Origin: Halogeometricum rufum
GTDB lineage: Archaea; Halobacteriota; Halobacteria; Halobacteriales; Haloferacaceae
DNA length: 64,000 nucleotides
Assembly: GCF_900112175.1 (NCBI RefSeq)
Contig: NZ_FOYT01000002.1
Coordinates: 992,001-1,056,000, forward strand
Direction of reading: 5' to 3'
The translations under genes were made by a program, and so were the position numbers. The notes below the pieces were generated by a model. The model was not told the DNA's origin. It worked only from the letters and a program-made list of their open reading frames with translations, and did no database searches. Shown here in pieces: positions 1 to 64,000 of this stretch (its first letter is position 1; the number at the start of each line of letters is the position of its first letter).

Positions 1-27
1 TCGCATCTCGCAGTCACTTCGTTCTCG

Positions 28-1653
28 ATGCGCATCGTAGGTATCGAAGGCACCGCGTGGGCCGCCAGCGCCGCGCTCTTCGACACGGCGACCGACGAGG
101 TAATCATCGAATCCGACCCGTACCAGCCCGACAGCGGCGGCATCCACCCGCGCGAGGCCGCCGAGCACATGGGCGAGGCCATCCCCGCCGTCGTCGAGAC
201 GGTGCTGGACCGCGCCGCCGAGACGGCCGACGGCGACGGCCCCGCCGTCGACGGCGTCGCGTTCTCGCGCGGCCCCGGACTCGGCCCGTGCCTCCGCATC
301 GTCGGCACCGCCGCTCGCGCACTCGCTCAGACGCTGGACGTCCCGCTGGTCGGCGTCAACCACATGGTCGCCCACCTCGAAATCGGGCGCCACGGCTCGG
401 GGTTCGACTCCCCGGTCTGTCTGAACGCCTCCGGAGCGAACGCGCACCTCCTCGGCTACCACAACGGCCGGTACCGCGTCCTCGGGGAGACGATGGACAC
501 CGGCGTCGGCAACGCCATCGACAAGTTCACCCGACACGTCGGCTGGACCCACCCCGGAGGACCGAAAGTCGAGGCGGCCGCGGAGGACGGCGAGTACTGC
601 GACCTGCCGTACGTCGTGAAGGGGATGGACTTCTCGTTCTCGGGCATCATGTCAGCCGCGAAGGACGCCTACGACGACGGCGTCCCCGTCGAGGACGTCT
701 GTTTCGGCCTGCAGGAGACGATATTCGCCATGCTGACCGAAGTCGCAGAGCGTGCGCTGTCGCTGACCGGGACGGACGAACTCGTCCTCGGCGGCGGCGT
801 CGGCCAGAACCAGCGGTTGCGGGAGATGCTCGCGGAGATGTGCGAGCAACGCGGCGCGGCGTTCTACGCGCCCGAACCGCGGTTCCTCCGCGACAACGCC
901 GGGATGATAGCCGTCCTCGGCGCGCGGATGCTCGCCGCGGGCGACACCCTGGCCGTCCCCGACTCGTCGGTGGACCCGAACTTCCGCCCCGACCAGGTGC
1001 CGGTGACGTGGCGCGACGACGAGGAGTCCGTCGCCCGCGACCCGACAGCCGCGGACGAGATTCGCGGCGCGGAGGCGACGGTGACGTTCGAGGACGGCAC
1101 CGTCGTCAAGCGCCGGGTGCCGAAGACGTACCGCCATCCGGAACTGGACAACAGACTGCGCACGGAGCGAACGCGCGCGGAGGCACGCCTGACGAGTCTG
1201 GCCCGTCGCGCCGGCGTCCCGACGCCGGTGATACGCGACGTGGACCCAGCCGAGGGCGTCATCGTCTTCGAGGCGGTCGGCGAGACGGACCTCGCGGGCG
1301 CGTTGACCGAGGCGCGGTGTCGGCGGGTCGGCGAGCACCTCGCCACCATCCACGACGCCGGGTTCGTCCACGGGGACCCGACGACGCGCAACGTCCGGGT
1401 GGACGACGACCGGACGTACCTCATCGACTTCGGACTGGGCTACCACACGGGCCACGTCGAGGACCACGCGATGGACCTGCACGTGTTCGGCCAGAGCGTC
1501 GAGGGCACCGCGGACGACCCCGAACCCCTCCTGCGCGCGTTCGAGGACGGGTACGCCGCCGTCGCACGCGCGGACGAGGGCGAGTCGTTCGACCCGGACT
1601 CGGACGCGCTGACGCGCCTCCGGCAGGTCGAGGGGCGCGGTCGGTACCAGTAG
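28..1653 (+). CDS. kae1: Bifunctional tRNA t6A synthase Kae1 - Bud32 kinase fusion
   Basis: This 541-residue protein makes the N6-threonylcarbamoyl modification on A37 of ANN-decoding tRNAs, as the catalytic core of the archaeal KEOPS complex. Residues 1 to about 325 are the Kae1 (TsaD-like ASKHA) domain. The metal ligands are His112 and His116 in NHMVAHLE, and a VLGGGVGQN loop lies near residue 255. Residues from about 345 are the small Bud32 (piD261) kinase/ATPase, with a catalytic-loop HGDPTTRN at about 448 and DFG in LIDFGLGY at about 467. The fused arrangement is usual in haloarchaea. The ATG at 28 begins with the conserved MRIVGIEGTAW, so the gene looks complete although the window edge hides its promoter. 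It converges with the lipoprotein gene that follows. Confidence 0.97.
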   Translation: MRIVGIEGTAWAASAALFDTATDEVIIESDPYQPDSGGIHPREAAEHMGEAIPAVVETVLDRAAETADGDGPAVDGVAFSRGPGLGPCLRIVGTAARALAQTLDVPLVGVNHMVAHLEIGRHGSGFDSPVCLNASGANAHLLGYHNGRYRVLGETMDTGVGNAIDKFTRHVGWTHPGGPKVEAAAEDGEYCDLPYVVKGMDFSFSGIMSAAKDAYDDGVPVEDVCFGLQETIFAMLTEVAERALSLTGTDELVLGGGVGQNQRLREMLAEMCEQRGAAFYAPEPRFLRDNAGMIAVLGARMLAAGDTLAVPDSSVDPNFRPDQVPVTWRDDEESVARDPTAADEIRGAEATVTFEDGTVVKRRVPKTYRHPELDNRLRTERTRAEARLTSLARRAGVPTPVIRDVDPAEGVIVFEAVGETDLAGALTEARCRRVGEHLATIHDAGFVHGDPTTRNVRVDDDRTYLIDFGLGYHTGHVEDHAMDLHVFGQSVEGTADDPEPLLRAFEDGYAAVARADEGESFDPDSDALTRLRQVEGRGRYQ

Positions 1654-1690
1654 CGCTCGGGGGGAGCGGTCGGGTCCGTTCGTCGCCGGG

Positions 1691-2236
1691 TCAGTCGTCC
1701 GCGCGTCTCGCCTCGGCGTCCGTCGGGCGGCGGCGAACCACCGCGTCCTCGTCGACGAGGTAGGTGAACGACTGGGTGAACCAGTCGGCGTGGGTCCGGA
1801 CGGGCGTCCCGTTCTCCGCCGGCATCGCCTCGTACTCGGCGTACGCCGTGCAGGCGACGACGGCGACGTAGCCGACGTCGCGTTCGTCCAGCCAGCGAAC
1901 CTCGCAGTCGGAGACGTGCGCCTCGTAGTTCTTGTTCGGGCCGGGGTACATCTCGTTGTACACCCACCGGCGTTCGTACGTCGTCAGGTAGGGACGAAGC
2001 GACTCCGCGGTCAGTTCCGCGGGTCGTTCGGGCGGCGACTTCGGCCCCTCGGGGAACGGCGTCGACCGATCCGGGAGCGGCGTGTACGCGGCCGCGGCGG
2101 TGGCAGTCGTCTCCGACGGCGACCCGGTGTCGGGCGCGTCGGTGTCGGGCGCGTCGGTGCCGGGCGCGGCGCCGCCGAGGCACCCCGCGAGGAGGAACAG
2201 TGCGGCGACGGCGAGAGTCGAACGCGTGGAGGGCAT
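1691..2236 (-). CDS. Small secreted lipoprotein of unknown function
   Basis: A 181-residue protein with a hydrophobic N-terminus ending in the lipobox LLAGC (Cys19), so it should be a lipid-anchored extracytoplasmic protein. A Thr/Asp/Pro-rich linker follows, as in many haloarchaeal lipoproteins. The body has a conserved-looking WLDERDVGYVAVVACTAYAEYEA stretch with a Cys and an acidic C-terminus. The open frame reaches to 2356, but the upstream part has no signal peptide, so I start at the ATG at 2236, which gives the lipoprotein signal. I do not recognise a family. It lies divergent to the DUF5808 gene and convergent with kae1. Confidence 0.75.
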   Translation of the reverse strand: MPSTRSTLAVAALFLLAGCLGGAAPGTDAPDTDAPDTGSPSETTATAAAAYTPLPDRSTPFPEGPKSPPERPAELTAESLRPYLTTYERRWVYNEMYPGPNKNYEAHVSDCEVRWLDERDVGYVAVVACTAYAEYEAMPAENGTPVRTHADWFTQSFTYLVDEDAVVRRRPTDAEARRADD

Positions 2237-2327
2237 CGCGTGCGACCGGTCGGCCAACAGCGATAAGTGCTTTCTGCGGGACGACGCCGCCTCGGCGACT
2301 CCAGACGGTGCAGCTACACCAAAACGA

Positions 2328-2333
2328 TTTATC
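2328..2333 (+). promoter_or_regulatory. TATA element of the DUF5808 gene
   Basis: The hexamer tttatc lies 24-29 bases before the ATG at 2357. This is the spacing expected for an archaeal TATA box driving a leaderless transcript, and it supports the start chosen for that gene. Confidence 0.6.
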
Positions 2334-2356
2334 CGGCGCGGGCGTACCGACTCCAC

Positions 2357-2641
2357 ATGGCAGACAAACCGCAGAAAGGAGAAATTCTCGGCGTGCCGTA
2401 CAACTTCGAGCGCCCGTCGCTCGGCCGGATGCTCTCGTCGTACTGGAAGCCCGGCGAGAAGATGCTCGTGAAGAAGCCGTTCGGTATCGGCTACACGCTG
2501 AACCTCGCGAACTGGCGGTCGTGGGTCGTCGTCGTCGTCGTCGGTGCCCTCCTCTGGCAGGAGCGCAGTTCCTCCGCCACGGGACCGGACCTCGAAGACG
2601 AGGACGAGGACGACGGACCCGTCGAAGTCATCGTCGACTGA
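2357..2641 (+). CDS. DUF5808-type small membrane protein
   Basis: A 94-residue protein with the motif PGEKMLVKKPFGIGYTLNL (residues 32-50), which I recognise as the core of the DUF5808 family. One strongly hydrophobic segment at about residues 55-67 (WVVVVVVGALLW) should span the membrane. A very acidic tail (EDEDEDDG) follows. The start at 2357 is favoured over the frame opening at 2267 because the TATA element sits just upstream and the N-terminus MADKPQKG is typical of the family. The function is unknown. Confidence 0.8.
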   Translation: MADKPQKGEILGVPYNFERPSLGRMLSSYWKPGEKMLVKKPFGIGYTLNLANWRSWVVVVVVGALLWQERSSSATGPDLEDEDEDDGPVEVIVD

Positions 2642-2763
2642 GGACCGACGCGACGCACCTGCTCTCGCGTCCGCACCGTCGCTCGCGGCCGTCGACCCCG
2701 CCGCGTCGCGGACGCGACGCCGACCGACGCATCTTTCTCCGAACCCGCGCGACAGGCGAGTAG

Positions 2764-3402
2764 ATGCTTCGCTACGTCACGACGAACCCGGGAAAGGTGC
2801 GAGAGGCCCTGCAGTACCTCGACGACGGCGTCGAGCAGTTGGACTACGACTACACGGAGGTGCAGGCGTCCGAACTCGGCCCCATCGCGGCGCACGGGGC
2901 GCGCGAGGCGTACCGCCACGCGAACGAACCCGTCCTCGTGGACGACGCCGGCCTGTTCGTCGACGGTTTCGACGGCTTCCCCGGCCCGTACTCGTCGTAC
3001 GTCGAGGACACTCTCGGCGTCGAGGCGGTGTCCCGACTGGTCGCGAGCGAACTGGAGGACCCCCGCCGGGCGTCGTTCGACTGCGTCCTCGCGTACTGCG
3101 ACGGCGCGGGGTTCGAGGCGTCGCCGGACCCCGTGGACCGCGACGACCGGACGGCCGCGGCCGCCCGCGGTGCCGAACAGGGTGACGAGGAGACGGAGGC
3201 CCTGCCGGTGAAACTGTTCACGGGCACCGTCCGCGGGCGCATCGTCGCCCCGCGCGGCGAGGGCGGGTTCGGCTACGACCCCATCTTCGAACACGAGGGG
3301 ACGACGTTCGCGGAGATGGACGCGGAGGCCAAGAACGCGATTTCGCACCGCGGGCGGGCGTTGGCGAAGTTCGGGGAGTGGTTCGCCGAGCGAACGCAGT
3401 GA
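2764..3402 (+). CDS. rdgB: XTP/dITP pyrophosphatase (HAM1/RdgB family)
   Basis: A house-cleaning enzyme that hydrolyses ITP, dITP and XTP to monophosphates and so keeps deaminated purines out of nucleic acids. The family signature is complete: TTNPGKVREA at the N-terminus binds phosphate, DDAGLFVDGFDGFPGPYSS carries the catalytic Asp, GFGYDPIF contacts the base, and SHRGRALAKF closes the site. At 212 residues it is somewhat longer than most homologues (185-200). The extra length is an acidic, Ala-rich insertion at about residues 120-148, between the central strands. The last codons and the TGA stop lie inside a copy of the intergenic repeat gcgaacgcagtgag, so the C-terminus may be partly repeat-derived. 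Confidence 0.93.
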   Translation: MLRYVTTNPGKVREALQYLDDGVEQLDYDYTEVQASELGPIAAHGAREAYRHANEPVLVDDAGLFVDGFDGFPGPYSSYVEDTLGVEAVSRLVASELEDPRRASFDCVLAYCDGAGFEASPDPVDRDDRTAAAARGAEQGDEETEALPVKLFTGTVRGRIVAPRGEGGFGYDPIFEHEGTTFAEMDAEAKNAISHRGRALAKFGEWFAERTQ

Positions 3403-3496
3403 GCGAGGCGAACCTCGATGGACGAGCGAAGCGAGTCCATCGGTGGTCCCGGAGCGAGCAGTGCGAGTGAACGGGAGACGGCGAACGCAGTGAGTC
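3389..3496. repeat. Intergenic GCGAACGCAGTGAG-type repeat region with hairpin
   Basis: The 14-mer gcgaacgcagtgag occurs at the end of rdgB (about 3391) and again near 3483, with related gagcgaagcgag and gagcgagcagtgcgag words between. Within it, cgatggac at 3416-3423 pairs perfectly with gtccatcg at 3435-3442, giving an 8-bp stem and 11-base loop that starts 13 bases after the rdgB stop. It may act as a 3' hairpin for the rdgB mRNA. Similar words recur near tRNA-Gly (14104-14143, 14285-14370) and near 21740. Confidence 0.6.
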
Positions 3497-3523
3497 GACG
3501 AGTACGCCGGCGAACCGAACTCG

Positions 3524-3775
3524 TTACGCGCGGCGGCCCAGATGGAAGAAGACCCCCCAGAGGAACGACAGGCCGACCATGACGACGAGCGACCCGGCGA
3601 ACTGCTCCGTGACCGGCAGCGACGCCCCGGTGACGCGTCTGAGGAGGCCGACGGCGAGAAGCGACGCCTCGCCGAGCGACGGGACCACGGCCCAGAGATA
3701 CTTCGACAGTAACGACCCCACCACGAGCGTCGAGAACCCCGCGAGTGCGTGTGAACCGCCCGTCTTCGCTGGCAT
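3524..3775 (-). CDS. Small hydrophobic membrane protein
   Basis: An 83-residue protein with three hydrophobic stretches (about residues 10-30, 35-48 and 60-78), so probably a small integral membrane protein. It contains no cofactor-binding motif that I can see. The N-terminus MPAKTGGSHALAG is plausible, and the upstream DNA (minus strand) carries TATA-like A/T-rich sequence near 3785-3815 (ttaaccaccgagtc). Unassigned. Confidence 0.65.
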   Translation of the reverse strand: MPAKTGGSHALAGFSTLVVGSLLSKYLWAVVPSLGEASLLAVGLLRRVTGASLPVTEQFAGSLVVMVGLSFLWGVFFHLGRRA

Positions 3776-3827
3776 AACTGTATACGATACTGACTGACTC
3801 GGTGGTTAACAAGTTTTGGGAGCGGCG

Positions 3828-4304
3828 TCACTCCCGCGGGTCGGCGTCCGGTCCCGGGTAGTCGCCGCCGACGACTTCCTCGTACAGGCTCGCCGCGTCG
3901 AACAGGGTGGCGAACGCCCGCGGTTCGCGGACGCTCACGGGGAATCGACCGCCGAGCGTCGTCGCCGCGCGGGCGGAGGTGAGACGGCCGTCGAACGTGA
4001 GGACGTGCATCGCGCCGCCCCGGTAGGCCGACCCGAGTGCCGGGTGGTCGCCCGCGGGGTGGGAGACGGGGTCGCGCCACGCCTCGACGCGCGTTCGCCA
4101 GTCGGCCGCGAGTTCGGCGTCCGCGAGTTCGGCGACGACGGACTCGGCGTCGTCGAGGAGAGGGTCGCTGGCCACGAGCGTCGTCCACGAGTGCGCCCGG
4201 AGGTGGTCGAGGGCGTCGCGGGCGTCGCCATCGACGAGGAGGTCCGCGGCGAGGACGTCCGCGTCGGCGACGACGCGCGCCGGACTCGGGTCGGGGTCAG
4301 TCAT
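3828..4304 (-). CDS. PIN-like domain protein, haloarchaeal (DUF7384-like)
   Basis: A 158-residue soluble protein. Its N-terminal RVVADADVLAADLL places an Asp pair where PIN nucleases have their first metal ligand, followed by LVASDPLLDDAESVV and, later, the acidic patch ELADAELAAD. This resembles the PIN fold found in VapC toxins and in archaeal RNases, and from memory matches a haloarchaeal family numbered DUF7384 (unchecked). Nuclease activity is inference only. The start ATG at 4304 overlaps the end of a 33-codon upstream ORF, so the two are probably co-translated. Confidence 0.7.
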   Translation of the reverse strand: MTDPDPSPARVVADADVLAADLLVDGDARDALDHLRAHSWTTLVASDPLLDDAESVVAELADAELAADWRTRVEAWRDPVSHPAGDHPALGSAYRGGAMHVLTFDGRLTSARAATTLGGRFPVSVREPRAFATLFDAASLYEEVVGGDYPGPDADPRE

Positions 4305-4398
4305 CGCCCTCGCGCCGCCGGCGGAGCGTCTCGCGAATCGTCTCCTCGTCCGTCTCGAACGGCGCCGCCCGGTCGAACAGCGTGGCCCACGTCTCCAT
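4297..4398 (-). CDS. 33-residue protein coupled to the PIN-like gene
   Basis: A short ORF encoding 33 residues (METWATLFDRAAPF, then an Arg/Glu-rich helix ending REGDD). Its stop lies inside the first codons of the PIN-like gene, an 8-base overlap that fits translational coupling. The composition is balanced and not the Arg-rich pattern of shadow ORFs in this genome, and the predicted amphipathic helix fits a partner or antitoxin-like peptide. A real but uncharacterised gene is likely, not certain. Confidence 0.55.
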   Translation of the reverse strand: METWATLFDRAAPFETDEETIRETLRRRREGDD

Positions 4399-4562
4399 AT
4401 CTGCCGGTAGGGTCGTGTGGGGAAAGAAACGTGACGGTTCCGTGAGCGACCGCTGTGGCAACTTCGGACGGTTTCTCTCGGTCGGTCGGAGACGCTCACG
4501 TACCGTCTCGCGATTACGCCGACTACCATAGCTTTATTTCGACTACGCCCATCGATGTGTCC

Positions 4563-5591
4563 ATGACGATACAACGCCGACGGTTCCTGCAGGCGACGGG
4601 GGCGGGGACGCTCGCGGCGCTGGCGGGGTGCACCGGAGAGGACGGCGAGAACGCGCAGACGCAGGCGGAGTCGACGGACGGGAGCGCGACGGCCGACGCC
4701 GCGGGGCAGTCGGAGCCGTCGGGCGACGCGGAGTTGACGCTGGCGACGACGACGAGCACGTACGACACCGGCCTGCTCGACGCGCTCAACCCCGTGTTCG
4801 AAGAGCAGTTCGGCGCGACGGTCAAGACCATCCCGCAGGGGACGGGCGCGGCCATCGAGACGGCCCGCAACGGCGACGCGGACGTCATCCTCGTCCACGC
4901 CCGCGGCGCGGAGGACGAGTTCCTGCAGGACGGCTTCGGCGTCAACCGTCGCGACGTGATGTTCAACGACTTCGTCGTCGTCGGCCCGCCGGACGACCCC
5001 GCCGGCGTCGGCGGGATGTCGTCGGCGACGGAGGCGTTCGCCACCATCGCGGAGACGGAGTCGACGTTCGTCTCCCGCGGCGACGACTCGGGGACGAACA
5101 AGAAGGAGCTGAACATCTGGGAGGCGTCCGGTGTCGACCCGTCTGGCCAGTGGTACCGCGCGATAGGCAAGGGGATGGGCGACACGCTGGTGCAGGCCGA
5201 CCAGTCCGGCGCGTACACGCTCGCAGACAGGGGGACGTATCTGGCGACCAAGGACAACATCGACCTCACTATCCACGTGCAGGGACCGCTGAAGGACGGG
5301 CCGACCATCCTGAAGAACCCCTACGGCGTCATCCCGGTCAACCCCGCGAAGTACGGCGACGTGAACTACTCGCTGGCGATGGCGTACGCCGGCTTCCTCA
5401 CCGGACCGCAGGGGCAGGAGATAATCGACGGCTACACCGCCAACGGGTCGCAGTTGTTCTTCCCGAACGCGCTGGCGGAGGAACCGCAGTTCGGCCAGTA
5501 CGTCCCCGAGGACTGGGACGGCTCCTCGCAGTCGCAGGAGGACCTCCGGTTCGAGCACTGGGTCGACGCCGTCGTCCCCGAGGACTTTTAG
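4563..5591 (+). CDS. tupA: Tungstate ABC transporter substrate-binding lipoprotein (TupA-like)
   Basis: A 342-residue extracytoplasmic binding protein. The N-terminus has a Tat-type signal ([11 protein letters not shown]) followed by the lipobox LAGC, so it is exported folded and lipid-anchored. The mature part starts [18 protein letters not shown], where the TTTS loop is the oxyanion contact characteristic of Tup[22 protein letters not shown] and [16 protein letters not shown] are also typical. It heads an operon with the permease and ATPase. Tungstate (or molybdate) as substrate comes from family knowledge and the TOBE regulator downstream. The ATG at 4563 is chosen because it gives an intact twin-arginine signal. 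Confidence 0.9.
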
Positions 5592-5615
5592 TCGGACGGG
5601 GGCAGAGGCTCACCC

Positions 5616-6368
5616 GTGCTCGTCGGTACGCTGTTCGGCGACCTGAACACGCAGTACCTCGTCAGCATCACGCTCGTCTCGCTGTACGTGAGCACCGTGG
5701 CCGTCGCCGTCAGCACCGCCGTCAGCCTCCCCGTGGCCGTCGCCGTCGCGTTCGGCGACTTCCGCGGTAAGTCGGCGCTCACCTCCGTCATCTCGACCGG
5801 GATGGGCTTTCCGAGCGTCGTCGTCGGCCTCGTCGTGCTCCTCGCCCTCTCGAACTCCGGACCGCTGGGCGACTTCGAACTGCTGTTCACCCCGCGGGCG
5901 ATGATCATCTCCCAGACCATCCTCGCCACGCCCGTCGTCCTCAGCGTCTCGCTGTCGGCCGTCGAGTCCGTCGGCGACGACCTGCGCGAGGCGGCGTTCG
6001 GGACGGGCGGGACGACGACGGACGTCGGACTGGTCGTCCTGCGCGAGGCGCGGTACGGCATCGTCACGGCCGTCCTCGCGGGCTACGGCCGCGCCATCAG
6101 CGAAGTCGGGTCGGTGCTCATCGTCGGCGGCAACATCGTCTTCTCCGACCAGACCTCCTACACGCGGACGCTCACGACGGCCATCACCGTCGAGGCGCGG
6201 AAGGGCAACGTCGAGACGGGACTGGCCCTCGGCGCCATCCTCCTCGTCCTCGTCCTCGGCGTGAACGCCGTCGGGTCGCACCTCCGCGACCGGACGCCGG
6301 GCAAGCGAACCGCCGGCGACCGGTCGAGTTCGGTCGGAACGTCGCTGGGCGGAGGTGACGGCCGATGA
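5616..6368 (+). CDS. tupB: Tungstate ABC transporter permease (TupB-like)
   Basis: A 250-residue integral membrane permease of the binding-protein-dependent type, with about five to six hydrophobic segments. The cytoplasmic EAA-like loop reads [21 protein letters not shown], and [17 protein letters not shown] follows, as in TupB and related anion permeases. It starts with GTG at 5616, 24 bases after tupA, and its end overlaps the ATPase start by four bases (ATGA), so the three genes form one transcriptional and translational unit. Confidence 0.9.
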
Positions 6369-7198
6369 GCGAAGCCCGCGAGGTGGCGGCCGCCGGAGAC
6401 GGGCGGAGCGACGACGGGTCGACCGGCGGCCTGCGCCTCGCCGCGCGCGGCGTCACGCACGGCTTCGAGGGCGAGACGGTCTTCGCCGACGTGGACCTCG
6501 CGGTGGAACCGAACGAGGTGCTGGCCGTCGTCGGCCCCTCGGGGAGCGGGAAGACGACGCTGCTCCGCCTCCTGGCCTGCTTCGAACCGCCGGCCGCGGG
6601 CGTCGTCACCGCGAACGACCGCGAGGTGTGGGCGATGACGGACGAGGAACGCCTCCGCGTCCGTCGACGCCTCGGGATGGTGTTCCAGCACCGGAGCCTG
6701 TTCTCGGCCACCGTGGCGTCGAACGCCGCCTACGGCCTGCGCGTCCGCGCCTCGTGGGGCGAGCGGATTCGCGCCGCCGTCCGCGGGTTCCTCGGCTCCG
6801 CGGAGACGCCGCGGGCGGCCGAGGAGGCCCTGCGGACGGTCGGCATGGCCGAGAAGGCGGACCGACACGCGGCGTCGCTGTCGGGCGGCGAGGCCCAGCG
6901 CGTCGCCATCGCGCGCGCCCTCGCCCCCGAACCGGACGTGTTGCTGTTCGACGAACCCACGTCGAACCTCGACCCGCGGAACACGGCCATCGTCGAGGAG
7001 GCGGTTCGCGCCGCGAGAGACCGGGGCATGGGCGTCTGTCTCGCCACGCACGACATGCAACAGGCGCGGCGCGTCTCCGACCGGACGGCGGTCCTCCTCG
7101 GCGGCGAGATAATCGAGTGCGGCCCGACGGCGAAGGTGTTCGAGGCCCCCACGGACTCGCGGACCCGCGAGTTCCTCGACGGCGAACTCGTCTACTGA
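6365..7198 (+). CDS. tupC: Tungstate ABC transporter ATP-binding protein (TupC-like)
   Basis: A 277-residue ABC ATPase. Visible motifs are Walker [10 protein letters not shown] (about residues 57-65), the Q-loop in [10 protein letters not shown], the signature [15 protein letters not shown], Walker [13 protein letters not shown] and the switch His in [10 protein letters not shown] Gly/Ala/Ser-rich N-terminal extension of about 25 residues precedes the domain. It powers the permease encoded immediately upstream; coupling is shown by the ATGA overlap. Confidence 0.93.
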
Positions 7199-7243
7199 GC
7201 CGGCGGCTGCGGGCTTTTTGTGCTGCGTCGCGTTGAGACGCTC

Positions 7244-7951
7244 ATGGACGACTCGTTCGACGCGCACCTCGACGCCGGCGACGTCTCCTTCGACGGGTCG
7301 GACGCGCGCCTCCTCGCGACCATCGGCGACGCGGGGTCGGTCAGCGCCGCCGCCGCGGAACTCGGTCGGTCGCGCGCGCGGTGTCTGACCCGGCTCCGCG
7401 AACTGGAGGACGCGCTGGGTCCGTTGGTCGAACGGCGACGTGGCGGGTCCGGCGGCGGCGGCAGCGAACTGACCGACGAGGCGCACGACCTGTTGGGCCG
7501 ATTCGACCGCCTGCAGGCCGCGCTGTCCGGGACCGCGGACGTGCCGGAGACGGTCGTCTCGGGCGTCGTCGAGACCGTCGAGGGGGAACTGTGTGCGGTC
7601 GAGACGGCCGCGGGGACGATTCGCGCCGTCGCCACCGAACCCGCGCGCGCGGCGGGGACGTCGGTGACCGTGAGCGTGCGCGCCGACGCGGTGACGCTGC
7701 ACGAACCCGACGACGCGCCGGACGAGGACGCGACGAGCGCGCGAAACCGCCTCGCGGGGACCGTCGAGAGCGTCGAACGCGGCGACGCCGTCGCCACCGT
7801 CGCCGTGGACGCCGGACTCACCACGCCGCTTCGGGCGTTCCTCACCGTCGAGAGCGTCCGCCGACTGTCGCTCGCTCCCGGCGCGCGCGTCGTCGCCTCG
7901 TGGAAGGCCACGGCGACGCGAGCGACGCCCGCGGCCGTCGAACCGCGGTGA
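7244..7951 (+). CDS. HTH-TOBE transcriptional regulator, ModE-like
   Basis: A 235-residue regulator. The N-terminal third (about residues 15-85) is a LysR/ModE-type winged helix: LLATIGDAGSVSAAAAELGRSRARCLTRLRELE is the recognition region (split here by description only: helix-turn-helix at about 24-48). The rest contains two TOBE-like oxyanion-binding segments, one starting near VVSGVVETVEGELCAVETA and one near RNRLAGTVESVE. Such proteins sense molybdate or tungstate. It lies 45 bases after tupC in the same direction, so it probably controls this transporter. An alternative GTG start exists at 7220. Confidence 0.85.
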   Translation: MDDSFDAHLDAGDVSFDGSDARLLATIGDAGSVSAAAAELGRSRARCLTRLRELEDALGPLVERRRGGSGGGGSELTDEAHDLLGRFDRLQAALSGTADVPETVVSGVVETVEGELCAVETAAGTIRAVATEPARAAGTSVTVSVRADAVTLHEPDDAPDEDATSARNRLAGTVESVERGDAVATVAVDAGLTTPLRAFLTVESVRRLSLAPGARVVASWKATATRATPAAVEPR

Positions 7952-7991
7952 GTCGGCGGGCGGAGCGCGGCGCACCCGACCGGACGGCCGG

Positions 7992-8879
7992 TCAGAGCGG
8001 TTCGACCAGCCGTTCGAGTTCCCGGCGAGCGTCGTCGGACACCGGTCGGAACGGCCGCCGGACCTGCCCGGCGGGCGCGCCGCGGGCGCGCATGGCCGCC
8101 TTCAGGCCCGGGACGCCGTGCGTGGCCGTCACCGCGTGGTTGAGTTCGACGATGGCCTCGTTTCGCTCTCGCGCCGCCTCCGAGTCGCCGTCGCGGTGGG
8201 CCTCGTAGACGGACGTGGCGGCTTCGGGGGCGACGTTGGCGACGGCGAGGACGCCGCCGGCGGCGCCCGCGTCGAGGGCGTGCGAGAGGACGCCGCCGGA
8301 CCCGACCATGAGGTCGAAGTCGGCGTCGCGGGTCAGTCGGCGCTCTCGGACGAACGTGGCCACGTCGCCGCTGGAGTCTTTCATCCCCGCGACGTTCGGA
8401 TGCGTCGCCAGGTCGCCGACGACGGAGACGGGGAGTTTCACGTCCGTGTACGCGGGGACGCTGTAGAGGTAGACGGGAATCTCGGCCTCGTCGGCCAAGT
8501 CGCGGTAGTAGGCCTCCAAGGCGGCGTCGTCGTGGGAGTAGTAGAACGGCGTGACGACGAGGGCGGCGTCGGCCCCGGCGGCCGCGGCGTCGGCCGTCGC
8601 CCGTCGGGTCTCCTCGTAGCCCGGGGAGCCGGTGCCGGCGAGGACGGGGACGCTCGCCTCGTCGACGACGACTTCGACGACGCGAGCGCGCTCTTCGGCG
8701 GTCATGAGTTCTGCTTCGCTGTTCGACCCGCACGGGACGAGGAAGTCGACGCCGCGGTCCTCCACCCACGCGACCAGTTCGCGGAGGCGAGTCTCGTCTA
8801 CGGTTCCGTCGTCTGCGAACGGCGTCACGAGTGGGGGTCCGATACCTTGCATCGGGCGAACGTCACCCGGCAGCGTCAT
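7992..8879 (-). CDS. DapA/KdgA-superfamily aldolase, probable 2-keto-3-deoxy-sugar aldolase
   Basis: A 295-residue TIM-barrel class I aldolase. The Schiff-base lysine is Lys167 in GMKDSSGD and the catalytic Tyr139 lies in YLYSVP. The carboxylate-binding loop reads CGSNSEAE where true dihydrodipicolinate synthases have GTTGE, so DapA activity is doubtful and an Entner-Doudoroff KD(P)G-type aldolase or other pyruvate aldolase is more likely. An ATG at 8852 (MQGIGPPLVTPF) is an alternative start. A TTTAA-like promoter element lies near 8924-8933 on the minus strand. It is monocistronic and divergent from nothing obvious. Confidence 0.82.
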   Translation of the reverse strand: MTLPGDVRPMQGIGPPLVTPFADDGTVDETRLRELVAWVEDRGVDFLVPCGSNSEAELMTAEERARVVEVVVDEASVPVLAGTGSPGYEETRRATADAAAAGADAALVVTPFYYSHDDAALEAYYRDLADEAEIPVYLYSVPAYTDVKLPVSVVGDLATHPNVAGMKDSSGDVATFVRERRLTRDADFDLMVGSGGVLSHALDAGAAGGVLAVANVAPEAATSVYEAHRDGDSEAARERNEAIVELNHAVTATHGVPGLKAAMRARGAPAGQVRRPFRPVSDDARRELERLVEPL

Positions 8880-9092
8880 GTAGTTTTCCCGCGTCAGCGC
8901 GTGGTCACTCGTCCGTCTGACACGGATTTAAGTTCCGCGACGAGTACCGTCTCGGTGGGCGCGCTAACTGACGGCCTCAGTTCCCATCCTCCCACCCGCG
9001 CGCCCGGCACACCCACCCCCGGTTCGGCATTCCGGCCGTTTGGTGACGGCGTCGCTCCCCCGTGACGCCGCACCGTTTACGCGTTCCCCCCT

Positions 9093-9758
9093 TCAGTCTC
9101 CGTTCTCGCCGAGCAGGATTGTTCGCACCTCCGCCAGTCCGTCCTCCTCGACGAGGAGCGCCATCTGGTCGCCCGATTCCACCGTCGTTCCGGGAAACGG
9201 GATGGTCATCGGCTCTCTCGACCGACCGTGCGCGTAGATGCGACCGACCGACCCGAGGTCGATGTCCGCGACTTTCCGGCCGACGACGGGCGCGCCCTCG
9301 GGGACGACCACCGTCGAGATGCGGAGCCCCTCCGTCAAATCGCCGATGGCGTCGAAGTTACCGCCGAGGAGGGCCGTCTTCGCGCCCGCCGCGCCGAGAC
9401 GTTCGGGGTAGATGACCTCGTCGACGTCGTCGGCGTAGCGTTCGTATATCTCCTGTCGGTAGTCCTCGCTCACGCGCATGACCGCGCGACAGCCGAACTC
9501 CTTGCCGACCATGCAGGCCGCGAAGTTCACGTTCGGGTCGCCGGTCAGTCCGCCGACGGCGTCGGCGTCCTCGACGCCGGCGCGGCGAAGCACGGACTCG
9601 TTGCTCCCGTCGCCCGCCACCACCGCGAACCCTTCCTCCTCGGCGCGTTCGACCTTCGTCTCGTCGTTGTCCACGACGGTCACGTCGTGACCCTCCTCGC
9701 GGAGGACGAGGGCGGTTCGGGCACCGACGCGACCGTACCCCACGATAACAACCTTCAT
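9093..9758 (-). CDS. trkA: TrkA-family K+ transport regulatory protein (RCK N and C domains)
   Basis: A 221-residue soluble protein. Residues 1 to about 125 are a Rossmann RCK_N domain, with nucleotide-binding GYGRVG (7-12) and the terminal acidic VVDNDE that selects NAD(H). GDGSNESVLRRAGVEDADAV and NPN-like DPNVNFAACMV follow. Residues from about 140 to the end form the TrkA_C domain (VVPEGAPVVGRKVADIDL, ESGDQMALLVEE). It should gate a TrkH-type potassium channel encoded elsewhere and thus help set the high K+ of a salt-in organism. The ATG at 9758 begins exactly at the Rossmann strand. Confidence 0.9.
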   Translation of the reverse strand: MKVVIVGYGRVGARTALVLREEGHDVTVVDNDETKVERAEEEGFAVVAGDGSNESVLRRAGVEDADAVGGLTGDPNVNFAACMVGKEFGCRAVMRVSEDYRQEIYERYADDVDEVIYPERLGAAGAKTALLGGNFDAIGDLTEGLRISTVVVPEGAPVVGRKVADIDLGSVGRIYAHGRSREPMTIPFPGTTVESGDQMALLVEEDGLAEVRTILLGENGD

Positions 9759-9868
9759 ACCCACAGTGGTGGACGCGGGACGGATTAAAACCCACAGTCG
9801 CCGCCGGGACCGGTCAGTCGGCACGACCGTCGCCCGGCACGACCATCGTCCGGCGCGACGAACACGCG

Positions 9869-10522
9869 TTACGACTGCCGTTCGCCGTCCCCGGCGTTCG
9901 GGCGAGCCTCCTCCAACCGCTGGTGGAGCGAGTCCACGAGGCCGGAGAGCGTCTCCGTCCCGAACAGAGCCACGAGTACCGCGCCGACGGTGTCGAACAC
10001 CAGGTCCGTGATGGTGTCGGCGAGTCCGTACTGGACGAGGATGGCTTCGACGCCGAGATAGTCCGCGGCGAGACGGGCGAAGAACTCCAGCACCTCCCAG
10101 ACGACGCCGAGAGCGAGCGTGAACGTGAGGATGAAGACGAACATGAACCGCGGCGGGAGGTACACCGCCTCGCTGTACTTGTCCACGGCGCGGGCCGACG
10201 CGTACCCGACGGCGGCGACGAGCATCGCCGACAGCGTGTGCGTCAGGTGGTCGTACCACCACAGGCCGTCGTACAGGCCGACCATCCCGACGGCGTGAAG
10301 CAGGACGGCGGTGGTCACCCACAGCGTGAGTCCCGGCGAGAGCCGAATACCCCAGTCGCGGGAGAGAACGGCGGGGAGGTACGTGATGGAGAGGGCCGCC
10401 GCGGCGTTGATGACGATGCTCGCGTTCAGCGTGGCGAGACCGAATCCGAGGATGCCGGCGATGGCCAGTCGCATGCCTCCCGCCGCCAGCGAACCCGCGT
10501 TGGGAGGGAGACGCCACTTCAC
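9869..10522 (-). CDS. Polytopic membrane protein with a WWYDHLTHTLSA motif
   Basis: A 217-residue protein with about six membrane segments. The central GLWWYDHLTHTLSAMLV carries conserved Asp and His residues that resemble those of YjdF/DUF2238-type proteins, and WEVLEFF plus DTITDLVFDTVGA follow as in that group. The function is unknown. The start is uncertain: the GTG at 10522 is 25-30 bases after a minus-strand TTTATC at about 10548-10553, which fits a leaderless message, but the ATG at 10474 (MRLAIAGIL) is also plausible. Stop is TAA. Confidence 0.65.
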   Translation of the reverse strand: MKWRLPPNAGSLAAGGMRLAIAGILGFGLATLNASIVINAAAALSITYLPAVLSRDWGIRLSPGLTLWVTTAVLLHAVGMVGLYDGLWWYDHLTHTLSAMLVAAVGYASARAVDKYSEAVYLPPRFMFVFILTFTLALGVVWEVLEFFARLAADYLGVEAILVQYGLADTITDLVFDTVGAVLVALFGTETLSGLVDSLHQRLEEARPNAGDGERQS

Positions 10523-10641
10523 ACCCTCGCAGAGGCGTCGAAGGGGGATAAATCTCCGTTCGCCCCCGTCGGCGCGTTCGGTCTGACATGTTAGCACACG
10601 ACGCGTAACCGTTTTTCCGTTGTATAACAGAGGTCAGGGTG

Positions 10642-11265
10642 ATGATGGCAACTACGCACGCCCTCGCAGGGGTCGTGCTCGCCGTCGTCGTCGCGGTGGT
10701 GTTCCCCGAGAGCGCCGCGGCGGCGACGCCGATACCAGTGCTCGCCGCCGCGCTCGGCGGACTGTTCCCCGACTTCGACCTCTACGCGGGGCACCGCAAG
10801 ACGCTGCACTTCCCGGTGTACTTCAGCGCGCTCGCCGTCCCCGCCGTCGCAGTCGCCGCCGTCGCCCCCTCGACGCTCACCGTCTCGGTGGCGTTGTTCC
10901 TCGCCGCCGCCGCGCTCCACTCGGCGATGGACGCCCTCGGGGGCGGTCTGGAGCTGAAGCCGTGGCTCGGCACCTCCGAGCGCGCCGTCTACAGCCACTA
11001 CCACGGCCGCTGGATTCCGCCGCGCCGGTGGATTCGCTACGACGGCGCGCCGGAGGACCTGCTGGCCGCCGGCCTGTTCGCCCTGCCGACGCTGTACGTC
11101 TTCGACGGCCCGATTCAACTCGGCGTGTACGCCGCGCTGGGCGTCTCCGCGGTGTACGTGCTGCTGCGGAAGCCGATGGTCGTCGTCGCGCAGACGGCCG
11201 TCGACGCGATGCCCGAACACGTGGTCGAACGGATGCCCGAGCGGTTCGTCGAGGACTTCCGGTAA
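10642..11265 (+). CDS. Membrane-bound metal-dependent hydrolase-like protein (YdjM/DUF457 type)
   Basis: A 207-residue membrane protein. His and Asp residues sit where the YdjM-like family has them: MATTHALAG at the start, GGLFPDFDLYAGHRKTLHFP, then HSAMDALGG and SHYHGRW. Four or five hydrophobic segments separate these. The family is annotated as inner-membrane metal-dependent hydrolase, but its substrate is unknown. Three start codons lie in a row (GTG 10639, ATG 10642, ATG 10645); I use the first ATG. The intergenic DNA shared with the preceding divergent gene contains TATA-like gtataac at 10621-10627. Confidence 0.72.
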   Translation: MMATTHALAGVVLAVVVAVVFPESAAAATPIPVLAAALGGLFPDFDLYAGHRKTLHFPVYFSALAVPAVAVAAVAPSTLTVSVALFLAAAALHSAMDALGGGLELKPWLGTSERAVYSHYHGRWIPPRRWIRYDGAPEDLLAAGLFALPTLYVFDGPIQLGVYAALGVSAVYVLLRKPMVVVAQTAVDAMPEHVVERMPERFVEDFR

Positions 11266-11470
11266 CGGCGAGAACGCGGTTTCTGTTCGGTTTTTGCGGT
11301 CGTGAGCGGTTTCGGACGTACCTCATCGGTGAGAGTGAGATTACAGAGAAAGTCTACGCCGGAATTTGAACTCACTCACAAATCGGAGATTTGCTCGCTG
11401 CTCAAATCACGGGTACGGCTTTCGTTCACTCCGCACCCCTCGCTGTCGCTCGGGGTTCGAGTTCACAGAA
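11266..11470. repeat. tRNA-Thr-proximal region with degenerate copy of the tRNA 3' end
   Basis: No gene is seen here. Positions 11344-11373 match 11464-11493 (the 3' end of tRNA-Thr and its flank) at about 25 of 30 bases, with a constant offset of 120. The stretch between is made of short inverted words such as caaatcggagatttg and ctcgctgtcgctcgggg. The copy keeps the T-arm half (ccggaatttgaac) and lacks the anticodon half. Confidence 0.7.
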
Positions 11471-11542
11471 AGCCTAGGCCGGGATTTGAACCCGGGCTCT
11501 CGTCCTTACCAAGGACGCGCTTTACCGCTAAGCTACCCAGGC
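11471..11542 (-). tRNA. tRNA-Thr (anticodon GGU)
   Basis: A 72-base cloverleaf on the minus strand. The acceptor stem is GCCUGGG with CCUAGGC, the anticodon stem is CGUCC with GGACG, and the loop UUGGUAA gives anticodon GGU for ACC and ACU. The T-arm CCGGG-UUCAAAU-CCCGG is perfect, and the discriminator base is U, as in archaeal tRNA-Thr. No CCA is encoded. A TATA-like element (gcctaaagac) lies about 27 bases upstream. Confidence 0.97.
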
Positions 11543-11621
11543 ACGCATACGCTCGTTGGCCTGATTCGTCTTTAGGCGTTTCGATTCGGGGACGCCGCGT
11601 CACGGAGTTTCACGACACGCC

Positions 11622-12302
11622 TTATCGGTCCGTCGCCGAGGACGGCACCCGGTCGTCGCCGCGACTCGCGACCGATAGCGACGCGATGCGTTCGGCCGTC
11701 GCGTCCGAGAAGGCGGCGGTGGCGGGCGGCAGACTGCCCTCGGCGTCGCACTCGCGGGCCAACTCGGCGGCGTACTCCAAGAGCGCGGGCGGGGCGTCGC
11801 CGCCGACGGCCGTCGTGCCGGCGACGACGGAGAGCGTGAAGATGTCCGCTTCGAGGTTCCTGTCGAGCGTGTCGGCGTCGTCCTGTCCCTGCCGGAGCGT
11901 CTGGTCGCGACCGAACGCGCGGACGACTTCGACCGCCCGCTTGGCGGCGTCCGTCCGTGCGAGGACGTAGAATCCCCGAGAGACGAGGACGTCGGCGGCG
12001 AGAATGTCGATGTCGCCGTCGATGTCGCCCTCCTCGGCGGTGAGCCACGGCTCCTCGTGTGTCAGCGTTCGGGTGAGTCGGAGACCCTCGTAGATGAGTT
12101 GGACGCCCGCGGCTCGTTCGGCCAGTCCGTCGGCGTCGGCGTCCACGCTCGGGTCGAGCGCACGGGCGCTCAGGACGGTGAGCACCCCGGGGGTCATCGA
12201 AGTTTCGTCGAGACGGTCGAACAACACCTCACGGAGGCGGTCAGGCTCGATATCGTCGAGCGCCTCACGCGCGGCATCGCGGGCCCGCACGGCGTCGTCC
12301 AT
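11622..12302 (-). CDS. Conserved haloarchaeal protein resembling polyprenyl synthase subunits (DUF7114-like)
   Basis: A 226-residue, mostly helical soluble protein. Recognisable stretches are MTPGVLTVLSARALDP, AAGVQLIYEGLRLTRTL and the central DIDILAADVLVSRGFYVLA, followed by AVEVVRAFGRDQT. The central stretch resembles the non-catalytic small subunit of heterodimeric polyprenyl diphosphate synthases (AADVLxxRxxxLLA), and I see no DDxxD metal-binding motif, so a structural or regulatory role in isoprenoid synthesis is possible but unproven. From memory this is DUF7114 (unchecked). It is divergent from the enoyl-CoA hydratase gene. Confidence 0.65.
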   Translation of the reverse strand: MDDAVRARDAAREALDDIEPDRLREVLFDRLDETSMTPGVLTVLSARALDPSVDADADGLAERAAGVQLIYEGLRLTRTLTHEEPWLTAEEGDIDGDIDILAADVLVSRGFYVLARTDAAKRAVEVVRAFGRDQTLRQGQDDADTLDRNLEADIFTLSVVAGTTAVGGDAPPALLEYAAELARECDAEGSLPPATAAFSDATAERIASLSVASRGDDRVPSSATDR

Positions 12303-12362
12303 TAGCCGAGAGTTACGGCGGCAAGGGCAAAGACCTTTGGAAAACGCGCAGGACAGACGCGC

Positions 12363-13097
12363 ATGATTCGAACGACGGCGGACGGACCGGTGCGCGTCGT
12401 GACCATCGACCGCCCGGAGCGACGAAACGCGCTCCGACCCACCGACCTGGACGACCTAGCCGCCGCCGTGAGCGGCGTCGACCCCGCGGAGACACCCGTC
12501 GTCTACCTCCGCGGTGCCGACGGGCAGTTCTGCGCGGGCGCGGACCTCGACAGCGTCGCGGACCTCTCGGACCCCGAGGCGTTCGCGCGACGAGGGCAGC
12601 GCGTGGCGAACGAAATCAGCGACGCGCCCGCCGTCGTCGTCGCCGGCGTCGACGGCGCGGCCCGCGGCGGCGGCGTCGAGATGGCCCTCGCCTGCGACGT
12701 GCGCGTGGCGACGCCGGAGGCGACGTTCGCCGAACCGGGCGTCGAGTTCGGCCTGTTCGGCGCGTGGGGCGGCACCGTCCGCTTGCCCCGCGTCGTCGGC
12801 GAGGGCGAGGCGATGGACTTCGCGCTCTCCGGGCGGGTGGTGGACGCCGCGGAGGCCCGCCGGATGGGGCTCGTCTCGCGCGTCGTCGAGAACCCGCGGG
12901 CCGTCGCCGACGAGATAGCCGCCAACCGACCGGACGCGCTCCGCGTCGTGAAGGAACGACTCCGGGACGACGCGGACGACGAGGCGCGCGAACGGGCCGA
13001 AGCGGCGGCCTTCGCGCGCCTCCACGAGCGATACGTCGACGACATCCGGCGGGCGCGAACGGGAGAGGAAGCAGAGGACGAGGCGTCCGACGGCTGA
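12363..13097 (+). CDS. Enoyl-CoA hydratase/isomerase family protein
   Basis: A 244-residue crotonase-fold enzyme. The two oxyanion-hole segments are FCAGADLDSVADL and DGAARGGGVEMALACDVRVA, and the usual acyl-CoA loop contains EPGVEFGLFGAWGGTVRLPRVVG. The first catalytic Glu of bona fide hydratases (in the A-E-GxG position) is represented by Glu in GGGVEM, but the second, normally in PE, reads GVEFGLFGAWGG, so either hydratase or isomerase activity is possible. It probably acts in fatty-acid or amino-acid catabolism. It is a single gene with an ATG 60 bases from the divergent neighbour. Confidence 0.88.
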   Translation: MIRTTADGPVRVVTIDRPERRNALRPTDLDDLAAAVSGVDPAETPVVYLRGADGQFCAGADLDSVADLSDPEAFARRGQRVANEISDAPAVVVAGVDGAARGGGVEMALACDVRVATPEATFAEPGVEFGLFGAWGGTVRLPRVVGEGEAMDFALSGRVVDAAEARRMGLVSRVVENPRAVADEIAANRPDALRVVKERLRDDADDEARERAEAAAFARLHERYVDDIRRARTGEEAEDEASDG

Positions 13098-13117
13098 AGT
13101 CGCTCAGATGAAGTCGC

Positions 13118-13951
13118 TCAGAGGTCGAGCGGGTCCGGCGCGGGCGGGGTGTGGCGCTTGTGTTCGCTCCGCTCGTACAGTTCGACGACGCGGTCCACCT
13201 GCGCCTCGGTCACGTCGAGGTGCTTCGTCGTCGCGGACTTCGAGAGCGGACCGTCCACGTGCAGGGCGAGGATGGCGTCCAGCGTGTCGTAGTCCATCCC
13301 CATCTCCTCCTCGTCGGTCTGGCCGGACCACATCTCCGCGGAGGGCGTCTTCATCACGAGGTCCTCTGCGACGCCGACGTGGGCGGCCAATTGCCGGACC
13401 TGCTGCTTGTAGAGGTTGCCGATGGGGTTGCAGTCCACCGCCTGGTCGCCGTACTTCGTGAAGTAGCCCGCCAGCGCCTCCGAACGGTTGCCCGTCCCGA
13501 GGACCACCTTGTTCTCGTGGTTGGCGACGAAGTAGTTCAGGACGCCGCGGACGCGGACGTAGACGTTCCCGGCGGCCATCCGGTCGTCGGCCGCCTCGGG
13601 GAACGTGTCGAAGAACGTCTCGGCGATGGGCTGAATCTCGACGACGTCGTACTCGATTCCCAACTCCTGGGCGACGCGTTCGGCGTCGCTCATGTTCTCG
13701 TCGGTGTTGACGACGCTCGGCATCACCAGTCCGTGCAGGTTCTCCGTCCCGAGCGCTTCGACGGCGAGATAGGCCGTGGTCGTGCTGTCGATGCCGCCCG
13801 AGAGGCCGAGAACGGCCCCCTCGGCGCCGGCGTCGTCGACCACGTCGCGGATGAACTGCAGGATGTGCTCGTGCGTCGCTTCGAGTTCGTCGTCCGACAG
13901 GCGAAGGTCGAGGGGAGCGGTGTCGCTCAGAACCGTCTGGTCCGTGCTCAT
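13118..13951 (-). CDS. nadE: NH3-dependent NAD+ synthetase
   Basis: A 277-residue enzyme that amidates nicotinate adenine dinucleotide to NAD+ using ammonia and ATP. The PP-loop is SGGIDST at residues 51-57. GTGNRSEALAGYFTKYGD is the adenylate and NaAD pocket, DCNPIGNLYKQQVRQLA follows, and KTPSAEMWSGQTDEEEMGMDY carries the deamido-NAD contacts. No glutaminase domain is present, as usual for archaeal NadE. The ATG at 13951 (MSTDQTVL) is preferred to the frame opening at 13987. It converges on the enoyl-CoA hydratase gene with 20 bases between. Confidence 0.95.
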   Translation of the reverse strand: MSTDQTVLSDTAPLDLRLSDDELEATHEHILQFIRDVVDDAGAEGAVLGLSGGIDSTTTAYLAVEALGTENLHGLVMPSVVNTDENMSDAERVAQELGIEYDVVEIQPIAETFFDTFPEAADDRMAAGNVYVRVRGVLNYFVANHENKVVLGTGNRSEALAGYFTKYGDQAVDCNPIGNLYKQQVRQLAAHVGVAEDLVMKTPSAEMWSGQTDEEEMGMDYDTLDAILALHVDGPLSKSATTKHLDVTEAQVDRVVELYERSEHKRHTPPAPDPLDL

Positions 13952-14091
13952 CAGTCTACGATAGCACCTCAGAGAACTAATAGACACCCGTCGGCGCGGT
14001 TCCGTGGACGCCCGTCCAGTTTCGAGGGGCCGAACTGCCGGGTCGGCGAAACGCTACGTTCAAGTGCGGCGGGGCGATTAGGTGAAGATGC

Positions 14092-14143
14092 GCGCCGACG
14101 GGTCACCGAAGGAAGTGAGGTGACGCCCGGTGCGAACGAAGTG
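14092..14143 (+). repeat. Partial copy of the tRNA-Gly 5' end and a short hairpin before the tRNA
   Basis: gcgccgacgg at 14092-14101 matches the first ten bases of tRNA-Gly (14145-14154) at nine positions. Between them, gtcacc (14102-14107) can pair with ggtgac (14119-14124), and the gaagtgag/gaacgaagtgag words of the intergenic repeat family occur. The usual position for a tRNA promoter, 25-30 bases upstream, is occupied by this repeat; the nearest TATA-like sequence (cgattaggtg) is at 14075-14084. Confidence 0.5.
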
Positions 14144-14144
14144 A

Positions 14145-14215
14145 GCGCCGATGGTCCAATGGTAGGACATTAGCTTCCCAAGCTAATAGTCCGGGTTCAA
14201 TTCCCGGTCGGCGCA
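14145..14215 (+). tRNA. tRNA-Gly (anticodon CCC)
   Basis: A 71-base cloverleaf. The acceptor stem is GCGCCGA with UCGGCGC, D-stem GUCC with GGAC, and anticodon stem UUAGC with GCUAA around loop UUCCCAA, giving anticodon CCC for GGG. The T-arm is CCGGG-UUCAAUU-CCCGG, and the discriminator is A. No CCA is encoded. Confidence 0.97.
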
Positions 14216-14466
14216 CTCCCTGCCGCCGTTCGTCGACCGACGTTTCGGTCGTTTCGCTCCCGAGACTCCCGGTCGGCGCAGTTCTACTCCGAACGAAGTG
14301 AGGAGTGAAATCACCGCACCGGAATCGAACCCTACCAGTCGCAGCCGACGAGCGGAGCGAGTCGGACCGTCTGGTTCCGGTTCAATTCCCGGTCGGCGCA
14401 CTCCCTGCCGCCGTTCGCCGACCGACGTTCACCTCGTTTCCCTCGGTGGAACTCCCGGTCGGCACA
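14192..14466. repeat. Duplicated 90-bp block carrying tRNA-Gly 3' end copies
   Basis: The 49 bases at 14196-14244 (T-loop, acceptor 3' strand and flank of tRNA-Gly) recur at 14381-14429 with one mismatch. Each copy is followed at the same distance by actcccggtcggc (14265 and 14451), a further short copy of the acceptor end. The whole block is therefore duplicated with an offset near 185. The DNA between (14281-14375) consists of gaacgaagtgag and gcggagcgagtcgg words. I find no gene from 14216 to 14499. Confidence 0.8.
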
Positions 14467-14499
14467 CTGATTTTTCTCTCTCGACGAGATGAGAGAGGT

Positions 14500-15000
14500 A
14501 TGAGCCGAAACGAGGGCGATTCGAGGGGTGAGACGCGGGTCGGTTCGGTCGAGCGCATCCACGTCGCGTCGGGGACGGGCGGCGACCCGGAGTCGCGAGA
14601 GTCCGTCAGGGCCGTCGCGGGCCGCGGCCTCGAAGGGGACCGATACTTCGACGGCGACGGCATCTACAACGACCGGGACGACTTGGAGCCGAGTGACGTC
14701 ACGCTCGTCGAGGCCGAAGCGCTGGCGGCCGCCGCCGCGGACTACGACGTGGAGTTCGAACCGGGCGCGCACCGTCGGAACGTCACGACACGAGGGGTGG
14801 CACTCAACCACCTCGTCGGCGAGCGCTTCCGCGTCGGTGAGGCCGTCCTCGAAGGAGTGGGCCTCTGTGAACCCTGCGGCTACATGGAGTCGCTCGCGAA
14901 CGAACCGGACGCGGCGGCGGCGCTCGAACACCGCGGCGGCCTCGACGCTCGCATCGTCGAGTCGGGGCGCATCGCCGTCGGAGACGACGTGAACTGGTGA
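14500..15000 (+). CDS. MOSC domain protein
   Basis: A 166-residue stand-alone MOSC (MoCo sulfurase C-terminal) domain. The conserved Cys lies in EGVGLCEPCGYMESL, preceded by GAHRRNVTTRGVALNHLVGERFRVGEA, the substrate-binding core of the family. An N-terminal GRGLEGDRYFDG is also typical. MOSC proteins bind or transfer sulfur or molybdenum cofactor intermediates; the exact reaction here is unknown. The frame opens further upstream within the tRNA-derived repeats, but the ATG at 14500 begins the plausible protein. Confidence 0.85.
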   Translation: MSRNEGDSRGETRVGSVERIHVASGTGGDPESRESVRAVAGRGLEGDRYFDGDGIYNDRDDLEPSDVTLVEAEALAAAAADYDVEFEPGAHRRNVTTRGVALNHLVGERFRVGEAVLEGVGLCEPCGYMESLANEPDAAAALEHRGGLDARIVESGRIAVGDDVNW

Positions 15001-15009
15001 GCGACGAGC

Positions 15010-15095
15010 GCCGACCGGGTCCGAGCGGTTCGCCGGTCTGCGACGCCGACCGAGTCCGAGCGGTTCGCCGATTACGACGCCGACCGGGACGTCGA
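15010..15095. repeat. Imperfect 34/35-base tandem repeat
   Basis: Two and a half copies of a unit that begins gccgaccgggtccgagcgg lie at 15010-15044, 15045-15078 and 15079 onward, directly after the MOSC stop codon and before the convergent lipoprotein gene. The second copy differs at a few bases and is one base shorter. Confidence 0.65.
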
Positions 15096-15106
15096 GCGAC
15101 AGGCGT

Positions 15107-15577
15107 CTACTCCGCCGGCGTCCCCGTCCCGCACACGTCGGGTTCGTGTTCGACCCACAGACCGAGTCCGGCGTCGTCGTTCACGCGGGCTTCGAGTCCG
15201 TAGCAGTCGAGGTCGCTCTCGGCCGTGCCGAACGTCTTCCACTCGCTCCGGTCGTCGACGCGGAAGTACACCTCGTACGCCGCCTCGGCGGCGTCGTCGG
15301 CCCACGGGCCCTCGACGGCGACGGCGGCGGCGTCCTCACCGGCGGCCGAGAGGTCGTACGACGACCAGAAGGCGACTTCGCCGCCGCGTTCGACCAGCAC
15401 GTGGACCGTGTGGTCGGCGTCGTGGCGGTTCACCACCCGGACGTAGCCGAGACTGGCGGTCCCCTCGGGCCGGTCGTTCTGCGCGTTCACCCCACCACAC
15501 CCCGCGAGCGCGGAGACGCCCGCCGCAGTCGCGGCGAGGAGTCGGCGTCGCGAGAGCGTGGACTCCCATCCGTTCAT
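15107..15577 (-). CDS. Tat-exported lipoprotein of unknown function
   Basis: A 156-residue protein with a twin-arginine signal (SRRRLLAATAAG) followed by lipobox LAGC. The mature part begins with an Asn/Gln-rich linker, then LGYVRVVNRHDADHTVHVLVERGGE, a beta-rich segment, and ends with paired Cys (LDCYGLEARVNDD and PDVCGTGTPAE) that may form a disulfide. It looks like a small beta-sandwich lipoprotein common in haloarchaea. No enzymatic motif is seen. Confidence 0.75.
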   Translation of the reverse strand: MNGWESTLSRRRLLAATAAGVSALAGCGGVNAQNDRPEGTASLGYVRVVNRHDADHTVHVLVERGGEVAFWSSYDLSAAGEDAAAVAVEGPWADDAAEAAYEVYFRVDDRSEWKTFGTAESDLDCYGLEARVNDDAGLGLWVEHEPDVCGTGTPAE

Positions 15578-15642
15578 GCCTGCGACTATTCGTCGGAGGT
15601 GAAAAGCATTCGCGTCGGAGAGAGTCTGTTTTCCGGACGCGT

Positions 15643-16446
15643 TCAGTCGAGGTACGGCCCGAACGCGCGCGAGTCGAAGAGGGCCAACAGGTCGGCCGTC
15701 GCGTCGGCGTCGAACCGGAGGACGCGCCGCCACCACGGCCCCCGCCCCGAGTCGTTCGAGAGGTCGGTGACGATGCGGTTCGCGTCGGCGCCCGCGTCGG
15801 GCGAGGAGAGCGGAACCACGCGGTCGAACAGGCGCGAGCGGTCGGTGCCGGCGACGAGAACTTCGGCGTCGAACGTCTCGCGCTTGACGTGCGCGTTGTT
15901 GGCGAATCGGGCGCGGTCGGTCGCCGGGAGCGACTCGTACCCCTCGCCCGTGACGGCGACGTCGACTTCGAACGCGCCGACGAGGTACGCGCCCCACTCG
16001 GGCGCGAGGTAGTCCGCGGCGTCCGTCTCCGGGCCGTCCGCGGCGTCCGTCTCTGGGCCGTCTGCGGCGTCGACTCCGGGATTCCCGTCGGCGTCGCCGC
16101 CCACCGTCTCGTGCCGGTCCAGCGTCGCGTAGAACAGTAGCCAGTCGCCCGTGTCCAGACCCGAGAGCGGCCCGGCCTTCACGCCGTGTTCGTCGCCGTA
16201 GGTGTAGCGCTCGCAGAACGGGTAGCCGGCGAACTCGGGGTCCAGGTGGACCCGCGCGTCGCGGACGTCGGCGGGCAGTTCGACGGGCGGGTCGATGTCG
16301 GCGTACGTCGGTACCGTCGCGTCCGAGCGCGTGGGTTCTCGCTCGGGGATGGGGACGTAGGCGAACGTGCCGTCGGGGTAGACGGGGCCGCGGACGCCCG
16401 GAAGCGTGGTGTTGGCGGCGATGTTGATGGCGATGGCGCGGGGCAC
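15643..16446 (-). CDS. Nmad3-type putative nucleotide modification protein
   Basis: A 267-residue protein that I recognise as the Nmad3 family by its N-terminus (AIAINIAANTTLPGVRGPVYPDG, given here as residues 4-26) and by FAYVPIPEREPT, YTYGDEHGVKAGPLSGLDTGDWLLFYATL and FANNAHVKRE. Nmad domains were named for their association with DNA modification clusters, chiefly in phages; the reaction is not known. Here it is an isolated gene with no methyltransferase, restriction or phage gene near it. A 24-base in-frame tandem repeat encodes DAADGPET twice at about residues 131-146. Confidence 0.75.
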   Translation of the reverse strand: MPRAIAINIAANTTLPGVRGPVYPDGTFAYVPIPEREPTRSDATVPTYADIDPPVELPADVRDARVHLDPEFAGYPFCERYTYGDEHGVKAGPLSGLDTGDWLLFYATLDRHETVGGDADGNPGVDAADGPETDAADGPETDAADYLAPEWGAYLVGAFEVDVAVTGEGYESLPATDRARFANNAHVKRETFDAEVLVAGTDRSRLFDRVVPLSSPDAGADANRIVTDLSNDSGRGPWWRRVLRFDADATADLLALFDSRAFGPYLD

Positions 16447-16536
16447 GCCGGACGTAGGCGGGGCGGGGACTTAGCTCCCACTCGTGAGTCGTGGAGGTGC
16501 GCCTCTCGGGGTGCGCCGGCGCACCGGCGCGGCGAC

Positions 16537-16863
16537 TCAGGCGAGTCGGTTCGCGCAGTTCCAGCACCGGTCGAACGTGCGGTCCGGTTCGTTCTCCGTC
16601 CCGCAGTGCGGGCAGTAGCGGCCGTCGGACCGACTGTCCGGCCTGTCGGCGGGCGAGTTCGGCGACGCGGCGAGACGCGGCGTCCGCGCGAGGCCGCCGC
16701 GTTCGGTCCCCTGTGCAACCGTCCCGTCGGGACGGTCCTCGGAGTCCCCGAACACGCCGTCGTACCCCGTCTCGTCGCCGTTGTTCAGGAGGTACCGATA
16801 CACCAGTAGCTGGAGTACCGTGAGCCCGATGGCGTAGACGACGATCCAACCCCACGGGTCCAT
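16537..16863 (-). CDS. Membrane-anchored zinc-ribbon protein
   Basis: A 108-residue protein. An N-terminal membrane segment (WIVVYAIGLTVLQLLVYRYLL, residues 5-25) leads to a disordered Asp/Arg/Pro-rich linker and a C-terminal zinc ribbon, YCPHCGTENEPDRTFDRCWNCANRLA, with CxxC and CxxC spaced by 13. The layout is that of the many haloarchaeal zinc-ribbon membrane proteins of unknown role. The start follows from the first ATG of the frame at 16863. Confidence 0.75.
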   Translation of the reverse strand: MDPWGWIVVYAIGLTVLQLLVYRYLLNNGDETGYDGVFGDSEDRPDGTVAQGTERGGLARTPRLAASPNSPADRPDSRSDGRYCPHCGTENEPDRTFDRCWNCANRLA

Positions 16864-16952
16864 ACTGTGGTATCGGTTAGCAAGGTACTTTATCGTTCGG
16901 GGGGAGCGCCGTCGCTCTCGGACGCGGCGCGGCGAGGAGGGTGGAGAACGGC

Positions 16953-17912
16953 TCAGTCGTCGGACCCGGGGTCGGACCCGGAGTCGGACTCGACGGCGTC
17001 TGGGGCGTCGGGCGCGTCCGGCGGCGAGAGCGTGCGTCCGAACTCGTCGAACGTGTCGAGTCCGTCGGGGAGGTCGTACGGAATCCGCCGCTCCTCCTGT
17101 CGGTTGACGAGGCGGTCCGCGACGGGGTCGGCGACCGACTCCCAGCCGGGTTTGACGCGGATGCTCTCGGCGGGCGTGCCGGCGACGACGTGGTGGGCGG
17201 GGACGTCGCCCTGCACGACCGACCGCGCGCCGACGACGCTGTTGGTGCCGATTCGGATGCCGGCGCGGACCATCGCGTCGTAGGTGACGCGGGCGTCGTC
17301 CTCGACGACGGTGTGGTAGTTCTCGACTGCGGTCTGGTCCACCACGTCGTGGTCGTGGCTGTAGAGGTGAACGCCGTCGGAGATGGAGACCCGGTCGCCG
17401 ATGGTGAGTCGCCCGCGGTCGTCGAGGTGGACGTCGTCGTGGACGACGGTGTTGTCGCCGACGGAGATGTTGTGACCGTAGGTGAAGGTGATACCCTTGA
17501 AGAACCGGCAGTCGTCCCCGCACTCCTCGAACAGGTGGTCGGCCAGCATCTGTCGGAACCGGAGGGCGAAGTCGACGTTGTCGGCCATCGGCGTCGCGTC
17601 GAACTGTCGCCACAGCCACTGCAGGTACTTCGACTCCGTGTATCGGGACTCGTCCTTCTCGGCGTAGTACTCCGACTCCAGCGTGGCGTTGCACGGGTCG
17701 TACCCCTGCAGGCGGACCCGTTCGGCCGCCGAGAGGTCCTCGCCCGCCTGCCACCGTTCGTACGCCGCCCGGTCGCCGTGGAGGTCCACGAGCGTCTCTG
17801 TGACGACCTCGCACGTGTCCTCCGCCGAGGAGAGCCGTTCGTCCACCTCGTCGATGAACGCCTGCACGTTCCGTTCCGCCTCCGCGGGGAGAGAGACGTG
17901 GACTTTCGTCAT
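16953..17912 (-). CDS. Left-handed beta-helix acyltransferase (maltose/galactoside acetyltransferase-like)
   Basis: A 319-residue protein. Residues about 60-125 are the helical maltose O-acetyltransferase-type N-terminal region, and residues about 130-260 the hexapeptide-repeat beta-helix: TFTYGHNISVGDNTVVHDDV, LTIGDRVSISDGVHLYSHDHD, AGIRIGTNSVVGARSVVQGDVPAHHVVAGTPA. His residues in LYSHDHD sit where the catalytic His of this class occurs. It should transfer acetyl from acetyl-CoA to a sugar hydroxyl. A disordered Asp/Ser-rich tail carries SDSGSDPGSDD. It is divergent from the GH68 gene, so a role in modifying fructan or its precursors is possible but unproven. Confidence 0.82.
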   Translation of the reverse strand: MTKVHVSLPAEAERNVQAFIDEVDERLSSAEDTCEVVTETLVDLHGDRAAYERWQAGEDLSAAERVRLQGYDPCNATLESEYYAEKDESRYTESKYLQWLWRQFDATPMADNVDFALRFRQMLADHLFEECGDDCRFFKGITFTYGHNISVGDNTVVHDDVHLDDRGRLTIGDRVSISDGVHLYSHDHDVVDQTAVENYHTVVEDDARVTYDAMVRAGIRIGTNSVVGARSVVQGDVPAHHVVAGTPAESIRVKPGWESVADPVADRLVNRQEERRIPYDLPDGLDTFDEFGRTLSPPDAPDAPDAVESDSGSDPGSDD

Positions 17913-18002
17913 CGACTCCGGGTTCGCTCCCGCCGAACTAATCCGTTCGGTTGTGTAGCGCCGTCGGCGAACCGCGACCGTCGCCGCGCGAGCCGGGGCA
18001 CA

Positions 18003-18031
18003 CGATTGACTACCGCGGTAGTAAACAATCG
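18003..18031. promoter_or_regulatory. Nested palindrome in the GH68/acyltransferase intergenic region
   Basis: A perfect 14-bp palindrome actaccgcggtagt (18009-18022) is flanked by cgattg (18003-18008) and its complement caatcg (18026-18031). It lies about 20 bases upstream of the TATA-like ctttac at 18046-18051, a usual position for a haloarchaeal activator or repressor site. The right half contains gtagtaaacaa, also found before the GH32 gene. Confidence 0.6.
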
Positions 18032-18073
18032 GATACCGACGGGCACTTTACGCAGTTCGGGGAACGGACGGGT

Positions 18074-19372
18074 ATGACCGACGAGGAGCGTCCGGCGGTC
18101 CCGACGGACCGACCGGCGTGGACCCGCGACCACGCGGCGCGGTTGCGCCGCGACGAGACGAACGTCACACCGATAATCTACCCGCCCGAGGCGAATCTGG
18201 ACGAGGACCTGCACGTCTGGGACACGTGGTGGCTCCGCGACCGAGACGGGTCGCCCGCGGAGGTGAACGGCCGCCGCGTCGTCTTCGCCCTCACGGCGTC
18301 GTCGAAACTGCTGCCGGGGAAGCGACACGACGTGGCGACGATTCGGTACTTCCACTCGGCGGACGGCGAGTCCTGGGAGACGGGCGGCCGCGTCTTCGAA
18401 CCCGAGGGGACGCTCGGGTCCCGGCAGTGGGCCGGGTCGGCCCTGCACGACGACGGCGACGTGTACCTCTACTACACCGCCGCGGGTCTGAGCGACGAAC
18501 CCGAACTCACCTACTCGCAGCGCATCGCCCTCGCGACGGGCGGCACCATCGACGCCGACGACGGCGGGGTCAGTATCGAGGGGCCGTGGGACCACTCGGT
18601 CCTCCTCGAACCCGACGGCGAGTGGTACGAACGCGAGGCGCAGAGCCGCGGGATGACGTACACGTTCCGCGACCCGTGGTTCTTCGAGGACCCCGCCTCC
18701 GGCGAGACGTACCTGCTGTTCGAGGCGAACACGCCCGTCCCCGAGGGGTCCGACGCCTGCGACGGGGACGCCGCGCGACAGGCGTTCAACGGGAGCGTCG
18801 GCATCGCCCACTCGCCGACGGGCGACCCCACCGAGTTCGAGTTGCGGCCGCCGCTTCTGGACGCCGTCTGCGTGAATCAGGAACTCGAACGCCCCCACCT
18901 CGTCGTCCGCGACGGGACGTACTACCTGTTCGTCTCCAGCCACCACCACACGTTCGCGCCGGATATCGAGGGCTACGACGCCCTGTACGGGTTCGTCGCC
19001 GACGGCCTGCGCGGCGACTACGAACCGCTGAACGGGCACGGGATGATCCTGACGAACCCCGCGAACGCGCCGTTTCAGGCGTACTCGTGGCTGGCGTACG
19101 ACCACGGCGACGAACTGCTCGTCACCTCCTTCTTCAACTACTTCGACTACGACCGGCCGTCGATGGACGACGTCGCCCTCCTCCCCGAGGACGAGCAGAT
19201 GCGCCGCTTCGGCGGCACCCTCGCGCCGACGGTGAGGGTGGCGCTTGAGGGGTCCGAGACGCGCGTCCGCGGAACGCTCGGACACGGCCACCTCCCCCTC
19301 GCGCGCGAGTCGTTACCGGCGGACCCGTTCGAGGGCGACGTCGGCGCGGAACGCGACCCGTACCGCTACTGA
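18074..19372 (+). CDS. GH68 fructosyltransferase (levansucrase/inulosucrase family)
   Basis: A 432-residue five-bladed beta-propeller enzyme that transfers fructose from sucrose to build fructan or hydrolyses sucrose. The catalytic triad is visible: nucleophile Asp in HVWDTWW, transition-state stabiliser Asp in FRDPWFFED, and acid/base Glu in NQELERPHLV. RQWAGSALH and the VSSHHHTF segment are also family-typical. The size matches archaeal GH68 enzymes and lacks the C-terminal extensions of Gram-positive ones. No signal peptide is present (MTDEERPAVPTDRPAW). A TATA-like element and a palindrome upstream fit a leaderless, regulated promoter. It converges with the GH32 gene. Whether product is levan or inulin cannot be read from sequence. 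Confidence 0.92.
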   Translation: MTDEERPAVPTDRPAWTRDHAARLRRDETNVTPIIYPPEANLDEDLHVWDTWWLRDRDGSPAEVNGRRVVFALTASSKLLPGKRHDVATIRYFHSADGESWETGGRVFEPEGTLGSRQWAGSALHDDGDVYLYYTAAGLSDEPELTYSQRIALATGGTIDADDGGVSIEGPWDHSVLLEPDGEWYEREAQSRGMTYTFRDPWFFEDPASGETYLLFEANTPVPEGSDACDGDAARQAFNGSVGIAHSPTGDPTEFELRPPLLDAVCVNQELERPHLVVRDGTYYLFVSSHHHTFAPDIEGYDALYGFVADGLRGDYEPLNGHGMILTNPANAPFQAYSWLAYDHGDELLVTSFFNYFDYDRPSMDDVALLPEDEQMRRFGGTLAPTVRVALEGSETRVRGTLGHGHLPLARESLPADPFEGDVGAERDPYRY

Positions 19373-19396
19373 CCGCACCGACCGCGCCCCACTCAC

Positions 19397-23188
<3,792 letters not shown>

Positions 23189-23217
23189 TTAGGAGCGTGG
23201 CGACCGACCGCCGAGAC

Positions 23218-24003
23218 ATGACGACAGCGTACGCACCCGGCAGCGTCACCACCGTCTTCGTGCCGCGTTCCGACCCGGCGGAGGGCTCGCTGGGCGTCAG
23301 TTTCGCCGTCGAGGACGGCGTGCGAGCCACCGTCGAACCGGCCGATGAGACCACCGTTCGACTGGACGGGTCGACCACAGCGTTCGAACCCGTCGCGGGC
23401 GTGCTCGACCGTCTCGGCGTCACGGCCGCCGTCTCGCTCTCGGCCGACGCGCCGGTCGGACGCGGCTTCGGCGCGAGTGGTGCGGCGACGCTCGCCACCG
23501 CTCTCGCCGCCGTCGCGGAGTTCGAGCTCGACGCGGACCGCGAGGACGCCCTCGAGGCGGCCCACCGCGCCGAAGTCACCGCCGGGACGGGTCTCGGAGA
23601 CGTGTTCGTGCAGGACGTGGGCGGGTTCGTGTGGAGCACCGGCGACGGCCGCGACCGGGCCGAACGCACCGACCGCATCGAGTACAGTTCGATGGGCGAC
23701 ATCGCCACGCGGGAGGTTCTCGACGACGAGTCCGCTGTGGCGAACGTCGCCGACGCGGGCACCGAGACGCTCTCGGCGTTCCACCCCGGCGACTCCATGC
23801 AGGCGTGGTTCGAGGCGTCGTGGGCGTTCGCGCAGCGAACCGAACTGCCGACGGCGTCCGTCGAACGGACGGTCGAACGCGTCGTCGACGCCGGCGGCGC
23901 GGCGACGATGGCGATGGTGGGCGAGACGGTGCTGGCGACGGGCGTCGACGGCGTCCTCGACTCGGAGACGCGCGTCACGAACGAGGGCGCTCGCGTGCTG
24001 TAG
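23218..24003 (+). CDS. Pantoate kinase (GHMP family)
   Basis: A 261-residue kinase that phosphorylates pantoate in the archaeal coenzyme A pathway. The N-terminus TAYAPGSVTTVFVP and SLGVSFAVEDG are characteristic of archaeal pantoate kinases, and the GHMP phosphate-binding loop is PVGRGFGASGAATLATALA. TGLGDVFVQDVGGFVW follows as in the family. The start at 23218 gives the conserved MTTAYAPGS; the frame opens slightly earlier. The partner enzyme phosphopantothenate synthetase is not in this window. Confidence 0.9.
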   Translation: MTTAYAPGSVTTVFVPRSDPAEGSLGVSFAVEDGVRATVEPADETTVRLDGSTTAFEPVAGVLDRLGVTAAVSLSADAPVGRGFGASGAATLATALAAVAEFELDADREDALEAAHRAEVTAGTGLGDVFVQDVGGFVWSTGDGRDRAERTDRIEYSSMGDIATREVLDDESAVANVADAGTETLSAFHPGDSMQAWFEASWAFAQRTELPTASVERTVERVVDAGGAATMAMVGETVLATGVDGVLDSETRVTNEGARVL

Positions 24004-24044
24004 GCACCGAAAGTAACTTTCATCTGGTTGTCGAATCGCCGCGT

Positions 24045-24485
24045 ATGACCCTCCTCGAACGAATCGGCGACTGGCTCGCCGCCAACGCCCGCGCCGTCCG
24101 GGACAGCCCGCCACTCGCGGGCGTCGTCGCCGGACTGTGGCTGTTTCTCGTCGTCCTCGCCAGCGGCGGCAACCCGCTGATGGCGTTTCTCACGGTGGCA
24201 CCGCTCGTGATGCTCGGGATGTACGCCGTCGACTGGGTGCTCGGCTACCTCCGCGGCGACGGCGCCGAGACGCGGCAGTCGAGCGAGTCCGCCGCGCCGT
24301 ACGAACCGGCCGACGAGGAGTCGGCCATCGCCCGCCTCCGCGAACGCTACGCTGCCGGCGACGTGGACCACGCGGAGTTCGAGCGACGACTGGACGCACT
24401 CGTCGAGACTGAGAGCGTCGCGCGCGACGATGCGGGGTCACAGGCGCGAACGCGGACGCTCGAACGACGGGAAGTGAACCGGTAG
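24045..24485 (+). CDS. SHOCT-domain membrane protein
   Basis: A 146-residue protein with two membrane segments (about residues 24-42 and 46-66) and a C-terminal SHOCT motif: IARLRERYAAGDVDHAEFERRLDALVE. SHOCT domains occur at protein ends, probably as oligomerisation or interaction elements; no activity is assigned. The ATG at 24045 comes about 26 bases after an A/T-rich gtaactttcat stretch that could be its TATA element. Confidence 0.8.
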   Translation: MTLLERIGDWLAANARAVRDSPPLAGVVAGLWLFLVVLASGGNPLMAFLTVAPLVMLGMYAVDWVLGYLRGDGAETRQSSESAAPYEPADEESAIARLRERYAAGDVDHAEFERRLDALVETESVARDDAGSQARTRTLERREVNR

Positions 24486-24600
24486 CGCACCCCCTCGTTT
24501 CCGTTCGAAACCGAGCGACTGCGCCGCCGTCGGCGCGCAGTCGCAACCGTCTCGGCGACGGACAGAAAGAGAGACAGTCGCCCGTCTCGGCGCGACTCGG

Positions 24601-26145
24601 TTACGCGAGGAAGACGTGTCGCGGGCGGTCCGCGAGGACGTCGCGGCCCCACTGGACGGTGTCGCGGAAGTCGTCCGACCGGAAGAAGCCCATCGCGTCC
24701 TCGCGGGAGTCCCACTGGCTGGCGATGAACATGTCGTTCTCGTCCTCGCGGTTGACCATCAGGTCGGTGTCCTGGTGGCCGTCGATGTCGGCGAGTGCGT
24801 CGCCGACGGTGTCGAACTTCTCGACGAAGTCCTCGCGGTAGTCGGGCTTGACGGTGTAGAACATCCCCATCGTGCCGAACCCGGACTCCTCGCCGGCGCG
24901 CGAGACGATGCCGGGCAGTTCCGAGAGGAACCCGGCGGCCGTCTCCGCCGCCGACTGCGTCTCCCAGATGGAGACGACGGCGGTCCGTTCGCGTTCGAGA
25001 GCCTCGTAGACGGCCGTCTTGACGTGCGTCCCGTAGTGGTCGAAGTTGCCGCGGAGACCCTCCACCTCCTCGAACAGTTCGTCGGTGTCGGCCTCCGAGT
25101 AGAGCACCGTGGCGTACACGTCCTCGCCGTGGGGTTTGCCCGCGTAGATGTTCAGGTCCTCGAGTTCGCCGCGGATGTCGTCCGCCTCCGTCTCGTCGCT
25201 CTCGGCGGACTCGCCGTGCGGGGAGTCGCCGTGCGTGTGTCCGCCGCCGCCGCCGTGTGCGCCGCCGTGGTCGTCGCCCCCGTGGGGGGAGTCACCGTGG
25301 GCGTGGCCGTGCGCCGACCCGTGCGCGCCGTGTTCGGCGTGGGCGGCCGCCTCGTCGTGTTCGGCCGTGGGGACCGACTCCCCGTCGAGGTACGCGCCCA
25401 GGTCGGCGGGCGGGAACCGGCGGCCGACGTAGAACTGGCCGAACTCGCCGTACTTCGAGGAGACGTCGTCGAAGCGCATGTCGTAGACGATGTCCTTGAT
25501 GTCCGTGGGGTCCTCGGCGAACAGCGTCACGCCCCACTCGAAGTCGTCGAAGCCGACGGAGGAGGCGATGACCTGCTTTATCTTCCCGGCGTACTCGCGG
25601 CCGGTGTCGCCGTGGACGGACATCATCTCGGCGCGTTCGTCGAACGGCAGGTCGTACCAGTTGTGTTTCTCGCCGCGGCGCTTCGACATCGGATAGAAGG
25701 CGACGTACTGGTCGTCGGGGACGTCGGGTTCGAGTTTCCCCTCGATGTAGCGGCGCAGACCCTCGTCGATGTCGGCGTCCTCGTCCTCGAAGTACTCCTG
25801 CGAGACGTACCCCGACACCTCGGTGACGGAGACGTACGAGGTGGCCTGTTCGGTGAAGTTCGCGAGCGACGTGCGCTCGAACTGCCGTTCGGCCCGCGAG
25901 AGGTCGTCGAGCGTCGGGCGGAAGTGGACGACGAGCAGGTCCGCCTTGTGGCCGAGGACGGAGAAGACGGCCGACGTTCCCTCGTCGGCGTCCTCGACGG
26001 CCTCGTGCGCGCGGAGGTACTCGACGCCCTCGCCGACGGCGCGTTCGCGTTCGTGTTCGGGCGCGTCGCGCCACGCGTCCCAGTCCACGGTTCGGAAGTC
26101 GTGCAGGACGAACCAACCCTCGTCGGTCGGTGGGGCTTCTGGCAT
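24601..26145 (-). CDS. pitA: PitA-type heme protein: HemQ/chlorite dismutase domain fused to monooxygenase-like domain
   Basis: A 514-residue fusion. Residues 1 to about 245 are the HemQ/Cld domain: FYPMSKRRGEKHNWYDLP contains the Tyr of coproheme decarboxylases, and MMSVHGDTGREY carries the proximal heme His. Residues about 258-322 are a His/Gly-rich linker (AAHAEHGAHGSAHGHAHGDSPHGG). Residues from about 335 form ferredoxin-like antibiotic-monooxygenase (ABM) repeats ending IASQWDSREDAMGFF. This arrangement is known from Haloferax PitA. The likely role is the last step of coproporphyrin-dependent heme synthesis; the ABM part might degrade or hand over heme. It is divergent from the PadR gene. 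Confidence 0.92.
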   Translation of the reverse strand: MPEAPPTDEGWFVLHDFRTVDWDAWRDAPEHERERAVGEGVEYLRAHEAVEDADEGTSAVFSVLGHKADLLVVHFRPTLDDLSRAERQFERTSLANFTEQATSYVSVTEVSGYVSQEYFEDEDADIDEGLRRYIEGKLEPDVPDDQYVAFYPMSKRRGEKHNWYDLPFDERAEMMSVHGDTGREYAGKIKQVIASSVGFDDFEWGVTLFAEDPTDIKDIVYDMRFDDVSSKYGEFGQFYVGRRFPPADLGAYLDGESVPTAEHDEAAAHAEHGAHGSAHGHAHGDSPHGGDDHGGAHGGGGGHTHGDSPHGESAESDETEADDIRGELEDLNIYAGKPHGEDVYATVLYSEADTDELFEEVEGLRGNFDHYGTHVKTAVYEALERERTAVVSIWETQSAAETAAGFLSELPGIVSRAGEESGFGTMGMFYTVKPDYREDFVEKFDTVGDALADIDGHQDTDLMVNREDENDMFIASQWDSREDAMGFFRSDDFRDTVQWGRDVLADRPRHVFLA

Positions 26146-26360
26146 GTCCGCACGTTAGCGTTTCTCCCGTATGGGAGTTGCGAGTCGTCCCCGCGGATAC
26201 GACGCGCGTACCTCTCTGACCGGGCACGCGCGTCGCGAACCCCCGCCGCGGACCGACGAGTCGTGAACGGGCGAGCGTCACCCGACTCGGACGCTGAACC
26301 GGCCGCGACGGCGCGCGCTGGCCGACGTATCGCGGACCGGAAATTCCCGCGACGACCGAA

Positions 26361-26379
26361 ACCCTTTCACAGAGAGGGT
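26361..26379. promoter_or_regulatory. Dyad upstream of the PadR gene
   Basis: acccttt...agagggt forms an imperfect 19-bp dyad (arms accct and agggt, with ttc/gag next to them) that ends 16 bases before the PadR ATG at 26395. PadR proteins commonly bind such dyads in their own promoters. It could equally serve the divergent pitA gene 216 bases away. Confidence 0.4.
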
Positions 26380-26394
26380 CGGAACCTTCGCCCG

Positions 26395-26919
26395 ATGCGG
26401 AAGAGTGGCCCCCCGAAGGGACTCATCTCGTACCTCGTGCTCGAACTCTTGGACGAGAAGCCGCGGTACGGCTACGAGATACTGAAGGAGATAAACGACA
26501 TCAGCGGCGGCCACTGGGAGCCCTCGTACGGGTCCGTCTACCCCATCCTGTACAAGTTCGAGGACAAGGGCTGGGCCACCCGAATCGAACGCGAGGAGGA
26601 GTCCGACCGGAAGTACTTCGAACTCACCGACGCCGGCCGGGAGGAACTCACCGAGAAGCGTCGGGAGTCCGGCGGGAAGGCGGCCGACTTCGGCGACATC
26701 ATCCTCGGCTTCTACCACGTCTACGTCGCCTTCGCCACCGACGACCGGTTCGAGGTGGAGACGGCCGACGGTCTCTGGCGGTTCGACGAGACGTTCAGTT
26801 CGTGGATCATCGAACAGTTGATTCGCCACCACGAACGCGACTTCGGCACGTTCGAGCGAATCGACGCGACGCCCGAGGAGTTCTACGAGCGAGAGGGCGT
26901 CGAGTACGACGAGGACTGA
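26395..26919 (+). CDS. PadR-family transcriptional regulator
   Basis: A 174-residue DNA-binding protein. Residues about 8-85 form the PadR winged helix: SYLVLELLDEKPRYGYEIL, then HWEPSYGSVYPILYKFEDKGW as recognition region, and SDRKYFELTDAGREEL as wing. The C-terminal half (about 90-174) is helical and acidic, with ERDFGTFERIDATPEEFYERE, and probably mediates dimerisation or ligand binding. The neighbour pitA is divergent, so control of heme-related or stress genes is possible, but no target is shown by sequence. Confidence 0.88.
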   Translation: MRKSGPPKGLISYLVLELLDEKPRYGYEILKEINDISGGHWEPSYGSVYPILYKFEDKGWATRIEREEESDRKYFELTDAGREELTEKRRESGGKAADFGDIILGFYHVYVAFATDDRFEVETADGLWRFDETFSSWIIEQLIRHHERDFGTFERIDATPEEFYEREGVEYDED

Positions 26920-26967
26920 CCCGCCGCCGGCGTCGCCGGCGGAGGCGACTCCGAAACGGTCGCGGCG

Positions 26968-28782
26968 TCAGCCGCTCAGCACCGTCGGCCCGAACACGAG
27001 GAGGAGCAGCGACAGCAGCATCGTCACGCCGACGCCCGTCGTGATGGTGCGGACGACGGTGTACGGCTGCGAGACGGGGAGCCGCGAGACGACGGCCTCC
27101 GCGCTGGTCCGCAGGATGCGCCCGCCGTCGAGCGGGTAGCCCGGGATGCAGTTGAACATGCCGAGCTGGAGGTTTATCCACGCCATCCAGAAGCAGACGT
27201 TGGCGAGGAGGAACACCCCCGACCCGAGGAACGCGAGCGGTCCGGTCACGGCGTAGAAGTTGGCGACGTTGCTCGTGAACCCCGGGAAGTTGGGGATGCC
27301 GAGGACGAGGGAGGCAAGCGGGAGGATGAGCGCGACGTACACCGCGCTGAGCGGCGAGTCCGCGATGGCCCCCGAGATGCCGAGGGCGTCGGGGCCGCCG
27401 TCGCCGCCGAGGAGGGCGACGTACGTGCCCGCGGGGTACGACTGCACGCCGAAGTCGGTGAGCAGGAGTCCGCTCGACCCGGGGAACAGGTTGACGCCGA
27501 GGAACGCGCCGCCGTCGCGCGGGTTCTCGCCCAGCGTCACCTGGTACGTCTCGAACCCGCCGTCGGCGTGGAGTTCGACGGGCACCGTCGTGCCGGGGTC
27601 GATGCCGTCCAGCACCCGGTCGAGGTCGGAGGAGGAGGTGACGCGTTCGCCGTCGATGGCGGTGACGATGACGCTCTCACCGGTCGGCGCACCCGCGCTT
27701 CCGAGAGGGCCGTCGGCCGTCGCCCCCGTGACGTACGCGCCGACGGGGATGGTGACCGTCCCGCGCGAGGTGGTGACGCTGGCGAACCTGTCGTCGCCGA
27801 CCGCTTCGGAGAACCCGCGCTGGGTGTAGACGGGGGTGCCGTTCACCTGCGTGACGGTTATCGGCTGGTCGGACACCGAGAGGTTCGCGGGGTTGCCCGC
27901 GACGGAGCCGGCGACGATGAGCGACCGCTGGACCGTCACCGTCCGCGTCTCGCGGTCCGCGGCGCTCTCGCCGCCGTCGAGTTCGACCTCGACCTGCGCG
28001 GCGTCCGTCGAACGGAGCGCCGACTGGAGCGTCGTCTCGTTGTCGACGGGCGCGCCGGCGACGGCGGTGATGCGGTCGCCCTGTCCGATGCCGGCCGCGG
28101 CGGCGGGCGACCCGTCGTACGACCCGGCGACGGCCATGCCGGGTGCGACGGCGATAGAGCCGATGACGGGGCCGAACAGGAGGGCGAACGCGACGATGGT
28201 GACGGCGAAGTTGTTCGTCACGCCGGCGGCGAACATCCGGGACTTGCCGCCGCGGTCGGCCTTCCGCTGGCTCTCCTCGTCGGGTTCGACGAACGCGCCG
28301 AGGGGCAGAATCGTGAACAGGAAGAGGCCCATCGACTCGATTTCGATGTCCTCGACGCGGCAGAGGATGCCGTGGCCGCCCTCGTGGACGACGAGGCCGA
28401 CGAGGAGGCCGAAGATTATCTCGGGGGCGACCGACAGGGGGAGGAAGTCGTTGACGCCCGGGATGACGAGGAAGTTCTGCGGTTGGTTCACCGCGGAGGG
28501 CGCGGGCGGGTTCTGGAGGATGAGGATGCCCTGCACGAGGAGGAACAGGAACATCCCGACCATGATGACGATGGCCGTCCCGAGGCCGAAGTTGGTCCAC
28601 GCCCGCCAGAACCGCTTCGGCGTGGCGACCCAGTCGATGAAGTCGCGCCCGCGCTTCGTGTGGACGGTCGTGAACGGCCCCTGAATGCGGACCGACGAGG
28701 GCAGCAGACCGCGGCGGCGCAAGAGGAGGGCGACGAGAGAGTACGCCAGCAGACCGACGAGTACCCACAGTAGGGTGTTCAT
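26968..28782 (-). CDS. Site-2-type membrane metalloprotease with two PDZ domains
   Basis: A 604-residue M50-family intramembrane protease. Zinc ligands are His133 and His137 with Glu134 in VVHEGGHG (HExxH) and the distant Asp in CIPGYPLDGGR (about residue 545). Between them lie two PDZ-like domains (about residues 205-290 and 345-415), the first with GSPAAAAGIGQGDRITAVAG. About seven to eight membrane segments flank these. It should cleave membrane-bound regulators or stress sensors, as RseP and archaeal S2P do. A second, shorter S2P lies at 33899. The HEGGH variant keeps all metal ligands. Confidence 0.92.
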   Translation of the reverse strand: MNTLLWVLVGLLAYSLVALLLRRRGLLPSSVRIQGPFTTVHTKRGRDFIDWVATPKRFWRAWTNFGLGTAIVIMVGMFLFLLVQGILILQNPPAPSAVNQPQNFLVIPGVNDFLPLSVAPEIIFGLLVGLVVHEGGHGILCRVEDIEIESMGLFLFTILPLGAFVEPDEESQRKADRGGKSRMFAAGVTNNFAVTIVAFALLFGPVIGSIAVAPGMAVAGSYDGSPAAAAGIGQGDRITAVAGAPVDNETTLQSALRSTDAAQVEVELDGGESAADRETRTVTVQRSLIVAGSVAGNPANLSVSDQPITVTQVNGTPVYTQRGFSEAVGDDRFASVTTSRGTVTIPVGAYVTGATADGPLGSAGAPTGESVIVTAIDGERVTSSSDLDRVLDGIDPGTTVPVELHADGGFETYQVTLGENPRDGGAFLGVNLFPGSSGLLLTDFGVQSYPAGTYVALLGGDGGPDALGISGAIADSPLSAVYVALILPLASLVLGIPNFPGFTSNVANFYAVTGPLAFLGSGVFLLANVCFWMAWINLQLGMFNCIPGYPLDGGRILRTSAEAVVSRLPVSQPYTVVRTITTGVGVTMLLSLLLLVFGPTVLSG

Positions 28783-28851
28783 CGTCGGGACAAGGGGATG
28801 AGCGCTGAAAGACGTTCGGATTGCTACCGCCGCACAGTCAGCCGCGACCCG

Positions 28852-29121
28852 TCACTCGTCGGGCGATTCGGTGCCCGCTTCGGCCACCTCGTCTTCGAAC
28901 GCAATCTCCGCGAACTCCGCGTCGTCGCCCGCCGTGACGCGACGGTACAGGAGGTAGCCCGCGGCCGCGACGAGTGCGAGGACGACCATCGTCCGGAGCA
29001 GTCGGCGACCGGTCGAGGACGCCGTCGACGCCGTCGCGTCGTCGTCGATGGGTATCTCGACCCGGTCGGAGTCGGTGTCGTCGGTTCCTTCGCGTCCGAA
29101 GTTGAGTTCGATGAGTGCCAT
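28852..29121 (-). CDS. Single-pass membrane protein, acidic
   Basis: An 89-residue protein. An acidic N-terminal half with many Thr/Ser/Asp residues precedes one membrane segment (about residues 41-59, TMVVLALVAAAGYLLYRRV), then an acidic tail. The start ATG at 29121 opens with MALIELNFGREG. I do not recognise a family. It is divergent from the LURP-one-like gene. Confidence 0.65.
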   Translation of the reverse strand: MALIELNFGREGTDDTDSDRVEIPIDDDATASTASSTGRRLLRTMVVLALVAAAGYLLYRRVTAGDDAEFAEIAFEDEVAEAGTESPDE

Positions 29122-29280
29122 TGTGACCTCCGCGTCGGCGCGCGGACGCCGGAGCGGAGTCGAAACGCTCGTCGTCCAGTGAGTCCGACGCAGGGAGAGA
29201 GGTACGCGAGAGAACGGCATAAATCTGCCCGCGTCGCCCGAAACCCTATCCCGGAGAGCGAGGAATCTCTCGACGAACGA

Positions 29281-29817
29281 ATGTTCGACGGCGACCACTA
29301 CGAAGTCAGACAGAAGATTCGCCTCGGCAACAAGTACCGCGTCTACGAGGGCGACACGCCGATTCTGGAGTCCGCACAGAAGAAGCTCCGACTGAAGGAG
29401 GACTTCCGCTTCACCGACCCGGACACGGGCGACGAACGGTTCCGCGTGAAGGCCGACAGCGTCCTCGACATCGCCTCGGCGTACGACATCGAGGACGTCG
29501 AGACGGGCGAACGCGTCGGCTCCGTGAAGCGGAGCGCGTTCTCGTTCTTCAAGCACGAGTACGAACTGCTCGGCCCGGACGGGGAGACGGTTGCCACCGT
29601 CGTCGAGGACAACGTTCCGATGGCCCTCGCCAGACGCTTCCTCTCGACGCTCATCCCGTTCAGTTACGACATCGTCTCGCCGACGGGGGAGACGCTGGGC
29701 GAAGCCTCGGAGGCGTTCGCGGTCCGCGACAAGTACGAAATCGACCTGTACGGCGGCGTCGACCCGCGACTCGCCGTCGTCGGGATGGTCGTCATCGACG
29801 CCATCGAGGAGAACTGA
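29281..29817 (+). CDS. LURP-one-related (tubby-like fold) protein
   Basis: A 178-residue beta-rich protein. The pattern YEVRQKIRLGNKYRVYEG, FRFTDPDTGDERFRVKADSV and VGSVKRSAFSFFKHEYELLGPDG is that of the LURP-one-related/Tubby-C-like family, and the final hydrophobic segment (LAVVGMVVIDAI) fits the core helix of the tubby barrel. The molecular role in prokaryotes is unknown; scramblase-like or membrane-associated roles have been proposed for relatives. The ATG at 29281 is the first after the divergent promoter region. Confidence 0.8.
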   Translation: MFDGDHYEVRQKIRLGNKYRVYEGDTPILESAQKKLRLKEDFRFTDPDTGDERFRVKADSVLDIASAYDIEDVETGERVGSVKRSAFSFFKHEYELLGPDGETVATVVEDNVPMALARRFLSTLIPFSYDIVSPTGETLGEASEAFAVRDKYEIDLYGGVDPRLAVVGMVVIDAIEEN

Positions 29818-29854
29818 GCGGCGTCGGTCCGCGGCGGGACCGAGGAGAGAGCGG

Positions 29855-31510
29855 CTACTCCTCGCGCCGCAGTCGCTTCACGACGAACGTCCGGTCCAAG
29901 TCGCCGAGGAACTCGCCGAGGCGCGGCCCCTGCGGTTGGTCGAAGAACAGGCGGTAGCCCGCGCCGAACAGGTCGCTCACCTCCACGTCGTGCCGTCGGG
30001 CGGTCTCGTATATCTCGCCCTGAATCTCCTCGCCGTCGTGGCCGGCGGCGACGAAGTCAGCCAGGTCGTCCAGCGCCGCCGCCACGTCGGCGTCGAAGTC
30101 GGCGTCGGGCAACTCGACCTGCAGGCGGTAGTTGTACGCGTTGTCCATCCGCTCGGCCCACGCCCGCGCCTTCTCGACGCGTTCGAGTGCCTCCTCGACG
30201 GCCCACTCGGGCGTCTCGTCGGTGAAGTGCCCCTCGTTGCGGGCCATCTGCACGCGCACCTCCCGGTCGTCGGTCATGCCGAGAACGGCCGCGAACGTGT
30301 AGGGCAGTCGGACCCGGTCCTCGCGCACCTCGTCGACGACGAACGGGTAGGCGCGTTCGGCGAACGCCGTCAGGTTCTCGTCGTCCACCTCGCCGAAGTA
30401 GGCGCGTTCGAACCGGTCGAAGTCGTCGACGAGTTGGTCGAGTCGCGAGAGGTCGAGGTTGCGCGCCTTCTTCGGGTCGAGAACGAAGAAGTACCGGAGG
30501 ACTTCGGGCTCCAGCAGTTCGAGAATCTCGGGGACGGTGACGACGTTCCCGGCCGAAGAGGAGAGCGCCTCGCCGTTCAGCGTGAACCACTCGTACGTCA
30601 TCGGCACCGGCGGTTCGATGCCGAGGACGTTCCGAGCGATGTCCTCGCCGGAGGGCCACGACCCCTCGGCGTGGTCCTTGCCGAACGGTTCGAAGTCGAC
30701 GCCCAGCACCTGCCACTGGCCGGGCCACTCGAACCGCCACGGGAGTTTGCCCTCTCTGAACGTCGCGGTTCCCTCGTGACCGCACCCGTCGATGGTCTCG
30801 TCGCCGACGGTCATGTCGGTGCAGACGTAGTCGACCGTCTTCGCGTCGAGGTCGATGTCGGTCACCGTCTCGGTAATCTTCCCGCAGGCCTCGCAGACGG
30901 GGTTGAACGGGACGTACTCCTCGTCGACCTTCCGCTGGTACTTCGAGAGCACCGCGCGGGCGTCGTCGACGTCCGACAGCACCCGTTCGACGACGGGGTC
31001 GAACGCGCCCTCCTCGTACAGTTCGGTGTTCGACAGCATCTCGACGGGGACGCCGAGTCGGTCGGCGTCGGCCTTCAGGAGGTTCGCGAAGTGGGCCGCG
31101 TACGACTCCGCCTCGCCGAACGGATCGGGAATCGACGTGTACGGCTTGCCGAGGTTGCGCCCGAGTGCGCCGGCGTCGACGTCGCCCAGACCGACGATGT
31201 TACCGTCGGCGTCGGCGAGTTTCCGGGGGAGTTTTCGGAGCGGGTCTTTGTCGTCGCTGGTGAACACCTGCCGGACCTCGTGGCCGCGTTCGCGGAGCAC
31301 TTCGGCGACGAAGTAGCCGCGCATTATCTCGTTGAAGTTGCCGAGGTGGGCGACGCCGGACGGGGAGACGCCGCCCTTGATGACGATGGGCTCCTCGGGG
31401 TCGCGCGCCGCTATCTCGTCGGCCACGCTGTCGGCCCAGAACGCGCGGTGGCCGGCGTTCTCGGCGGTCTCGTCGGCGGATTCGGAGTCGTCGGTCGTCT
31501 CGTCTGTCAT
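29855..31510 (-). CDS. lysS: Lysyl-tRNA synthetase, class I
   Basis: A 551-residue class I enzyme that charges tRNA-Lys. The HIGH-equivalent is GVAHLGNFNE (about residues 49-58), and the KMSKS-equivalent is LSSSAGN (about 318). Cys pairs in CEACGK and in the CGHEGT segment suggest a zinc site. C-terminal anticodon-binding helices follow. Class I LysRS is the archaeal type and unrelated to the bacterial class II enzyme. Its ATG at 31510 follows directly after the stop of the UMP kinase gene, so the two form an operon. tRNA-Lys(UUU) is at 57352 in this window. Confidence 0.95.
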   Translation of the reverse strand: MTDETTDDSESADETAENAGHRAFWADSVADEIAARDPEEPIVIKGGVSPSGVAHLGNFNEIMRGYFVAEVLRERGHEVRQVFTSDDKDPLRKLPRKLADADGNIVGLGDVDAGALGRNLGKPYTSIPDPFGEAESYAAHFANLLKADADRLGVPVEMLSNTELYEEGAFDPVVERVLSDVDDARAVLSKYQRKVDEEYVPFNPVCEACGKITETVTDIDLDAKTVDYVCTDMTVGDETIDGCGHEGTATFREGKLPWRFEWPGQWQVLGVDFEPFGKDHAEGSWPSGEDIARNVLGIEPPVPMTYEWFTLNGEALSSSAGNVVTVPEILELLEPEVLRYFFVLDPKKARNLDLSRLDQLVDDFDRFERAYFGEVDDENLTAFAERAYPFVVDEVREDRVRLPYTFAAVLGMTDDREVRVQMARNEGHFTDETPEWAVEEALERVEKARAWAERMDNAYNYRLQVELPDADFDADVAAALDDLADFVAAGHDGEEIQGEIYETARRHDVEVSDLFGAGYRLFFDQPQGPRLGEFLGDLDRTFVVKRLRREE

Positions 31511-32230
31511 CTATCGCTGGGCCCAGTAGCTCGGTTCGTCGTCGGTGCCGTCGGGGATGATGTCGGTGCCCGAGTGCTCGCCGCGCATGACGGCGCGTTC
31601 GATTCGTTCGGGGTCCGTCCCGTCGAGGACGATGGTGCGCATGCCCGACCGCTCGATGAGTTTGGCGGCGAGCAGGTCCACGGGCGCGGAGGCGCCGGCG
31701 TCGCGGCTCATGGGCGCGATGACGTCCACGAGGTCCGACGCGGAGAGTTCTTCGTAGCGTTGCGCGCTGTCGTCCACGTTCGGGTCCGCGTCGAAGACGC
31801 CGTCCGCGCTCGTGGCGTACACGAGCAGGTCGGCGTCGACGTACTCGGCGAGGGCGGCGGCGACGGCGTCCGTCGTCTGGCCGGGCATCACGCCGCCCAT
31901 CACGGAGATGTCGCCGCGGCGGATGGAGTCGCCCGCCTCCTCGTAGTCGTGCGCCACCTTCGGGTCGACCTTCGGACCGAGGGCGGCGATGAGGAGGCGC
32001 GCGTTGATGCGCGTCACGTCGATGCCGATCTGGTCGAGTTGGACCTCGTTCGCGCCGAGGTCACGCGCCGCGTTGATGTAGTCGCGGGCGACGCCGCCGC
32101 CGCCGACGACGGCCCCGAGTTCGACCCCTTCGCGCGCGAGGCGTTCGATGACGGCCGCGTGGCCCTCTACGCGCCGAGCGTCTAAGTCCGGCGCGAGCAC
32201 ACTCCCTCCGATAGAAACGACGACTCTCAT
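31511..32230 (-). CDS. pyrH: Uridylate kinase (UMP kinase), archaeal type
   Basis: A 239-residue amino-acid-kinase-fold enzyme making UDP from UMP. Visible motifs are VVSIGGSVLAP at the N-terminus, VGGGGVARDYI, and YATSADGVFDADPNVD near the nucleotide site. The archaeal form lacks the allosteric GTP-binding features of bacterial PyrH. Its end abuts the start of lysS (no base between), so they should be co-transcribed. The ATG at 32230 is the first of the frame. Confidence 0.95.
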   Translation of the reverse strand: MRVVVSIGGSVLAPDLDARRVEGHAAVIERLAREGVELGAVVGGGGVARDYINAARDLGANEVQLDQIGIDVTRINARLLIAALGPKVDPKVAHDYEEAGDSIRRGDISVMGGVMPGQTTDAVAAALAEYVDADLLVYATSADGVFDADPNVDDSAQRYEELSASDLVDVIAPMSRDAGASAPVDLLAAKLIERSGMRTIVLDGTDPERIERAVMRGEHSGTDIIPDGTDDEPSYWAQR

Positions 32231-32356
32231 TGGACCGTGGTTGCCGCGAACCGGGCTTAAGAGTTATCAACCACGGCGGTGTCGCCCGTCCGAAACGTCG
32301 CCAGCGAGGGAGTACAGCCGACAGTATAAAGCCGGTCGCACGCCCGGTTTTTCTAC

Positions 32357-33142
32357 ATGCACGTACTCGGAGCCGTCGGGCCGGGGGCGACGGCCGTTCT
32401 GGAACGCGTCGCCCCGCGTCTCGACGGGCGCGTCGCCACCGTGGAATCGGGAGACGGGAGGAAGAGCGAATCGCGTCCCGACGGAGTCGAAGCCACCCAC
32501 ACGCTCGGCGGAGACGGGTCGTGGCGCGGGTCCGGGACCGGCCGTTCGCTGGACCGACTGCTCGACGACCTGTCCGCCCGACACGACTACGCGTTGCTCT
32601 CGGGGTTCCCCGAGGCCACCGTCCCCACCGTCGCCCTCGGCGGTGCGGACGCCGCGAACGTCGTCCTCGAAGCGGCCGACGCCGACGAACTCGACGACGA
32701 CGACGTGGTCGCCGCGGTCCGCGAGGGCGAACCGCACGTGACGCTCTCGACGCTGGTCGAACGGGTCAAGCAGTCGCCGCGGGCGGACCACGCCGGGGCC
32801 ATCGCCACGTTCACCGGGCGCGTCCGCGCGAAGGAACACGAGGACGACGCGCGAACGACCCAGTTGACGTTCGAGAAGTACGAGGGCGTCGCCGAGGAGA
32901 AGATGCGCGCCATCGAGTCCGAACTCACCGACCGCGACGGCGTCGAGGAGGTGGCGATGTTCCACCGGACGGGCGTCGTCGAGGACGGCGAGGACATCGT
33001 GTTCGTCGTCGTCCTCGCCGGACACCGGCGGGAGTCGTTCCGCGCCGTCGAGGACGGAATCGACCGCCTGAAAGACGAGGTTCCCATCTTCAAGAAGGAG
33101 ACCACCGTCGAGGAGGACTTCTGGGTTCACGACCGGGAGTGA
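32357..33142 (+). CDS. moaE: Molybdopterin synthase large subunit with degenerate MobB-like N-terminus
   Basis: A 261-residue fusion. Residues from about 120 form MoaE: HAGAIATFTGRVRAKE, LTFEKYEGVAEEKMRAIE, FHRTGVVEDGEDIVFVVVLAGHR and the catalytic Lys pair in PIFKKETTVEEDFWVHD, which inserts sulfur into precursor Z. Residues 1-115 resemble MobB but the P-loop reads GAVGPGATAVLERV, lacking the GK[ST], so nucleotide binding is unlikely. Such MobB-MoaE fusions occur in other haloarchaea. The ATG at 32357 follows a TATA-like tataaag at about 32323-32329. Confidence 0.88.
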   Translation: MHVLGAVGPGATAVLERVAPRLDGRVATVESGDGRKSESRPDGVEATHTLGGDGSWRGSGTGRSLDRLLDDLSARHDYALLSGFPEATVPTVALGGADAANVVLEAADADELDDDDVVAAVREGEPHVTLSTLVERVKQSPRADHAGAIATFTGRVRAKEHEDDARTTQLTFEKYEGVAEEKMRAIESELTDRDGVEEVAMFHRTGVVEDGEDIVFVVVLAGHRRESFRAVEDGIDRLKDEVPIFKKETTVEEDFWVHDRE

Positions 33143-33452
33143 CCGCGTCTGCGTCTGACGCGCGGCGGACGAAACGGCCCGGTGGAGACGGTTCGCTCGC
33201 TTAATCGGTCTGTTTCCGCGACCCGACGCGGCGCCGAGGGGGAGTCGTGAGCGGATTTCGACCAGAGTAGATTCCTTAGAAGGATACAAGAAATAAAGAA
33301 TCAAAATGGGTTATAAAACATCTAACTGTTTCTGAGCGGGTTTTGAAATACACCGTTTTGGTCGATTCACGGTTGAAAGCGGCCGAATTACCCCTAACGT
33401 TCACCCCTTTATATTCTCCCCCGACGGCATAGGGTGAATCGAGGTGACACAG
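33143..33452. other. 310-base intergenic region with an A/T-rich segment
   Basis: No gene is seen. From about 33260 to 33415 the DNA is far richer in A and T than its surroundings (for example aagaaataaagaatcaaaat and ttataaaacatctaactg). It ends in the strong TATA element of the following small gene. It could hold regulator sites or an unseen RNA. Confidence 0.6.
33408..33447 (+). promoter_or_regulatory. TATA element and Shine-Dalgarno of the small winged-helix gene
   Basis: tttatatt at 33408-33415 should position transcription near 33437-33442. gaggtga at 33441-33447 is a perfect match to the 16S 3' end and lies five bases before the ATG at 33453. This decides that start over the in-frame GTG at 33444, which is itself part of the Shine-Dalgarno sequence. 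A Shine-Dalgarno in such a short leader is unusual among the leaderless genes here. Confidence 0.6.
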
Positions 33453-33713
33453 ATGAGCGCAACCGTAAACCCCTCCACCGAACCCGCCGCGAAGGAACTC
33501 TCGAAGGAAGACCGTCTGAAGCAGTACCTTCAGGAGAAGGCACAGGACGGCGAGATGTACTTCAAGTCGAAGTTCATCGCGGACGAGGTCGGACTCTCGC
33601 CGAAGGAGATCGGCGCCCTGATGGTGAAACTCCGCGAGTCGGCCACGGAACTGACCATCGAGAAGTGGTCGTACACGAGTGCGACCACGTGGCGCGTCGA
33701 ACCGTCGGCGTAA
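33453..33713 (+). CDS. Small winged-helix-like conserved protein (DUF7123-like)
   Basis: An 86-residue protein. LKQYLQEKAQDGEMYFKSKF, then IADEVGLSPKEIGALMVKLRE and TELTIEKWSYTSATTWRVE make a compact winged-helix pattern, suggesting DNA or RNA binding. From memory it corresponds to haloarchaeal DUF7123 (unchecked). A strong TATA element and a perfect Shine-Dalgarno suggest high expression. Its target is unknown; an abundant small transcription factor or chromatin-associated protein is a reasonable guess. Confidence 0.75.
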   Translation: MSATVNPSTEPAAKELSKEDRLKQYLQEKAQDGEMYFKSKFIADEVGLSPKEIGALMVKLRESATELTIEKWSYTSATTWRVEPSA

Positions 33714-33866
33714 CCCCGTACCGCCCTGAAACGACCCGCAGATAGCCACCCGTCGTTCGAACGACGCTCCAGCATCCGAACCCGTTCCCGGCGCGACCGA
33801 CCGTCCCCCGTCGGTCGCGTCCCGCGCGACGGACCCCCGTCACCCGCTCTCTCTTCGCGACACGAG

Positions 33867-33873
33867 TTTTATA
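33867..33873 (+). promoter_or_regulatory. TATA element of the second site-2 protease gene
   Basis: ttttata ends 26 bases before the ATG at 33899, fitting a leaderless start there or at the GTG three bases earlier. Confidence 0.6.
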
Positions 33874-33898
33874 GCCGCGTGTACCCTACGACGCGGTG

Positions 33899-35038
33899 AT
33901 GGACGCAGGCGATTCGGCGGGAATGCCGCCGGTCGAAGCCCTCCAATCCGTCTTCAGCCTCCACGAGACGAGGCGCGACGGCGACCGTATCCTCTACTAC
34001 GGGGAGTCGCTGGTCCCGGAGCAGATGCTCGTCCGCGAGGTGTGGCCCTCGTTCCGACAGGCCGGCTACGAGATACAGGTCGCAACGACGCCCTCGGGGC
34101 GCGAGGACGTCATCGTGGCGCGTCCGGTGACGAACGGCACCGAGGGTATCCCGTGGAAGAACCTCGGTCTGTTCCTCGCCACCGTCGTCTCGACGATGGT
34201 CGTCGGTGCACTCGCGTGGTACCACATCCCGTTCGCGGAGATTCGAGCCGAACCGCTCTCGGTCCTGCGAGCGTGGCCGTTCACCGCCGCGGTTCTGGGC
34301 GTCCTGACGACGCACGAACTCGGCCACTACGCGCTCAGCCGGTATCACGGGGTGGACGTGTCGTTGCCGTATCTCATCCCCTTCTTCGTCCCGTTCGGGA
34401 CGCTCGGAGCCATCATCCAGATGCGCGGGCAGATGCCGGACCGACGAGCGCTGTTCGACATCGGCGTCGCCGGCCCGTTGGCGGGACTGGCGGCCACCGT
34501 CGTCGTCACCGCAATCGGGCTCTCGCTGCCGCCGATGACCGTCCCCGAGTCGGTGATTCGCGGCAGCGGACAGGTCATCGTCTTCAACAACCCGCCGCTG
34601 TTGAACCTCATCGCGACGGTGCTGGGCCAACCGACGAACTACGCCGACCCGACGGTGACCGTCCACCCGGTCATCATCGGCGGGTGGGTGGGGATGTTCT
34701 TCACCGTGCTGAACCTCCTGCCCGTCGGCCAACTGGACGGCGGCCACATCGTCCGCGCGATGCTCGGCGAGGCGCAGGAGCGACTCGCGGCGTTCGTCCC
34801 CGTCGCCCTGTTCGGACTCGCCGCCTACCTCCACTACGTCCTCGGCTACTCGTTCAACGAGTCGGTCGGTCTGTGGGTGTTCTGGGGCTTTCTCGCCATC
34901 TTCATCGCCTACCGCGGCCCCGCCAACCCCGTGGACGACTCGCCCATCGGCCCCGCGCGGATGGCCGTCGGCGTCCTCACGTTCGCGCTCGGCGCGCTCT
35001 GTTTCCTCCTCGTCCCCATCGAAGTCATGACGCTCTGA
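33899..35038 (+). CDS. Site-2-type membrane metalloprotease (short form)
   Basis: A 379-residue M50 protease. Residues 1-85 are a soluble N-terminal domain; membrane segments then follow. Zinc ligands are His139 and His143 with Glu140 in TTHELGHYAL, and the Asp in PVGQLDGGHIV at about 281. FNNPPLLN and GPLAGLAATVVV are typical of the plant EGY/archaeal group. No PDZ domain is present, unlike the larger homologue at 26968. It should perform regulated intramembrane proteolysis of an unknown substrate. Confidence 0.92.
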   Translation: MDAGDSAGMPPVEALQSVFSLHETRRDGDRILYYGESLVPEQMLVREVWPSFRQAGYEIQVATTPSGREDVIVARPVTNGTEGIPWKNLGLFLATVVSTMVVGALAWYHIPFAEIRAEPLSVLRAWPFTAAVLGVLTTHELGHYALSRYHGVDVSLPYLIPFFVPFGTLGAIIQMRGQMPDRRALFDIGVAGPLAGLAATVVVTAIGLSLPPMTVPESVIRGSGQVIVFNNPPLLNLIATVLGQPTNYADPTVTVHPVIIGGWVGMFFTVLNLLPVGQLDGGHIVRAMLGEAQERLAAFVPVALFGLAAYLHYVLGYSFNESVGLWVFWGFLAIFIAYRGPANPVDDSPIGPARMAVGVLTFALGALCFLLVPIEVMTL

Positions 35039-35085
35039 GCGCGGTGACAACGGGAGAGAACCGATTTCGAGCGCTCGCGCTCCAC

Positions 35086-35964
35086 TCAGTCGTCCGCGTG
35101 CGTGTAGCCCTCGTCGGGGAGTGGGACATCGTCGGCGAGCACTCCCTCCCGCGTCACGTCGCCGACGACGGTGAGCGGAACCGACAAGGCGTCGCGGACG
35201 GCGGACACGGCGCCCGCGGGGAGCGTGAACACGAGTTCGAAGTCCTCGCCGAAGTACGCGATCATCGCGCGTTCGTCGTCGGGGTCCCGGGCGTAGTCGG
35301 TCACCGCGTCGTGGACGGGCACCGCGTCCCACTCGACCTCGAAGCCGCAGTCGGAGGCGTCGGCCAGTTGGTGGAGCGACCGGGCGAGGCCGTCCGAGGA
35401 GTCCATCGCCGCCGTCGCGTGCGGTCGGAGGGCGACGCCGGCGGCGACGCGCGGCGTGAACCGGAACAGGTCGTTCGCCCTGTCGTGGTCGCCGGCGTCG
35501 AACGCGCGGAGGGCGGCGGCGCTTCGGCCGAGAGCGCCGGTGACGCACACCACGTCGCCCGGCGTCGCGCCCGACCGCAGGATGGGGGCGTCCGTCTCTC
35601 CGAGGGCGGTCGTGGCGACGGTGAACTCCCCGTGGGTGTCGAGGTCACCGCCGACGTAGTCGGCACCGGCCGCTTCGCACGCCTCGCGCGCGCCGCGGAC
35701 GAAGTCTCGCAGTTCCGTCTCGTCGAGGGTGGGCGCGCCGTAGGCGGCGACGGCGGCCGTCGCGTCGGCGCCCATCGCAGCCACGTCCGAGAGCGACGCC
35801 GCGACGGCGCGCCACCCGGCGGTGTACCGCGTCGTCCCCGTCGGGAAGTCGGTGGTCTCGTGGAGCATGTCCGTCGTCACCACCAGTCCGTTCACGACGG
35901 CGGCGTCGTCGCCCGCGGCCGGCAGGTCCGCGGCGAGGAGGCGAAGCGCCGAGCGTTCGTCCAT
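35086..35964 (-). CDS. thiL: Thiamine-monophosphate kinase
   Basis: A 292-residue AIR-synthase/PurM-fold kinase that phosphorylates thiamine monophosphate to the diphosphate. GDDAAVVNGLVVTTDMLHETTDF gives the Mg-ATP ligands, GWRAVAASLSDVAAMGADAT follows, and AMDSSDGLARSLHQLA is the C-terminal-domain signature. The N-terminus lacks a few residues of the bacterial GE-F-LI start but is typical of haloarchaeal ThiL. The ATG at 35964 is the start; the frame opens 27 bases earlier. It converges with the site-2 protease gene. Confidence 0.93.
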   Translation of the reverse strand: MDERSALRLLAADLPAAGDDAAVVNGLVVTTDMLHETTDFPTGTTRYTAGWRAVAASLSDVAAMGADATAAVAAYGAPTLDETELRDFVRGAREACEAAGADYVGGDLDTHGEFTVATTALGETDAPILRSGATPGDVVCVTGALGRSAAALRAFDAGDHDRANDLFRFTPRVAAGVALRPHATAAMDSSDGLARSLHQLADASDCGFEVEWDAVPVHDAVTDYARDPDDERAMIAYFGEDFELVFTLPAGAVSAVRDALSVPLTVVGDVTREGVLADDVPLPDEGYTHADD

Positions 35965-36075
35965 GCCACTCCCTGACCACCCGACGGACAAAAACCTCGT
36001 CGTCCGCGACGCCGTACGATAGCGACCCGCACGCTACCGTGCGGTTTCGATGGGTTGATTGCGTCCACGGCCGAG

Positions 36076-37122
36076 ATGCGGCACATGGCCCGCGAGAACC
36101 TCCGCGCCACGGTCCTCGGCTTCCTCGGCGCGTTCGCGGTGTTCGCCGTTCTGTTCTACTTCGCCGGCGTCGGCGAGTTGGTCGACACGCTCCGGATGGC
36201 CGACGCCGGCACCGTGGGGCTGGTCGTCCTCGCGACGCTGGCGTGGTTGGCGGCGTGGAGTCTCGCGCTCAGAACCGTCCTCGGCGTCCTCGGCGTCGAT
36301 CTCTCGTTCCCGAAGTCCTTCTTCGTCTTCTCGGGCGCGATGTTCTCGAACAACATCACCCCGTTCGGGCAGGCGGGCGGCGAACCGGTGACCGCGTACC
36401 TCATCTCCCAGTCGGCCGACGCCGAGTACGAGACGAGTCTCGCGGCCATCGCCAGCGTCGACACGCTGAACTTCGTCCCCTCCATCACCATCGCCCTCGT
36501 CGGTGCGCTCTACTACGCCACCGAAATCACCCTCGGGACGAACCGGGACCTCGTGTTGGCACTCGTCGCCGTCGTCGTCCTCGCGGTGACGGTGCCGTCG
36601 CTCGGGTACGTGGCGTGGCAGCGCCGCTACCGCCTCGAAGAGCGCGTCGTCTCCGCGTTCACGCCGGCCATCCGCTGGGTCGCCGCGCGCGCGCCGCGCA
36701 TCCCGGTGCCGACAGAGGGCGGCATCGAACGGCGCATCAACGGCTTCTTCCGCGCCATCGAACGCGTGGCGACGAACCCGCGCGGACTCGCACTCGCCCT
36801 CGGCGCCTCGGCGTTCGGCTGGTTCTGCCAGATGCTCGGCCTCTGGCTCTCCTTTCGCGCCATCGGCATCCAGATACCCCTGTCGATAGCGATGCTGGTC
36901 GTCCCCATCGGGGCCATCGCGGGCGTGACGCCGCTTCCGGGGGGCGCGGGCGGCATCGAGAGCGTCCTCGTCGTCCTCCTGTTGGCCGCGCCGTTGCCCG
37001 CCGTCACGAAGTCCATCGCCGTCGCCGCCATCGTCATCTTCCGCGGGGCGGTGTACTGGGTGCCGACGCTCCTCGGCGGCGGCGTGATGGCGTGGGTGAG
37101 CTTCCGCGACTCGACGGCCTGA
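36076..37122 (+). CDS. Flippase-like/lysylphosphatidylglycerol synthase-type membrane protein (UPF0104)
   Basis: A 348-residue polytopic membrane protein with about eight hydrophobic segments. The motif FVFSGAMFSNNITPFGQAGGEPVTAYLIS and later PIGAIAGVTPLPGGAGGIES are the paired signatures of the UPF0104 family. Relatives include the flippase domain of MprF and archaeal proteins found with glycosyltransferases. The role is probably lipid or lipid-linked sugar translocation. Candidate starts are 36076 (used), 36085 and a TTG at 36055. Confidence 0.85.
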   Translation: MRHMARENLRATVLGFLGAFAVFAVLFYFAGVGELVDTLRMADAGTVGLVVLATLAWLAAWSLALRTVLGVLGVDLSFPKSFFVFSGAMFSNNITPFGQAGGEPVTAYLISQSADAEYETSLAAIASVDTLNFVPSITIALVGALYYATEITLGTNRDLVLALVAVVVLAVTVPSLGYVAWQRRYRLEERVVSAFTPAIRWVAARAPRIPVPTEGGIERRINGFFRAIERVATNPRGLALALGASAFGWFCQMLGLWLSFRAIGIQIPLSIAMLVVPIGAIAGVTPLPGGAGGIESVLVVLLLAAPLPAVTKSIAVAAIVIFRGAVYWVPTLLGGGVMAWVSFRDSTA

Positions 37123-37190
37123 CGAGCGGTCGCGCGTCGCAGTTCGAAGCCGTGAGAGCCGCTCTCGCGCCGTAGACCCGATACGATGGC

Positions 37191-37196
37191 TTTAAA
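37191..37196 (+). promoter_or_regulatory. TATA element of the S19e gene
   Basis: tttaaa lies 28-33 bases before the ATG at 37224, giving a transcript with a leader of only a few bases. Confidence 0.6.
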
Positions 37197-37223
37197 CGAC
37201 GCCATCCAGAATATCGACTCAAC

Positions 37224-37679
37224 ATGGTAACCCTCTACGACGTTCCGGCGGACGCCCTCATCGAGGACGTCGCCGAGCGACTCGAGGACCGCATCGAACA
37301 GCCGGAGTGGATAGCCTTCGCGAAGACGGGGCAGACCCGCGAACTCCCGCCCCAGCAGGACGACTTCTGGTTCGTCCGTGCGGCGTCGCTCCTGCGGAAG
37401 GTGGCGATGAACGGTCCCGTCGGCGTGGACCGACTCTCGACGGAGTACGGCGGCCGCAAGCGCGGTTCCAACCGCTACGTCGTCTCGGGCAAGCACTCCG
37501 ACACCGGTAGCAAGAACATCATCCGTACCATCCTCCAGCAGTTGGAAGAAGAGGGTCTCGTCCGCACGGCGCAGGGTGAGGGACGCGTCATCACCGACGA
37601 GGGGCGGAGCTTCCTCGACAACGCCGCCGCCGACGTCTTCGAGTCGCTCGACCGACCGGACCTCGAGCGCTACGCGTAA
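37224..37679 (+). CDS. rps19e: 30S ribosomal protein S19e
   Basis: A 151-residue ribosomal protein of archaea and eukaryotes. [54 protein letters not shown] (residues about 28-62) and [25 protein letters not shown] show the winged-helix fold with basic rRNA-binding surface. QQLEEEGLV and [16 protein letters not shown] complete it. The PDCD5 homologue and a PP-loop gene follow in the same direction, a conserved archaeal neighbourhood. Confidence 0.97.
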
Positions 37680-37779
37680 CCGATTCGCCGCGAAGTTTTC
37701 CGGACGTCGCCCTCGGACAGCGTCGGCGACGCGCCGGGACGTCCGTAATCGTTTTCAGAATGCGAGAGAATCTGTAGGT

Positions 37780-38139
37780 ATGAGTGGGAATCCCGACGAC
37801 GACCGACTGGAGAAGCTTCGACAGGAGAAGATGGAGAAACTGCAGGAACAGGCGCAGGGGCAGGGCGGCCAGCAGGACGAGGCCGCACAGGAGGCCGCCC
37901 GCGAACAGGCCGAGGCGCAACAGGACGCGCTCCTCAAGCAGTACCTCACCGACGGCGCCCGCCAGCGACTGAACGCCGTCGAGATGTCGAAGCCCGACTT
38001 CGCCGAGAAGGTGAAACAACAGCTCGTCGCACTCGCGCAGAGCGGCCGCATTCAGGACCGCATCGACGAGGACCAGATGAAGGACCTGCTTCGAGAGCTT
38101 CAGCCCGACTCGAAGAGCTTCAACATCCGGCGGCGATAG
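37780..38139 (+). CDS. DNA-binding protein of the PDCD5 family
   Basis: A 119-residue, highly charged helical protein. The N-terminal helix [16 protein letters not shown] is followed by Gln/Ala-rich sequence (residues about 25-50) and the core [29 protein letters not shown] (residues about 49-77), with [18 protein letters not shown] at the end. This is the archaeal counterpart of human PDCD5. It probably binds nucleic acid or ribosomes; its role is not settled. It lies 100 bases after S19e and five bases before the PP-loop gene. Confidence 0.93.
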
Positions 38140-38144
38140 ACGGC

Positions 38145-38735
38145 GTGGACCTCGCGCTCCTCTACAGCGGCGGCAAGGACTCGACGCTGGCCGCCCTCCT
38201 GCTCGATTCGTTCTACGAGGTGACGCTCGTGACGGCTCACTTCGACGTCACGGGAGACTGGGAACACGCCCGCGACGCCGCCGACAGACTCGGCTACGAC
38301 TTCGACGTGGTCGAACTCGACCGGGAGGTGGCCGAGTCGGCCGCCGCGCGGATGGTCGAGGACGGCTACCCGCGCAACGGCATCCAACAGGTCCACGAAC
38401 ACGCCCTCGAACGCGTGGCCGAGTTGGACGTGGACGCCATCGCCGACGGGACGCGCCGCGACGACCGGGTGCCCACCGTCTCGCGCGCGCAGGCGCAGAG
38501 CCTCGAAGACCGGCACGACGTGGACTACCTGGCACCGCTGTCCGGCTTCGGCCGTCGGGCCGTGGACCGACTCGTGGACGCCAACTTGGAGGTCGAGAGC
38601 GGTCCCTCCGAACGAATCACGAAGGGCGACTACGAGACCGAACTCCGCGCGCTCATCGCCGAGGAACACGGGCCGGACACCGTCGAGACGGTGTTCCCCG
38701 AACACGAGCAGACGTACGTGCGCGGTCTGAAGTAG
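38145..38735 (+). CDS. PP-loop ATPase (adenine nucleotide alpha hydrolase-like, DUF7411-like)
   Basis: A 196-residue protein starting with GTG. The pyrophosphate loop SGGKDSTLAALLL is at residues 8-20, and IADGTRRDDRVPTVSRAQAQSLEDRH occupies the position of the second ATP-binding segment. Enzymes with this fold adenylate a substrate, often a tRNA base or a carboxylate. Five bases separate it from the PDCD5 gene, so it is translated from the S19e-PDCD5 mRNA, which suggests a role in translation or RNA modification. No cysteine pairs for thiolation are seen. Confidence 0.82.
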   Translation: MDLALLYSGGKDSTLAALLLDSFYEVTLVTAHFDVTGDWEHARDAADRLGYDFDVVELDREVAESAAARMVEDGYPRNGIQQVHEHALERVAELDVDAIADGTRRDDRVPTVSRAQAQSLEDRHDVDYLAPLSGFGRRAVDRLVDANLEVESGPSERITKGDYETELRALIAEEHGPDTVETVFPEHEQTYVRGLK

Positions 38736-38769
38736 GGCGGGCGGTCGCCGCGGTCGACCCTGACGCGCC

Positions 38770-39213
38770 TCAGGCGGTCCGGGACTCGCGGAACCGCTCG
38801 ATTCGTTCGACGTCGCGGCGGAGATAGTCGGGGGCGCGGTCCCGTTCGGCGAGCGACGCGGGCGTGAGCCATCGGACCGCCGCGACTTCCTCCGGGGCGC
38901 CGCGGTGGGCCTCGCCGCCGACGTGTTCGCACAGGGTGACGACGTTGAGACAGGGAGTCCCGTCGTCGGCCTCGAACGTCCGACTGCAGACGTACTCCAC
39001 GGAGCCGACTTCGACGCCGACCTCCTCCGCGAGTTCGCGTTCGACCGCCCGCTCTATCGCCTCCTCTCCGCCGGGCGGACGCTCCAGTTTCCCGCCCGGG
39101 AACGCGAGCGACCCGGCGGCGTGCGACTCGTCCGCACCGCGTTCGACGAAGAGGTACTCGCCGTCCCGAACGACGGCGCCGTCGACGTTGACGACGTACC
39201 CGTAGTCTTCCAT
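38770..39213 (-). CDS. NUDIX hydrolase
   Basis: A 147-residue protein with a Nudix box of slightly extended spacing: GGKLERPPGGEEAIERAVERELAEEVG, where REL-EE and the preceding Glu give the Mg site. The beta strands VNVDGAVVRDGEYLFVERG and CSRTFEADDGTPCLNVVTLC flank it. It should hydrolyse a nucleoside diphosphate linked to X; the substrate is not readable. The ATG at 39213 (MEDYGYVVN) lies divergent from, and close to, the EamA gene. Confidence 0.88.
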   Translation of the reverse strand: MEDYGYVVNVDGAVVRDGEYLFVERGADESHAAGSLAFPGGKLERPPGGEEAIERAVERELAEEVGVEVGSVEYVCSRTFEADDGTPCLNVVTLCEHVGGEAHRGAPEEVAAVRWLTPASLAERDRAPDYLRRDVERIERFRESRTA

Positions 39214-39337
39214 GGTCGACGGTGTCGACGCCGAAGCATCGTTTTTTCTGAGCCACGGTACCGTCTCGCACGCCAAGGGGCGCCGGCGACGCCGCAATCG
39301 AACGGTTTTCGTGGCGGCGGCGACAGCGACAGACCAG

Positions 39338-40258
39338 ATGGACGCCTCGCTCGCCGCCGTCGCCCTCCAGTCGGGCGGTCTCTCGCTCTCGCTCCCGCCG
39401 GGCGTCGGCTACGCCGTCGTCGCCGCGTTCGTCTGGGGGACGTACATCTTCGCGCTCAAACGCTACTTCGACTACCCGGGCACCGTCCTGACCGTCTGCG
39501 TCAACGTGGCCGCCATCCTGTGGTACCTCCCGCTCACGCTGTCGACGCCGCCGTCCGCGGTCCCCGACGCGGGGACCATCGGCGTCGCAGACGCGGGAAT
39601 CCTCCTCCTGACCGTCGTCACGACGGCGGCCGCCTTCCTCGTCTTCCTCGCGGCCCTCGACGCGGGCGAAGTGTCCTACGTCGCCCCCATCAACAAGGTG
39701 GTGCCGGTGTTCGTCCTCCCTATCGAGGTGCTGTTCCTGCAGGAACGGCTCGAACCGATTCAGATTGCGGGCGTCGTCGTCGCCACCCTCGCGGTGTACG
39801 TCGCGAACTACCGCCGCGGCTACCTCCTCGACCCGTTGCGGAAGGCGGTCACCGCCCGGCCCGCGCAGTTGGCCCTGCTCAGCGCCGCCTGCTACGCCGT
39901 CAGCGACGTGGGCAAGCGCCTCGTCCTCCAAGAGATGAGCGTCCCGACGACGCTGTGGGTGCCGACGCTCCTCGGCGGCGTCGTCGTCGTCCTCCTCCCC
40001 CTCGTCGTCCGCGACTGGGTGCCCGTGCGCGGGGACCTGCCGAAGTTCGCCCTCGCGGGCGCGGGCGTCGCCCTCGGCGAACACGTCACGTCGCTGGCGT
40101 TCGCCGCCGCCCCGGCGAGCATCGCCTCGCCGGTCATCAACACGCAGGCCGTCGTCGCCGTCCTCCTCGGCGGCGTCGTCCTCCGGGAACGCGCGTTCGG
40201 GACGCGCCTCGTCGCCGCCGCACTCGCCGTCACCGGCGTCGGCCTCATCGCGCTGTGA
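39338..40258 (+). CDS. EamA/DMT-family transporter
   Basis: A 306-residue membrane protein with about ten hydrophobic segments arranged as two EamA repeats. FVWGTYIFALKRYFDYPG opens the first and SAACYAVSDVGKRLVLQEMSV the second. The repeated APINKVVPVFVLPIEVLFLQE and ASPVINTQAVVAVLLGGVVLRE pair is diagnostic. It likely exports or imports small metabolites. The start at 39338 excludes an Arg-rich extension of the open frame. Confidence 0.88.
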   Translation: MDASLAAVALQSGGLSLSLPPGVGYAVVAAFVWGTYIFALKRYFDYPGTVLTVCVNVAAILWYLPLTLSTPPSAVPDAGTIGVADAGILLLTVVTTAAAFLVFLAALDAGEVSYVAPINKVVPVFVLPIEVLFLQERLEPIQIAGVVVATLAVYVANYRRGYLLDPLRKAVTARPAQLALLSAACYAVSDVGKRLVLQEMSVPTTLWVPTLLGGVVVVLLPLVVRDWVPVRGDLPKFALAGAGVALGEHVTSLAFAAAPASIASPVINTQAVVAVLLGGVVLRERAFGTRLVAAALAVTGVGLIAL

Positions 40259-40309
40259 CGGTTCGGTGCTGGGGAAGACATTTACCGACGCTGACGCGTC
40301 TCCGGAACG

Positions 40310-41512
40310 ATGCCCGAGTGGTCCCGCAGAGACGTCCTCCGCGGCCTCGGCGTCGCCGGCGCGGCCGGCGTCCTCGGCGGCGGGTGGTACCTCGCGGAGC
40401 GACCGCACTGTCGCCCCCCGACGGAACCGCTGTGGACGTACCACGGCGAGTACTGGGGGCCGGTCGTCCCGACGGAACGCGGCCTCCTCGTCCCTGAAGG
40501 GCACGGCGTCACCGGGGGCGACCGGTACCGCCTCGCCGTCCTCGACCCGTACCGCGGACAGGCCAACTGGACGACGGTGTCGGTGGGCGGCGGATTCGGT
40601 GTCCCCGCCCTCCGCGACGACACCGTCTACGTCGGCACCGGCGTCGACACCGTCCGCGCCCACGACGCCGAGACGGGTCGCCTCCGGTGGGAGTACGACG
40701 CGGACGGCGCGGAGGAGTTCGGCGGCGGGGCGTGGGGGCGACCGCTGGTCGCCGACGGCCGCGTCTACGTCGGCGTCTCTCACTCGGAGGACCCGGACGC
40801 CGACCCGTCGGACGGCGGCGACTACACCCACCGCGTCGTCGCCCTCGACCCGTCGGACGGCACCGAACTGTGGGCCACCGAGGTGACGACGATGGTTCGG
40901 ACGGGCGCGGTTCGCGCCGCGGACGTGGTCGTCGCCGCGTCCGAAGACGGTATCGTCCGGGGGTTCGACCCCGCGACGGGCGCGGTCCGGTGGTCCGTCT
41001 CCCTCCCCGGCGAACCCGACTGGCGGCCCACCGTCGCCGGCGAGACGGTTCGCGTCGTCACGACGGACGGCGTGGTCGCGGCGGTGGACCCCGCGGACGG
41101 GTCGGTGAGCGGTCGACGGGAACCGATAGCGGACGTGACCGCCGCCGCCTTCGACGCCGGCACGCTCTACCTCGGCGGGGAGTCCGGGCGCGTTGTCGCT
41201 CTCTCCGCGCCGGTCGAGACGGGAGGGTCCTGGACGCGTCGGTGGACGTACGAGGCCGGAGTCCGAGTCGGTGCGCTGGCCGCGGATGAGTCGGGTACGT
41301 TGGTCGTCGACCAGTCCGGCACGCTCCACCGGGTGACCGACGGTGGCGAACGCGGGGCGCGGGTTCCGCTGGTCGAGAGCGACTACGAGAACCGGTGCGG
41401 GTGGCTGCCCGACCACGAGATGCTTCGGGCCGCCGTCCTCGACGACGGGGGGTTGTACGTCTCCTCGATGTGGTGGGTTCGTCGGTTCTCCGCGTCCGAG
41501 CTGGTGTCTTGA
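40310..41512 (+). CDS. Tat-exported PQQ-like beta-propeller protein
   Basis: A 400-residue secreted protein. The N-terminus SRRDVLRGLGVAGAAGVLGG is a twin-arginine signal. The rest is built of about seven blades with the repeat Y-VGTGVDTVRAHDAETGRLRWEYD, and similar RVVALDPSDGTELWATEV and RGFDPATGAVRWSVSL segments, as in BamB-like/PQQ-enzyme repeat proteins. The PQQ ligands of true dehydrogenases are not obvious, so a scaffolding or binding role is more likely. Confidence 0.85.
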   Translation: MPEWSRRDVLRGLGVAGAAGVLGGGWYLAERPHCRPPTEPLWTYHGEYWGPVVPTERGLLVPEGHGVTGGDRYRLAVLDPYRGQANWTTVSVGGGFGVPALRDDTVYVGTGVDTVRAHDAETGRLRWEYDADGAEEFGGGAWGRPLVADGRVYVGVSHSEDPDADPSDGGDYTHRVVALDPSDGTELWATEVTTMVRTGAVRAADVVVAASEDGIVRGFDPATGAVRWSVSLPGEPDWRPTVAGETVRVVTTDGVVAAVDPADGSVSGRREPIADVTAAAFDAGTLYLGGESGRVVALSAPVETGGSWTRRWTYEAGVRVGALAADESGTLVVDQSGTLHRVTDGGERGARVPLVESDYENRCGWLPDHEMLRAAVLDDGGLYVSSMWWVRRFSASELVS

Positions 41513-41588
41513 CACGCGGCGGTCGGACGCGTCACCGCCTGGGACGGCCTTCAACACTTTCAAGCGCGCTAGCCGCGAATCCCGCCAC

Positions 41589-42884
41589 ATGTACGACCGA
41601 CTCAAGGGATTTCGTGACTTCTACGCCGAGGAGATGGCCGCCCGGCGGCAGGTGTTCGACACCGTCGAGGACGCCGCCGCGCGGTACGGCTTCCGGGAGA
41701 TAGCGACGCCCGCCCTCGAACGGACCCAGATGTACGTGGACAAGAGCGGCGAGGAGATCGTCGAGGAACTGTACGCCTTCGAGGACAAGGGCGGCCGCGA
41801 GGTGTCGCTGACGCCGGAGTTGACGCCGACCGTCGCCCGGATGGTCGTCGAGAAGCAACAGGAGCTATCGAAGCCCATCAAGTGGGTCTCGACGCGGCCG
41901 TTCTGGCGCTTCGAGCAGGTACAGCAGGGTCGCTTCCGGGAGTTCTACCAGACGAACGTGGACATCTTCGGCTCCTCGGAACCCGAGGCCGACGCCGAGG
42001 TTCTCGCCGTCGCCGCCGACGCCCTCACCAGCCTCGGCCTGACGGCCGAGGACTTCGAGTTCCGCGTCTCCCACCGCGACATCCTCGGCGGTCTGCTGGA
42101 CTCGTTCGACGCCGACGTGGACACGCGAGACGCCATCCGCGCCGTCGACAAGCGCGCCAAGGTCGAGGACGAGGAGTACCTCGGACTGCTGTCCGACGCC
42201 GGACTCTCCTACGACCAGGCCCGCGAGTTCGACGACCTCATCGCCGCGGGTGACTTGGACGCCATCGCGGAGTTCGGCGGCGACGACGTGGCCGACGCCG
42301 TGGCGAACCTGCGGGCCGTCCTCGACGCCGCCGAGGACTTCGGCGCGCGGCGATACTGCGACATCTCGCTGACGACCGCCCGCGGCCTGGACTACTACAC
42401 GGGCGTCGTCTTCGAGTGCTTCGACTCCACCGGCGACGTGTCGCGCGCGGCGTTCGGCGGCGGCCGGTACGACGACCTCATCGAGGAGTTCGGCGGCCAA
42501 CCGACGCCCGCCGTCGGCGTCGCCCTCGGCGACGCGACCCTCCAACTGCTCTGCCAACGCGCGGGCGTCTGGCCCGACGAGGAACTCAGCACCGACTACT
42601 ACGTCCTCACCGTCGGCGACACCCGGAGCGTCGCCTCGCGCGTCGCCCGCGACCTGCGCGACCGCGGTCACGTCGTCGAGACGGACGTCGCCGGTCGCAG
42701 TTTCGGCGCGCAGATGGGGTACGCCGACTCCGTGAACGCCGAGACGGTGGTCATCGTCGGCGAACAGGACTTAGAGAACGACGAGGTGACGGTCAAGGAG
42801 ATGGCCAGCGGCGACCAGACCACCGCGCCCGTCGACGACTTCCCCGGCGACCGGGACCGCCCGACGTACGACGACTTCGCGTAG
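41589..42884 (+). CDS. hisS: Histidyl-tRNA synthetase
   Basis: A 431-residue class II aminoacyl-tRNA synthetase. Motif 1 region is REIATPALERTQMYVDKSG, motif 2 is FWRFEQVQQGRFREFYQTN, the histidine-specific loop is ARGLDYYTGVVFE, and motif 3 is AVGVALGDATLQLL. The C-terminal anticodon-binding domain (DYYVLTVGDTRSVA onward) is present. The ATG at 41589 begins MYDRLKGFRDFY, the conserved start. It is preceded by the PQQ-like gene with 76 bases between. Confidence 0.96.
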   Translation: MYDRLKGFRDFYAEEMAARRQVFDTVEDAAARYGFREIATPALERTQMYVDKSGEEIVEELYAFEDKGGREVSLTPELTPTVARMVVEKQQELSKPIKWVSTRPFWRFEQVQQGRFREFYQTNVDIFGSSEPEADAEVLAVAADALTSLGLTAEDFEFRVSHRDILGGLLDSFDADVDTRDAIRAVDKRAKVEDEEYLGLLSDAGLSYDQAREFDDLIAAGDLDAIAEFGGDDVADAVANLRAVLDAAEDFGARRYCDISLTTARGLDYYTGVVFECFDSTGDVSRAAFGGGRYDDLIEEFGGQPTPAVGVALGDATLQLLCQRAGVWPDEELSTDYYVLTVGDTRSVASRVARDLRDRGHVVETDVAGRSFGAQMGYADSVNAETVVIVGEQDLENDEVTVKEMASGDQTTAPVDDFPGDRDRPTYDDFA

Positions 42885-43073
42885 TCGAGAGCGTCGCGCC
42901 GGCGGCGGGTCGCGGGCCGTCCGAGTACTTTTGCCAGCGCGGCGTGAGGACCAGACGATGCCCGAGAGGACCGTCGGCGACGAAGCAGTCCCGACCGGGA
43001 ACCGGAGCGGCCCCCCACGGAGTCCGGCCGACCGACGACGCGCGCGGACGCGTCGCCGACTCGGAGGACGACG

Positions 43074-44282
43074 ATGCCGATGACCGGGAGCGTGTTCTGG
43101 ATTCTGGTGTTGCTCGCGACGGTCACGAGTCTGGGCACGGCGTGGGCGCTCGGAGCCAACAGCAACTCGCCCCCGTTCGCACCGGCCATCGGCGCGAACG
43201 CGATTTCGACGATGCGGGCCGCGTTCCTCATCGGTATCCTCGCCGCGCTGGGTGCGCTCGCGCAGGGGGGGAGCATCTCGGAGACGGTGGGCGCTGGGCT
43301 CATCGACGGCGTCGCCATCACCTCGCTGGCGGCGACTGCGGGACTCCTGACCGCGACGGCGTTCATGGCCTTCGGCGTGTACACCGGCTATCCGGTCCCG
43401 GCGGCGTTCGCGACGACGGGCGCGATGGTCGGCGTGGGGCTGTCGCTCGGCGGCGCGCCGGCGCTGGACACCTACCGCCGCATCGCGACGTTCTGGGCGC
43501 TCGTGCCGCCGGTCTCCGGGACGCTCGCGTACCTCACCGCCACGGTGCTCCGCCGGGACGACATCCCCGAGACGGTCAGCGTCCCCCTGCTGGCCGGCGT
43601 CGTCGGAGCCATCGTCGCGAACGTCCGACTGAGCGTCATCCCCGCGCCGTCGGGTGCGCAGAACTCCGTCGCCGGGTTCGTCGCGGGCGTCGCGGGAGCG
43701 CCTCCCGTCGCCGGCGTCGACCCCGCGGTGGTCGTCGTGACTCTCCTGTTCGGCGTCGTCAGCTTCCAGTACATCCGGCGACGGACGCAGCAGTCCGTCG
43801 ACAAGGGAGTCAAGACGTTCCTGGTCGTACTCGGGAGCGTCGTCGCCTTCTCCAGCGGCGGGAGTCAGGTGGGGTTGGCGACGGGGCCACTGGAGAACCT
43901 CTACGGGACCGAACTCGGACTGCCGGGCATCGTCCTGTCGGTGCTGGGGGCGGTCGGCATCCTCGGCGGCGCGTGGATGGGCGCTCCGCGACTGCTGCAG
44001 GCGACCTCGCGGGAGTACGCCCAACTCGGCATCCGTCGCTCCATCGCGGCGCTCGTGCCGGGGTTCATCATCGCGCAACTCGCCATCGAACTCGGTATCC
44101 CCATCTCGTTCAACAACATCATCATCTCGGGCGTCATCGGCGGCGGACTCGCCGGGGGGTCCGCGGGCGTGTCCCGGCGGAAAATCGGGGTCACGCTGGC
44201 GTTCTGGCTCCTGACGCTCGTCACGTCGGTCGCCATCGGGTTCGGGGTCTACCGGGCGTTCGCGACGCTGCTCGGCGTGTGA
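43074..44282 (+). CDS. pitB: PiT-family inorganic phosphate permease
   Basis: A 402-residue membrane protein with about ten hydrophobic segments. The duplicated PiT signature is clear: ALGANSNSPPFAPAIGANAIS in the first half (with GANAIST) and LEIGIPISFNNIIISGVIGGG-like sequence in the second (IELGIPISFNNIIISG). It should take up phosphate, or another tetrahedral oxyanion, with a cation. ggagg at 43063-43067 lies six bases before the ATG at 43074, preferred to the ATG at 43080. A UspA gene converges on it, and PiT-UspA pairing is common. The symbol is by family only. Confidence 0.85.
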   Translation: MPMTGSVFWILVLLATVTSLGTAWALGANSNSPPFAPAIGANAISTMRAAFLIGILAALGALAQGGSISETVGAGLIDGVAITSLAATAGLLTATAFMAFGVYTGYPVPAAFATTGAMVGVGLSLGGAPALDTYRRIATFWALVPPVSGTLAYLTATVLRRDDIPETVSVPLLAGVVGAIVANVRLSVIPAPSGAQNSVAGFVAGVAGAPPVAGVDPAVVVVTLLFGVVSFQYIRRRTQQSVDKGVKTFLVVLGSVVAFSSGGSQVGLATGPLENLYGTELGLPGIVLSVLGAVGILGGAWMGAPRLLQATSREYAQLGIRRSIAALVPGFIIAQLAIELGIPISFNNIIISGVIGGGLAGGSAGVSRRKIGVTLAFWLLTLVTSVAIGFGVYRAFATLLGV

Positions 44283-44285
44283 CCG

Positions 44286-44717
44286 TCACCGAACGACCGT
44301 CACGGTCACCGGCGCTTCGCTGACGACTTTCGTGGCGACGGTCCCGAGGAGGCGACTGACGAGTTCGCTCCGCGACCCGCCGTGACCGCCCATGACGACG
44401 TGGTCGACGTCGTGGTCGTCGACGTACGCGAGGATGGTCTCCGCCGGGTCGCCGCGGTCGACGGCCGTCTCCAGCGTCCGGTCCGTCTCGGCGGTCCGTC
44501 GCTCCGCGGCAGCGACGAGTTCGTTCGCCCGTTCGAGCGCGGCCTCCCGCCGGGACTCGTCGCTGCCGACGATGCCGCCCTCGCTCATCGAACTGTCGAG
44601 CGGGGTCACGACGTTCAGCACCGTCACCGGGCAGTCGAACGTGTCGAGGGCGTGGGTCAGCGCCTCGTCCGCCAGCGGCGACCCGTCCAGCGGAACGAGG
44701 ACGTGCGTGGGTGGCAT
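44286..44717 (-). CDS. Universal stress protein (UspA family)
   Basis: A 143-residue protein with the ATP-binding Usp fold. HVLVPLDGSPLADEALTHAL contains the first acidic residue, and VDHVVMGGHGGSRSELVSRLLGTVATKVVSEAPVTVTVVR (residues about 104-143) carries the G-2x-G-9x-G(S/T) nucleotide loop. It may modulate transport or stress responses. The start at 44717 (MPPTHVLV) is chosen over an upstream codon in the same frame. It converges with the phosphate permease, three bases between the stops. Confidence 0.92.
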   Translation of the reverse strand: MPPTHVLVPLDGSPLADEALTHALDTFDCPVTVLNVVTPLDSSMSEGGIVGSDESRREAALERANELVAAAERRTAETDRTLETAVDRGDPAETILAYVDDHDVDHVVMGGHGGSRSELVSRLLGTVATKVVSEAPVTVTVVR

Positions 44718-44824
44718 ACACGCTCTCGGAGGCCGGGGCACAAGTAACCACGCCGAGTCCCCGGGCCGGGTGCGACGGCCCGGCGGCCGTCAGAGCCAAC
44801 AGACGCCCGCGTCGCCTCTCGGTC

Positions 44825-46255
44825 ATGACCGACGCCAGACCGAACGTCCTCTTCCTGCTCACCGACCAAGAGCGCGCCGACCTCGTGGAACCCGGCGGAC
44901 TGCCGGTCGAGACGCCCAACATCGACCGCCTGCGCGAGTCGGGGACGTGGTTCGACCGCGCGTACACGCCGACGAGCATCTGCACGAGTGCGCGGGCCTC
45001 CCTGCTGACCGGACTGTACCCCCACGCCCACGGGATGATAAACAACAGCCACGAGGCCGACGCCATCCGGACGGAGTTGCCCGAGGGCCTGCCCACGTTC
45101 GGCGAGTTGCTCGCCGACGCGGGCTACGAGAACGGCTACGTCGGCAAGTGGCACGTCGGTCGGACGCGCGGGCCCGAGGCGTACGGCTTCGAGTACTTCG
45201 GCGGGAGCGACGACCACCACGACGATTTGGACGAACGCTACCGTCGCTACCTGGAGTCGCTGGACGTGGACGCCGACTCGGAGACGGTCACCGACGCCGT
45301 CTACGCCGACGACGGCGACGAGGAGATGCTCGTCTCCGGCACCACGTCGCTCCCGCCGGAGGCGACGCGGACGTACTTCCTCGCGGAACTCACCGTCGAC
45401 GCCGTCGAGCGTCGGGCGGCGAACGGCGACGCCCCGTTCTTCCACCGGACGGACTTCCTCGGCCCGCACCACCCCTACGTCGTCCCCGAACCGTACGCCT
45501 CGATGTACGACCCCGACGACGTCGAACCGTGGCCGTCGTACGCCGAGACGTTCGACGGGAAACCGCGGGCCCACGACCGCTACCGCCACTACCGCGGCGT
45601 CGACGACTTCGACTGGGAGACGTGGGCGGAACTCGTGGCGAACTACTTCGGCTTCGTCACGTTCATCGACGACCAGTTCGGGCGGATACTGGACGCGCTG
45701 GAACGGACGGGGCTGGCCGACGAGACGGTGGTCGTCCACGCCGCCGACCACGGCGACTTCACGGGGTCGCACCGCCAGTTCAACAAGGGGCCGCTGATGT
45801 ACGAGCAGACGTACCGGATTCCGCTGGTGGTCCGCGACCCGCGGACCGACACCGTCGAGGAGAGCGACGCCTTCGTCCGCCTGCACGACCTGATGCCGAC
45901 GTTCCTCGACTGGGCCGGCGCGGAGACGGCGGCGGAGACGCACGCGCGGAGCCTTCGGCCCCTGCTCTCCGGCGACGAACCCGACGACTGGCCGGACTCG
46001 GTGTACGCGCAGTACCACGGCGACGAGTTCGGCCTCTACTCCCAGCGGATGGTCCGCACCGACCGCTACAAGTTCGTCTACAACGGTCCCGACCGGAACG
46101 AACTGTACGACCTGCGCGAGGACCCGCACGAACTGCGGAACCTCGCGGAACATCCGCACTACGAGGACGTGCGGGAGGCGATGGGGGAGCGACTGGCCGC
46201 GTGGATGGACGACGTGGACGACACGCTGGCCGGGTGGGTGCCGAAGACGCTCTAG
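44825..46255 (+). CDS. Sulfatase-family hydrolase (formylglycine-type Cys)
   Basis: A 476-residue alkaline-phosphatase-superfamily enzyme. Metal ligands include Asp14 in LLTDQER and the pair in HAADHGDFTGSH. The nucleophile position is Cys53 in ICTSARASLLTG, where the usual CxPSR reads CTSAR, so formylglycine formation would have to tolerate Ala for Ser. Lys in VGKWHVG and His-rich GSDDHHDD are also typical. No signal peptide is seen, so a cytoplasmic or phosphodiesterase role is possible. It lies convergent to the next, related gene. Confidence 0.87.
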   Translation: MTDARPNVLFLLTDQERADLVEPGGLPVETPNIDRLRESGTWFDRAYTPTSICTSARASLLTGLYPHAHGMINNSHEADAIRTELPEGLPTFGELLADAGYENGYVGKWHVGRTRGPEAYGFEYFGGSDDHHDDLDERYRRYLESLDVDADSETVTDAVYADDGDEEMLVSGTTSLPPEATRTYFLAELTVDAVERRAANGDAPFFHRTDFLGPHHPYVVPEPYASMYDPDDVEPWPSYAETFDGKPRAHDRYRHYRGVDDFDWETWAELVANYFGFVTFIDDQFGRILDALERTGLADETVVVHAADHGDFTGSHRQFNKGPLMYEQTYRIPLVVRDPRTDTVEESDAFVRLHDLMPTFLDWAGAETAAETHARSLRPLLSGDEPDDWPDSVYAQYHGDEFGLYSQRMVRTDRYKFVYNGPDRNELYDLREDPHELRNLAEHPHYEDVREAMGERLAAWMDDVDDTLAGWVPKTL

Positions 46256-46283
46256 TCGACGGCCGGCCGCCGACTGTCGACGC

Positions 46284-47732
46284 TCAGAGGTAGCCGAGGT
46301 CCGAGAGTCGGGCCTTCGTCGAGTCCGTCATCGACACCTCGCCGCCCGACTCGGCGTGTTCGAAGGAGTCGACCCACTGGTCGAGGCGGTCCGAGAGCAG
46401 ACTCGTCCGCTCGGGGTGGTCGCCCGCGCGGTTCCACGTCTCGTCGGGGTCCGCGCCGACGCGGTAGAACCACTCGCTGCCGTCGGAGGCGGTGACGTAC
46501 TTCTCGTCGGCCGTCCGGACCGCGCGGAGCGACCGGTCGAACGCCCGGACGCGTTCGGGTACCTCGCCGAACCGCGACGCCAGCGAGTCGGGCGACGGTT
46601 GCGGGCCGAGGTACTCCGCGAAGACGGCGTCGCGCGGGTCGGCGTCGGCGTCGGGGTGGAGCGACCGGGCGTGCATCTGTCGCTCGAACGCCGGGTCGTC
46701 GATGCCGGCCGCGTCGAGAAGCGTCGGCGCGAGGTCGAGCGTCTGAACGAGGTCGTCGCGCCGACCGCCGTCGAACGGGCCGCCGCGGGCGACCATCGGC
46801 ACGTGCAACAGCGTGTCGTACAGGTTGTACTGGTGGCCGAAGAAGCCGTGGTCGCCGATGTTCTCGCCGTGGTCGCCGAGGGCGACGAACACGGTGTCCT
46901 CCCACTCGCCGGCGGCGACGAGCGACTCGCGGAGGCGGGCCAGTTGGTCGTCGAGGTAGGCGAGCGACCCGCGATAGAGTCCGCGGAGCGCCTCGAACTC
47001 GCGGTCGTTCAGCGCGTACTCGCCCACGTCGTACGCTCTGGGGTCCTGTCGGAGCGTCGTCGCCTCGTCGTAGGAGGTGTCGGGCGGGAGGTACGGTTCG
47101 GCGTACTCCCGCGGCGGGCGGTACTCGGCGTGGGGTTCGATGAAGTTCAGAAAGCAGAAGAACGGCGTCTCGTCGTCGCGGTCGGAGAGCCACGAGTCCA
47201 CCCACGACGTCGCCCGTTCGGCGCCGTCGCCGGCCGCGAACTCGTCGTAGACCAGGTTCGCCGCGTTGACGAGTGGGTTGCCGTCGAACAGTCTGTCGCC
47301 CGCGGCGCGCAGTTTCTCCATCGGATGCTCGGCCCGGGTGACGGTCCCGAGGTCGGTGTCCGACTGGACGTACTGCCAGCCCTTCCGGAGCGTGTCGAAC
47401 CCGCGGCCGAAGCCGAACTCCTCGGTCACCCACGTGTTGTTCGAGACGCCGACCGTCTCGTAGCCGGCGGCGGAGAACGCCTCCGCCAGCGTGCGGGGCG
47501 AGTCGTCGAGATACGTGTGGTCGCCGTGCGCACCGTGCTGTGAGGGGTACGTGCCGGTGAACAGCGAGGCGTGCGAGGGGAGCGTCCACGGCGCGGGCGA
47601 GAACGCGTTCGTGAACTCCGTCCCGTCGGCGGCGACGTCGGCCAGCGTCGGCATCGGCGACGAAGAGGCGGGAACCGTGTCGCGGGCGCGAACCGTGTCG
47701 AGGACGGTGAGGACGACGTTCGGACGACTCAT
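46284..47732 (-). CDS. Sulfatase-like hydrolase with Thr at the nucleophile position
   Basis: A 482-residue alkaline-phosphatase-superfamily protein. The active-site segment reads SPAPWTLPSHASLFTGTYPSQHG: the CxPSR motif is replaced by T-L-P-S-H with Thr50, so formylglycine cannot form. Other metal ligands are present (LDTVRARD, ALGDHGENIGDHG). Haloarchaeal members of this type may be phosphatases or transferases acting on lipids or sugars. The start is 47732; a TTG at 47795 would extend it. It is 28 bases from the end of the other sulfatase-like gene, suggesting recruitment of related enzymes side by side. Confidence 0.83.
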   Translation of the reverse strand: MSRPNVVLTVLDTVRARDTVPASSSPMPTLADVAADGTEFTNAFSPAPWTLPSHASLFTGTYPSQHGAHGDHTYLDDSPRTLAEAFSAAGYETVGVSNNTWVTEEFGFGRGFDTLRKGWQYVQSDTDLGTVTRAEHPMEKLRAAGDRLFDGNPLVNAANLVYDEFAAGDGAERATSWVDSWLSDRDDETPFFCFLNFIEPHAEYRPPREYAEPYLPPDTSYDEATTLRQDPRAYDVGEYALNDREFEALRGLYRGSLAYLDDQLARLRESLVAAGEWEDTVFVALGDHGENIGDHGFFGHQYNLYDTLLHVPMVARGGPFDGGRRDDLVQTLDLAPTLLDAAGIDDPAFERQMHARSLHPDADADPRDAVFAEYLGPQPSPDSLASRFGEVPERVRAFDRSLRAVRTADEKYVTASDGSEWFYRVGADPDETWNRAGDHPERTSLLSDRLDQWVDSFEHAESGGEVSMTDSTKARLSDLGYL

Positions 47733-47842
47733 CGCCGCACCTCCGTCCGACGCGTCGTTCCGGCCGCATCGCGACGACCGGGGCGTATCTTCCAAGCACT
47801 CATAGTGAGAAAATTACGCCCGCATCGTTTCATGGTTCGGGC

Positions 47843-47850
47843 TGTATATA
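47843..47850. promoter_or_regulatory. TATA-like element between truA and the sulfatase-like gene
   Basis: tgtatata is near-symmetrical and could serve both directions. For truA it gives transcription near 47876 and a leader of about 28 bases to the GTG at 47904. It also argues against the in-frame ATG at 47832, which lies upstream of the element. Confidence 0.5.
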
Positions 47851-47903
47851 CCGCGGCGCGTCGAACCGCGGGCGATAAGTCCGAACGGCGACGAGGGCCA
47901 CTC

Positions 47904-48764
47904 GTGCGCGCCTTCCGACTCGCCTACGACGGCCGGCCGTTCTACGGCTACCAGCGCCAGCCGTCGGTTCCGACGGTCGAAGACGCCCTGTTCGACGGCC
48001 TCCGCGCCCTCGGCGTCCTCGACGAGGAGGCGCGAAAGCCCGCGGGCTACGCCGCCGCCGGACGGACCGACGCCGGGGTGTCCGCCGTCGCGCAGACCGT
48101 CGCGTTCGACTGTCCCGACTGGTGTACGCCGCGGGCACTGAACGCCGAGTTGCCCGCGAGCGTCCGGGCGTGGGCCGCCGCCGACGTGTCCGAGGCGTTC
48201 CACGCGACGCACCACGCCGTCGAACGCGCCTACGTCTACGACCTGTACGCGCCGGCGGCGGACGCGTCGCTGGCGCGGGCGGCCGCCGACGCCCTCTCGG
48301 GCGAACACGACTTCCACAACCTCACGAGCGACGACCGCGGGACGGTCAGAGACCTCTCCGTGCGCGTCGAACCCGACGGCGAGTTCCTCGTCCTCTCCGT
48401 CTCGGCCGGTGGCTTCCCGTACAACCTGGTCCGTCGCCTCGCCAGCCTCGTCCACGCCGTCGCCGCCGGCGACCGGTCGCTCTCGGACGTGGAGACGATT
48501 CTCGGCCCCGACCCGGTGACGGGCCCCGAGGGCGTCCCGGCGGCCCCGCCGGAGCCACTCGTCCTCGAAGGCGTCGTCTACCCCGAGGTGACGTTCGAAC
48601 GCGACCCGCAAGCCGTCGAGAGCGCGGCGAACGTCTTCGAGCGACGGCGACGGAACGGCCTCGTCCGCGCCCGCGTGGCCGGGCGCGTCCGGCGCGGCGT
48701 CGAGGGGGCGTCCGACGGGAGCGGTGGCGGCGAGAGCGCGGCCGGCGGGACCGGCGAGCTATAG
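47904..48764 (+). CDS. truA: tRNA pseudouridine synthase A
   Basis: A 286-residue enzyme that converts uridines 38-40 of the tRNA anticodon stem to pseudouridine. The catalytic Asp56 lies in AAGRTDAGVSA, with FRLAYDGRPFYGYQRQP before it and ALSGEHDFHNLTSDDRGTVRD and FPYNLVRRLASLV after. A Gly/Ser-rich acidic tail (GASDGSGGGESAAGG) is disordered. The GTG at 47904 is used because it starts the conserved RAFRLAYDG and lies after the TATA element. Confidence 0.93.
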   Translation: MRAFRLAYDGRPFYGYQRQPSVPTVEDALFDGLRALGVLDEEARKPAGYAAAGRTDAGVSAVAQTVAFDCPDWCTPRALNAELPASVRAWAAADVSEAFHATHHAVERAYVYDLYAPAADASLARAAADALSGEHDFHNLTSDDRGTVRDLSVRVEPDGEFLVLSVSAGGFPYNLVRRLASLVHAVAAGDRSLSDVETILGPDPVTGPEGVPAAPPEPLVLEGVVYPEVTFERDPQAVESAANVFERRRRNGLVRARVAGRVRRGVEGASDGSGGGESAAGGTGEL

Positions 48765-48839
48765 ACTCTCGGTAGCCGAACGGAGGCGAACACAGCCCTC
48801 ATAGCAACCTCTTGGTCGCCGCGGACGGGACGGGCGGGT

Positions 48840-49487
48840 ATGAGCTACGACGCGGTCATCGTCGACAACGACGGCGTCCTGACGAAACCGACGCCGACGA
48901 ACGTCCACCGGGCCGCGGTGCGCGCCGCGTTCTCCGAGTTCGGGGTCGAACCGACCACGGAGGGCGTCGACGGCGTCGTCCACGGGAGTCTCACGCACGT
49001 CCGGCGCGTCTGCGAGGTGCACGGCGTCGACTACGAGGAGTTCTGGCCCCGCCACGAGGCGAACGCCGCCGCCGCGCAGGCCGCCGCCATCGAACGCGGC
49101 GAGAAGACCCTGTACGACGACGTCTCCGCCCTCGTGGACCTCGACCGGACGCTGGCGCTGGTGAGCAACAACCAGCACGAGACGGTCGAGACGATTCTGG
49201 AGGCGTTCGAACTGGACAGCCTGTTCGAGGTGGCGTACGGCCGCGACCCGACGGTGGAGGGCTACCGGAACCGCAAGCCGTCGCCGCACTACCTCGAACG
49301 CGCCATCGACGAACTCGACGCGGAACGCGTCCTCTACGTCGGCGACAGTAACGTGGACGTGCTCGCCGCGAGTCGCGCCGGTGCCGACTCCGCGTTCGTC
49401 CGTCGCCCCCACCGAGAGGACTACCGACTGGCCGGCGACCCGACGTACGAGGTGCAGTCGCTCGCCGACGTCGCCTCGCTCTGCTGA
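48840..49487 (+). CDS. HAD-superfamily hydrolase
   Basis: A 215-residue phosphatase-like enzyme. HAD motif I is VIVDNDGVL (Asp10 and Asp12 in ids D-N-D), motif II is Ser/Thr in LALVSNNQ, motif III Lys in RKPSP, and motif IV is VLYVGDSNVDVLAA. A helical cap lies between residues 16 and 90. The first motif has Asn between the two Asp residues. It probably dephosphorylates a small metabolite (phosphoglycolate-like). The ATG at 48840 is the clear start. Confidence 0.9.
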   Translation: MSYDAVIVDNDGVLTKPTPTNVHRAAVRAAFSEFGVEPTTEGVDGVVHGSLTHVRRVCEVHGVDYEEFWPRHEANAAAAQAAAIERGEKTLYDDVSALVDLDRTLALVSNNQHETVETILEAFELDSLFEVAYGRDPTVEGYRNRKPSPHYLERAIDELDAERVLYVGDSNVDVLAASRAGADSAFVRRPHREDYRLAGDPTYEVQSLADVASLC

Positions 49488-49554
49488 GCCGTCCCCCCGA
49501 CCAAGACGTACAGAATCGGCTACACTTTTGTCGGCCGTCGGCGAACCGGGCGGT

Positions 49555-49788
49555 ATGGCCCTCCTCGAATCCGCCACGCGGACGCACCGCGACTTCGCGT
49601 ACCACGTCACCGTCGGCGCCGGCATCTTCGCGCTCGTCTCCGGCGTGGGGTCGGTCGTCGGCGCGTCGCTCGGTGGGGGCGGAATCGTCGTCGCCCTCGT
49701 CGCGACGCTGCTCGGCGTCTACCTCGGCAGTCTGGAAGTCGCCGTCGCCGTCGAACTCGTCGTCGAAGCCGCGGGTGAGGCGCGGTGA
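49555..49788 (+). CDS. Small membrane protein, first of a coupled pair
   Basis: A 77-residue protein with two hydrophobic segments (about residues 22-41 and 43-60: GIVVALVATLLGVYLGSL). Its last codons overlap the GTG of the next gene by four bases (GTGA), so the two are translated together. The pair probably forms a membrane complex. No family is recognised. Confidence 0.7.
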   Translation: MALLESATRTHRDFAYHVTVGAGIFALVSGVGSVVGASLGGGGIVVALVATLLGVYLGSLEVAVAVELVVEAAGEAR

Positions 49789-50087
49789 GCGACGACTCGC
49801 CCGCGGACGCGCCGACAGGAGACGCACCGACAGGAGACGCGCCGACAGGAGCCGCCGCCCGCGAACCGGTCGTCTCGGAGTCGGCCGTCAGGGGCGGCGC
49901 GTACCACCTCACCGCCGCGTTCGTCGTGTTCGCGGTCGGTCAGTTCGTCGCCGGCCGAATCGCCGAGGCCGTGAGCATCCTCGATTTGGGCGTCCTCGCG
50001 TACGCCCTCGTCCTCGTCCCGGCCGTCTACCTCGCCGCGCGGCAGTTCCTCCGCGGCGTCGCTCTCGTCGTCGCCGACGTTCGGTAG
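49785..50087 (+). CDS. Small membrane protein, second of a coupled pair
   Basis: A 100-residue protein starting with GTG. The N-terminus is an acidic linker made of three DAPTG repeats, encoded by near-perfect 15-base tandem repeats (about 49809-49853). Two membrane segments follow (AYHLTAAFVVFAVGQFVAG and ILDLGVLAYALVLVPAVYLAA). It is coupled to the preceding small membrane protein. Unassigned. Confidence 0.7.
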   Translation: MSDDSPADAPTGDAPTGDAPTGAAAREPVVSESAVRGGAYHLTAAFVVFAVGQFVAGRIAEAVSILDLGVLAYALVLVPAVYLAARQFLRGVALVVADVR

Positions 50088-50100
50088 CCGTCCCGGCGAG

Positions 50101-51444
50101 TCACTCCCACGCGCCGGGCCAGAGGTCCGCCGCGCGCATCCCCGTCTCGAAGTCGGCCGCGCGGAACGCGGCGGCGAGTTCGTCGGCCGCGAGGCGCGGA
50201 ATCTCCTCAGTCTCGGCGAGTTCGCGGACGAGAAGCGCGGTCAGCATCGCGTGTTCGCGGACGTTCCGGTCGTCCACCTTGTCCCGCGTGTCGGCGTGAG
50301 TGTGTCCCCACCCGCGCCCGCGTTCGCCGCTGTCGCTGTGCAGTTGCACGGCGGGGACGCCCGCGCGGACGAACGGCCACTGGTCGCTGAACGGGTGCGG
50401 TTCCGTCTCCGTCTGGATTGGGTGTCGCGTCTCGTCGGCGACGCGTTCGGCCGCCGCCGCCGTCGCCTCGGAGGTGTGCGCCATCGCGACCAAGTCCCGG
50501 TATCGTCCCGCGCCGTCCACGTTCACGACGGCCTTCAGTCGGTCGTGGTCGAGTTCCTCGGCGAGGCGTTCGGCCCCGGTCAGTCCCGTCTCCTCGCAAC
50601 CGACGCCCGCGACGCGGACGCCGACGGGCAGGTCCACCTGCGAGAGGATGCGCGCCGCGGTGACGACGACGGCGATGCCGCACCCGTTGTCGAGGGCTCC
50701 CTCCGCGATGTCGTGGGCGTCGTAGTGGGCGAGGAGGAGAATCTCCTCGTCGGTGTCGGGGCCGAGGCGGCCGACGACGTTCTGGCTCTCGCCGGGCGTC
50801 GTCTCGGCGTCCACCGTCAGATGCGCCTCCACTCCCTCGTCGGCGTAGTCGGTCAACCACGCGCCGGCCTCCTTGCTCACGCCGACGGCGGGGGCGGCGG
50901 CCTCCTCGCCGAACTTCAGCGACCCCGTGGGCGGGAGTTGCCCGGGGACGTGGTTGACGAAGACGAACGCCTCCGCGCCGGCGTCGACGGCGTAGCCGAA
51001 CTTCTCCATCCGGTGGACGAACCGCCCGCCCGGCGGCGTCGTCGTGGAGGCGACGGCTATCTTGCCCGCCACGTCGTGGTCGTCTATCTCGTCCGGCGTC
51101 CCGTGGCCCACGGAGACGAGTTCCCCCGTCGCGTCGCCGGCCGGCGAGTACGGGAGCGCGACGGTTTCGAACGCCCTGTCGTCGGCTTCGACGGTGAGTT
51201 CCGACGACCCGCGGGTCCACGCCTGCATCTCGAACGACTCCTCGCGCACGTCGCGGACGCCGGCGTCGCCGAAGGCGTCGGCGACGAGTTCGGCCGCGCG
51301 GCGTTCGCCGTCGCTACCGCCCATCCGATTGCCGATGCGCGTCAGTCGCGTCAGAAACTCCCACGGTTCGTCGTCGGTCCACACTCGTCCGAGTGCGGCG
51401 TCCATCCGTCCGTCGTCGGCCGTCTCCGTGTCGTGGTCGTCCAT
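50101..51444 (-). CDS. M28-family zinc metallopeptidase
   Basis: A 447-residue peptidase. An insert (PA-like) domain spans about residues 90-230. Two-zinc ligands are His and Asp in LLAHYDAHDIAEGALDNGCG, the Glu pair in GCEETGLTG, Asp in VNVDGAGR and a later His in QLHSDSGERG. Aminopeptidase or carboxypeptidase activity is expected. No signal peptide is present. The start ATG at 51444 excludes an Arg-rich N-terminal extension of the open frame. Confidence 0.9.
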   Translation of the reverse strand: MDDHDTETADDGRMDAALGRVWTDDEPWEFLTRLTRIGNRMGGSDGERRAAELVADAFGDAGVRDVREESFEMQAWTRGSSELTVEADDRAFETVALPYSPAGDATGELVSVGHGTPDEIDDHDVAGKIAVASTTTPPGGRFVHRMEKFGYAVDAGAEAFVFVNHVPGQLPPTGSLKFGEEAAAPAVGVSKEAGAWLTDYADEGVEAHLTVDAETTPGESQNVVGRLGPDTDEEILLLAHYDAHDIAEGALDNGCGIAVVVTAARILSQVDLPVGVRVAGVGCEETGLTGAERLAEELDHDRLKAVVNVDGAGRYRDLVAMAHTSEATAAAAERVADETRHPIQTETEPHPFSDQWPFVRAGVPAVQLHSDSGERGRGWGHTHADTRDKVDDRNVREHAMLTALLVRELAETEEIPRLAADELAAAFRAADFETGMRAADLWPGAWE

Positions 51445-51575
51445 ACCACGCCGTCGGCCGAGAGGGCGAAAGAGGTTGGGAAGACGGCGGTGTGCGCCGG
51501 GAACGCGGCGTGGCGCGACGCGGACGCGGCGGAGACACCGACGGTGCGAGGCCCGACTCACGTTCGAAAGGGCCC

Positions 51576-51585
51576 TAAATTTTAA
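51576..51585 (+). promoter_or_regulatory. TATA element of the small zinc-finger gene
   Basis: taaattttaa lies 27-36 bases before the ATG at 51612, consistent with a leaderless transcript. Confidence 0.55.
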
Positions 51586-51611
51586 CCACACATACTGCAA
51601 AAAACAGTTCG

Positions 51612-51767
51612 ATGCCGACGTGTGAAAACTGCGGTTCGTTCGTAACAGCGGAGTACGTCCGCGTATTCGCCCCCGAAGAGATGGACAGCCCCCGGGTGTG
51701 TCCGAGTTGCGAAGACAAGGTCAGAGACGGGGGCGACGTTCGGGAAGCCCGCGCGACGAGACACTGA
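51612..51767 (+). CDS. 51-residue zinc-finger protein (DUF7563-like)
   Basis: A tiny protein: PTCENCGSFVTAEYVRVFAP starts it and RVCPSCEDKVRDG follows, giving two CxxC pairs spaced by 22 residues, a treble-clef or zinc-ribbon pattern. From memory it matches haloarchaeal DUF7563 (unchecked). The promoter spacing supports it as a real, leaderless gene. It may bind nucleic acid or a partner protein. It is divergent from the M28 gene. Confidence 0.75.
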   Translation: MPTCENCGSFVTAEYVRVFAPEEMDSPRVCPSCEDKVRDGGDVREARATRH

Positions 51768-52313
51768 CGGCGAAACGCTGTCGAGACGTGCGTTCTCTCG
51801 GCTCTCTCCTCGGTGGACCCCAACGACGACGCCGAACTCGCAATCGAACGCGAGCGACTGCCGGCCCCCGTTCGGGAGCGACCCAAACTGATTAGGCGTC
51901 AGTCATACGGACTCAGCACCACAAGCAGTGAGTGCGGCACGGGCGCACCGACGTTCGTGTCCCGCAACGGCCCGACGCACCCAGTCGGACCGTGTCCGAG
52001 TCGACGCCCTCGTCAGGCGTGACTCGATGGTAGGCACCCACCCACCATCCCCCCACCCCACCCCACCCCACCCGCCACCGACGCCCTGAGTCCCCGCGCG
52101 GTGGCCCGCGCGCCGTCCCCCCCACCACGGCGCGCCGGCCGCCCACTCTTTGCGACCCTCCCACCCCACCCCTCTTGCTCCAACCTCCGAGCGACGGCTT
52201 CGGAAACGATGCCGCGTCCGACCCGCAGACGGCGGCCGAACGGCGGACCGACGGCGCCCGTCGGCCGGCGAGAATTGGCAAGGCTTACCACGACACCGCC
52301 GTTCTCACGAGGT
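51768..52313. other. 546-base region without a gene, containing a C-rich quadruplex-prone tract
   Basis: No convincing ORF is seen; the open frames here are Arg- or Pro-rich shadows. Positions about 52037-52073 hold runs of four to six C separated by single A (ccccaccccacccc and so on), so the minus strand carries at least four G-runs and could form a G-quadruplex. Fragments of a promoter-like sequence (caaactgattaggc) lie near 51887. The end of the region holds the promoter of the oligoendopeptidase gene. Confidence 0.6.
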
Positions 52314-54113
52314 ATGAGTTCGGTTCCCGAACGGAGTGACATCGACTCCGAATACAAGTGGGATTTGGAGAGTATCTACGCGAGCGACGACGACTGGGAG
52401 GCGGCGTTCGAGGACGTGCAGGGACGACTCGAGGAGTTAGCCGAGTACGAGGGGCGCGTGACCGAGACGCCCGGCGGACTTCTCGAACTGCTCGAACGCC
52501 AAGAGGACATCATGCGCGACGTCTCGAAGGTGGTCAGTTACGCCAGCCTGCGGAGCGCCGAGGACACCCGAAATCAGGAGTATCAGGCGCTGCAGGCGAG
52601 AGCCGAGTCGCTCTCCTCGGAGGCGCAGTCGACGGTGAGTTTCGTCGAACCCGAACTGCAGGAACTGAGCGAGGAGGACGTCGAGTCGTTCGTCGAGGCG
52701 GAACCCGCGCTGGCCGAGTACGAACACTACTTCGACGACGTGCTTCGGATGAAGCCGCACACCCGGTCGGCCGAAGTCGAGGAACTCCTCGCGGAGTTGG
52801 GCGAAGTCGCCGGCGCGCCCAGCGACATCTACAACATGCTGTCGAACGCGGACATGACGTTCCCCACCGTCGAGAACCCCGAGGGCGAGTCCGTCGAAAT
52901 CTCGCAGGGGAACTTCACGAAACTCCAGAAGCACCCGAACCGCGAGTTCCGCCGCGAGGTGTACGAGCAGTTCTACGACGAGTGGGCGGACGTTCGCAAC
53001 AGCGTCGGCACCGCGCTGAAGAACAGCGTCAAGAAGGACGTGAAGTACGCGAAGGCGCGGAACTACGACACCGCCCGTGCGGCCGCCCTCGACGGTCCGA
53101 ACGTCCCCGTCGAGGTGTACGACACCCTCCTCGAGACGGTGCGTGACAACCTCGACTACCTCCACCGCCACGCCGAACTGAAGCGGGAAGCGCTCGACGT
53201 CGAGGAGTTGGAGATGTGGGACCTCTACATGTCGCTGACGGGCGACGAGGGGCCGGAGGTCACCTACGAGGAGGCCACGGAGTACATCGTCGAAGCCGTC
53301 GCCCCCCTCGGCGAGGAGTACCAGTCCCGCGTCGCGGAGGGCCTGGAGAACCGCTGGGTCGACGTGTACGAGAACCGCGGGAAGCGCGCCGGCGCGTTCT
53401 CCGCCGGCACGTACGACACCCAGCCGTTCATCATGATGAACTATCAGGACGACATCGCGAGCATGTTCACGCTCGCTCACGAACTCGGCCACTCCCTGCA
53501 CTCCGAACTGGCGAAGGACGAACAGCCGTGGCACTACGCCGACTACACCATCTTCGTCGCCGAAGTCGCCTCCACGGTGAACGAGACGCTCCTCACCCAC
53601 CACCTGCTCGAGAACGTCGAGGACGAGGCGTTGCGGACCCACGTCCTCGACGAGTACCTCGAACGCTTCCGCTCGACGCTGTACCGCCAGACGATGTTCG
53701 CCGACTTCGAACACCAGATTCACACCGTAAGCGAAGACGGCGGCGCACTCACGCCCGACCGGTTCGACGACCTGTACGGCGACCTGAAACAGGAGTTCTA
53801 CGCGCCCGCGAACGTGGACGACCGAATCGCTCGCGAGTGGATGCGTATTCCTCATTTCTACTACAACTACTACGTCTACCAGTACTCGACGGGCATCTCA
53901 GCCGCCGTCGCCATCGTCGAACGCATCCTGAACGACGGAGAGGAGGCAGCCGCGGACTACCGCGAGGCACTCGCCCTCGGCGGGTCGGCCTACCCGATAG
54001 ACGTGCTGGAGACGGCGGGCGTCGACATGGCGTCGCCCGACCCCATCGAGTCCGCCCTCGGCGTCTACGGCGACTACCTCGACGAGATAGCCGACCTGCT
54101 TGACCTCGAATAG
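52314..54113 (+). CDS. pepF: Oligoendopeptidase F (M3 family)
   Basis: A 599-residue cytoplasmic zinc peptidase that degrades short peptides (about 5-20 residues). The N-terminal helical region spans about residues 1-200. Zinc-binding HELGH is at 389-393 (LAHELGHSLHSEL), with the third ligand Glu in FVAEVASTVNETLL. HFYYNYYVYQYSTG near the C-terminus is the substrate-binding Tyr/His loop. The length matches PepF. The ATG at 52314 starts MSSVPERSDIDSEYKWDLE, typical of the family. Confidence 0.95.
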   Translation: MSSVPERSDIDSEYKWDLESIYASDDDWEAAFEDVQGRLEELAEYEGRVTETPGGLLELLERQEDIMRDVSKVVSYASLRSAEDTRNQEYQALQARAESLSSEAQSTVSFVEPELQELSEEDVESFVEAEPALAEYEHYFDDVLRMKPHTRSAEVEELLAELGEVAGAPSDIYNMLSNADMTFPTVENPEGESVEISQGNFTKLQKHPNREFRREVYEQFYDEWADVRNSVGTALKNSVKKDVKYAKARNYDTARAAALDGPNVPVEVYDTLLETVRDNLDYLHRHAELKREALDVEELEMWDLYMSLTGDEGPEVTYEEATEYIVEAVAPLGEEYQSRVAEGLENRWVDVYENRGKRAGAFSAGTYDTQPFIMMNYQDDIASMFTLAHELGHSLHSELAKDEQPWHYADYTIFVAEVASTVNETLLTHHLLENVEDEALRTHVLDEYLERFRSTLYRQTMFADFEHQIHTVSEDGGALTPDRFDDLYGDLKQEFYAPANVDDRIAREWMRIPHFYYNYYVYQYSTGISAAVAIVERILNDGEEAAADYREALALGGSAYPIDVLETAGVDMASPDPIESALGVYGDYLDEIADLLDLE

Positions 54114-54131
54114 GGCGACCGGGGCGCGGCC

Positions 54132-55061
54132 TCACCGCTTCCCGCGGACCGTCGAGAACCCCGTCGATGAACCCATATCCGACCGCGAGGACGGGACCGT
54201 CGAGAACCGCGACGACCCGGCGGTAGACTGCATCCGGCCATCATCGTCGTCCTCGTCGTCTCCGAGCAACCCGTCGTCATCCTCGTCGTCGTCGTCCTCG
54301 TCGTCTCCGAGCAACTCATCGTCGTCTTCTTGCTCGTCGCCCTCGCTCGCCTCGTCGTCCGAGAACATCGCACGGAGGCGCTCGACGTGCTCTTCGAGTT
54401 CGACGAGTTCGTCGTCCTCGTCTCCCGTTCCGTCGTCGTCCGCGCCGTCCTCCTCGCCGTCGGCCGAGTCGTCGTCGGTCAACGAGTCGATGAATCCCTC
54501 GTCGTCGCCGCCCGACTCGCCGTCGTCGTCGGTCAGCGTGTCGACCAGTCCCGCGTCGTCGCCGCTCTCGCCGTCGTCTGCACCGCCGTCGGCGCTCTCG
54601 GCCGGCGCGCCGTCCGCCTCGTCCTCGTCGCCGAGGTGACCGAACTGGTCGAGGTACTCCTTCAGTTGCGCGAACCCGCCGTCGTCCTCGCTCTCTTCGC
54701 CGACGACGCGGTCCAGACGGTCGATTCGCTCCTCGTCGGAGAGGTCGGACCACGATTCGCCCATGTCGGCCAGTCGGAGGAGTCGCCGTAACTCGACTAT
54801 CGCGGCGGCGTCGGCGTCGCGAATCACCGCCGGGAGGTCCACCGGCGAGACGTCGTCCGGGACGTCGTCGAACCCGGCCGCGTCCAGCAGGTCCGCGACA
54901 GACGCCGACGAGACGGCCGACGCGAGTCGATCCGTCGACTCGCGGAGCGACTCGCGTTCCTCCTCGGGGAGCGATCCGTCCTCGCGTTCGGCGTCGGCGC
55001 TCTCAGCCGCCGTCGTGGCTTCTTCGAACGCGTCGCCGAGTTCCGTCTCCGTGTCCGTCAT
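54132..55061 (-). CDS. Very acidic protein with basic Ser-rich tail, fourth gene of the acidic operon
   Basis: A 309-residue protein with no family that I recognise. Residues about 25-120 form a helical domain (SLRESTDRLASAVSSASVADLLDAAGF, LRRLLRLADMGESWSDLSDEERIDRLDRVVG). Residues about 145-275 are low-complexity Asp/Glu/Gly tracts with repeated LLGDDEDDDDEDDDG units, interrupted by a short helix (LVELEEHVERLRAMFSDDE). The last 35 residues are basic and Ser/Thr-rich with two FSTV motifs (SSRFSTVPSSR, STGFSTVRGKR). It begins 15 bases after the preceding operon gene and converges with pepF. Confidence 0.75.
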   Translation of the reverse strand: MTDTETELGDAFEEATTAAESADAEREDGSLPEEERESLRESTDRLASAVSSASVADLLDAAGFDDVPDDVSPVDLPAVIRDADAAAIVELRRLLRLADMGESWSDLSDEERIDRLDRVVGEESEDDGGFAQLKEYLDQFGHLGDEDEADGAPAESADGGADDGESGDDAGLVDTLTDDDGESGGDDEGFIDSLTDDDSADGEEDGADDDGTGDEDDELVELEEHVERLRAMFSDDEASEGDEQEDDDELLGDDEDDDDEDDDGLLGDDEDDDDGRMQSTAGSSRFSTVPSSRSDMGSSTGFSTVRGKR

Positions 55062-55076
55062 GAGTGGCTCGGGGCG

Positions 55077-55778
55077 TTACTCCCCGTCGTCGTCTGCACC
55101 GTCTTCTGTCTCCGCCGCATCGAACTGCTCGACGATGGCGTCGACCATCTCGTCCTTCGGGAGGTTCGCCTTCACGTCGGACTCCTTGGCGATGGACTGG
55201 AGTTTCGAGTACTCCATCATCTCCAGTAGCTCGCGGTACGTCTCCTTGCGGAGTTCGTCCATCTGCCCCGACTGGAGCGCCTCGGCCGCCTCGCTGGCCT
55301 TCTCGCCGGCCGCGTCCGACGCGTCCTCGGCGGACGCTTTGGCGTCTTCGGCCGTCTCCTTCGCCTCGTCGGCCGCGTCCGTTGCCTCGTCGGACGCCTC
55401 GGCCGCCGCCTCTTTGGCGGCCTCCTGTCGCTCCTCCAGTCGGTCGATAGCCCCGCGGAGGGCGTCGCCGACCGGTTCCTTGAACTCCGGCTTCCGGAGC
55501 GTGCGTCCGACCGCGACGAGCAGCGACTTGGCGAACCGGGCCGACAGCGACGGGTCGTCGTCGTCCCAGAACGTCAGCTTCGACAGGAGCCAGTCGACGA
55601 GGCCGCGGCCGAGGGCGCGTCCGAGCGCCTCGCCCAGCGTCTCGCCGACGGACCGGCCGAGCGACTGCCCGTCGACGTCGTCCAGCACGTCGTCGTCGCC
55701 GGTCAGCACCGAACCGACGTCTATCTCGTCGACGACGTCGTTGGCGACGTCCGACGCCACGTTGGCGGTGTCGCTCAC
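55077..55778 (-). CDS. Glycine-zipper, Ala-rich coiled protein with SAP/Rho-N-like end, third gene of the acidic operon
   Basis: A 233-residue protein. Residues about 38-66 have a glycine-zipper-like helix (GRSVGETLGEALGRALGRGL) then WLLSKLTFW. Residues about 115-175 are Ala/Glu/Asp/Lys-rich (EAAAEASDEATDAADEAKE and so on), like LEA or coiled-coil linker sequence. Residues about 185-222 (LLEMMEYSKLQSIAKESDVK, then PKDEMVDAIVEQF) look like a SAP or Rho-N helix-extended-helix domain. The tail is acidic. No signal peptide is present. Its start overlaps the stop of the preceding gene by four bases. Confidence 0.75.
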   Translation of the reverse strand: MSDTANVASDVANDVVDEIDVGSVLTGDDDVLDDVDGQSLGRSVGETLGEALGRALGRGLVDWLLSKLTFWDDDDPSLSARFAKSLLVAVGRTLRKPEFKEPVGDALRGAIDRLEERQEAAKEAAAEASDEATDAADEAKETAEDAKASAEDASDAAGEKASEAAEALQSGQMDELRKETYRELLEMMEYSKLQSIAKESDVKANLPKDEMVDAIVEQFDAAETEDGADDDGE

Positions 55779-56131
55779 GACGCCTCACCTCCGTCGTCGG
55801 ACGACTCGTCGTCAGTTCCGTCCTCCGAGCCGTCGTCGTCCGCGGCGTCCGCTTCGCCGTCCGACGCCGAGTCGCCGCTCTCGCCCTCGGCGTCGTCGGT
55901 GTCGGCGTCGTCCTCCGACTCGTCACCGCCGGAGAGAAGCGGCTCGACGACCGTCGCACCGAGGGCGCCGCCGGCCCACGCGCCGAGACTGCGCCCGACG
56001 AACGCGCCGACGGCCTCGCCGGCCGTCGCGTCCTCGTCCTCGAACTCGTCGGCCAACGGCGTATCGGCGAACACCTCGGCGAAGTCCACGTTCTCGAACG
56101 CTCCCGCGACGCTCGGCGTCTCCTCGCTCAT
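55775..56131 (-). CDS. Short glycine-zipper acidic protein, second gene of the acidic operon
   Basis: A 118-residue protein. Residues 1-40 are amphipathic (GAFENVDFAEVFADTPLADEF). Residues about 42-68 form a Gly/Ala helix (AFVGRSLGAWAGGALGATVV) that resembles the GRSVGETLGEALG helix of the next protein. The remaining 45 residues are almost only Asp, Glu, Ser, Gly and Ala. It overlaps the previous gene by four bases (ATGA) and the following one by four bases, so translation is coupled across three genes. Confidence 0.75.
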   Translation of the reverse strand: MSEETPSVAGAFENVDFAEVFADTPLADEFEDEDATAGEAVGAFVGRSLGAWAGGALGATVVEPLLSGGDESEDDADTDDAEGESGDSASDGEADAADDDGSEDGTDDESSDDGGEAS

Positions 56132-56976
56132 GCTTCGGACCCGGACCCCGACTCGCCGCCGTCGTCGGAGTCTTCGAACATCTGCTCGACGAGTTCCTTC
56201 AGGACGGAGGTGAGAATCTCGTCGAACGGTACGTCGCCGAACGCCTCGCTCAGCGACTCCTTCACGGAGCCGGCCGCCTCGGAGACGCGGCTCTCGCCGT
56301 CTTCGCCCTCGCCCTCGCCGTCTTCACCCTCGCCCTCGCCGCCTTCACCGCTGCTGAGGAAGTCGCCGAAGAGGCCGCCCTCGCCGTCCTCGTCGGGCAT
56401 GATGCCCTCGAACAGGCTCCCGCCGAGGAGGTCCATCAGCAGCCCGCTGCCCCCGGAGCCGAGGAGTCCGGAGACGGCGTCGAGGAGGTTTCCGAGCAGG
56501 TTTCCGGGACCGCTGACCGCGGAGACGTCGAGCACGACTTCGTTCAGGTCGACTTCGAGGCCGAGGAGGTCGAGGAACAGCCCTTCGAGGTCGAGAAACA
56601 GGACTGTCGTTCCCTCGTCCTCTTCGTAGTCCCTCCCCTCGTCTTCGGACTCCGCCTCGGCGGCTTCTCCGTCCTCGGACTCGTCGGATTCGGCGCTCTC
56701 TTCGTCTTCTTCCGTCTCCGCCTCGTCCGCCGATTCCTCGTCTTCCGACTCCTCCTCCGCCGATTCCTCGTCTTCCGACTCCTCCTCCGCCGACTCTTCG
56801 GCGGACTCGGACTGGCCGTTGGACGCGGCGTCGCCGTCCTCTCCGCCGCTCTCCTCCTCTTGCTCGGCGGCCTGCGCCTCACCGCCGTCGGTGAGGATGC
56901 GGCACTCGTCGGGAGTCTGCAGTTGATTCGGCGCTTCGTCGACTCGCTCGTCGGACTGCGTAGACGCGTCAGTCAT
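56128..56976 (-). CDS. Acidic protein with GPGNLLGNLL module, first gene of the acidic operon
   Basis: A 282-residue protein. Residues about 30-125 are low-complexity Glu/Ser/Asp sequence, including two identical 10-residue units EEESEDEESA encoded by perfect 30-base repeats. Residues about 130-200 form a hydrophobic module: TVLFLDLEGLFLDLLGLEVD, then NEVVLDVSAVSGPGNLLGNL and LDAVSGLLG. The GPGNLLGNLL signature is one I recall from uncharacterised bacterial and archaeal proteins. The C-terminus (SVKESLSEAFGDVPFDEILTSVLKELVEQMF, residues about 234-265) is amphipathic helix. The ATG at 56976 is used; a TATA-like element lies near 57010-57017. Confidence 0.75.
   Translation of the reverse strand: MTDASTQSDERVDEAPNQLQTPDECRILTDGGEAQAAEQEEESGGEDGDAASNGQSESAEESAEEESEDEESAEEESEDEESADEAETEEDEESAESDESEDGEAAEAESEDEGRDYEEDEGTTVLFLDLEGLFLDLLGLEVDLNEVVLDVSAVSGPGNLLGNLLDAVSGLLGSGGSGLLMDLLGGSLFEGIMPDEDGEGGLFGDFLSSGEGGEGEGEDGEGEGEDGESRVSEAAGSVKESLSEAFGDVPFDEILTSVLKELVEQMFEDSDDGGESGSGSEA
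56731..56790. repeat. Two perfect 30-bp tandem repeats in the acidic operon
   Basis: The unit beginning cgattcctcgtcttccgact occurs at 56731-56760 and 56761-56790 without mismatch. On the coding strand it encodes EEESEDEESA. A degenerate third copy follows. Confidence 0.9.
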
Positions 56977-57236
56977 GGGTTCTCTTTTGCGATTCAAGTG
57001 GCCCACACTAAGCCATTCTGGCAGACAGGCCCCGAGAGTCACGTATTCTGGTGTTTCAGGCTCTGGCTGCTTTCTCCGAGGCTGTTATTTTACGAGAAAA
57101 TGAGTTCGATATTAATTCCGCTCGCGAACCGAGTCCTCCGGGAATGACGTGCTCGCTCCGTTGCGCGCGTCCAGTCGGGGTCAGTCCCCCCGCGGGTACC
57201 GACTTCGCTCCTCGCTGTCGCTCGGAGACGAAGAAG

Positions 57237-57311
57237 CGGGCCGGGAGGGACTTGAACCTCAGTCGCTTCGCTCACTCCGTTCGCTACGCTCCCTGGTTCA
57301 AGTCTCCCGTC
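57237..57311. repeat. tRNA-Lys 3'-end copy within an inverted repeat
   Basis: The 22 bases at 57237-57258 are identical to 57352-57373, the discriminator, acceptor 3' strand and T-arm part of tRNA-Lys. A reverse-oriented version (ggttcaagtctcccg at 57296-57310) forms an inverted repeat with it around a loop of cgcttcgctcactccgttcg-type sequence. From 56977 to 57351 no gene is seen. Confidence 0.8.
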
Positions 57312-57351
57312 GGAGGTACGACACCGCTCGCTGTCGCTCGCGGGTCTGTAA

Positions 57352-57425
<74 letters not shown>

Positions 57426-57505
57426 TCGACCGTTCATAACTGACGGGTGGTGATAAGCGTTTACTCTCGCGTAGACTCTTGTACCGCGGCGTTGTCGGTC
57501 GAACT

Positions 57506-58774
57506 ATGGCAGACGATCCGGCCGACACTTCCTTAGGAAAGTTCGTAGACGAATTCCTCCGCTTCGACACCACAGACGGGAACGAGGCGGCGGCGCAGGC
57601 GTGGTTTCGAGACCGACTCGAAGCGTTCGGCTTCGACGTGTACGAGTGGCGGGCCGACGCGGAACGACTCGCCGCCCACTCGTCGTTCCCGGACGACCCC
57701 GCGGAGATAGCCGTCGCCGACCGACCCAGCGTCGGCGGCGTGGTGGAGTTCGGCGACCCCGACGCCGGCCGAACGCTCGTGCTGAACGGCCACACCGACG
57801 TGGTGCCGGCCGACCGGGAGAACTGGTCGTCGGACCCGTTCGAACCGGTCTGGTCCGACGGACGACTCACCGCGCGCGGGGCCGCGGACATGAAGTCGGG
57901 GGTCGGCGCGGCCGTCTTCGCCGCGCGCGACCTGGTCGAACGCGTCGAATCGGGCGACCTGGAGGGACTGAACGGCCGCGTCGTCGTCGAGAGCGTCGTC
58001 GGCGAGGAGGAGGGGGGAATCGGGGCGGCCGCGGCCGCACTCGACAACCCCTACCCGTTCGACCGTGACGCCGCCATCGTCGCCGAACCGACCGAACTCC
58101 GGTGCGTGACGGCGACTGAGGGGACGGTGATGAAGCGGTTGCGGATTCGCGGGCGGGCGGCGCACGCCGCGACGCGGTGGAAGGGCGAGGACGTGTTGCC
58201 GCACTTCGAGCGCGTCCGACAGGCGTTCTTCGAGTTGGAGTCCGAACGCGGCGAGTCGGTGTCGCATCCGCTGTACGACGAGTACCCCATCCCGTGGCCC
58301 ATCGTCGTCGGCATCGTGCGCGCCGGGTCGTGGTCGTCGTCGGTGGCCGGCACGCTGACGGCGGAGTGGCGCTTCGGCGTCGCGCCCGGCGAGACGGTGG
58401 ACGAGGTGGAGGCGCAGTTCGAGGAGCGTCTGGCCGAGGTGGTCGAAGCGAGCGACTGGCTCTCCGAGCACCCGCCAGACTTCGAGCGGTTCACCATCCA
58501 GTTCGAACCCGCCGAGATAGACGCCGACGAACCCGTGGTGCAGTCGCTCCGGGAAGCGATGACCGCGACGGGCCACGACGACACCGACCCGGTGGGAGCG
58601 ACGTACGGTGCGGACTCGCGGCACTACGTCGCCGCCGGGATACCGACCGTCGTGTACGGCCCGGGCACCGTCGAACAGGCGCACTTCCCCGACGAGAGCA
58701 TCGACTGGGCGGAGGTGGAGACGGCCAGAGAGACGTACGTGGAGGCGGCGGCGCGGTTCCTTCAGTCGAAGTAG
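57506..58774 (+). CDS. M20-family deacylase/peptidase (ArgE/DapE-like)
   Basis: A 422-residue metal-dependent amidohydrolase. Zinc ligands and catalytic residues are visible: His and Asp in [10 protein letters not shown], Asp in [11 protein letters not shown], Glu pair in [12 protein letters not shown], Asp/Glu in VAEPTEL and the final His in [10 protein letters not shown]. The dimerisation lid domain spans about residues 190-310. Substrates in this family are N-acyl amino acids or succinyl-diaminopimelate. The precise one is not readable. The last 13 bases overlap the convergent next gene. Confidence 0.9.
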
Positions 58775-59451
58775 TCGTCAAGCGCCTCGTCCACGATGTC
58801 GCCCGGCGTGCGGTTCTCCAGCGACGCCCGGCGGCGGAGTTCGCGGTACCGGTCGGGCGAGACGGCGAGTTCGAGACGGCCGAGTCGGACGCCGTGTTCG
58901 GCGAGGGCGTCGGCGACCGAGCGCCCGTCGTTCACCTCGCTGGCGGCGCGGCGGACCTCCCGAACCGTCAGGTCGCCGTCGAGGACGGCCCACGCGAGGT
59001 CGAACCGGTCCGGCCCGGGGACGCGGGCGATGTGCTTGGCCGCGGTGGGCGCGATGTGTCCGCGGGCGACGTGTCGGCGCACGGCCTGCGGTAGGTCGTG
59101 GACGCGCGCCCACTTGCGGATGAACGAGACGGAGACGTCGCCGCCGGCGCGTTCGGCGGCCTTCTTGTACGACCCGACGCCACGGACGAGGGCGGCGCAC
59201 GCCGCGGCGCCGCGGAGCATGTAGACGTTGTCCTCGTCGCCGACGGTGTTCTCCGAGAAGGCGCGGACCGTCGTCGCCGCCTCGGCGAGGCTCTCGGGGT
59301 CGTCCGGGTCGAACCCGACGGCCTCGCGGGCGCGTTCGCCCGTTATCTCGGGGTCCGCCCGGACCACGGGCTCTCCGACCGGTTCCTCGCGGTCGGTGGG
59401 GAGCGAGTCGCGCCGGCGACCACCGTCGGGTTCCCGGTCGTCGTCCGTCAT
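58762..59451 (-). CDS. ParB-like HTH protein with C-terminal ribbon-helix-helix-like segment (DUF7119-like)
   Basis: A 229-residue protein. Residues about 95-160 resemble the KorB/Par[49 protein letters not shown] and [18 protein letters not shown]. Residues about 190-229 ([39 protein letters not shown]) have the strand-helix-helix pattern of ribbon-helix-helix proteins. The N-terminal 90 residues are acidic and partly disordered. No ParB CTPase motif is seen. It is probably a DNA-binding regulator. From memory this is DUF7119 (unchecked). It overlaps the M20 gene end by 13 bases. Confidence 0.75.
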
Positions 59452-59595
59452 TCGTACACCTCAGTAACGGACCGGCCGATAAAAGCGTCTCCCCGTCCGG
59501 CAACGTCTGCTGCGGCGGGGTCGAACCCGGCGTTCGAGGTGAGCGCGTTCGCCCACCCCGGGACGGTTCCGAGAGTGCGAGCGTCACACACCGCG

Positions 59596-59766
59596 TCAGT
59601 CGCCGCGGGTCTCCGAGAGGTGCTCCCAGATTTCGGTGCACCCCGCGCCGTCGTCGAGTGACGTCAGGTGGTCGTAGTCGTCGTCGGCCGCCTCGTCGGC
59701 GCCCGAGTCCGGTCGTTCCTCGTCGGACGGCGTCTCGGAGTCGGTGTCGAGCGTGTCCGGACTCAT
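59596..59766 (-). CDS. Small acidic protein with CTEIWEHLSE motif
   Basis: A 56-residue ORF. The N-terminal two thirds are acidic and disordered (MSPDTLDTDSETPSDEERPD), and the end carries YDHLTSLDDGAGCTEIWEHL, which looks like a conserved short helix with one Cys. Acid composition is typical of real haloarchaeal proteins, and the overlap of four bases (ATGA) with the preceding 32-residue ORF suggests a two-gene operon. The function is unknown. Confidence 0.6.
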   Translation of the reverse strand: MSPDTLDTDSETPSDEERPDSGADEAADDDYDHLTSLDDGAGCTEIWEHLSETRGD

Positions 59767-59861
59767 TCGTCGTCGGACCCGTCGGTGAGGTGCAGTTCGG
59801 GCGCGACGTCAGCCGAGACGTGCTGTCTCCGACCGGCGGGTCGGGGGGGAGAGTCGGTCAT
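59763..59861 (-). CDS. 32-residue ORF coupled to the CTEIWEHLSE protein gene
   Basis: A short ORF (MTDSPPRPAGRRQHVSADV, then APELHLTDGSDDE). Its stop overlaps the next start by four bases. The ATG at 59861 lies about 27 bases downstream of a TATA-like gcttatcc on the minus strand (about 59885-59893), consistent with a leaderless transcript. No function is suggested. Confidence 0.5.
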   Translation of the reverse strand: MTDSPPRPAGRRQHVSADVAPELHLTDGSDDE

Positions 59862-59902
59862 CGATTACCCGAAGGGACGGTACTCGGATAAGCGACACTT
59901 CG

Positions 59903-59925
59903 GGAGTAAACCGTACCTTTACTCC
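59903..59925. promoter_or_regulatory. Perfect dyad ggagtaaa-N7-tttactcc
   Basis: Eight-base arms at 59903-59910 and 59918-59925 with a seven-base centre. It lies just upstream of the TATA-like element for the small acidic ORFs and between them and the divergent gene at 60079. A dimeric regulator site is likely; the factor is unknown. Confidence 0.55.
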
Positions 59926-60078
59926 GGGAAACCAGAACCGATTGCCGTCATCTTCGACGCGCACTCTCGACGCCAATCGACAGACAGCAGCCGATTTCGA
60001 ACCCGCCGTCGCGTCACCGACCGAGTCGGCCTTTGCTCGCGCCGTCAGAGTGGGGTAGACCGAAGACCTATCGAGCGT

Positions 60079-60390
60079 ATGGTAGTTGCGCTTCGCATCC
60101 TCGACGACGGCGCGTGGATATCAGTCGACGACGACCGGAAGGTGAGCGTGAGCGAACTCTGGCGCGTTCCGGGCGGCGGTTTCTGCGGGTGCGACCTGAC
60201 CGACTTGGTCGTCGAGGGGTTCGTCGAAGTGGGCGTCGACGGTCGGACGGTCGACGTTCGAGCGTACGGGCAGTGCATCGCCTGCGGGGCCGCCGGGACG
60301 ACCGACTGGACGCCGGTCGGCCGCCTCGTCGAGGGCGAATTCCGTCACCTCGACCGCGATGGCGTCCTCGACCCCGTCGTCTTCGATTAA
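60079..60390 (+). CDS. Small Cys-containing protein upstream of the nitrite/sulfite reductase
   Basis: A 103-residue protein. GGGFCGCDLTDLVVEGFVEV and GQCIACGAAGTTDWTPVG provide four Cys (CxC and CxxC, about 30 residues apart), a possible zinc or iron-sulfur site. It is otherwise beta-rich and acidic. It runs in the same direction as the reductase gene, 92 bases away. The start is the ATG at 60079, from which the acidic protein begins. Unassigned. Confidence 0.65.
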   Translation: MVVALRILDDGAWISVDDDRKVSVSELWRVPGGGFCGCDLTDLVVEGFVEVGVDGRTVDVRAYGQCIACGAAGTTDWTPVGRLVEGEFRHLDRDGVLDPVVFD

Positions 60391-60401
60391 CCGGCAATCT
60401 G

Positions 60402-60416
60402 TTCCGCTATACGGAA
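60402..60416. promoter_or_regulatory. Dyad ttccg-ctata-cggaa at the reductase promoter
   Basis: Five-base perfect arms surround ctata, which may itself be the TATA core. Transcription would then start near 60434. A regulator binding here would block TBP. Confidence 0.45.
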
Positions 60417-60442
60417 GCACCGGGTAGGGTTGACGAGAGGAA

Positions 60443-60459
60443 CCGCCCTATGAGGGCGG
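60443..60459 (+). promoter_or_regulatory. Leader hairpin ccgccc-tatga-gggcgg
   Basis: A perfect six-base-pair GC stem with a five-base loop, ending 23 bases before the reductase ATG. If transcription starts near 60434, it lies near the 5' end of the mRNA. It could affect mRNA stability or ribosome access. Confidence 0.45.
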
Positions 60460-60482
60460 CGTCCCAGAGGTGGTGTACGACC

Positions 60483-62255
60483 ATGCCCACGGACGTCGAA
60501 CGCTGGAAGTCAGAGGTGTACGGCAACGAGATACGCGACCACCTGTACGAGTTCGCGGAGGAGGGGTGGGACGCCATCCCGGAGGACGAACGCGACGCGT
60601 GGTTCGAGCGCTTCAAGTGGTGGGGACTGTACCACCAGCGGAACGGTCAGGAGTCGTACTTCATGATGCGCATCGGGACGCCGAACGGCGTGCTCGAACC
60701 GGGGCAACTCCGCGTCGTCGGCGAGATAGCCGAGGAGTACGCCACCGGTCCGGGGACGAACCCCATCTTCGGCGACGCCTACGCCGACTTCACGACGCGA
60801 CAGTCCATCCAACTGCACTGGATAAACATCGAGGACGTGCCCGCCATCTTCGAGAAACTGGAGGCCAACGGCATGTCCACCCAGCAGGCCTGCGGCGACT
60901 CCTGGCGGAACATCGTCGGCAACCCCGTCGCCGGGAAGGACGCCGAGGAAGTCGTGGACGCGTGGCCGGTCATCCGCGACCTCAACGAGACGTTCAAGGG
61001 CGACGACGACCACTCGAACCTCCCGCGCAAGTGGAAGGTGTCGGTCACGGGGTCGCCCGACGGGTCCGGTCAGGGCGACATCAACGACCTCGCCTTCGAA
61101 CCGGCGTACAGGGAGGTCAACGGCGAGGAACGGGTCGGCTTCAACGTCCGGGTCGGCGGCGGCCTCGCGCGCAACGAGGAACGCCTCGCCCGCGACATCG
61201 ACGTGTGGGTCCCCCCCGAGGACGTCGCCGACGTGGCGGGCGGCCTCTCCGCCCTGTTCCGCGACTACGGCGACCGCGAGGACCGGTACAACGCCCGCAT
61301 CAAGTTCCTCGTGGACGAGTGGGGGCCGGAGGAGGTTCGCCGCGTCCTGCAGGAGGAGTACGTGGACTTCGAACTCGCCGCCGCGGGCCGCGACGTTCGG
61401 GACGAGTACACCTACAACGCCGGCGACGGCGGCCGAAACGACCTCGTCGGCGTCCACGAACAGAAGGACGGGAGCTACTTCGTCGGCTTGAACGTCCTCG
61501 TCGGCCGGATGGGGGCCGCCGACGTCCTCGAACTGGCCGACCTGGCCGACGAGTACGGCTCCGGCGAGGTCCGCCTCTCCCAGCGACAGAACGTCATCGT
61601 CACCGACGTGCCCGAGGAGAGCCTCGACGACTTCCTCGCGGCGGACCTGCTCGACCAGTACTCGCCGGACCCCTCGCCGTTCATGCGCGGGTCCGTCGCC
61701 TGTACGGGGACGGAGTTCTGCTCGCTGTCCATCGTGGAGACGAAGAACCGGCAGGTCCGCTACGCCCGGTGGCTGAAGGAGAACGTCGAACTACCCGAGG
61801 ACGTCGACCAGTTCCACGTCCACCTCTCGGGGTGTACGGCCTCCTGCGCCCAGCCGCAGATTGCCGACGTCAGCCTCCGCGGGATGAAGACGCGGAAGGA
61901 CGGCGAACCGGTCGAAGCCCTCGACGTGGGACTGGGCGGCGGCCTCGGCGAGGAACCGCAGTTCGCTCGCTGGGTGACGCAACGCGTCCCCGCCGACGAG
62001 GTGCCGGGCGCAATCCGGAACCTCCTCGACCGGTTCGCGGAGAACCGCGCGGACGGCGAGAGCTTCCGCGAGTTCGTCGCCCGCCACGACGACGAGGAAC
62101 TCGACGCGTTCGTCGACCCCGAGGAGACGGACTACGACGACCCGATGATGCACAACACGAAGATGACCTGGTACCCGTACGCCGACGACGACTCGATGGA
62201 CGCGAGTCCGGCCCCGACGCACCCCGGCGACGCGCCGACGTCGGCGGACGACTGA
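60483..62255 (+). CDS. nirA: Assimilatory nitrite/sulfite reductase, ferredoxin-dependent siroheme enzyme
   Basis: A 590-residue enzyme that reduces nitrite (or sulfite) with six electrons from ferredoxin. The siroheme-[4Fe-4S] ligands are Cys407 and Cys413 in ACTGTEFC and Cys451 and Cys455 in SGCTASC, the standard spacing. The two ferredoxin-like half-domains and parachute regions are present, with TRQSIQLHWINIEDV near residue 110 and RLSQRQNVIVTDV near 360. An acidic C-terminal extension (about 40 residues) is haloarchaeal. Nitrite is more likely than sulfite by similarity to haloarchaeal NasD/NirA. No nitrate reductase or transporter gene is in view. Confidence 0.88.
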   Translation: MPTDVERWKSEVYGNEIRDHLYEFAEEGWDAIPEDERDAWFERFKWWGLYHQRNGQESYFMMRIGTPNGVLEPGQLRVVGEIAEEYATGPGTNPIFGDAYADFTTRQSIQLHWINIEDVPAIFEKLEANGMSTQQACGDSWRNIVGNPVAGKDAEEVVDAWPVIRDLNETFKGDDDHSNLPRKWKVSVTGSPDGSGQGDINDLAFEPAYREVNGEERVGFNVRVGGGLARNEERLARDIDVWVPPEDVADVAGGLSALFRDYGDREDRYNARIKFLVDEWGPEEVRRVLQEEYVDFELAAAGRDVRDEYTYNAGDGGRNDLVGVHEQKDGSYFVGLNVLVGRMGAADVLELADLADEYGSGEVRLSQRQNVIVTDVPEESLDDFLAADLLDQYSPDPSPFMRGSVACTGTEFCSLSIVETKNRQVRYARWLKENVELPEDVDQFHVHLSGCTASCAQPQIADVSLRGMKTRKDGEPVEALDVGLGGGLGEEPQFARWVTQRVPADEVPGAIRNLLDRFAENRADGESFREFVARHDDEELDAFVDPEETDYDDPMMHNTKMTWYPYADDDSMDASPAPTHPGDAPTSADD

Positions 62256-62306
62256 GCGACGACAAGGGACGACAGCGATAAGCGCGTCCCGCGACGACGA
62301 CTCTCC

Positions 62307-62615
62307 ATGCCCAACAGACTGCTCCGCGTGAACGCGTACACGACGTTCGACATGCTCGACGGCGAGGCGGTGGGCCACGACTTCACCGAGGAGGCGTTCG
62401 CCGTCCTCAACGTCACCGCGCCGCGGCAGAACCCCGACCACGTCCGACTCGAACTCGAACTCGACAACGGTCAGTTGGACCACCTGCCGGCGCACGCCGA
62501 CAGGGTGACGCTCTCGGCGTCCGAGGCGCGGACCCTCGCCGAGGAACTGGAGTCGTACGCCGACCGGGTCGAGGCGGCCCAGAGCGACGACGCGCCGGAC
62601 CGATCGGACGACTGA
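62307..62615 (+). CDS. Small conserved haloarchaeal protein (DUF6360-like)
   Basis: A 102-residue protein beginning MPNRLLRVNAYTTFDMLDG, with VGHDFTEEAFAVLNVTAPR and ASEARTLAEELESYADRVE. From memory this pattern corresponds to DUF6360 (unchecked). It lies 51 bases after the reductase gene in the same direction, and a functional link to nitrogen assimilation is possible but not shown. It is soluble and acidic. Confidence 0.75.
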   Translation: MPNRLLRVNAYTTFDMLDGEAVGHDFTEEAFAVLNVTAPRQNPDHVRLELELDNGQLDHLPAHADRVTLSASEARTLAEELESYADRVEAAQSDDAPDRSDD

Positions 62616-62883
62616 GCGGTCGCTCGTCGGAGGGTTCGGGTCTCGACGTTGCTAGACGGGAATCGCAGCGCTCGCCGTCGTCGCGTCGGCGGTCAAAAGT
62701 GTCGCGTCGAACTCGCGACGGAAGGGGTGGGGGGTGGGGAGTTCCGGGGGGAGATGGAACACCGTCGCGAATGGTGGGTGCCACTTCGACGCGCATCGTT
62801 TTCTACGGGACCACCGTACATATAACCAATCGGAACGTGTTCTGTACGCGCACTTTCGCCCTCGACGATAGGCTCGCGGGCGG
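62616..62883. other. Intergenic region with a G-run tract
   Basis: No gene is seen. At about 62721-62753 the + strand has four or more runs of four to six G (ggggtggggggtgggg and gggggg), a quadruplex-prone sequence. An A/T-rich promoter-like segment (catataacc) follows at 62819-62827. Confidence 0.6.
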
Positions 62884-63300
62884 TCACTCGTCCCAGCCGG
62901 CGCGTTCCCGCCACCGGGCTTGCTGCCGGCGTTCGGTCACGTGGTCGATGCCGTCGGCGAGGACGTCTCTGACGGCGCTCTCGAAGTCCGTCACGTCCGC
63001 GAGCATCCCCGACTGGAACGCCCGCACCAGTTCGTACGTCCACCGGTCGTCGACGGCGCCCGCCGGGAGGATGTGGTCGCGGAGTTCGTCCGCCCACGCG
63101 TCGTGTCCGGCGTCGCGGAGTCGCGTCTCCGCGACGGCCAGGTGGTCCATGGCGTGTCCGATCTGATGGTGGAACGTCAACAGCGCGCCGTACCCCCGGT
63201 AGACGTGTTCGAGACCGAGTTCTAACTCGTGGAGCGCCTCCCGTTCGGCGTCCGTGAGGTCGAGGTCCGGCCGACTCGACGGAGAGTGGTCGTCGCTCAT
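62884..63300 (-). CDS. Helical haloarchaeal protein of unknown function
   Basis: A 138-residue acidic protein. LHELELGLEHVYRGYGALLT and FHHQIGHAMDHLAVAETRLRDAG form long helices with a cluster of His residues (HHxxxHxxxH), then WADELRDHILPAGAVDDRWTYELVRAF. The His pattern suggests a metal or heme site, but I recognise no family. The ATG at 63300 is the first in frame. Confidence 0.7.
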   Translation of the reverse strand: MSDDHSPSSRPDLDLTDAEREALHELELGLEHVYRGYGALLTFHHQIGHAMDHLAVAETRLRDAGHDAWADELRDHILPAGAVDDRWTYELVRAFQSGMLADVTDFESAVRDVLADGIDHVTERRQQARWRERAGWDE

Positions 63301-63421
63301 ACGCGAACTACGTCACGTCGACGCATACCATTGTCGGCGGACGGCGAGTCGATGGGCGCCGGAGGAGTCGCGTCGCCGCCGGACGCGTCCGAACCAGACG
63401 AACGCCGCGTTCGCCGGGGAG

Positions 63422-63610
63422 TCAGCGGCGGTGATACCGCTGGAACGCCTCGAAACCGACGAGTCCGACGGCGACGCCGGCGCCGACGGCGAATCCGAGG
63501 GCGAGTCCGCCGCCGAGACTCCCCGAACGGATGACGCCGACGACGGCACCGAGGGCGGTTGCGGCGGCGACGGACGCGAGTGCGCGGACCACGAGCGACG
63601 TATCGACCAC
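63422..63610 (-). CDS. Small membrane protein with glycine-rich helices
   Basis: A 62-residue protein with two hydrophobic segments (about 8-26 and 32-52, GGGLALGFAVGAGVAVGLVG). It ends FEAFQRYHRR. It follows the MFS gene with ten bases between and is probably co-transcribed. Unassigned. Confidence 0.6.
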   Translation of the reverse strand: MVDTSLVVRALASVAAATALGAVVGVIRSGSLGGGLALGFAVGAGVAVGLVGFEAFQRYHRR

Positions 63611-63620
63611 GGGAGAGCCG

Positions 63621-64000
63621 TCAGCCGCCTCGCGGAAAGTCGTTTTCCGCGCTCCCGTCGAACGGCGACTCGGCTCCGAGGACGAGCACCGACCCGACGA
63701 CGAGGACGACGCCCGCGAGGGCGAGGGACGGCGAGGCGGCGTCCGAGACGACGCCGCCGGCGAGTTGGAACGGGACGACGGTGAGTCCGCTCGCCATCGC
63801 CATCGCGCTCAGCACCGTGGCGCGTCCGAGCGTCTCGATGCGGTCGTTGACGTACTGCCCGGCGAGCGAGCGGGTCGGTTCGACGACGACGCGGGCGAGG
63901 AGGAGGACGGGCACCGCGACGAGGGGGACGAAGAGCGCGGCCACCAGTCCGCCGCCGACGACGAACGGGAGGGCGACGAACCACCGTCGGAGGCCGACTA
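63621..64000 (-). CDS. MFS transporter, C-terminal fragment (runs off the window)
   Basis: The frame is open to the window edge and gives about 126 residues with four hydrophobic segments (ALFVPLVAVPVLLLARVVV, SAMAMASGLTVVPFQLAGG and LALAGVVLVVGSVLVLGAE among them). EPTRSLAGQYVNDRIETLGRATVLS is a conserved cytoplasmic loop seen in haloarchaeal MFS exporters. The N-terminal part lies beyond 64000, so the substrate cannot be judged. The GTG at 63944 is an internal codon. Confidence 0.7.
   Translation of the reverse strand, partial: VGLRRWFVALPFVVGGGLVAALFVPLVAVPVLLLARVVVEPTRSLAGQYVNDRIETLGRATVLSAMAMASGLTVVPFQLAGGVVSDAASPSLALAGVVLVVGSVLVLGAESPFDGSAENDFPRGG

Follow-up and report, generated by a model that had tools for sequence, protein, structure and literature searches.

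A four-gene operon as a candidate accessory module for gas vesicles in the GvpC-less gvp lineage of haloarchaea

Loss of the gas-vesicle protein GvpC results in weak vesicles, and loss of GvpI in very long ones; GvpI binds GvpH and GvpL, and oligomerizes GvpJ, GvpK and GvpM (PMC7688916, PMC9501494, PMC4390858). In Natrialba magadii, GvpI was earlier described as long, with an extension at its N-terminus (PMC3403918). There is also a gvp lineage without GvpC, whose described members are devoid of the regulators GvpD and GvpE as well (PMC4390858). The open-access literature describes these GvpC-less vac regions, and no mention of the locus examined here was found there. This locus, an operon of four genes (A–D), most likely encodes an accessory module for gas vesicles, not described before, that belongs to this GvpC-less gvp lineage of haloarchaea; its biochemical role is inferred.

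The operon occupies positions 54132–56976 of a 64,000-nucleotide stretch of Halogeometricum rufum DNA (the window), where its ORFs were confirmed; all the genes and features described below are on the minus strand. Gene A (56128–56976, 282 aa), as delimited by its ORF and homologues, encodes an N-terminal Rx(L)TDGGE motif, a long acidic linker, a core with the sequence GPGNLLGNLL (a module already pointed out in the preliminary description, and indeed present) and a C-terminal amphipathic helix. On the basis of ORFs and alignments, gene B (55775–56131, 118 aa) encodes an NVDFxEVF..GTxLE motif, a putative glycine zipper and an acidic tail, and gene C (55077–55778, 233 aa) a putative glycine zipper, an Ala/Glu-rich coil and a SAP-like C-terminus. 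Gene D (54132–55061, 309 aa) was defined by its ORF and by profile comparison, which points to a GvpI paralogue with a polyacidic insert.

Three of the genes had been thought to overlap by ATGA. This is correct for A and B, which share these four bases, but the four-base overlap of B and C is GTGA, because C has a GTG start; the spacing of 15 bases between C and D was confirmed. The extreme acidity attributed to the four proteins was also verified: they rank as the top four among the 63 predicted proteins of the window, with an Asp plus Glu content of 27–36% vs a median of 18%. A Pfam and NCBIfam search with all four proteins returned only sub-threshold noise, and no cut-off was reached. Just upstream of gene A, window positions 57090–57425 contain a tRNA-Lys gene (57352–57425, minus strand) and, before it, a stretch that looks like partial copies of a tRNA.

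The preliminary description proposed that the four genes form one unit and their products one assembly, and suggested examining their joint conservation across haloarchaea. The set is conserved, with A-B-C-D in this order at 59/74 named haloarchaeal loci (the fourth gene being D-like or GvpI-like) and A and B adjacent at 68/74. Homologues of A and C occur in largely the same genomes among the 60 related genomes searched; in 80 gvp-positive genomes, C is present in 43/48 of those with A and in 1/32 of those without it, and in all the 43 tested genomes containing both, a single contig carries A and C, 0.1–2.7 kb apart. These results support a single unit and the idea of one assembly, and neither the absence of a conserved set nor a match of the four proteins to four unrelated known families was found. 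In a phylum-wide sample, A was found only within the same order. Haladaptatus halobius contains three copies of A-B-C-D, on the plasmids unnamed5 and unnamed6 (L081, L082) and on the chromosome (L080). A Haladaptatus DNA match in the plasmid collection is annotated over the operon with hypothetical proteins only; no match was obtained when this collection was searched with the A protein. One locus of a gvp-positive genome, L184 (G217:C1:2096000-2115900), has B, C and D, but A was not recognized there and may have decayed.

The distribution of A is tied to that of the gas-vesicle genes. Gene A is present in 130/391 Halobacteria genomes, and GvpA-family genes, which occur in 162/391 genomes overall, were found in 130/130 of the genomes with A (Fisher P = 1.7e-73 over 391 genomes, a statistic that ignores phylogeny). 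The association spans 40 genera and seven families and persists when genera are counted instead of genomes (40/40 vs 53/86, P = 1.6e-13, again ignoring phylogeny). In a smaller genome set, gvpA was present in 16/16 A-positive genomes. Four genomes of a single genus (G161, G219, G223 and G238; family f14, genus g41) contain 8–10 GvpA/J/M-family matches each, vs the usual three.

Gene order points in the same direction. At 15 of the 74 named loci, gvp genes lie within the same locus. The order A-B-gvpI-gvpJ was observed in Halocatena (L074, L076), YIM A00010 (L072) and SW_9_67_24 (L090). Halocatena and two further lineages show the longer order F-G-H-A-B-I-J-K-L-M, in which A and B are flanked by gvpH and gvpI, and the two genes have these neighbours at L050 as well. 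At L046, L047 and L103, A–D adjoin gvpA, gvpO or gvpM, and genes of the operon were found beside or inside gvp clusters in four genomes (G025, G039, G047 and G048). In the genome of the window, the cluster gvp M L K J I G F A O, whose gene identities were verified by Pfam and NCBIfam, is on another contig; operon and cluster are not linked in this genus, though they are in several others. Because the operon tracks gvp clusters in the genomes tested and yet is often unlinked to them, earlier accounts based on the clusters could have missed it.

The suggestion that the four proteins might form a membrane- or DNA-bound scaffold or condensate was not supported. Both their occurrence and their synteny indicate gas vesicles instead, as does the relationship of D to GvpI described below. 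That A–D are general high-salt acidic proteins, or such a scaffold, co-occurring with gvp genes by phylogeny and with no tie to the vesicles, would fit the lack of linkage in many genomes and the existence of the A core in secreted proteins; considering, however, the 130/130 co-occurrence in 40 genera and seven families, the insertion between gvpH and gvpI and the paralogy of D to GvpI, we regard this explanation as highly improbable.

The domain of D at 54699–54965 is also found in the long GvpI of haloarchaea, in its N-terminal part: hhalign comparison of D with the gene found between gvpG/H and gvpJ gave a probability of 99% (E = 2.5e-18, 89 columns), and five column-shuffled controls gave nothing. 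The product of this long gene in turn matches the GvpI of classical clusters, which is short and basic, with E = 3.2e-17, and is therefore GvpI. The basic Ser/Thr-Pro tail of D (54135–54233, STVPSSRSDM..FSTV) is common to the GvpI tail as well (probability 95%, E = 4.4e-8 against long GvpI; more weakly, E = 8.9e-5, against classical short GvpI). The two FSTV motifs reported earlier in the basic tail of D are both present, and are those of a GvpI-type Ser/Thr-Pro tail. By these profile comparisons, D is a paralogue of GvpI. Searching PDB sequences with the D profile gave no match.

The similarity noted earlier between the glycine-zipper helices of the second and third proteins was substantiated. 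Profile–profile comparison of B with the N-terminal zipper segment of C gave a probability of 96% (E = 3.4e-9 over 67 columns), while five comparisons with shuffled columns gave E values of 0.17–0.95; on this evidence, the glycine-zipper-like modules in B and at the N-terminus of C are homologous. The helix of B (55946–56011) has invariant G42, G46, G50 and G54, that of C (55593–55661) invariant G45, G49, G53, R54 and G57, and the GxxxG spacing is invariant among the homologues of both. Only some homologues gave Pfam Gly-zipper matches, the best (E = 5e-4) being for one B homologue. As for the SAP/Rho-N-like fold proposed for the end of C, the segment concerned (LRKETYRELLEMMEYSKLQSIAKESDVKANLPKDEMVDAIVEQF, 55119–55256) is strongly conserved in the alignment (T180, Y190, Q194, A197, K198, A204 and N205 are invariant), but the assignment to SAP is weak, as Pfam SAP_new25 matched 1/12 C homologues, at E = 0.25. 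Matches of the C profile at L054:9223-10170 and L053:9316-9897, a ribosomal-protein-operon protein and another unrelated haloarchaeal protein, were rejected as C homologues, apparently having only the SAP-like segment in common with C.

The core of A (54 aa, 56443–56604) shows an alternating hydrophobic/acidic pattern, with 12 invariant residues in 62 aligned homologues, and was predicted by AlphaFold2 as a beta-hairpin followed by a helix, with moderate confidence (mean pLDDT 70). The full-length model was unusable (mean pLDDT 51), but residues 251–268 were predicted in it, with low confidence, as a helix; alignment of homologues delineates a conserved C-terminal helix (PFDEILTSVLKELVEQMF) at 56173–56229. 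The core was ruled out as a relative of GvpA by profile comparison (probability 0.1%), and neither Pfam nor profile comparison revealed homology to PF00741 (GvpA/J/M). The predicted hairpin-helix had no fold match among solved structures, the A-core profile no match in a PDB sequence search, and a literature search for the motif string found none.

The same core is present in bacterial proteins with signal peptides, from Salipaludibacillus and Caldilineaceae, whose loci (L094, L104, L116) contain no gvp genes in the vicinity. It also occurs in a haloarchaeal paralogue (L036, L037), the N-terminus of which is twin-arginine-like. The core therefore seems to be a module that is common to secreted proteins too, and its presence in bacterial proteins away from gvp genes implies that it is not in itself specific to gas vesicles. 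In the bacterial proteins (L104:6638-7225, L116:6635-7225 and L094:6662-7207), the GPGNLLGNLL core lies behind an N-terminal domain without a Pfam family. An A homologue of 621 aa in Halococcus (L101:5996-7861) has extra CarboxypepD_reg/Big_1 Ig-like domains.

With regard to GvpC, the Halo_GVPC family (PF05465) was found in 0/48 A-positive vs 15/32 A-negative gvp genomes (P = 8.5e-8, a statistic that ignores phylogeny), and GvpC was not found in the genus of the window. GvpN, considered as an alternative partner, is evenly spread (25/48 vs 17/32) and showed no association with A. This split, which GvpN does not share, could mean that A, together with B and C, coats the GvpA shell on its outside and strengthens it, as a substitute for GvpC in species lacking this protein. 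Such a function would suit a protein as large, acidic and amphipathic as A; two genera (g51, g56) hold both A-positive and A-negative genomes, and GvpI binds GvpC in split-GFP assays (PMC9501494). However, in a GvpF+GvpL tree the sampled GvpC clusters fall in one clade (support 0.99; two tips within it are not GvpC clusters). A–D are therefore markers of the rest of this tree, and their not occurring together with GvpC may be a matter of descent and not of replacement. Moreover, of the gvp genomes without A, about half have neither GvpC nor the A–D set, which is therefore not essential to the GvpC-less lineage; the sampled clusters of this kind are mostly scattered outside the classical clade, and are most simply explained as losses of A–D. 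Since, in addition, a Pfam search found no PF05465 repeat in any of A–D, a replacement of GvpC appears rather doubtful. A broader proposal, that of a second haloarchaeal gas-vesicle type in which the A–D complex instead of GvpC stabilizes the shell, and in which GvpC-less "vesicle-negative" species need the unlinked A–D genes, is likewise speculative, and we would not favour it.

A–D might also be a regulatory or chaperone module that controls the aggregation of GvpA/J/M or the expression of gvp genes without being part of the vesicle. In favour of this, D is related to GvpI, which oligomerizes GvpJ, GvpK and GvpM, and GvpH prevents the aggregation of GvpM (PMC7688916); a GvpH homologue is found near A–D in Haloarcula amylovorans (L086), and the regulators GvpD and GvpE are absent from the described members of the lineage (PMC4390858). 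On the other hand, no DNA-binding domain was found in A–D except for the weak SAP-like match in C, and we consider this possibility unlikely.

The strict dependence on gvp genes in the genomes tested, the conserved gene order, the insertion in or beside gvp clusters in several genera and the paralogy of D to GvpI are the reasons why we think it very probable that A–D are accessory proteins for gas-vesicle formation in the GvpC-lacking lineage. How they might act is a more tentative matter, on which our confidence falls somewhat short of even. The four proteins would form one complex, held together by the glycine-zipper helices in B and C, which probably pair with each other. Being a paralogue of GvpI, D would be expected to bind the GvpF–M accessory complex and to anchor A–D there, in the way that GvpI associates with GvpH and GvpL. 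The hairpin-helix predicted for A, which is amphipathic, would probably lie against the hydrophobic surfaces of GvpA, GvpJ and GvpM, and the assembled complex may help to nucleate, shape or limit the growing shell. The long acidic stretches would plausibly keep these parts soluble in high salt.

If this accessory role is correct, A–D would represent a concrete missing set to be added in the heterologous reconstitution of gas vesicles, as well as new parts for engineered vesicles, and D a second GvpI-like protein for comparison with GvpI itself.

Compared with known systems, D resembles long haloarchaeal GvpI in its N-terminal domain and Ser/Thr-Pro tail, and differs from it in having a polyacidic insert and in ending with STVRGKR instead of the terminal R[LI]YG.R[LF] motif. 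It is the last gene of A-B-C-D, rather than lying between gvpH/G and gvpJ; because of this position and ending, and of the separate gvpI in the same genome, we classify D as a paralogue and not as GvpI. The predicted beta-hairpin and amphipathic helix of the A core recall b1-b2-a2 of GvpA, but the first helix is missing. The secreted bacterial and archaeal proteins with a LLGNLLCAVAGLLD-type core contain the same 54 residues; they carry a signal peptide and are encoded away from gvp genes, whereas A has long acidic linkers and no signal peptide. Like GvpC, A–D would be a large, non-hydrophobic accessory component, with a complementary phyletic pattern but without the GvpC repeat. Finally, the published gvp/vac clusters without gvpC and gvpDE are from Natrialba, Natrinema, Haladaptatus and Halopiger (PMC4390858, PMC3403918), and were described with 11 gvp genes, with no mention of the A–D locus in the papers searched; the operon occurs in genomes belonging to these genera, and so in the same lineage.
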